Below, piece by piece: positions 1-20,085 of a stretch of 20,085 bases of DNA. The notes below the pieces were generated by a model. The model had not been told where the DNA came from. It was given only the letters and a program-made list of their open reading frames with translations, and searched no databases. The position numbers were made by a program, and so were the translations under genes. The DNA comes from a virus. The stretch is from IMG/VR virus record IMGVR_UViG_3300042549_001687, positions 1-20,085 of that record. One strand, 5' to 3'. Positions within the stretch are counted from its first letter, which is position 1. Each line of letters starts with the position of its first letter.

Positions 1-67
1 GGATAGTCTCAGTTTCACTTTGTCTGAGCTTGAGCTCATTAATCAGCGCTTGATATTTGTTTATCAT
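1..67 (-). CDS. Start of an unidentified gene, cut by the window edge
   Basis: An ATG at 67-65 overlaps the uvsX stop codon as TAATG, the arrangement used at several other gene junctions here. The 22 codons down to the edge are open and read MINKYQALINELKLRQSETE followed by TI, a charged, probably helical N-terminus. There is no Shine-Dalgarno sequence, so translational coupling to uvsX is likely. Too little is visible to assign a function. Its place directly after the recombinase suggests a replication or recombination role, but that is inference only. Confidence 0.6.
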   Translation of the reverse strand, partial: MINKYQALINELKLRQSETETI

Positions 68-1215
68 TAATCTATCAAATCTCCATCATCAACTGATACT
101 GAATCTGGATCAAATCCATTTTCAGCTTTATACTTCATGATAAAGATATCGCATATCTTGTTGTAACAAAACTCTTTTAGCTCTGGATCTGACTCCAACA
201 TGCCTTTCCAATCCTTAGACATAAACCTAATCTCTTCTCCAGTAATCTCATTCACTAATGTGTAATAAGCTCCTGATTGTTTGAGTAAGCTGTAATCTTT
301 CATGATTGTTAACCAGCTGTTTGTATCATCGATCCCTGAACTAAAGTAGATATCAAAAGTTGCTTTCTTGAAAGGAGGTCCCATACGATTCTTAATTACT
401 TGAGCTTCTGTTTGTACTCCAATAATTTGTTCTGTCTTACCACTACCACTTTTCAACTTTCCTACGCCTTTAAGCCTAATCCTGCAACTTGCATGAAAAC
501 CTAAAGCCTTACCACCACTAGTAGTCCATTTGTCACCAAACATTACACCCATCTTTTCACGAAGTTGTGATGTACAGATCAAAAGAACTCTTTGCTTTGC
601 AATAATGTTTGTAATCTTACGCATTGCCTTTGACATTAAGATAGCTTTTGAAGTTGCCCAACCATCTTTATCATAGTCAGCATCTTGCTCTATCTTGGTA
701 GTTGCAGCTGATACTGAATCCAATGCAATGGTAACCAAACGATCTTTTGAGCTCTTACGAACTGTTTCGATAATATTCTCTACAGCCTCAAAAGAATCCT
801 CAATAGTTTCTAGAGGTACGTATAACATGTTTGATACATCTACTCCAACAGCTGTTAAGAACTCTTCACTTAAAGCATTCTCTGTATCAATATACACTGC
901 TAATCCACCTTTCTTTTGAGTGTTTGCTAATGCATGTGCTACAATTAAACTTTTACCTGAAGCTTCCATACCCTGTAACTCAATGATACGACCTACTGGA
1001 AATCCTCCATTTGGTCTATTAGAGATAGCAAGGTCTAAGAGAGTGGATCCTGTTCCGACCCACTCTGTTAAATCTGTTGGTGTTTCTTCTTCTCCACTTA
1101 GGAAATGAGCAGCCTTAAAGTCTTTAAACTGTTTATTTAAACTGTCAGCTAATAATGAAGCCAGTTCGTCCCTGCCTGATATTTCATCAGGTACTTTTTT
1201 TGTCTGCTTTGCCAT
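67..1215 (-). CDS. uvsX: UvsX/RecA-like recombinase
   Basis: This is a 382-residue RecA-family strand-exchange ATPase, close in length to T4 UvsX. It would form filaments on single-stranded DNA and pair it with duplex DNA for recombination-dependent replication and repair. The Walker A motif GMEASGKS is at residues 82-89, the catalytic-glutamate region DTENALSEEF at 110-119, and Walker B (LVTIALDS) at about 160-167. The loop L2 region with MGVMFGDKWTTSGGKALGFH lies at about 222-241. The C-terminus is acidic (DDGDLID), as in RecA and UvsX. It starts 5 bases after the gp32-like gene, so the two are probably co-transcribed, which fits their cooperation in T4. The upstream sequence has at most a weak AAGAG ribosome-binding signal. 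Family assignment is very secure; the UvsX name rests on phage context. Confidence 0.93.
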   Translation of the reverse strand: MAKQTKKVPDEISGRDELASLLADSLNKQFKDFKAAHFLSGEEETPTDLTEWVGTGSTLLDLAISNRPNGGFPVGRIIELQGMEASGKSLIVAHALANTQKKGGLAVYIDTENALSEEFLTAVGVDVSNMLYVPLETIEDSFEAVENIIETVRKSSKDRLVTIALDSVSAATTKIEQDADYDKDGWATSKAILMSKAMRKITNIIAKQRVLLICTSQLREKMGVMFGDKWTTSGGKALGFHASCRIRLKGVGKLKSGSGKTEQIIGVQTEAQVIKNRMGPPFKKATFDIYFSSGIDDTNSWLTIMKDYSLLKQSGAYYTLVNEITGEEIRFMSKDWKGMLESDPELKEFCYNKICDIFIMKYKAENGFDPDSVSVDDGDLID

Positions 1216-1220
1216 AACTC

Positions 1221-1997
1221 TTAGGAATTAAATAATGAATCAAATGCTGAAGAGATATCTTCTGATTTGGTTGCTGTAGTAGCTCCAGTAATAGGACTTC
1301 CTGATTGCTTAGTGCCATCTTGAGTTCCTGCATTTGGATCTAACCATTTTTGTAATGCATCAGTCATTTCTTCATAGCTTAGTTCAGTGAACAAGTCTTT
1401 AAGATTTTTCTGACCATTTACGATCTTCTCAGCAATTTCCTTATCTGTTGTTGCTGGAGTTGTGTTAGGTTTAACACGTACTGTTGTAGTTGGAAATGCT
1501 CCTTCTTTCTCTGCTGCTGTATATTCTACAGTAACGTCACGTCCATTCATGATATCAGTGATATCTCCGTAATCAGGATCTGAAATGATGCTCAATAACT
1601 CAGTAAAGATTTGCTTACCGAAAGCCCAAAACTTAACACCTTCATGCTCTAAACCACGAACAATTACTGGTGCATAAACCCGAAACTTAGGCTCAATCTT
1701 CTTACCCAATTTCCAGTCATCTTTGTCTCCTGACTTTTTTAACTTCTCTGCAAATTCTACGATTGGATCTGGACGACCAAATGATACCGGTGATACCATT
1801 GTACGCTTTCCAATTTCATAGTGGAAGTACATTTCTTGAAAAGGATTGTTTTTGTCGAATGCGTAGGGTACGATACGTACTTGAGTTTTTCCTACTGTTG
1901 GTTTCCAAATGTGCTCGCTAGCCTTATTTCCACCACCACTGTTTGTTTGTTGCATCTGTTGCAACTTTGCTTTAATCGAATCTAAATTGATTGCCAT
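1221..1997 (-). CDS. 32: gp32-like single-stranded DNA-binding protein
   Basis: This 258-residue protein resembles T4-type gene 32 proteins. A basic, Gln-rich N-terminus (AINLDSIKAKLQQMQQ), which in T4 serves cooperativity, precedes an OB-fold core with the typical segments IWKPTVGKTQVRIVPY, FHYEIGKRTMVSPVSFGRPDPI and FRVYAPVIVRG, then a low-complexity linker and a short acidic/aromatic tail (SEDISSAFDSLFNS) that in T4 recruits replication partners. It contains no cysteine, so the zinc site of T4 gp32 is absent; this also holds for many distant relatives. T4 gp32 has about 301 residues, so this one is compact. It lies directly upstream of uvsX in the same direction. Its leader is very A-rich with a hairpin further upstream, which suggests autogenous control as in T4. 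Confidence 0.88.
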   Translation of the reverse strand: MAINLDSIKAKLQQMQQTNSGGGNKASEHIWKPTVGKTQVRIVPYAFDKNNPFQEMYFHYEIGKRTMVSPVSFGRPDPIVEFAEKLKKSGDKDDWKLGKKIEPKFRVYAPVIVRGLEHEGVKFWAFGKQIFTELLSIISDPDYGDITDIMNGRDVTVEYTAAEKEGAFPTTTVRVKPNTTPATTDKEIAEKIVNGQKNLKDLFTELSYEEMTDALQKWLDPNAGTQDGTKQSGSPITGATTATKSEDISSAFDSLFNS

Positions 1998-2129
1998 TTT
2001 TTTACTTGTTTTTAATTGTTAAACTTACTTGACTTTTATTAATATAGGGATTCTTTTAACTACTTGCAACTATGTTGCTAACTTTTTAAATCCCTAATGC
2101 TTGTCTACTGTTTGGTACTTTTTTGTCTC
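1998..2129 (-). promoter_or_regulatory. Gene 32 leader: hairpin and A-rich unstructured stretch
   Basis: This 132-base gap before gene 32 holds an inverted repeat: TAGGGATT (2045-2052) pairs with AATCCCTA (2089-2096). Inside it lies a smaller hairpin, GCAAC (2066-2070) with GTTGC (2074-2078). Between the structure and the ATG are about 47 bases of A-rich, weakly structured leader with no Shine-Dalgarno. In T4 a pseudoknot some 40-70 bases upstream of the gene 32 start nucleates cooperative gp32 binding across an unstructured leader and represses translation. The layout here is similar; function is inferred. The hairpin is not followed by a U-run, so a terminator is less likely. An AT-rich element at 2035-2047 weakly resembles the recurrent promoter-like motif found elsewhere in the window. 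Confidence 0.4.
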
Positions 2130-2510
2130 TTAATATGACAATTCCTTTATTTCTATTGTTTTGTAGTTTGTTTGGCCATCTGCCAATAACATCATGTCTT
2201 TATAATTGTTCCATTCAATAATGAACGTCTTATCCAATACTCCATTGTTTAAAATGCGAATTAAACTGTTAATTGCATTAATACTGTAGAATGTATTAGT
2301 TTCTTTTTTGCGATTGATAGAGATTGTGTTACCTAATCGTCTTTCACTAGTACTTACGTTATATATACAAACAACATTGTTAGGAGCTTGAATATAGTAA
2401 TAACATTTCATATTTGCAACATCATCAACACTATACGCTTTATAGATATCTCCAATACTGACTGGTAGTTTATCTAGGTAAGTAAATGTGCAAAGTAGCT
2501 GAGGTCTCAT
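2130..2510 (-). CDS. Hypothetical protein, 126 residues
   Basis: I do not recognise this protein. It begins MRPQLLCTFTYLD, is rich in Asn, Tyr and Ile, has no signal peptide or membrane segment and shows no catalytic motif I can name. Predicted character is mixed alpha/beta with a segment TNTFYSINAINSLIRILNNG near residues 75-95. Its ATG overlaps the upstream stop as TAATG, and no Shine-Dalgarno is present, so it is probably coupled to the small gene before it. It ends 132 bases before gene 32 and may close the small-gene cluster 3676-2130. Coding potential is supported by the overlap and the clean packing; function is unknown. Confidence 0.72.
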   Translation of the reverse strand: MRPQLLCTFTYLDKLPVSIGDIYKAYSVDDVANMKCYYYIQAPNNVVCIYNVSTSERRLGNTISINRKKETNTFYSINAINSLIRILNNGVLDKTFIIEWNNYKDMMLLADGQTNYKTIEIKELSY

Positions 2511-2713
2511 TATGATTTGCTAAGTTTCTTTTTAGCGTTGTCTAATGCCATTTGTTTGGCTTTAATATCGGCTTGTAATGCTGCCTTTTGTGCTGATAGT
2601 ACTGCTGGGTCTACTGTATCTTCTTCTTTGATGTTCTTACGCTTCATACTCTTCTCACGAAGTATACTTGCTACCTCCTCACGAATCATTTTAACTAGTT
2701 CTGACTTTTTCAT
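2510..2713 (-). CDS. Small protein with the shared MKxSE N-terminal motif
   Basis: This 67-residue, highly charged helical protein starts MKKSELVKMIREEV, nearly the same as the N-termini of the two genes upstream and related to that of the gene at 12971-13282. The rest is a Lys/Ala/Gln-rich probable coiled coil (about residues 37-67: AQKAALQADIKAKQMALDNA). The reading frame is open further upstream to 2800, but the ATG at 2713 is preferred because it puts the motif at the very N-terminus as in its siblings and has GGGAA 4-8 bases before it. An ATG at 2722 that overlaps the upstream stop (TAATG) would add only MGT. The I-R-E at residues 10-12 fits the (L/I)-x-E rule of T4 prohead protease gp21; a role as an internal head protein is a hypothesis. 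Confidence 0.74.
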   Translation of the reverse strand: MKKSELVKMIREEVASILREKSMKRKNIKEEDTVDPAVLSAQKAALQADIKAKQMALDNAKKKLSKS

Positions 2714-2721
2714 TGTTCCCA

Positions 2722-3105
2722 TTATTGCATACGTAAAATCTGCTGACATGCTCTGACTACACCAGACGGAAATGTATTTCGGCTTACAATAAAAGTACAC
2801 AGTGCAAATATGTTTGTACTGGTGGTGTCAGTTAAAGCTGCTTTAAGCAAAGACTCAAATTGTTTTTGTGCGGATGGAAGTAGCTTGTCATATGAAGTTT
2901 GCATTTCTTGTTTAGGTATCTTTGCCCATGCAGCTAATACTTCAGCTTCTTCATCCAACTCTTCCATATAAGCATCAAATTTATCAAACAAACCACCCAA
3001 TGGACGAGCATTTTTATTAGAGTGGCTTATTATACGACTTTCGTATTCGTTTACTACTTTTCTAACCTCTTCACGGATTAGTTTTCTAAATTCTGATACT
3101 TTCAT
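2722..3105 (-). CDS. Small protein with the shared MKxSE N-terminal motif, 127 residues
   Basis: The N-terminus MKVSEFRKLIREEVRKVVNE matches that of the gene upstream (3107-3676) at both protein and DNA level: 36 of 41 bases are identical between 3065-3105 and 3636-3676. After residue 20 the two proteins diverge entirely. The remainder is mostly helical and soluble, with an acidic stretch (YMEELDEEAEVLAAWAK) and a Ser/Thr-rich C-terminal third. I recognise no enzyme motif. It begins one base after the upstream stop (TAA-A-ATG) without a Shine-Dalgarno, so translational coupling is likely. A modular tag fused to unrelated bodies suggests a targeting or processing signal rather than a shared catalytic function. 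What the body does is unknown. Confidence 0.83.
   Translation of the reverse strand: MKVSEFRKLIREEVRKVVNEYESRIISHSNKNARPLGGLFDKFDAYMEELDEEAEVLAAWAKIPKQEMQTSYDKLLPSAQKQFESLLKAALTDTTSTNIFALCTFIVSRNTFPSGVVRACQQILRMQ
3065..3105 (-). repeat. Repeated coding module for the MKxSE tag, copy 2
   Basis: These 41 bases are identical at 36 positions to 3636-3676. Both encode the first 13-14 residues of neighbouring, otherwise unrelated proteins. A weaker third copy begins the gene at 2713. Confidence 0.8.
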
Positions 3106-3106
3106 T

Positions 3107-3676
3107 TTATTTTGTGCTTTTTTTAGTCATTCGTAGTACTGCAATGGATAGTATAGTTATCACAAAGAATGCAAAGAAAGCGTACATACCTAGCTTAAAC
3201 CAAATACTCGCTTCAGCTGCTCTGGCTCCATATAAATCAGTCATCACCTTCATAACATCAGACTCAGCCATACCTTGTATTGTTTTATAATACCATTGAT
3301 TAAAGGATTGATCTATATAACTGCCAGCAGATCCTATTGCAGTTATACCACTAAACAACCCTCCTCCAACACCCAACTTAGCACCAACCATTGCAAACTT
3401 CCTTACCTTGTCTACAAAACCTTCTGATATTTGTTGTGATTGTGTTTCTAAATCCTTTTGTGCTTTGCTAATCGAATTTGGCTGTATAGGTTGTACTTTC
3501 AACTTGTCAATATTAATAAACTGTGCGGCATTATCGTAGTTTTTAGTAGCTGCTTCTGTTGCTGCACTTTTAATTCTATTTAGAAAGTCCCCAAGTTTGC
3601 CTTCATTGAGCTGTTGCTCATATACAACTACTTGAACTTCTTCGCGGATTAGTTTTCTAAACTCTGATGTTTTCAT
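3107..3676 (-). CDS. MKxSE-motif protein with hydrophobic segments, 189 residues
   Basis: It begins MKTSEFRKLIREEVQVVVYE, the shared tag, followed by a helical region (LGDFLNRIKSAATEAA) and a Gln/Ser-rich linker. A glycine-rich hydrophobic stretch lies at about residues 93-118 (GAKLGVGGGLFSGITAIGSA). A clear transmembrane helix lies at about 162-182 (LGMYAFFAFFVITILSIAVL), followed by a basic tail RMTKKSTK. A membrane-active protein carried in the virion, or an inner-membrane protein, are both possible; I cannot assign a function. A promoter-like AT-rich motif lies 10 bases before its ATG, so it may head a transcription unit continuing through the two small MKxSE genes to the gene ending at 2130. 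There is no Shine-Dalgarno. Confidence 0.83.
   Translation of the reverse strand: MKTSEFRKLIREEVQVVVYEQQLNEGKLGDFLNRIKSAATEAATKNYDNAAQFINIDKLKVQPIQPNSISKAQKDLETQSQQISEGFVDKVRKFAMVGAKLGVGGGLFSGITAIGSAGSYIDQSFNQWYYKTIQGMAESDVMKVMTDLYGARAAEASIWFKLGMYAFFAFFVITILSIAVLRMTKKSTK
3636..3676 (-). repeat. Repeated coding module for the MKxSE tag, copy 1
   Basis: This is the first of the two most similar tag-coding stretches (36 of 41 bases shared with 3065-3105). Differences are mostly at third codon positions, which suggests selection on the peptide. Confidence 0.8.
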
Positions 3677-3686
3677 TATTTGGTTG

Positions 3687-3700
3687 TTTAATATAAATAT
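3687..3700 (-). promoter_or_regulatory. Recurrent AT-rich promoter-like motif
   Basis: The coding strand reads ATATTTATATTAAA, ending 10 bases before the ATG at 3676. The same 14-mer is found at 17772-17785 and close variants at 13293, 14447, 15020, 17436 and 18758, each before a gene that has a real intergenic gap. I infer a phage-specific (late?) promoter element. Confidence 0.5.
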
Positions 3701-3706
3701 GTCCGT

Positions 3707-4990
3707 TTACTGTAAACACTTGTAATTACTACCTGTTTTTATTTTAAACGGAAAATGACTTGGTATCACTTTGTTTAAAGACTCTTGTAATAATTCACAT
3801 CTATCTTTTGGTAAATCGAATAGGATACTATCGTATGTGTATAGTATTGGCACAATATCTTTATCCAATGTTTTAAACAACTCACTAAGCATTGTTACGT
3901 TTTGCTCTGTCTCATACATCTGAATAAAGTAGTTAAACAGCGTATATACAGTTATATCTTGATAGTTAGCCAATGTAAGTCTTCTGCCTGATATAGGACT
4001 TTCTACATACCCACTACTATTAGCTTCTCTCCAGATCTCTTGTGCTAATGCCTCAATAGATGCAAAGAAAGGTATGTGCATGTATTGTTGTTGTATCCCT
4101 CCATATATCTGTCTAAAGGTCATCTCTTTAGCTTTCTCAATATCCTCTTGTGTTGGTGTTTGAGTATTGCTATAGTGTTTAGCTAAGTGTTCATATACAT
4201 TTTCACCTTGAAAGTCATATCCGATTAAAGATGCAATTAGTCTTGGGTGATATGAATTAAAGTCAATCTCAACTAAAGTACCTAGTCTATTTACAAAGCA
4301 GTTTCTAGTATCATCCTCTTTATTTAAAGCTGCAAAATTTATACCACCAAATCTATTACTTGGTCTTCCAGTTGTTGTGTAATAGTTGTATTGTGTGTAA
4401 CATGAGTTACCAACTCTACTAAAGGTTTTACTAAAGCGTTCTTCAAATAAAGTAGGATCAATACTCAAGCCATGTCTTTCAATATTATAAAACACGTTTT
4501 GTAGTTGGTGTTGATAGAATGATAGTCCTGCTTGTTCGTCCTTAATCCATATGTCGCTGAAGATGCTTAAAGCAATCTCTTCATGCTTAAGTAATGGCAC
4601 TAAATCGTTTATCTTGTGGCAGTTTTGGTATTGTCTAGTGTAATGATTGATTACTCCTGGAGTATCTAATTCGTAAGGTTTGTTTGTGAATAGGTAGTAT
4701 TGCATTTGAACATCTACGTAGCTATCTGTATTGTATCCACAATACTTGAGTAGCAATATGTCATAGCAATACACCTTAGAATCTTTTAAGAAATCTAAAT
4801 CAGATATGTTTAGTATTCCGTCAGGATGTCCATTACTAATTGTGTATGCTTCTTTTGATTGGGTATCGATTACAACAAATCCTATAATTGGATTATTGCA
4901 CCTATGAAGTCTATCATCCTTTTTGATAGGATATAAGAACACAGACTTATTCTTTAGGTTTTGTATTTGTTGTATAGTATCTACGATCAT
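3707..4990 (-). CDS. Compact family A (Pol I-like) DNA polymerase
   Basis: This 427-residue protein carries a divergent Pol I-type polymerase domain. The TxGRPSNRFGGINFAAL segment at about 206-222 corresponds to the TGR...N.Q motif. Motif A is LVEIDFNSYHPRL (239-251; metal-binding D243). Motif B is AKEMTFRQIYGG (287-298), with K288 and Y296 at the positions of the O-helix Lys and Tyr. Motif C is YTYDSILFD (384-392, D387). In motif A the usual Glu of DYSQIELR (steric gate) is replaced by His. The N-terminal 150 residues keep traces of a 3'-5' exonuclease fold (VYCYDILLLKYCG at 73-85 and VDVQMQYYLF at 92-101) but lack the DxE motif, so proofreading is probably lost. I chose ATG 4990 over an upstream TTG at 4999. 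Its place between virion genes and small tagged genes is unusual. A role in replication or repair with UvsX and gp32 is likely. Confidence 0.84.
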   Translation of the reverse strand: MIVDTIQQIQNLKNKSVFLYPIKKDDRLHRCNNPIIGFVVIDTQSKEAYTISNGHPDGILNISDLDFLKDSKVYCYDILLLKYCGYNTDSYVDVQMQYYLFTNKPYELDTPGVINHYTRQYQNCHKINDLVPLLKHEEIALSIFSDIWIKDEQAGLSFYQHQLQNVFYNIERHGLSIDPTLFEERFSKTFSRVGNSCYTQYNYYTTTGRPSNRFGGINFAALNKEDDTRNCFVNRLGTLVEIDFNSYHPRLIASLIGYDFQGENVYEHLAKHYSNTQTPTQEDIEKAKEMTFRQIYGGIQQQYMHIPFFASIEALAQEIWREANSSGYVESPISGRRLTLANYQDITVYTLFNYFIQMYETEQNVTMLSELFKTLDKDIVPILYTYDSILFDLPKDRCELLQESLNKVIPSHFPFKIKTGSNYKCLQ

Positions 4991-5021
4991 GTAGAACAAT
5001 ATACATACTTTTAAGTTAAAA

Positions 5022-5588
5022 TCAAACGAGAGTAATTCTAGCGTATTCCAAGTAATTTCTTATAGCGTAGTTTATACTTGGTACTGTTCCAGAGGCAATG
5101 TATATTTGATACTGGTTGTACTTGGTTATACTTTGTGTTGATCCAGTAAGTTTCCACTCTATCGATGTGTAGGAATGAATACTTCCATCAATACCACCAG
5201 CTTTGTTTATTTGATTAAACTGTGCTGAATCTATCTCTATAGCATAGCTTTCACTATCTTGTATTTTTTCAACAAAGTATCGAGAATCTACTCCTACTGA
5301 GTATACTTGTTCGTTTGGTTTATATAGGTATGGCTTTGGATCAACATAGCTTAATACTTTTGGTTTAAATCTAAACGCTCTATCGTAGATGTAATGTTCT
5401 GGATTTGCAAAGTACCTTTGTAGAGGTTGTGCATTGTCATTAGGTGTAGGTCCTGTTTTAGCAACATTGCCATCATAATGGTACTCTCCAACATAGTTTA
5501 TGCCTCCGTAACTAAACTCACCACCTTTTGTGTAAAGGTAGATGTTGTCATTTTTTCTTACGCCATATTCACTAGTTAGTTTTGCCAT
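5022..5588 (-). CDS. Probable virion protein, 188 residues, function unknown
   Basis: A beta-rich, tyrosine-rich protein (KNDNIYLYTKGGEFSYGG, then VGEYHYDG and a TGPTP turn) without membrane segments. Proteins with this sort of N-terminal pattern occur among structural genes of T4-like environmental phages, but I cannot name a family. The C-terminus (YQIYIASGTVPSINYAIRNYLEYARITLV) looks like a packed strand/helix end. Its ATG overlaps the stop of the hub-like gene as TAATG, so it is probably translated by coupling and made in similar amounts, which points to a baseplate or tail-tip component. It is the last gene of the long tail operon before the polymerase. Confidence 0.78.
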   Translation of the reverse strand: MAKLTSEYGVRKNDNIYLYTKGGEFSYGGINYVGEYHYDGNVAKTGPTPNDNAQPLQRYFANPEHYIYDRAFRFKPKVLSYVDPKPYLYKPNEQVYSVGVDSRYFVEKIQDSESYAIEIDSAQFNQINKAGGIDGSIHSYTSIEWKLTGSTQSITKYNQYQIYIASGTVPSINYAIRNYLEYARITLV

Positions 5589-7966
5589 TATGGTAAGGTT
5601 ATAGGATTGCCATTTGGATCAAACAAAATTCCTCCTGTGTTTGGTATTGAGTTTGTTGTAGGTGGAGTGGTTGCTATTGGGTTTTGATTATTACTCTGTG
5701 CAGTAATCGATACAAATGAGGTCACTCCTAATAAATTTGATGCAGTGTTGATCACCTCTACTGGACGTTCCTTAATTGGTTGAGGTTTCATTCTTGGTAT
5801 TGTGTTAATCTGTGTTACCCAACCTGATGGATTAATTGTATGTTCAACAGAAGTAACTTGCCAGTCATAGGTATCTCTTATGTTTTCAGGAATACGATTG
5901 CAAGTTATAAGTTGACCAAATCCAAAACCACCTATACCATCTATTGTTAGACTCAACTCAAATGGTAATGGTTGTCCTGCACAATGCTGATCATCTCCTT
6001 TATACAGACTATCTGCATACTCTTGTCTTAGTAAACTTGCTGCTTGATTTGTTGACTCATCTGTTACACCTTTCTTCTGAAGTTCCTCCATAGTCTCTCT
6101 AAAAGTTTTCTTTACTTGATCTGGACTTTTACATGGTTCACATTCACTATATTCCAAAGGCTTTCGAGCTAAGTTTGTATAAAACTTTGAGTTTACTAGC
6201 ACTCCAATTTGAAATGGTCTAAGACTTGCTGCTTGGCAGGGATTTTTTGGATCGGTACTTACTGCCATTGGTAGCTCTTTTGTACTTTTATAGTTACCAG
6301 AGTACAGAGCTTGAGTCTTCATGGCTGAAGTCATTTTCATGTTGAAGCTCATATCTCTTAATATGGACCTTCTTGTCTCTTTGTCATTTTGTGTTAAAAT
6401 CTTGCCAGGAAAATCGTATACTTGTACTTTTTGATTTCCTACACCTGGGAATTTAATGTCTACTACTGAGAGTTTGGGATACTTAAATTCTTCATCCTCG
6501 TTGTTGGTTATTACTTCAAATTCCCATAAATCACCACAAACACTGTTTATCTCGTTTAGTACATTTGTAATAAAAGTTTTTACTTTAAAGTCTCCTGTCT
6601 TAGCATCCTCTACTGCATTCAATTGCTTTAGTAACATGATAACGTTTAGTCGAATTTTAGATAGCATTACACCGCCCTTATCACCTTCTTTAACTATTGC
6701 TGAGGGTATGCCTTCTAGCGAATTTTGATTGTCGTTGTCTAGTAAATATCTTGCTAGTGGTGTACCTGGAATAATACATACTCGAGGATCAGTTGATTCT
6801 AACAATCTATGGTATGATAATATAACACGACTACTGTCGAGACATCCGTTTCTAAAAAGTCCATTATTGTCTACAGGAAAGCAGTATAGATTTACCGCAG
6901 CTTCAAATGCAGCCCAAGTCATATAAACTTCATCTGTGCCTGCTCCAAAGAAACTTGTAAAGACACTTCCAATTGCTCCAAGTAAACCACCACTACCACC
7001 ACTTGCATCTCTTACATCTCCCGTGTATTGGTGAACCTCAAAAGAAACATCTTCAGGATCTCCTCCCAATGCTCGGGTTACTTTTTTAAGATTTTCTATT
7101 CCAGTAAATGCTTGTAAGCCGTATTGATCTCTATACTCTGCTCGCATTTTACCTCTAGTGCTTGTTCGATTCTTTGTGTTTGCTAATTGGAATAAATAAT
7201 TATATAATCGAGATCTGTGTTCGGAAGCTTTTTTATCTTCCTCACCTTTTATTTCTTGTACACACTTGCTACCTAGACTAGGTGGGTTAGTTGTTGAATC
7301 CACACAAGGAGTTTCAGTAGATCCTCCAATAAGAGCTTCTGCAGCTGATATTACTTCCACACTGCAAGTCCAGTATTGTCCTTGTGTTAAACTGTAATTA
7401 AAGTTAGTAACCAATCCTTGTAGACCCTCATAGTTTGGGTTTGTTCTAGTCTCTCGTAACATACTACTATTAGCAGTATTATCAGTTTCAGAATTGTTGA
7501 TAGTGATATCTGGCATACGGAATCCCCACTCCACCCTAATACTCATTCCAGGAATAAACAAACATTTTTGTAATTCTAGTAACTGATCATCATCATAAGC
7601 TATTATAGATATAGTGGTCTTTCTTGTTGTTCCTAATTCACCTTGTTTTGTTATTTTAACTTCTGTTACTATTGGATAAGGTGAATATGTTGTTGGATCA
7701 TACAATGGTGCACCAACACCAACCTGTTCATTAGCTAACTGCTGTCTTGATCTTAAAGTACTATTAATTCTGTTATCATATCTTATACCTTCGTTAGTTA
7801 TGGGATTAAGCAAACTAGCCACTCTACATTGATCACACATACTCGTTATACGAATTTGTGGATGAGCTCCTTGAATCTCTGTGAGGTATAAAACGTTTTT
7901 TGCACGCTTATCTAACTCCTTCTGAGTATTTATTGGTACTTGCTTTTTACTAAACGGGTTAGTCAT
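5588..7966 (-). CDS. Large baseplate hub-like protein
   Basis: The 792-residue protein looks like a gp27/gpD-type tail hub protein. The N-terminal domain has the typical strands PIVTEVKITKQGELG followed by the helix DDDQLLELQKCLFIPGMSIRVEWGFR (about 127-153). Near the end, residues around 710-735 carry YDWQVTSVEHTINPSGWVTQ, a pattern like the V-x-H-x(5-8)-W-x-T signature that closes hub proteins of this fold. Between them is a long insert. Two CxxC pairs (C44/C47 and about 609/612) plus other cysteines could bind a metal ion. The C-terminal 50 residues are Asn/Thr/Pro-rich. It sits between the LysM-like baseplate protein and a small virion protein. An exact T4 counterpart is not certain; wedge or hub-accessory roles are alternatives. 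Confidence 0.7.
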   Translation of the reverse strand: MTNPFSKKQVPINTQKELDKRAKNVLYLTEIQGAHPQIRITSMCDQCRVASLLNPITNEGIRYDNRINSTLRSRQQLANEQVGVGAPLYDPTTYSPYPIVTEVKITKQGELGTTRKTTISIIAYDDDQLLELQKCLFIPGMSIRVEWGFRMPDITINNSETDNTANSSMLRETRTNPNYEGLQGLVTNFNYSLTQGQYWTCSVEVISAAEALIGGSTETPCVDSTTNPPSLGSKCVQEIKGEEDKKASEHRSRLYNYLFQLANTKNRTSTRGKMRAEYRDQYGLQAFTGIENLKKVTRALGGDPEDVSFEVHQYTGDVRDASGGSGGLLGAIGSVFTSFFGAGTDEVYMTWAAFEAAVNLYCFPVDNNGLFRNGCLDSSRVILSYHRLLESTDPRVCIIPGTPLARYLLDNDNQNSLEGIPSAIVKEGDKGGVMLSKIRLNVIMLLKQLNAVEDAKTGDFKVKTFITNVLNEINSVCGDLWEFEVITNNEDEEFKYPKLSVVDIKFPGVGNQKVQVYDFPGKILTQNDKETRRSILRDMSFNMKMTSAMKTQALYSGNYKSTKELPMAVSTDPKNPCQAASLRPFQIGVLVNSKFYTNLARKPLEYSECEPCKSPDQVKKTFRETMEELQKKGVTDESTNQAASLLRQEYADSLYKGDDQHCAGQPLPFELSLTIDGIGGFGFGQLITCNRIPENIRDTYDWQVTSVEHTINPSGWVTQINTIPRMKPQPIKERPVEVINTASNLLGVTSFVSITAQSNNQNPIATTPPTTNSIPNTGGILFDPNGNPITLP

Positions 7967-7970
7967 AACT

Positions 7971-8270
7971 TTATTTGTTTAATTCCTTATAGTCTGATAG
8001 AATTTGAAGTATGCTTGCAGGTATTCGTAGTTGTTGGTTTGGTGGGATCGTCATTGTGCCTTTTCCAATTCCATTGGCTTCTGCTATTATCCACCAATAA
8101 CCTACACTACCATAGTAATTATTTGCCAATAAATCAAGCCTATCTCCTGGTGTTGTTCTGACATAAATGTCATCTACACTTCTTGGTATAGGTGGATAAA
8201 GTGTTGGTTTAACAACTGTTTTACCACTATCATCTTTTTTTGTTGCTATATTGTCGTATCTGTTTGTCAT
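7971..8270 (-). CDS. 53: LysM-like, gp53-type baseplate wedge protein
   Basis: This 99-residue protein carries a LysM-like fold over its C-terminal two thirds. The segment DIYVRTTPGDRLDLLANNYY is followed by GSVGYWWIIAEANGI and the closing motif MTIPPNQQLRIPA. T4 gp53 and small tail proteins of many myophages share this layout; in T4, gp53 joins wedges around the hub. I chose ATG 8270, one base after the upstream TAG (TAG-T-ATG), over an in-frame start at 8330 that would overlap the upstream gene by 59 bases and add an unlikely leader. The stop lies 4 bases before the hub-like gene. The symbol is by analogy with T4. Confidence 0.78.
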   Translation of the reverse strand: MTNRYDNIATKKDDSGKTVVKPTLYPPIPRSVDDIYVRTTPGDRLDLLANNYYGSVGYWWIIAEANGIGKGTMTIPPNQQLRIPASILQILSDYKELNK

Positions 8271-8271
8271 A

Positions 8272-10479
8272 CTATGCAAATGGTATAAGTCCTGCTGTTG
8301 GTACTGCACTGCCATCACCAATACCAACAATAAATCTAAAGTCCATAGAAACGTCTATAATTTGTGGTAATTGTTTATCTATATCCCAAGCATACTCAGC
8401 CATCTGTACATCATACTTAACTGAGTTTACTGCTATTGGTGTGTTTATGTACCATTTTCCTAAAGTAAAACTGCATATAGGTGCTTTCATCATTGTTCCT
8501 TCTGTTCTAGGAGCTGTAGGAATAGATGCCACCCTTACTAAACTTTGTAGTTTACCGTAGATAATATCCATGTCTTTGCTTGATAAAGCTGGTACTTTGA
8601 AAGCTATACTGCCTGCTCTCACAACACCTCTATAGGAGTGTATGGTTTCTAACCTGTTTAGTAGTTTGGTGTCTTCCCAAGTATTTGTCCAACTATCACT
8701 AAAATTAGTAATATAAGATCTAAACACAATAGGATTACTTGATCCTAATGGTCCGATTTTTAAAGTAACGAAGTCAGATTTACGATCATCATTAACTACT
8801 GCATTTAATGGACTTCTTTGTTCTACTGAACCATTTTTAGTTATGTAAGTATCTGGTGTTGTGTCATCAATATACTTAACTGTAAACACTCCATTAGCTC
8901 TGCTATCTGATCTAAGAAGAGTTCTAAAATCTGTTCCAATTGTGTTTGGGGTGGTTTCTTCTGATTTTGTTCGTATTTGCTTATAAGTTAAAGTTTGATA
9001 GTCTGAACCTATATCACTCAAACCATTAGTAGCTAGATTATTGGCACTATCTCTCTCCTCGTAGTAAAATTGCTGTGTACCTCCTCTTTCAGTATCATCT
9101 ACTGCATTATTGGCATTAGCTAGTGGTATAGAGTCTCCATCCTCAATAATATCATTAAACGTCCTTGCTACTGGATCTTTTCCTGCTTCACCTAGTTTTG
9201 TATAATCTACTCCTTTAGCAATTAAATCATCACTTGGATTTGTTAGTTTGGACATGTAAGTCTCAACTTCACTTTTATAGCCAGAATTAGATCCGCCTAT
9301 GCTTAGTGAAGTTTTAATACTATCTTGGAAATATGTTGAACCTTCTTTTGTTATAGATCTAGGTATTCCAGAACTACCGTGCTTCACTGTTGGTGAGAAT
9401 ACTGCTAATGCTCTATCAGCTGCATATCTCAAGGACTTAAGTACTGGAAAAGTGTACTTAGGCTCAAATGTTATCTGATTGAGTTCTGGTGTAGGGTATT
9501 TCTTTTCTGTACTTGGAGTGTCTAAAATAATATCGCTAAACTGAATTACCGTTGCAATTGGTGTACCCAAAACAATATTACCGTCTTGTACTACTGTTAT
9601 AGTTGGTATGCCTAAAGCAATATCACCATCTTGTACTACGGTTGTTGAAGGAGTGCCTAATATCACAGTACCTTTTTGTGGAATAGTGCCAGTCAGTCTT
9701 GATCGTACTACATTTATAACAGACTTTACAATGTTGTTGGTAGTTATAGTTCCTTGTGTTGCCAATATTGCAGCATTAGTTATTGCCAATACTGGATTAG
9801 TTCCAGGTCCTTGTAAAGGAGCTAGGAAAGGCACAGTGATTGCCAATACTGGATTAGTTCCAGGTCCTTGATTAACTCCTAATGGAAGTATTATATTAGT
9901 AAAGGATTGGTAAACTCCATTACCAAAAAAAGTACCTTGCAATAGTAGACTATCATAAGTCGGTACTAATACATTTATGAAAGAACTAGCAACTCCATTA
10001 GCATACACCAATCCCTGACTTAATGTAGGATTAAATATTATTGGGTTTTGACCTCCTTGTGCAATGTTGGTTTTAACTGGTTGTATTATAGTAGTACTGG
10101 TGTGATTAAAAATTCCAAATGGAGTTATTTTAATATAGTCAGTGTTTACATCTGATAAAAAGTACTGAGCTAAGTGGGTTGTGCTTCCTATTTTTGGTTG
10201 CAATAATCTGTCTGCTAAACTAATTGCAGATCTAAATTTTGTATTAATAAATGGTGGAATAGACTCAGGTCCTTTTACCATTCCTTTTAGTATAGCACTA
10301 TTTTGCTCAACAGCATTTGGAAGTGTTTTTAATAAAACACTTTCTAGTTCTTTGGATGGCTTAGCTGGTTGTAAAAGGATACTACCTTGATTTACAGCTT
10401 TTACTTTGGCTGGCAACTCATTGTGAATGCTACTATTGTAGCGTTCTTCTAAACTTATAGTTTTAAATAGTTTTGCCAT
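8272..10479 (-). CDS. Large virion protein with internal beta-repeat region
   Basis: This 735-residue protein follows the tape measure gene. Residues about 140-320 form a low-complexity, beta-prone repeat region with many QG turns. The 12-residue unit QGPGTNPVLAIT occurs twice (204-215 and 223-234). Three 15-residue units of the type LGTPSTTVVQDGDIA run from 274 to 318. The C-terminal 170 residues look globular: FRSYITNFSDSWTNTWEDTK, a helix KDMDIIYGKLQSLVRVA, and a strand-rich end (PQIIDVSMDFRFIVGIG) of the kind found in tail and baseplate proteins of T4-like environmental phages. A baseplate or tail-tip component is most likely from position. I cannot name a T4 homologue. The start has no Shine-Dalgarno and lies 2 bases after the tape measure stop. 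Confidence 0.76.
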   Translation of the reverse strand: MAKLFKTISLEERYNSSIHNELPAKVKAVNQGSILLQPAKPSKELESVLLKTLPNAVEQNSAILKGMVKGPESIPPFINTKFRSAISLADRLLQPKIGSTTHLAQYFLSDVNTDYIKITPFGIFNHTSTTIIQPVKTNIAQGGQNPIIFNPTLSQGLVYANGVASSFINVLVPTYDSLLLQGTFFGNGVYQSFTNIILPLGVNQGPGTNPVLAITVPFLAPLQGPGTNPVLAITNAAILATQGTITTNNIVKSVINVVRSRLTGTIPQKGTVILGTPSTTVVQDGDIALGIPTITVVQDGNIVLGTPIATVIQFSDIILDTPSTEKKYPTPELNQITFEPKYTFPVLKSLRYAADRALAVFSPTVKHGSSGIPRSITKEGSTYFQDSIKTSLSIGGSNSGYKSEVETYMSKLTNPSDDLIAKGVDYTKLGEAGKDPVARTFNDIIEDGDSIPLANANNAVDDTERGGTQQFYYEERDSANNLATNGLSDIGSDYQTLTYKQIRTKSEETTPNTIGTDFRTLLRSDSRANGVFTVKYIDDTTPDTYITKNGSVEQRSPLNAVVNDDRKSDFVTLKIGPLGSSNPIVFRSYITNFSDSWTNTWEDTKLLNRLETIHSYRGVVRAGSIAFKVPALSSKDMDIIYGKLQSLVRVASIPTAPRTEGTMMKAPICSFTLGKWYINTPIAVNSVKYDVQMAEYAWDIDKQLPQIIDVSMDFRFIVGIGDGSAVPTAGLIPFA
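9526..9660 (-). repeat. Three tandem 45-base coding repeats
   Basis: Residues 274-318 of the large virion protein form three 15-residue units (LGTPSTTVVQDGDIA, LGIPTITVVQDGNIV, LGTPIATVIQFSDII). DNA copies are diverged but aligned at a 45-base period. The pattern suggests beta-solenoid coils or a fibrous stalk. Confidence 0.75.
9782..9813 (-). repeat. Perfect 32-base direct repeat, copy 2
   Basis: This is identical over 32 bases to 9839-9870, with a period of 57 bases (19 codons). It encodes QGPGTNPVLAIT-type units inside the large virion protein. Perfect DNA identity implies a recent duplication or gene conversion. Confidence 0.9.
9839..9870 (-). repeat. Perfect 32-base direct repeat, copy 1
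   Basis: First copy in transcriptional order of the repeat at 9782-9813. The 25 bases between the copies encode the VPFLAPL spacer. Confidence 0.9.
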
Positions 10480-10481
10480 TT

Positions 10482-12971
10482 TTATCTACTAGTGTAATTA
10501 ATTTCTCTGCTTATAATTGGTGCTAATACATGACCAATTGCTTTACCGTCGATTGTAACATTACCTTTCTTATTAAGTATATTGGATGCAAGAGTTTCAA
10601 CAGCCGATATTAACTTGTCTAGTTTATCTTCTTTTTCTTCTCCACCCCCATTAGCTATATTGCTTAGAGCGTTTCCTATCTCTTGGAACTTAGGTGCTGA
10701 TGCAGCTAGTTGAAGAAGTTTGTCTATTACTGGAGGAGTTGCATTATTCATTTTTCCTAATGCTGTAGTTATCATATCTAAGCCTGTACCTACAGCACCT
10801 ATTCCAATACCCATACTACCCAATGCAACTATATCCTTTAATCCTGCCAATCCTTCTTTTTGTTTTGCTAGATTTGATAAGTTTTCAGCAAATACACCTA
10901 TACCTAGACCTAAAGCTATCAAAGCTAGTATACCAGCTCCAAATATATAAGCACCAATACCAGTCATCATAATAGCTCCTAATGCAAATACTGATACTCC
11001 AAACTCCAATAATCCTGCTCCAGCTGCTTTCACAGCTTCCATATCTAAACCTATCAATTGCTTCATTGCATAGGTAAATGGTATTAAAGCGACACCTAAA
11101 AATGCTAAAGCAACTGATCCGGCAATTATTTCTCCTGCTACTTGACTCAATCCCGCAGTTACTAAGGACATTGCTGTTAATGCTACTAATCCTATACCAA
11201 CAGCTGGCCATTCAACAGTAGCAAACTGTTGAAATGCTTTTGCTGATACATACAATGCTGCTGCTACGATTAGTAATGCTGCTGCACCTTGTAACATAGA
11301 TCCAACATTTAGTTTACCTACTGCACCTGCACCACCTACACCACCAGCTCCACCTCCTGCAGGAATCGTATTACTCTTCATCTTTAGAGCATTTATCAGC
11401 TTATACTGCGTTACCATTTGGAAAAGAGAAAAAAGTAATGGGCCTAATTCACCAGTACCCTTCTTAACAGCTCCTAACCAATCCACAGTAGTACCTAAAA
11501 GTTCTTTGAAATAACCAGCACTTTCTCCAGAATATTTATTCGACTCTACCTGTGCATCTAACGCTTTTTGTAATTGCTCGGTAGTCATACCTGCTGATTT
11601 AGCTAAGGCTTCTTGTTGAACCATGTTCATTCTACCAAACTCAGCTTGTCCTCCTACATTTCTTAATACTTCTCTGGTTGCACCTTCTATATCATGGTTG
11701 AGTGCCATCTCCCGTGCTTTGTCTAGATTTATTTCTCTACCCAATAATACTGAAGCTTCCATTTGAGCATTAATACTGCTTTCAAAATCAAGCAATCCTT
11801 TTGCCATACTGACTGATGTACTAAGTTCAACACCCATCTTATGCAATTCAATTACTGCCTTACCAAACGCTACTGCTCCTCTACTGCCAAATAATGCCAT
11901 GGCTTCTGTGTTCTTGGCCATGTCTTTCATTATCTTACCTGGAGCTATTCCTTGCAGTTTAGCCATTGCACCTACCTGCTTCATTGAGTTTGCTGCAGAT
12001 TGTGAAGTTTCGCCTGGCATTTGGGATAGTGAAGCGTTTAAGGCTAAAGCCTCTTCTCCAGATATTCCAAGCTGATGAGCCATTTCGCCTAGATTATCAA
12101 CAAGTTCACTACTTAAGGCATTTACGTTACCATATTGCTCAATGATACCATTCATTACACCTTTATTGTCTGCTAGTCCTACTAAACTTTTAAAAGAAAA
12201 ACTCTTAATTCCAGCTTCTACTGCTTGTGCTGATGATAGACCTTGTTTTTTGAATTCTTTGAAGGTATCTGTAGCTTGTCCTATCTTCTCTATCATTTGC
12301 TGAGCAAAGATAGCTTTTGCCAGTTCTGGTGTTTTAAGTTGATCTATTATCTTTTCTGTGATACCAAACTGACTCAAAAGGGCACTGTTAACCTCTTTTA
12401 TTTTTTCAGCATACGCATCCTGCTTTGCTTGGAGAGCTGCTTTTTCTCTTTCTGCTTTTAATTGCTCGAGTCTTTCCTTAGTACCTTCTTGTATTAGTGT
12501 GTTTTCCTTTTTTAGACTGTCTATACGCTCGATGATTGCTTCTGTTTGACCTCGAAGTAGGTACATCAGATCCTCTGCCTTTTCAATCTGTTCTTTGTCA
12601 GCGTTCTGAGCTTTAAGTCGTGAGACCAGGTCCTCAGCCCTCTGAACTGCTGCATATTTCGCAGCCCTATTCATATCCAGCTGGTTAATTAAGGAGTTAT
12701 TCTCCATTTTTGCTTGCTTTGCAAGCAATCTAAGTTCTACTTCTTTTTGATCTAAACCAGTTCTTAATGACAGAGCTCTAACCCTATCATTAAATGCTTG
12801 AGTTTCTTGCTCTTTGGTATAATCTTTCATCTGAGCGGTCAGATCTTTCAAGAAGGATTTTGCAGAAAAAGCGTCATCAGTCCCTTTTTTAAAGGCACCA
12901 GCAATAACCTTTGAAAGCTTACTCTCTAAGCTATCAAGGTCAATAAGATCATCTGCTCTTTTTTTACCCAT
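10482..12971 (-). CDS. Tail tape measure protein
   Basis: The 829-residue protein has the architecture of a myophage tape measure. A long N-terminal helical/coiled-coil region (about 45-210) is rich in Lys, Glu, Gln and Ala. A middle helical region (about 210-520) includes an Ala/Met-rich stretch. A block of hydrophobic helices follows at about 555-710 (LQGAAALLIVAAALYVSAKAF, FGVSVFALGAIMMTGIGAYI, GILALIALGLGIGVFA), and then a short soluble tail. Such proteins fix tail length during tube assembly and may enter the host envelope on injection. It lies shortly downstream of sheath, tube and the gp26-like chaperone genes, the usual order. T4 gp29 has 590 residues, so if length scales as usual this tail is longer. 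The ATG overlaps the upstream stop (TAATG). Confidence 0.82.
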   Translation of the reverse strand: MGKKRADDLIDLDSLESKLSKVIAGAFKKGTDDAFSAKSFLKDLTAQMKDYTKEQETQAFNDRVRALSLRTGLDQKEVELRLLAKQAKMENNSLINQLDMNRAAKYAAVQRAEDLVSRLKAQNADKEQIEKAEDLMYLLRGQTEAIIERIDSLKKENTLIQEGTKERLEQLKAEREKAALQAKQDAYAEKIKEVNSALLSQFGITEKIIDQLKTPELAKAIFAQQMIEKIGQATDTFKEFKKQGLSSAQAVEAGIKSFSFKSLVGLADNKGVMNGIIEQYGNVNALSSELVDNLGEMAHQLGISGEEALALNASLSQMPGETSQSAANSMKQVGAMAKLQGIAPGKIMKDMAKNTEAMALFGSRGAVAFGKAVIELHKMGVELSTSVSMAKGLLDFESSINAQMEASVLLGREINLDKAREMALNHDIEGATREVLRNVGGQAEFGRMNMVQQEALAKSAGMTTEQLQKALDAQVESNKYSGESAGYFKELLGTTVDWLGAVKKGTGELGPLLFSLFQMVTQYKLINALKMKSNTIPAGGGAGGVGGAGAVGKLNVGSMLQGAAALLIVAAALYVSAKAFQQFATVEWPAVGIGLVALTAMSLVTAGLSQVAGEIIAGSVALAFLGVALIPFTYAMKQLIGLDMEAVKAAGAGLLEFGVSVFALGAIMMTGIGAYIFGAGILALIALGLGIGVFAENLSNLAKQKEGLAGLKDIVALGSMGIGIGAVGTGLDMITTALGKMNNATPPVIDKLLQLAASAPKFQEIGNALSNIANGGGEEKEDKLDKLISAVETLASNILNKKGNVTIDGKAIGHVLAPIISREINYTSR

Positions 12972-13282
12972 TATTTAAAGTACTTACCAAAGCTTCCTTT
13001 TCGAACATCATATACTAATAGGTCAGCAAATTTTTGTGGATCTTGTTTGATTAGACTAGTAGCTCTTTTTGTAAATTCTTTCTCACTCATATTAAACTTT
13101 TTTGATAGTGCTTTAAAGTCTGGTGAGTTGATGATTCTAGCATACTGATAGTCTGCTGCATGGTTGAAATGACCCTTTACAAAAGTCTCAGCTTTGTCTA
13201 ATAACCAGCTAGTTATACTCTCCTCAATTCTATGATTTTGGATTTCGTCGTGTATAATCTTATGTATATCTGATTTTTTCAT
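12971..13282 (-). CDS. Small MKxSE-like protein before the tape measure, 103 residues
   Basis: It starts MKKSDIHKIIHDEIQNHRIE, a more distant version of the tag on the three small proteins at 2510-3676. The I-R-E at residues 10-12 is here I-H-D, but an I-E-E occurs at 19-21. The body is helical and basic, with ITSWLLDKAETFVKGHFNHA and a C-terminal helix-rich part (FADLLVYDVRKGSFGKYFK). I recognise no domain. It starts a new transcription unit: an intrinsic terminator lies 41 bases upstream and a promoter-like motif 10 bases upstream. It overlaps the tape measure start (TAATG), so its product would be made at a coupled rate. A tail assembly helper or packaged protein are both possible. Confidence 0.78.
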   Translation of the reverse strand: MKKSDIHKIIHDEIQNHRIEESITSWLLDKAETFVKGHFNHAADYQYARIINSPDFKALSKKFNMSEKEFTKRATSLIKQDPQKFADLLVYDVRKGSFGKYFK

Positions 13283-13292
13283 TATGCAATAC

Positions 13293-13306
13293 TTTATATA
13301 TAAATA
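13293..13306 (-). promoter_or_regulatory. Recurrent AT-rich promoter-like motif
   Basis: The coding strand reads TATTTATATATAAA, ending 10 bases before the ATG at 13282 and just downstream of the terminator at 13315-13341. It would start the long tape measure/baseplate operon. Same class as 3687-3700. Confidence 0.48.
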
Positions 13307-13314
13307 GTTTGTAA

Positions 13315-13341
13315 ATAAGAAAAGCCAGTGATTAACTGGCT
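13315..13341 (-). terminator. Intrinsic terminator after the frameshift extension
   Basis: A 7-base-pair stem AGCCAGT / ACTGGCT with a 5-base loop (TAATC) is followed by TTTCTTATTT on the coding strand. The stem begins 10 bases after the TAA at 13352-13354 that ends the +1-frame extension, which supports that stop as the true end of the gp26-like unit. Confidence 0.75.
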
Positions 13342-13351
13342 CTCTTTGTCT

Positions 13352-13558
13352 TTATCTTCTGCTTGATTTAGCTTTGTCATAAGCAGCCTTTTCAGCATCA
13401 TTTTCATCTTTCTTAATTTTTGATAACTTGAGGTAATAATATCGTCTGAGATATACCGGTAAGTTATACAGTTCTGTCCATGACCAGCCCATTTTTCCAT
13501 AATACATAAGGTCAAATATCTGGTCGTATAGGATGGGCCTATAGTCAGACCCCAGGCC
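13352..13558 (-). CDS. Frameshift extension of the gp26-like protein (candidate tail chaperone)
   Basis: In the frame +1 (equivalently -2) to the upstream gene, 68 codons run from GGC at 13558 to TAA at 13354-13352 and encode a protein-like sequence: GLGSDYRPILYDQIFDLMYY, then GKMGWSWTELYNLPVYLRRY and YYLKLSKIKK with a charged tail. This aromatic pattern is what I recall of small proteins next to gp26 in T4-like phages. The first ATG in the frame is at 13507, 17 codons in, and the conserved-looking residues lie before it. Upstream in this frame a TAG at 13576-13574 blocks independent initiation. Translation is therefore probably by slippage on the T7 run, giving a fusion of about 354 residues. 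Initiation at 13507 (51 residues), or a sequencing error in the T run, are the alternatives. Confidence 0.68.
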   Translation of the reverse strand, partial: GLGSDYRPILYDQIFDLMYYGKMGWSWTELYNLPVYLRRYYYLKLSKIKKDENDAEKAAYDKAKSSRR

Positions 13559-14417
13559 AAAAAAACCCGACTCCTATGGGCAAGGCCATGTTCTCTTGCT
13601 CATAATCACAATTAGGACAACTAAATGTGAAGGTTGTGTTAACGTCTGGAGTATTCTCTTTCAAATACGTACGCAGTGTTAGGGAATCTCTTGATAACAT
13701 TGTATCTACAGTCTTGTTAATAACTGCTGGATCACTATTACCATCAACTGCCACTACAATATGCTTTAGACGAGTTGTTAAATCTGAGTCAGATCCTATA
13801 ATTTTGTTTAGCTTTTTAGCTGCTTTAGAATCATCTTCAATCTTTTTCTCATCTCCGTGAGTTAAAAACTTAAGTGTTAATTCTTTTTTGCTAATTGGCA
13901 ATGTAAACTTGTGAGTGCATACCCCTTTTGTAAACTTGGTCCAATCGATTTCTTTTTCATCGAACTCCTGTAAGTCAATAACGTGTTTAGATTTTTCACC
14001 ACAACTTGGGCAAGCAATCTCTACTTCATAGTCCTTACCATAACCTAGAATACGAGCTGCAATAAAGATTGCATTCTTATCTACGGTTAATAGATCGTTA
14101 TAGTTAATCTTAGTAACAATCAATGATTGTAATAGTTTATCAATTACAACACCTTGTTTGATAAGGTTTTGTGATGCCAAGATATCCTCTTCTTTAGCAG
14201 TCATGTACTTCATCTCAATCTTTCCAGATGATAGTGGATGTCCTTCTGGATAGAAGTATCCTCTACTTGGTAGATCGATGATTTCAGTTGGAACATCTAA
14301 TTTTTGAAATGTTTCCATTGTACCGGTGTTTGTGGACTCTGCTAAGAACTTAGCTTTGATTTCCTCGTCTGTTAGACGCACACTGTTGGGGTAATCGTCG
14401 TTTACAACTTTGCTCAT
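13545..14417 (-). CDS. 26: gp26-like baseplate hub assembly/tail chaperone with zinc ribbon
   Basis: The 290-residue protein resembles the T4_baseplate (gp26-like) family of T4-like phages. The pattern IDLPSRGYFYPEGHPLSSGKIEMKYMTAKEEDIL (49-80) is followed by a helical region and two CxxC pairs (C136/C139 in CPSCGEKS; C267/C270 in CPNCDYEQ) that should bind one zinc. It ends PIGVGFFWPGV. T4 gp26 and gp51 are needed for hub formation yet are not clearly part of the finished baseplate, which would suit chaperones. The gene lies directly after sheath and tube and just before the tape measure, the classical site of tail assembly chaperone genes that frameshift. The codons for FF near the end are a T7 run, and a good continuation is present in the +1 frame. 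Terminators lie before and after the unit. Confidence 0.84.
   Translation of the reverse strand: MSKVVNDDYPNSVRLTDEEIKAKFLAESTNTGTMETFQKLDVPTEIIDLPSRGYFYPEGHPLSSGKIEMKYMTAKEEDILASQNLIKQGVVIDKLLQSLIVTKINYNDLLTVDKNAIFIAARILGYGKDYEVEIACPSCGEKSKHVIDLQEFDEKEIDWTKFTKGVCTHKFTLPISKKELTLKFLTHGDEKKIEDDSKAAKKLNKIIGSDSDLTTRLKHIVVAVDGNSDPAVINKTVDTMLSRDSLTLRTYLKENTPDVNTTFTFSCPNCDYEQENMALPIGVGFFWPGV
13559..13565 (-). other. Probable translational frameshift site (T7)
   Basis: The coding strand reads G-GGT-TTT-TTT-GGC across the end of the gp26-like gene; zero-frame codons are GGG TTT TTT TGG. A +1 or -2 slip enters a 68-codon open frame. GGCCT (13554-13558) can pair with AGGCC (13536-13540), a 5-bp GC-rich hairpin directly 3' of the run that may stimulate slippage. 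Phage Mu uses -2 and many phages -1 slippage in the equivalent gene pair. Confidence 0.62.
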
Positions 14418-14446
14418 AATGTTAAAACCTTTTTAATGTAATGTAG

Positions 14447-14460
14447 TTTAATATAAGTAT
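14447..14460 (-). promoter_or_regulatory. Recurrent AT-rich promoter-like motif
   Basis: The coding strand reads ATACTTATATTAAA, 29 bases before the gp26-like ATG and directly downstream of the terminator at 14470-14500. Differs from the copy at 3687 by one base. Confidence 0.5.
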
Positions 14461-14469
14461 ACGCAATAT

Positions 14470-14500
14470 AAAAAAGAAAGCCAACATTTCTGCTGGCTTT
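14470..14500 (-). terminator. Intrinsic terminator after the tail tube gene
   Basis: A 9-base-pair stem (AAAGCCAGC with GTTGGCTTT, one G-T pair) around a 6-base loop is followed by CTTTTTTATATT on the coding strand. It lies 25 bases after the tube stop and would end the sheath/tube transcript. Confidence 0.8.
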
Positions 14501-14525
14501 TCTTAGTTTAGTTTTGTTTTAACTA

Positions 14526-15014
14526 TTAGTATTCTAATACTGCGTAGTCAATACCTAATGTAAGAGCAATCTCAACTGGAGTCTCAGTAGCCCAATCCAT
14601 ATCACCAAATTGTGATGTTTTGATATAAGCACCCCAAACTTTCCAGTTCTCAACTTTATCACCTACTGGTCCAAGTACAAAGATATCAAAATTCTTTTTG
14701 TAGAAATCTGCATATCCATCACGACCAGTTACTGATTCGTGAGCTGTTCTAACCCATTCCATTACTGCTTGAGCACCTGATGGAACGATTGGATCGTATA
14801 AAGACAAAGTGATATCACCCCACTTACACTTACCTTTCAACTTACGTTGAATGTTGATGTGATCTAAAATTACCTCGCCACAATCGATTTGTGGACGAGA
14901 TACTTTTTTACAAATGAAAGATGGAATACCATCAATCTGTAAGATAAATCTATTCTGTACTTTCGGTTCGAAAGGTGTGTAAAAGATTTGATTATTTTCT
15001 ATTAAATTAGCCAT
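14526..15014 (-). CDS. 19: Tail tube protein, gp19-like
   Basis: At 162 residues it matches the size of T4 gp19 (163). Typical features are the early segment VQNRFILQIDGIPSFICKKVSRP, the strand run GKCKWGDITLSLYDPIVPSG, the helix AQAVMEWVRTAHE and the C-terminal strands WKVWGAYIKTSQFGDMDWAT and VEIALTLGIDYAV. It forms the inner tube through which DNA passes. It lies 18 bases after the sheath gene, as in T4 (18 then 19). It has its own promoter-like motif overlapping the end of the sheath gene, and a strong terminator follows, which would allow separate, high expression. No Shine-Dalgarno is present (AAAAGAAC before ATG). Confidence 0.91.
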   Translation of the reverse strand: MANLIENNQIFYTPFEPKVQNRFILQIDGIPSFICKKVSRPQIDCGEVILDHINIQRKLKGKCKWGDITLSLYDPIVPSGAQAVMEWVRTAHESVTGRDGYADFYKKNFDIFVLGPVGDKVENWKVWGAYIKTSQFGDMDWATETPVEIALTLGIDYAVLEY

Positions 15015-15019
15015 GTTCT

Positions 15020-15033
15020 TTTATATTAAATAT
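15020..15033 (-). promoter_or_regulatory. Promoter-like AT-rich motif before the tube gene
   Basis: The coding strand reads ATATTTAATATAAA, a close variant of the recurrent motif, 5 bases before the tube ATG and touching the sheath stop codon. Its short distance makes it less certain than the others. Confidence 0.38.
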
Positions 15034-17414
15034 TACGCGTTATCAAAAGTTGCTCCTGTTGGAAGGATATTAAAATCTAATATAATAAATTCAACTGCTT
15101 TTGCTGGCTGTAAGTAGATTTGACCATACATGATGTTTCTGTCGATTACATCTGGTGTATTGTTGGTTTCATCCATTACAACTTTGAAAGCGTATAAACC
15201 TTGACGAGATTTTACTGTTTCCAAATATGGAGTTACAATGTTAATAAATCTTTGACGAGTAGCTGTAGTATTGTTTTCGAATACTAAGTAGCGACTTGAG
15301 CTTGCAATGAATTTCTTCAAAGTGATCATCAAACGTCTTACATTAATGCGATCTAAAGCAGAAGGCTTAGCTTGTAATGTTTTTTGACCCCAAATACAAA
15401 CTCCTTGACTAGGGAAAGTTGCAATTGCATTGATTTTGTTTTCGTATAAGTCATTACGAGTAGATTGATTGAGTTTTAATTCAATATCAACTGCTTCAGT
15501 AATACCACCACGATTTAAACCTGCTGGTGCAAACCATTCGTATGCTACTGAGTCGTTGTAAGCCATTACACGTGGTACTACAACACTTGGTGGAACCCAA
15601 ACTGGTTTGTTTTTGTCTGTGTCTAGGATTTTAACCCATGGCCAGTATGTAGCTACATAGTTAGAATCAATTCCACTATCAGATATTGCTGCTACTGCTG
15701 CATCTGCTGATCGACCTTGAACTACTGGATCTGCTATTACAAAACAATCACCTCTATCTTCAGCAACTTCAATTGCTTTGTTGATAACGGCTGCATGATC
15801 TGCAATTGTAAGACCTGGAGTAGCTAATAAATTGATATCATATTCGTCAGCATTGCTGATTACATTTAAAGCTTTGATGTATCCTACTGAACCGATAGAG
15901 GTTGCAGTTGAACAATCCATACCAAATACGTTAGTAGCTGTGATTGATGAACCAACATTTTTTGCAATTGCTGGATCCATTCCATCAAAACCACCTTGGA
16001 AAGGTACTGTGAACTTTAAGAAAGTAGTAACGTCTAATCCTGCAAAGGTTGAACCAGATACACTCTTGCTTGCTGCAATTGTAGTATTTGTGTTAGTTGC
16101 TGATGCACTTGGGTGAATAAATGATTCATCTAAGTTAAAAGCGTTACCGTTTGTAGTTGTTCCTGCTGCTAATGGTTTTAAGTAGTTTCCATTATCTGTT
16201 GAGGTAAAGTTCCAACCATAGTATGCTTTTTTATTGTAAGCACCATTAATTTGAGTTAATTGGGTCACAAAAGATGCTGTTGGCATTGAGTAGCTTGAAG
16301 ATACTGGTTGAACCACTGCTGCAAAACCGAAAGGTTTAACATTAGCTGTGATTGACTTAGTGTCTACAGCTGCATCCATTTCAACTCTAATGTATTTAGA
16401 TACATTGTCGTAGTTTCCTACAACGGTTACTTCACCTAAAGCACTTACTGAGTAAGACTTGTCTCCGATTCGACGAGCAATATAGTTAGTTGAATCTGGA
16501 TCTAGGTTTACTCCATTATAGCTTTCTAGGATAACTGGTCTTTGATCAGTATCAGTGTATTCACGAACTACTAAGCTAAATGAACCATAATCTGAACCTG
16601 GATCAACTCCTGGTAGAATGTTATTAATAACGCTGATTTTGTAAGCAGTGTTTGCATCAACACCATCAGTTAATGTGTAAACTTTAAATAAGTTTAATTT
16701 ATCATTACCAATGATTTGTGATTGAATCCAAGGAGTATTTGCTTTGCTATATGCACCAGCTGAACCAGATAAATTTACTAAAGCATTTGCTGATTGGGAT
16801 ACAAAAGTGATTGTAGATCCTGTTAAGCTTGCGATAGAAGTAACATACTCAGAGAAATAAGAGTACATATATCCTTTTTTAGATCCTTTTACTGAAGTAC
16901 CAAGTACATTTGCAAATGAATCTACGCTAGTTGGGTTTGCAGAAGCTGTAATGCTCTGAGCTGTTACACCAGAACCAGATAATGTAATTCCGAAAGATCC
17001 TGTGATACTACCACTTGGAACTGCCCATGTACTTTTTTCAAAGCCTTTTCCAGTTGAACTACCTACTGCAGTAGTTGGCATGATAACACCAATCAACTTA
17101 CTTATAGATCCTGTAGTTGCTATAATATGAAATGAGTTTGCGTTGTATCCGCCTTCTTGCAAAACACGTACTACTGTTACTGTAGATGCACTTTTTAAGT
17201 AGCTTTGTACAGCATAAGGTAAATAAGTGTCTTCGCTTAGACCACCAAATTTAGCAATAAAGTCATCAAAGCTAGTGATTACGGTTGGTACAAAAGCAGG
17301 TCCTTTTAGTGAAGGACCAATTATTGCAGCTCCTATTGCTGCGATTCCTGCAGGAAGAAACGAAAGATCTTTTTCGTTCGTAAACACTCCTGGACTAACT
17401 ATTCTTTCAGCCAT
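15033..17414 (-). CDS. 18: Contractile tail sheath protein, gp18-like
   Basis: The 793-residue sheath subunit wraps the tube and contracts on infection. The N-terminus is diagnostic (SPGVFTNEKDLSF, then GPSLKGPAFVPTVITSFDDF, AKFGG and YLPYAVQSYLKSASTVTVVRV). The C-terminal domain is equally clear: NRGGITEAVDIELKLNQSTR, INAIATFPSQGVCIWGQKTL, INVRRLMITLKKFI and VDRNIMYGQI-like DVIDRNIMYGQIYLQPAKAV. T4 gp18 has 659 residues; the extra length lies in the Ser/Thr/Ala-rich middle region (about 120-470), which is predicted to form surface-exposed insert domains. It is preceded by a promoter-like motif 21 bases upstream and followed directly by the tube gene. The start has an A-rich leader (ACTAAAACA) but no Shine-Dalgarno. 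Confidence 0.95.
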   Translation of the reverse strand: MAERIVSPGVFTNEKDLSFLPAGIAAIGAAIIGPSLKGPAFVPTVITSFDDFIAKFGGLSEDTYLPYAVQSYLKSASTVTVVRVLQEGGYNANSFHIIATTGSISKLIGVIMPTTAVGSSTGKGFEKSTWAVPSGSITGSFGITLSGSGVTAQSITASANPTSVDSFANVLGTSVKGSKKGYMYSYFSEYVTSIASLTGSTITFVSQSANALVNLSGSAGAYSKANTPWIQSQIIGNDKLNLFKVYTLTDGVDANTAYKISVINNILPGVDPGSDYGSFSLVVREYTDTDQRPVILESYNGVNLDPDSTNYIARRIGDKSYSVSALGEVTVVGNYDNVSKYIRVEMDAAVDTKSITANVKPFGFAAVVQPVSSSYSMPTASFVTQLTQINGAYNKKAYYGWNFTSTDNGNYLKPLAAGTTTNGNAFNLDESFIHPSASATNTNTTIAASKSVSGSTFAGLDVTTFLKFTVPFQGGFDGMDPAIAKNVGSSITATNVFGMDCSTATSIGSVGYIKALNVISNADEYDINLLATPGLTIADHAAVINKAIEVAEDRGDCFVIADPVVQGRSADAAVAAISDSGIDSNYVATYWPWVKILDTDKNKPVWVPPSVVVPRVMAYNDSVAYEWFAPAGLNRGGITEAVDIELKLNQSTRNDLYENKINAIATFPSQGVCIWGQKTLQAKPSALDRINVRRLMITLKKFIASSSRYLVFENNTTATRQRFINIVTPYLETVKSRQGLYAFKVVMDETNNTPDVIDRNIMYGQIYLQPAKAVEFIILDFNILPTGATFDNA

Positions 17415-17435
17415 TGTTTTAGTTTAATTTGTTAA

Positions 17436-17450
17436 TTTATATATAAATAT
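17436..17450 (-). promoter_or_regulatory. Recurrent AT-rich promoter-like motif
   Basis: The coding strand reads ATATTTATATATAAA, ending 21 bases before the sheath ATG in a 64-base intergenic gap with no other evident signal. Confidence 0.5.
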
Positions 17451-17478
17451 AACAATATAACTCGAAACGTTAAAATCT

Positions 17479-17751
17479 CTACTGATTTGGTGTAAATACT
17501 CCAGATTCAAGGTCTAATGACCCTGCTCCATATTTGGTGTCTAAATCTGCAGCTAACTTTTTCTCCTCGGTGTTTGTTTCCATAATTTGAGTTTCTAGTA
17601 CTATCTCTTGTTCTTTAAGAGTTGCTAGATAAGTCTCAGCGTTTTTTTGAGCGAGTTTAAGTTGTACTAATTGTACACCAATTGCGTTGTAATTTTCTTG
17701 CAGTTTCTTGATCTGCTCGAGTTCTTCTACACTAAATTGTTTTGTTTCCAT
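17479..17751 (-). CDS. Small coiled-coil protein before the sheath gene
   Basis: This 90-residue protein is almost entirely a predicted coiled coil (about residues 7-72: VEELEQIKKLQENYNAIGVQ, then LVQLKLAQKNAETYLATLKE and a Glu-rich heptad region). It ends with a conserved-looking short tail, KYGAGSLDLESGVFTPNQ. Similar small proteins occur near structural genes of T4-like environmental phages, but I know of no assigned role. It has its own promoter-like motif 20 bases upstream, so it may be expressed strongly and independently. Assembly scaffold or fiber-attachment partner are guesses. There is no Shine-Dalgarno. Confidence 0.8.
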   Translation of the reverse strand: METKQFSVEELEQIKKLQENYNAIGVQLVQLKLAQKNAETYLATLKEQEIVLETQIMETNTEEKKLAADLDTKYGAGSLDLESGVFTPNQ

Positions 17752-17771
17752 AACTGTATTGAATTATATTG

Positions 17772-17785
17772 TTTAATATAAATAT
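17772..17785 (-). promoter_or_regulatory. Recurrent AT-rich promoter-like motif
   Basis: The coding strand reads ATATTTATATTAAA, identical over 14 bases to the copy at 3687-3700, 20 bases before the coiled-coil protein start. Confidence 0.52.
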
Positions 17786-17829
17786 GCTGGGATTGGCTGA
17801 AAAATGTTTGTTGGGTTTGTATTTTACAA

Positions 17830-18732
17830 CTACCCCTGAATCTCTTTGATTGCTTTCTCTAGCTCATCGATTCGAGCTAATGCCTCTTGTAATGATTTTA
17901 CAGTTAATGATAATATACCATCATAATCTAAACCATAAGTTCCATCTTCTCTAGCTCCATCTCCTAATACTAAATCAGGCTTTGTTTGTAAAACATCTTG
18001 AGCAATAAACCCATGTCTTGTTACTCCTGGATTGGTTTTAAATTCAAACTTGGTAGGTTTAAGAGATTTTATAATGCTTGAAGCATCTTCTGTAAGATAA
18101 ATAATGTTATCTTTTTTTCTTCTGTCTGAAGTACCACCACCTGCAGTATTAAATACACCACTGTTATCTAAAGTAAGTAATTGGGAGCCTCCAGAATTTC
18201 TGATTTCAAATATATTGCTTCCTTGAGAAGAATTACCTTTAATAAGCAGCTGTATTTCGTCTGCCTTACCTTGTATTTCTACTAATCCACCTGGAGCTCC
18301 GGTGATCAGATTAATACCTCCACCAAATCCTGCTCTAGCTGTTGAGTAATCAATAACCATTACTGCAGCTCCGGGTACACTAAATCCAGCTCGACCATAG
18401 CCAGGAGAACCAAAGCTTCCAAAATATATAGTTCCTGGAGTGGTTACAAATCCTACCTGTGCCGTACTTACTAATTGTAAGTTTGTACCATCATATTCTA
18501 AGTTAGCAGTCTCGGCAATAGTCGTTCCTGCTGAAGGATAATAAGCTAGTTTTGTTGAAGCACCTGTGTTTACAGTACCACTTCCACCTCCTGGTGCATA
18601 AGATGCAGATAGAGCAAAAGATGCTGTACCTTGTAGTGATCCTGTTATTCCAGCAGTTACTTTGAGTGACCCAGTAATGTCTGAATTTGCTTGTGAGCGT
18701 AACCCATTACGGGCTATAAATTCGTTTGGCAT
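17830..18732 (-). CDS. Tail fiber protein with C-terminal peptidase S74 chaperone domain
   Basis: The 300-residue protein has a short Ser/Gly-rich N-terminal stalk (ITGSLKVTAGITGSLQGTAS, then FALSASYAPGGG), a beta-rich middle, and a C-terminal intramolecular chaperone domain. The S74 self-cleavage signature is TSDRRKKDNI at about 206-215, in which Ser of SDRR and the following Lys form the catalytic pair in endosialidase-type chaperones; HGFIAQDVLQTKPDLV and the final coiled coil LTVKSLQEALARIDELEKAI are also typical. The domain trimerises the fiber and then cuts itself off. An AAAGGA Shine-Dalgarno-like sequence lies before the ATG, one of the few in the window. The stalk is short, so the fiber may be an accessory or tip-borne protein. 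Confidence 0.88.
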   Translation of the reverse strand: MPNEFIARNGLRSQANSDITGSLKVTAGITGSLQGTASFALSASYAPGGGSGTVNTGASTKLAYYPSAGTTIAETANLEYDGTNLQLVSTAQVGFVTTPGTIYFGSFGSPGYGRAGFSVPGAAVMVIDYSTARAGFGGGINLITGAPGGLVEIQGKADEIQLLIKGNSSQGSNIFEIRNSGGSQLLTLDNSGVFNTAGGGTSDRRKKDNIIYLTEDASSIIKSLKPTKFEFKTNPGVTRHGFIAQDVLQTKPDLVLGDGAREDGTYGLDYDGILSLTVKSLQEALARIDELEKAIKEIQG

Positions 18733-18757
18733 AATTTCCTTTCCCTATCCAGGTTTA

Positions 18758-18773
18758 TTTATTATAAGTATAT
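18758..18773 (-). promoter_or_regulatory. Recurrent AT-rich promoter-like motif
   Basis: The coding strand reads ATATACTTATAATAAA, 25 bases before the fiber ATG and just beyond the LamG gene stop. Confidence 0.45.
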
Positions 18774-18774
18774 G

Positions 18775-19443
18775 TTAAAGACCAAATCTGCCTTTTAATG
18801 CATTATAGTTTTGTGTTACTTCGGTACTAGTTAATGATTTATTATAGATGTGCATTGAAGATATGTTTCCATTAAAAAAATTTGAAGTACCAGCATATGC
18901 ACCCAAATAAAAATTATTAGCATTACCAGTTACGCTACCACCAAAAGTAAGACTAGCAATTGAAGCTGAGTTAGAGTACAGAGTGACGTTTGTACTACTT
19001 CTGACAGCTACTATATTATACCAAGTATCTACACTAAAATTACCATGATTTCCAAAAGCGGAATAATTCCAATTGGAACCATCAGCATATGATATTTTGT
19101 TACTAAAAAAAGCAATGCTAAAATGACTGTCTTTTGCAATAGGTATGTGCGTTATGTTGTTTACCTTTAGTTTTACCCAAAAAGATAAACTAAAATTACT
19201 TCCTGTCAGCAAAGAAAAAGGTCCAAAGTTGACTATATCATTTGTACCGTCAAACACAATAGATCCTTTATTGTTGGAATTAAATGTTGGTCCATTTGTT
19301 AATGTACCATTATTATTCCCACTTCTACTAACATCTCTCCAAGTAGTTCCTGTCTTAGGGTAAGAATCCATCTTAGCAGCATCTACATTTAGCATTAGAC
19401 CATCTAAAACCATACCTCCGTAATATGCTATTCTACCTGCCAT
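18775..19443 (-). CDS. LamG/concanavalin-like virion surface protein
   Basis: This 222-residue protein is a single LamG-like jelly-roll domain. The start of such domains, GLMLNVDAAKMDSYPKTGTT with W-RDVS and NGTLTNGPTF, is followed by the core signature GSIVFDGTNDIV, a strand FSLSFWVKL, the pair WYNIVAVR and VTLYSNS, and the closing IYNKSLTSTEVTQNYNALKG. LamG domains bind glycans or proteins; in phage virions they act in receptor binding or surface decoration. I chose ATG 19443, one base after the upstream stop (TAA-A-ATG), because it gives MAGRIAYYGGMV; an alternative at 19455 adds four residues. The gene upstream is a paralogue, so a tandem duplication is evident. There is no signal peptide. 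Confidence 0.82.
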   Translation of the reverse strand: MAGRIAYYGGMVLDGLMLNVDAAKMDSYPKTGTTWRDVSRSGNNNGTLTNGPTFNSNNKGSIVFDGTNDIVNFGPFSLLTGSNFSLSFWVKLKVNNITHIPIAKDSHFSIAFFSNKISYADGSNWNYSAFGNHGNFSVDTWYNIVAVRSSTNVTLYSNSASIASLTFGGSVTGNANNFYLGAYAGTSNFFNGNISSMHIYNKSLTSTEVTQNYNALKGRFGL

Positions 19444-19444
19444 T

Positions 19445-20085
19445 TTATAATCCAAATCTGCTTTTTAAAGCGTTATAGTTTTGTGAAATCTCAGCTGCTG
19501 TGAGAGCTTTATTATAAGCTTTTACTATAGCAATTCTTCCGACCCAAGGTGTTCCTGTGTAGCCAGTTCCTATAGTTATGTTGGTTGTTGTGTTAGCAAG
19601 TACACCATAAGGATTTGACATGGTAGCTGTGTTACTATTATTTACGTACCATCTTACTTCACTTGCATTTCGAGTTACAGCTAACATATTCCATCTACCT
19701 GTAGGAGTAGTAGATGAGTTTAGGAATGTATAAGGGCTATTGTCAGTACCGGAATTACCATAGTAATAGCTTATATTACTACCTCCTTCAAACGTCCAAG
19801 TTCCAGCTCCACCATATGCTTGATTCCATATATTCCTTCTACCTGTTGTAAAATCATGATATTCCCAAAATAAAATAGTTTGAGCTGTTGACCAGCTAGC
19901 CATGCTAGCAGCGTTATAACTTACAGAAACATAGTCATTAGACCCATCAAATACTATACTTCCTCCATTTCTACTATCAAAGGTAGGTCCGTTTACTAAT
20001 GTACCATGATTTTTATTTCCACTTAAATCAGTCCAAGTAGTACTTCCACTAACATAAGACCTATGGTTAGCAGCATCTATATGCA
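19445..20085 (-). CDS. LamG-like virion protein, 5' end outside the window
   Basis: The frame is open from the window edge to the stop at 19445 (about 212 residues visible). Codons from 20083 read HIDAANHRSYVSGSTTWTDL and continue with SGNKNHGTLVNGPTFDSRNG and GSIVFDGSNDYV, aligning with the paralogue downstream from its residue 22 or so. The ATG at 19903 lies inside the domain and is not the real start. The C-terminus (VKAYNKALTAAEISQNYNAL, then KSRFGL) matches that of the neighbour (NALKGRFGL). Only the first 20 or so residues are likely to be missing if the layouts agree. Function is as for the neighbour: carbohydrate or receptor binding on the virion surface. Confidence 0.8.
   Translation of the reverse strand, partial: HIDAANHRSYVSGSTTWTDLSGNKNHGTLVNGPTFDSRNGGSIVFDGSNDYVSVSYNAASMASWSTAQTILFWEYHDFTTGRRNIWNQAYGGAGTWTFEGGSNISYYYGNSGTDNSPYTFLNSSTTPTGRWNMLAVTRNASEVRWYVNNSNTATMSNPYGVLANTTTNITIGTGYTGTPWVGRIAIVKAYNKALTAAEISQNYNALKSRFGL

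Follow-up and report, generated by a model that had tools for sequence, protein, structure and literature searches.

Why should four small proteins of one virus, whose bodies have nothing in common, share an N-terminal tag? The window, i.e. the whole stretch of DNA that was analysed, is a complete virus fragment of 20,085 bases, and an earlier note had read the tag as a signal for targeting to the prohead and for cleavage there. Recognising the proteins inside phage heads is difficult, as their mature parts change rapidly in evolution and seldom resemble known families. If their leaders had a readable end, sequence alone would suffice to list what uncultivated T4-like phages package.

The tagged proteins of the window

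Matches to UvsX, gp32, sheath, tube and baseplate proteins revealed a T4-like affinity of the window, while a megablast search against named phages gave no match. The tagged genes are located among replication and tail genes and not among head genes; neither head genes nor an S77 protease gene were detected in the 20-kb fragment. All four N-termini were found as described before, starting at positions 3676, 3105, 2713 and 13282 of the minus strand. The features are as follows (basis in brackets):

3107..3676, minus strand: tagged protein of 189 aa with a C-terminal transmembrane stretch (ORF; relative in record L200)
3602..3676, minus strand: predicted leader of the 3676 protein, residues 1-25 (relative in L200, similar extension in L037)
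2722..3105, minus strand: tagged protein of 127 aa without family match (ORF, family searches)
3046..3105, minus strand: predicted leader of the 3105 protein, residues 1-20 (tag profile, site position)
2510..2713, minus strand: tagged protein of 67 aa with a coiled-coil-like body (ORF)
2654..2713, minus strand: predicted leader of the 2713 protein, residues 1-20 (tag profile, site position)
12971..13282, minus strand: tagged protein of 103 aa, just upstream of a tape-measure-like gene (ORF, relatives)
13220..13282, minus strand: predicted leader of the 13282 protein, residues 1-21 (junctions of relatives)

The ATG of the 2713 protein is internal to a longer ORF opening at 2800. BLASTP with the full lengths of the four proteins yielded matches running through the tag, and from residue 22 on the best E value was 1.9, confirming that the bodies are unrelated. 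A profile built from 139 tags (see below) scored the four N-termini at 56.5, 49.6, 37.8 and 12.8 bits. In a control scan of the window and 11 phage genomes, the reversed tag gave no start of at least 10 bits, while nine of the 11 genomes contained at least one forward match of at least 10 bits. The first three tags are thus far beyond chance. The tag of the 13282 protein is weak by its own score but is secured by its sequence relatives; the search yielded 36 distinct ORFs of this family, including the one of the window.

Distribution and conservation of the tag

Across phages, the tag family comprises 200 proteins with 139 unrelated bodies, and a single phage can carry a dozen tagged genes or even more. 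The consensus is MKxSEFRKLIREEVRKVLNE/A (the slash marks the predicted cut). In the 139 unrelated bodies conservation is limited to residues 1-20, as the information content amounts to 2.37 bits at residue 20, 0.57 at residue 21 and about 0.3 beyond. Glutamate occupies residue 20 in 69%, residue 12 in 99% and residue 13 in all of the 139 tags. Comparison of the 139 proteins with PHROG and Pfam (E ≤ 0.01) revealed 22 PHROG and 15 Pfam families, each matched by a single tagged member, so that no common function emerges.

Among 84,980 bacterial and archaeal genomes, only one stretch with the tag pattern was detected. A tblastn search of named phages with the 20-residue tag yielded nothing, but so short a query can hardly reach significance, and therefore the profile was applied to named relatives chosen via the sheath protein. 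Flavobacterium phage immuto gave two matches, a gene at 102,294 (beginning with MKKSELVKLIKEELNIQDNG) and a second one at 113,188, Microcystis phage Mel-JY01 one weak match (E 0.013) and the uncultured LR756508 eight mostly weak ones. In RM378, HTVC008M, LIS04 and P-HM1 no tag match was obtained by the profile, nor was a tag detectable in the relative G002 (69.6 kb), which possesses an S77 protease gene and in this counts against the targeting reading.

It is conceivable that the likeness merely reflects a mobile 5' DNA cassette, i.e. recent recombinational copying of gene starts, and that the peptide plays no role. The tag DNA of the 3676 and 3105 genes is indeed identical at 36 of 41 bases, the figure given earlier (27-29 of 41 for the other pairs compared), and codons for the same residue are identical slightly more often within a locus (0.73) than between loci (0.64). 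However, agreement between loci at codon positions 1, 2 and 3 is 0.75, 0.87 and 0.65, respectively. The first two positions agree more than the third, so it is the peptide that is kept. Together with the virtual absence of the pattern from bacterial genomes, this makes a DNA cassette scarcely credible.

Position of the predicted cut

According to the earlier note, a gp21-type protease would cut the tag after I-R-E at residues 10-12. This motif is present in three of the four window proteins, and I-E-E stands at residues 19-21 of the fourth, both as reported. The almost invariant glutamate at residue 12 would fit such a cut, as would some short leaders ending in LLKE or LIKE at about this place, e.g. 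MTRIKLKGLIKE followed by A in L337. On the other hand, P1' would be glutamate in 139 of 139 tags, a place taken by A, G, S or V in the capsid sites, and the tag is conserved on to residue 20, with the junctions to conserved bodies of the cargo families at residues 20-25. Residue 12 was hence rejected as the main cut site, and a cut there is regarded as very improbable. The data suggest that the cut falls after about residue 20.

Within the 139 tags, the [LIVM]xE motif ends at residue 20 in 93, at residue 19 in 19 and at residue 17 in eight cases. Twelve tags lack it within residues 15-24, four of which have a site near residue 25. The background is 3-7% per five-residue bin at residues 30-59. 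A, G or S is more frequent after the leader site than after sites occurring by chance in the bodies (Fisher P 5e-8). The leader end is thus marked by a sliding [LIVM]-x-E ahead of a small residue, in the manner of the gp21-type L/I-x-E site that ends a T4 capsid-targeting sequence (CTS).

For the 3676 protein a cut after QQLNE25/G is likely. The relative in L200, whose body is 53% identical, has the leader MKLSEFKSLIKEEVDLALFEHQLTE followed by GKISDF, with LTE/G at the corresponding place, and L037 shows a similar EQRLNE/ extension. VYE20 is a weaker candidate in this protein: residue 20 of the 3105 and 3676 proteins has V at P3, and the latter has LNE at 25. Likely cuts were also predicted after VVNE20/Y (3105 protein), ILRE20/K (2713 protein) and RIEE21/S (13282 protein). 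A relative of the 13282 protein in L011 has the leader MKKSELHKIIREEIQNHMIEE followed by G, and 32 of 34 anchored members of this family contain [LIVM]xE immediately ahead of the mature domain. In two-domain relatives the site precedes the second domain and is absent ahead of the first one, which counts against the targeting-and-cleavage reading.

Cargo families and fused cargoes

In the PVGPDG cargo family, [LI]xE stands where leader and body meet in each of the 31 distinct members, with any of eight residues at P2 and A at P1' in 27 of the 31. Their leaders belong to at least three types: the tag, MxPxxFKxLLKEFAPxxxLxE, a 12-residue leader and long upstream domains. Over all cargo families except the YMFF family and an 18-member baseplate-module family, which were both dropped from the count, a site no more than two residues away was found at the junctions of 208 of 218 tag leaders and of 56 of 65 short non-tag leaders, and at 21 of 28 internal junctions, compared to 7-17, 0-5 and 0-2, respectively, in a control shifted by +5 to +30. 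The dropped families count against the reading: in the YMFF family (a mixed junction test) the tag is confined to a few phages, most leaders being of other kinds that lack the site, and the N-terminus of the baseplate-module family is very similar to the tag, without the drop at residue 20.

The near-identical N-terminus of the baseplate family would fit a docking helix, the alternative named in the earlier note, that stays uncut and ties proteins to a shared partner in the virion or in assembly, such as baseplate, tape measure or scaffold. The tag is predicted to be helical in two low-confidence models (mean pLDDT 59.0 and 56.6), and the 13282 protein adjoins the tape-measure-like gene. Yet L-x-E is kept at the junction despite spacing changes of 1-5 residues as well as in the proline (FAP) leader, which can hardly be one helix, the following residue is mostly small, and the same site parts fused cargo domains. 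Since L-x-E moves with insertions and persists in proline leaders, an uncut helix is unlikely.

Fused cargoes are represented by the types L193, L233 and L320. L193 joins three domains that other phages encode as single proteins, every one of them with a separate tag. Sites of the same [LIV]-x-E type stand between fused domains that are separately tagged elsewhere. A census of the strict linker motif found at least two linkers in nine of 2,515 ORFs (1.8 expected after shuffling) and four in only one. Since the strict linker is seldom repeated within an ORF, the case for fused cargoes rests on domain comparisons. No peptidase domain was detected in seven long proteins scanned.

Capsid protein, protease and gene neighbourhood

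In these phages, the capsid protein has conserved LVTE/A, LIKE/G, LISE/A and similar motifs in 21 of 21 distinct N-termini, these being the ones with the motif region found out of 28 distinct ORFs matched. Its predicted cut appears to follow the same rule as the tag leaders. Of 39 related records searched, 20 contain an S77 protease gene, among them all five longer than 120 kb. In G015 and G018 the tagged genes form a block amid the portal, protease, scaffold and capsid genes; in other phages they lie outside it. Proximity to the protease holds for some phages only, which counts against the reading: within 10 kb of the protease gene, 56 of 118 tagged genes were counted versus 34.9 expected, the observed count being reached by 203 of 20,000 random protease placements. 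Seven of 19 records have no tagged gene within this distance.

Proposed mechanism

We estimate the probability that the tag is a CTS of the T4 type, cut by the S77 prohead protease at the leader end, at about 0.84. Of the earlier proposal, the removable T4-type leader, whose junction matches the capsid site, was retained and the cut after residue 12 was not. Comparison of sequences supports the tag family, the junction site, leader swapping, the capsid site match, the protease of the relatives and the gene block in two phages; that the tag docks on the scaffold, that it is really cut and that the cargo is ejected into the host we infer by analogy with T4. The N-terminal helix (about MKxSE[FL]RKLIREE) would dock unrelated late proteins on the prohead core or scaffold, and the gp21-type (S77) protease would cut after the leader-terminal [LIV]-x-E, as a rule at residue 19-20 and, with small insertions or deletions, at 17-25. 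This would free the cargo inside the head, from which the leader could leave, and the cargo might then be ejected into the host. By fused cargoes with the same site between their domains, one targeting leader may load several proteins.

There is perhaps an even chance that, in a large group of uncultivated T4-like phages, interchangeable leaders of 12-25 residues and [LIV]-x-E junctions make up a cargo code by which the prohead protease loads, trims and dismembers multi-domain cargo inside the head. If so, the tagged genes would spell out which effectors are packaged in the head and probably injected. The set predicted here contains 200 proteins, nearly all of unknown function, whose mature N-termini can be predicted. 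Fused cargoes cut by the prohead protease would be the head-maturation counterpart of viral polyproteins, and the leaders would serve as ready-made parts for bringing proteins into phage heads.

Comparison with known systems

T4 has CTSs on IPI, IPII, IPIII and Alt, processed by the gp21 protease (PMC9026906, PMC5694885; citing Mullaney and Black), with the cut rule L/I-x-E (PMC9026906). By this rule, the T4 leaders read MKTYQEFIAE/A (ipII, ipIII), STITE/A at residue 19 (end of the ipI leader), MLKEQLIAE/A (gp22) and MAKINELLRE/S (gp24). The tag resembles them as a short N-terminal leader of 10-20 residues on unrelated small proteins, with an L/I-x-E site mostly ahead of a small residue, and an S77 protease, a scaffold and a gp23-type capsid protein are likewise encountered among the relatives of the window phage. 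By contrast, the tag is longer than MKTYQEFIAE/A and differs in sequence, the only common element recognised by eye being [EK]-[FL]-x(1-2)-[LI]-x-E, which is too short to prove descent. Unlike T4, tag phages can have a dozen tagged genes or even more each, swap leaders among cargo families and fuse cargoes with internal sites. The literature covered on the tag, on CTSs beyond the known cases and on prohead-protease polyproteins yielded no paper on the tag. Most likely the tag is a T4-type CTS that is new in sequence and scale.

Internal head proteins of phiKZ and SPN3US carry N-terminal propeptides, cut by gp175/gp245 (S80), that are likewise removed from packaged, probably ejected proteins, and two paralogs there have identical first 15 residues (PMC5694885, PMC10052503). 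Unlike in the tag phages, the motif is S/A-x-E, the propeptides mostly comprise 111-254 residues and the protease belongs to another family. Polyvalent proteins of phages also deliver several cargo domains joined in a single chain; among their domains is a ParB-like one, which was weakly seen in L063, too. Their release has been proposed to occur via embedded peptidase domains (PMC5512222), whereas the junctions of the tag phages match the site of a separate prohead protease.

Tagged proteins of the window

The window is one whole IMG/VR virus fragment of 20,085 bases, and its genes lie on the minus strand. Its proteins matched UvsX, gp32-like, DNA polymerase, baseplate, tube, sheath and tail-fibre proteins and, judged by sequence, it is a fragment of a T4-like myovirus without head genes. 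The four N-termini sharing a leader (the tag) were present exactly as described in the earlier note, and the bodies of these proteins were confirmed to be unrelated. The predicted cut sites (slashes in sequences) are:

3676, minus strand: tagged protein, cut after E25
3105, minus strand: tagged protein, cut after E20
2713, minus strand: tagged protein, cut after E20
13282, minus strand: tagged protein, cut after E21

The earlier note had proposed a cut after [LI]-x-E in the leader, at residue 12 in three of the four proteins. The motif was supported, with a site at the leader end that is the same as the capsid site, but the residue-12 position was not and should be replaced by the predicted sites listed. 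The 3676 protein is probably cut after residue 25, because a relative (locus L200) has HQLTE/G where 3676 has QQLNE/G. For the 13282 protein, the search yielded 36 distinct members; in 32 of 34 members with the anchor residue, [LIVM]-x-E precedes the mature domain at variable spacing. At 18775-20083 the window also contains two adjacent ORFs with similar adhesin-like domains, their ends being TQNYNALKGRFGL and SQNYNALKSRFGL.

Spread and conservation of the tag

Viral contigs gave at least 119 matches to a degenerate DNA pattern of the tag. In 84,980 genomes of bacteria and archaea the pattern turned up in just one 3.2-kb contig (L282), whose tagged protein belongs to a cargo family that phage contigs encode too. 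The scan of the collected loci for further proteins with this N-terminus, limited to closed ORFs that start with ATG, carry a relaxed tag and are 45 aa or longer, yielded 200 proteins, with bodies forming 139 unrelated clusters. A position matrix from this set revealed 0-11 tags per genome in 11 phage genomes, nine of which had at least one tag at ≥10 bits, while the reversed-tag control gave none at this threshold. In L038, G017 (10.7-18.2 kb; L444) and G023 (10.9-18.7 kb), different tagged genes stand in tandem, up to about ten per array.

Between-locus codon agreement over residues 1-13 was 0.75, 0.87 and 0.65 at codon positions 1, 2 and 3. Since the first two positions agree more than the third, the peptide is conserved. 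Synonymous agreement was somewhat higher within than between loci, which suggests occasional local copying.

Predicted cut sites at the leader end

Per-column information of 139 tags dropped after E20, from 2.37 bits to 0.57 at residue 21 and about 0.3 later. Residue 18 is L, I or V, residue 19 is variable and residue 21 favours A. The motif [LIVM]-x-E ended at residue 20 in 93 tags, 19 in 19 and 17 in eight; 12 of the 139 lacked it at residues 15-24, at least four of them having a site around residue 25 instead (KINE/D, LRE/G, LTE/S, LKE/A). The background rate at residues 30-59 was 3-7% per five-residue bin, and A, G or S was commoner after the leader site than after body sites (Fisher P = 5e-8).

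Candidate gp21-type sites, which the earlier note had suggested seeking in capsid and scaffold proteins, were found in relatives. The gp23-like capsid proteins of tag-bearing phages contain a conserved segment (NQAKQLVTE/A, LIKE/G, LISE/A, IVSE/A). Of 28 distinct ORFs matched, seven were left out of the count, several being fragments; all 21 distinct N-termini with the region found fitted the rule ([LIV]-x-E). Scaffold proteins start with MKDLLKE/A, MNKLLKD/A and similar sequences.

Leader swapping and fused cargo

The strongest sequence evidence came from the PVGPDGNKI cargo family (44 loci, 31 with distinct contexts). In all 31 contexts [LI]-x-E stands directly ahead of the body (P3 L24/I7; P2 eight types; P1 E31; P1' A27), whether the leader is the long tag, MxPxxFKxLLKEFAPxxxLxE, the 12-residue MTRIKLKGLIKE or an extended domain upstream. 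In the all-family count, from which the baseplate and YMFF families were dropped, a site lay at most two residues from the junction in 208/218 tag leaders, 56/65 short other leaders and 21/28 internal junctions; six homologs were leaderless. Control shifts downstream gave 7-17/218, 0-5/65 and 0-2/28, respectively. Upstream shifts gave higher counts (up to 155/217 at -10), an effect of the I-R-E-E within the tag. The dropped baseplate-module family (L095, L030, L045 and 15 more; immuto record 81525) comprises 18 members of 109-122 aa, MKLTELRKVIREEVKAAIQEELKDILLEAV, with a tag-like N-terminus, yet conservation continues beyond residue 20. This family may represent a tail protein with the same docking helix, or a convergent look-alike.

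Some cargoes are fused. A 257-aa protein (L193) has three domains with SLTE/, LQE/ and ILKE/ close to the junctions; elsewhere they occur as tagged single proteins (L061, L195 and L260, in this order), the third also untagged (L262, MAFRR). A 464-aa protein of phage genome G007 (L233) combines the tag with four near-identical linkers (KESVIKE/A, NEAVINE/N, TESVLKE/A, TESVLKE/D), and its last domain occurs alone with a tag in L019 and L037. A 427-aa protein (L320) fuses two domains, each known singly with a tag. Scans of seven long fused proteins detected no peptidase domain. Repeated strict linkers are rare overall, with two or more in 9 of 2,515 ORFs vs 1.8 by shuffling.

A large protein beginning IAIYPGRFQPFGKHH (L237, 911-aa ORF at 8375 of G007; G014, 54935-56728) has two L-x-E linkers in G007 and may also be head cargo. 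Judged by position, genes upstream of terminase in the phages immuto (NadR annotation) and Mel-JY01 (cytidylyltransferase-like) look like it. Two cargo proteins, the 565-aa protein of L063 (VRRIIRKVIQRELEK) and L262 8331 (SIIRKLIRKEINETIQRYRNNR), have a tag-like C-terminal helix, perhaps a C-terminal version of the tag.

Protease and genome context

The gp21-type protease called for by the earlier note was detected in relatives, the window itself being a fragment without head genes: S77 proteases occur in 11/19 and 9/20 related records, including all five above 120 kb, and a gp23-type capsid protein in 11/12. Confident tags (E ≤ 0.001) lay within 10 kb of the protease in 9/9 cases in G015 and 14/15 in G018. 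The order in G015 is terminase, portal, tagged genes, protease, tagged genes, scaffold and capsid protein, and is similar in the listed part of G018; T4 has genes 67, 68, 21 and 22 between its portal and capsid genes. No tags were near the protease in G007, G013, G005, G004, G006 and G022; T4 ip genes are likewise distant from the head block. Over all genomes, 56 of 118 tags were within 10 kb vs 34.9 expected, and 203 of 20,000 random protease placements did as well. Some lineages show the link clearly, and others lack it.

The prohead protease gene has three in-frame TGA codons in the tag-bearing G018 (L212, L277, L442), G024, G032 and G033, and the G018 capsid gene has one; this lineage therefore probably translates TGA as a sense codon.

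Comparison with T4

As far as literature searches reach, the tag family, its spread, leader swapping and fused cargoes are new. Targeting, cutting and ejection of the tagged proteins, argued by analogy, are unproven, as is descent of the tag from the T4 leader. According to passages of PMC9026906 and PMC5694885, capsid-targeting sequences with leaders of 10-20 residues are known for T4, where gp21 follows the rule L/I-x-E. The T4 sequences themselves read MKTYQEFIAE/A (ipII and ipIII), a 19-residue leader with the end ITE/A (ipI), MLKEQLIAE/A (gp22), FLTE/A (gp23) and MAKINELLRE/S (gp24). By sequence and analogy, the predicted leaders probably work like these capsid-targeting sequences, sharing a common leader, a site at its end and a matching capsid site; the S77 protease is present in relatives.

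Follow-up and report, generated by a model that had tools for sequence, protein, structure and literature searches.

Introduction

Can a T4-type phage lineage make both forms of its tail assembly chaperone from a single gene by ribosomal slippage? The question arose at one locus in a stretch of viral DNA of 20,085 nucleotides (the window, meaning the whole stretch analyzed), where a reading made from the sequence alone had proposed a programmed frameshift that links a gp26-like gene to a second frame of 68 codons, at the T4-type gp26/gp51 position. Nearly all long-tailed phages have frameshifted tail chaperones, and the lambda G/GT case was reportedly worked out by Xu, Hendrix and Duda in 2004. 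T4-type phages have been regarded as lacking slippage or as having two separate genes in its place.

Frameshifting of the lambda G/GT type has been described as widely conserved among long-tailed phages, "except T4", its direction being −1, −2 or +1 depending on the phage (PMC5009743). The T4 proteins gp26 and gp51 have been called hub assembly chaperones, gp51 being essential and of unknown function (PMC3004832), and the gp51 of cyanophages reaches only some 20% of the length of other gp51 proteins (PMC3037559). According to two later papers (PMC10885494, PMC12846349), Vladimirov, Gautam and Davidson (2022, Virology 566:9-15) identified the chaperone genes of T4-like phages and proposed a mechanism other than frameshifting; these two papers also report that a short gene accompanies a fused long one in some T4-like phages, and that TAC-N genes of T4-like phages contain poly-T −1 signals.

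Results

All features of the locus lie on the minus strand. The zero-frame gene (13545..14417) runs from an ATG at 14417 to a TGA at 13547-13545 and encodes a gp26-like protein of 290 aa, the predicted short chaperone form (TAC-N). Its last codons are GGG TTT TTT TGG CCT GGG GTC TGA, with a run of seven Ts at 13565-13559. Skipping base 13559 turns the same letters into GGC CTG GGG TCT GAC and leads into a second frame that is open for 68 codons (13558-13355) and stops at a TAA (13354-13352). A TAG at 13576-13574 closes that frame upstream, and its first ATG, at 13507, lies 17 codons in. In all these particulars the sequence-only reading was correct. The slip site, TTT TTT TGG (13557..13565, in the region GGGTTTTTTTGGCCT), would place UUU in the E site, UUU in the P site (13562-13560) and UGG in the A site (13559-13557); a +1 slip would re-pair UUU on 13561-13559. 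The predicted long form, TAC-NC (P0001; 13352..14417), would have 354 aa, with the one-base skip at TGGC. From the window alone, −2 and +1 slippage are equally possible and lead to the same frame.

The zero-frame protein matched the Pfam family T4_baseplate (PF12322) with 51.6 bits and an E-value of 1.3e-13, above the curated cut-off of 24.5 bits, and phrog_150 (baseplate hub) with an E-value of 1.6e-19. A sequence search of the PDB gave no match. T4 gp26 and gp51 score 215.6 and 177.5 bits on PF12322, and hhalign paired gp26 with the N-terminal part of gp51 at a probability of 99.5. Since both are members of the family, T4 carries two paralogues, gp51 having an extra C-terminal part. The suggestion that gp26 and gp51 are the chaperone pair is not new, and T4 itself does without slippage.

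We modeled the two parts separately with AlphaFold2. The first part was predicted to form a mixed domain (mean pLDDT 84) and the extension three helices (mean pLDDT 85). For the first part, the top-ranked PDB chain in Foldseek was the HK97 tail assembly chaperone 2OB9, an insignificant hit (E 2.1, probability 0.18), and structural alignment to that protein gave a Z of 2.5 over 91 residues; searching the PDB with Foldseek/VIA yielded no confident fold match. Matches in a viral structure library were limited to the T4 hub-assembly family, SP-15 among them.

Gene order agrees with a chaperone role. Directly upstream is a gp19-like tail tube gene (14526..15014; phrog_4542, E 1.2e-24), and the second gene downstream (10482..12971, 829 aa) probably encodes the tape measure protein, judging by its position and length; it had no family match. 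The chaperone pair thus sits between the tube gene and the probable tape measure, with one small ORF intervening downstream, and in Flavobacterium phage immuto the corresponding place is annotated as tape measure.

Two viral-contig scans, one genome-contig scan and two phage records yielded 169 loci with the first part, the window included, and 163 of these also had the extension. Clustering left 118 representatives with less than 90% identity. Scanning was not feasible with profile A2, whose members (SP-15, Streptomyces phages and the like) had diverged too far. The extension lay in the same +1 frame in all 163 loci, and the median open length after the slip was 75 codons in the +1 frame and 2 in the −1 frame. 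Between relatives, substitutions at the first, second and third +1 codon positions numbered 2284, 1300 and 5547. This excess at third positions indicates that the extension evolves as protein, as its composition had led the sequence-only reading to suppose. For L083 (3848-3958) and L084 (3812-3931), GenBank gives only a truncated hypothetical ORF at the +1 extension, whose product probably begins at the slip site.

The extension (13352..13558, 68 codons and TAA), which resembles the C-terminal part of gp51 (TAC-C), scored 19.9 bits against DUF6760 (PF20546; E 7.5e-4), below the cut-off of 27, so we call it similar and do not assign it as a member. Its hhalign match to the T4 gp51 C-terminus was modest, at a probability of 50 (best of 30 column shuffles, 3.75). 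Single extension sequences of the window's lineage had no significant match to phrog_634, and tblastn of the extension alone against phages found no match. Natural fusions make a firmer link to PF12322 proteins than this gp51 similarity does. A DUF6760 scan of 296 genomes of one phylum gave three matches, and in two of them, L194 and L195, PF12322 and PF20546 share one in-frame ORF (859-1623), joined at QSFFM(L/A)RLT; the PF20546 score in L195 is slightly under its cut-off. These are contractile-injection-type loci with a tube gene just upstream. Fusion in some genomes had been raised as something to look for among relatives, and these two cases suggest that DUF6760 is probably a tail-chaperone C-terminal domain. 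Next to the third match, L193, no T4_baseplate ORF was found on the strand examined.

Conservation of the slip site is strong. Among the 118 representatives, the P-site codon is TTT in 115 and CTT in three, never TTC, and the codon before it is TTT in 115, the three exceptions being GCT, TTC and CTT. In the A site TGG stands in 99 representatives, TAC in 14, TTC in three and TAT in two, all of them codons that begin with T, and CCT comes next in 116. TTT TTT or CTT TTT, followed by T, occurs in 114 of the 118, and all 118 have YUU in the P site and then a U that permits +1 re-pairing. Elsewhere in these genes TTC makes up 21% of Phe codons, and other Phe columns are 62-94% TTT. A run of seven Ts was found once in 87,657 nt of the relatives' upstream coding sequence.

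The base before the run (13566..13566) is G in the window and T in only two of the 118 representatives. Two-fold NNY codons in front of the run end in C or T at a ratio of 56:2, against 874:2728 elsewhere in the genes, which we read as avoidance of the −1 heptamer T_TTT_TTT; a non-T base here would block that heptamer. The p values for the absence of TTC from the P site (3e-12) and for the avoidance of T before the run (3e-32) are nominal and overstated, because the loci share ancestry and the counts are not independent.

Comparison strongly supports a programmed frameshift joining the gp26-like protein to the gp51-like extension. As to its direction, given beforehand as +1 or −2, the +1 option is favored, since relatives with a broken T run keep it and lose the −2 option. 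The run is broken in the survey loci L130 (TTC TTT TGG) and L073 (GCT TTT TGG) and in the phages Streptococcus GXN1 (TTC TTT CGT), Streptomyces BRock (CTG TTT CGC) and LR756508 (AAC TTT CTA), and the P-site codon is CTT, giving CUU U as in prfB, in L142, L169 and L083/Flavobacterium immuto. All of these, and likewise Streptomyces LuckySocke, preserve a [C/U]UU with U or C after it. In L130, L073, GXN1, BRock, LuckySocke and LR756508 a +1 slip re-pairs tRNA-Phe on UUU or UUC, whereas a −2 slip gives mismatches. We put the probability that a +1 programmed ribosomal frameshift makes the short and long tail assembly chaperones at a little under nine in ten, judging from sequence comparison.

In a Mu-like −2 frameshift, the P-site tRNA-Phe would move back two bases within the T run and add an extra Phe (FFF-GLGSDYR). 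Mu and some eukaryotic viruses do use −2 (PMC5009743), the resulting frame is the same, and the third T of the codon preceding the P site, which −2 requires and +1 does not strictly require, is nearly invariant. A weak UUU in the E site can account for that T under +1, however, and re-pairing two bases back fails in L130, L073, GXN1, BRock and LR756508, so we consider −2 unlikely. If instead RNA polymerase stuttered on the seven Ts, some mRNAs would lose one U, and most members do have the seven-T homopolymer. Seven Ts is short for slippage by bacterial RNA polymerase, which counts against this idea, and so do the broken runs: the arrangement persists where the run is cut to three to five Ts (L130, L142, L169, L083, L073), and in BRock and LuckySocke with only TTT C. 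The codon phase of the run is also under selection, with TTT and never TTC in the P site, which points to the ribosome and makes transcriptional slippage highly improbable.

We give still less credence to two separate genes, the second with its own start and translated by coupling or by reinitiation after the zero-frame stop. Distant homologues in Pseudomonas Cygsa01 (with a TAATG overlap) and LR756511 have the look of separate genes, and existing records, such as that of immuto, annotate a short separate ORF. In the window, though, the first ATG lies within the conserved core of the extension; 58 of 115 representatives have no ATG, GTG or TTG before that core, and two, L066 and L142, have none anywhere in the extension frame. 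The missing start codons exclude separate initiation for many members. Conservation is among the highest at the residues that precede any start (FFGL..Y), and separate genes would leave the conservation of the T run unexplained. Another explanation is a sequencing or assembly error, with a true run of six Ts and a plain fused gene. Homopolymer errors are common, and plain fusion exists in L194/L195. The same frame relation nevertheless recurs in all 163 loci, which come from many independent assemblies and include broken runs, and in the finished genomes of phages Mel-JY01, immuto, SP-15 and RM378; this excludes a miscounted T for the family. Error is thus already refuted at family level, and its remaining probability is negligible.

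No general stimulator emerged. A GC hairpin at 13558-13536, put forward as following the slip site, can form, but it folds no better than shuffled sequence (z −0.40). It begins at the A-site codon, too close for a classical stimulator, and with no spacer we rejected it in that role. Downstream structure is weak across the family (mean z −0.98 vs −0.39 for the control), and an upstream Shine-Dalgarno stimulator was rejected as a general feature, SD-like sequences being present in 19 of the 118 representatives. The terminator-like hairpin after the extension (13320..13344; 10-pair stem, T-rich tail) is real but begins 7 nt from the stop, not 10 as first given. Another intrinsic-terminator-like hairpin lies between the tail tube and chaperone genes (14477..14500). 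The two flank the chaperone gene and suggest that it has its own short transcription unit or that transcripts end here.

Beyond the surveyed lineage, Rhodothermus phage RM378, at about 22% identity, retains TTT TTT TGG. The extension lies in the −1 frame, preceded by a −1 heptamer, T TTT TTC, in Synechococcus S-CAM8, DSL-LC02, Vibrio Bakedbeans, Pseudomonas MIJ3 and Agrobacterium Atu_ph07, and in the first three of these the extension is phrog_634, "baseplate hub assembly catalyst". T4-type cyanophages and their relatives, and the jumbo phages MIJ3 and Atu_ph07, thus carry the same gene pair as the window with a −1 heptamer in place of the +1 site, and the shortness of cyanophage gp51 is explained by a −1 frameshift. 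By appearance, the genes are separate, overlapping or adjacent, in Cygsa01 and LR756511. In Synechococcus S-SCSM1 (L091, 3170-3374) the extension is in the +1/−2 frame after TTT TTC GCT TAG, unlike in its cyanophage relatives; it may have its own ATG, and this could be a mode change or a sequence error. In a tree whose deep branches are weak and whose root is arbitrary, T4 grouped with the cyanophages and Vibrio, opposite a set made up of the +1 group, MIJ3/Atu_ph07 and the fusions, a placement suggesting that slip direction or mode changed several times.

Elsewhere in the window, four otherwise different small proteins on the minus strand (2510-2800, MKTSEFRKLIREEV; 2722-3105, MKVSEFRKLIREEV; 3107-3676, MKKSELVKMIREEV; 12971-13282, MKKSDIHKIIHDEI) have in common an N-terminal motif like MKxSEFRKLIREEV, which may serve all four as a targeting tag, for instance to the capsid. 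The adjoining ORFs 18775-19455 and 19445-20083 have similar lectin-like sequences, both ending YNALK(S/G)RFGL, and probably go back to a tandem duplication of a gene for a tail or adhesin protein. ORF 3707-4999 (430 aa, TTG start) contains a polymerase-like stretch, EIDFNSYHPRLIASLIG, and had no Pfam match.

Discussion

The mechanism we propose would work as follows. Most ribosomes would read UUU UUU UGG CCU and terminate a few codons on, producing TAC-N. In a minority, the second UUU would be in the P site, paired with tRNA-Phe, and a slow codon, UGG (or UAC, UUC or UAU), would occupy the A site; these ribosomes would slip one base forward onto UUU and stay in the +1 frame, where reading on would append the helical C-terminal domain and give TAC-NC. 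If lambda G/GT is a guide, TAC-N would cover the tape measure protein, and TAC-NC would bring in the tail tube subunits. Slippage itself, its rate and the protein functions are what we infer.

As in lambda G/GT, one gene between tube and tape measure would give a short form and, by slippage, a C-terminally extended long form. Lambda slips −1, whereas the window would slip +1 at UUU U(GG), and the window protein belongs to T4_baseplate PF12322 and not to the lambda G family. The T4 counterpart of the short form is gp26, and that of the long form is gp51 with its C-terminal extension; unlike in the window, these are two complete genes, located on opposite strands, and slippage plays no part. Bacillus phage 0305phi8-36 also has short and long chaperone forms and a contractile tail, but its tail chaperonin pair gp143/gp144 arose by domain duplication, without slippage (PMC2147016). 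The closest parallel for the slip itself is the +1 frameshift of prfB (RF2) at CUU UGA, where P-site CUU/UUU likewise slips +1 onto UUU. There the A site holds a stop codon, whereas the window's family has a sense codon (UGG, UAC, UUC or UAU) and no conserved Shine-Dalgarno-like stimulator. CUU, UUU and CCC are reported as the most +1-slippery codons of those tested before a stop in E. coli, and 350 forward frameshifts are annotated in the PRFect actinophage training set (PMC10885494).

We lean toward a broader reading in which the T4-type locus holds an evolutionary series of all known ways to make short and long chaperones: +1, −1, separate genes, in-frame fusion and duplication (T4 26/51). 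Direction would be set by one or two bases, with a non-U before the run and a U after it for +1, and a U before it and a C at its end for −1. The T4 "exception" would then mean that duplication took the place of slippage at a late stage.

Frameshifts of this kind are known. What seems to be new is the variant, together with its conservation, the bases that set the direction and the series of alternatives. As far as sequence can tell, the strongly conserved slip site, most likely +1, is real in a large T4-type lineage. It places a +1 site in the T4 gp26/gp51 family of a large uncultured T4-type lineage and of cultured Flavobacterium and Microcystis phages, and it corrects many annotations in which the second gene was missed or truncated. 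It also provides a +1 site on a sense codon without an evident stimulator, together with a natural series in which to examine what determines the direction of slippage and how it is lost. For the T4 "hub assembly" proteins, whose role has been unclear, it supports a function as short and long tape-measure chaperones.
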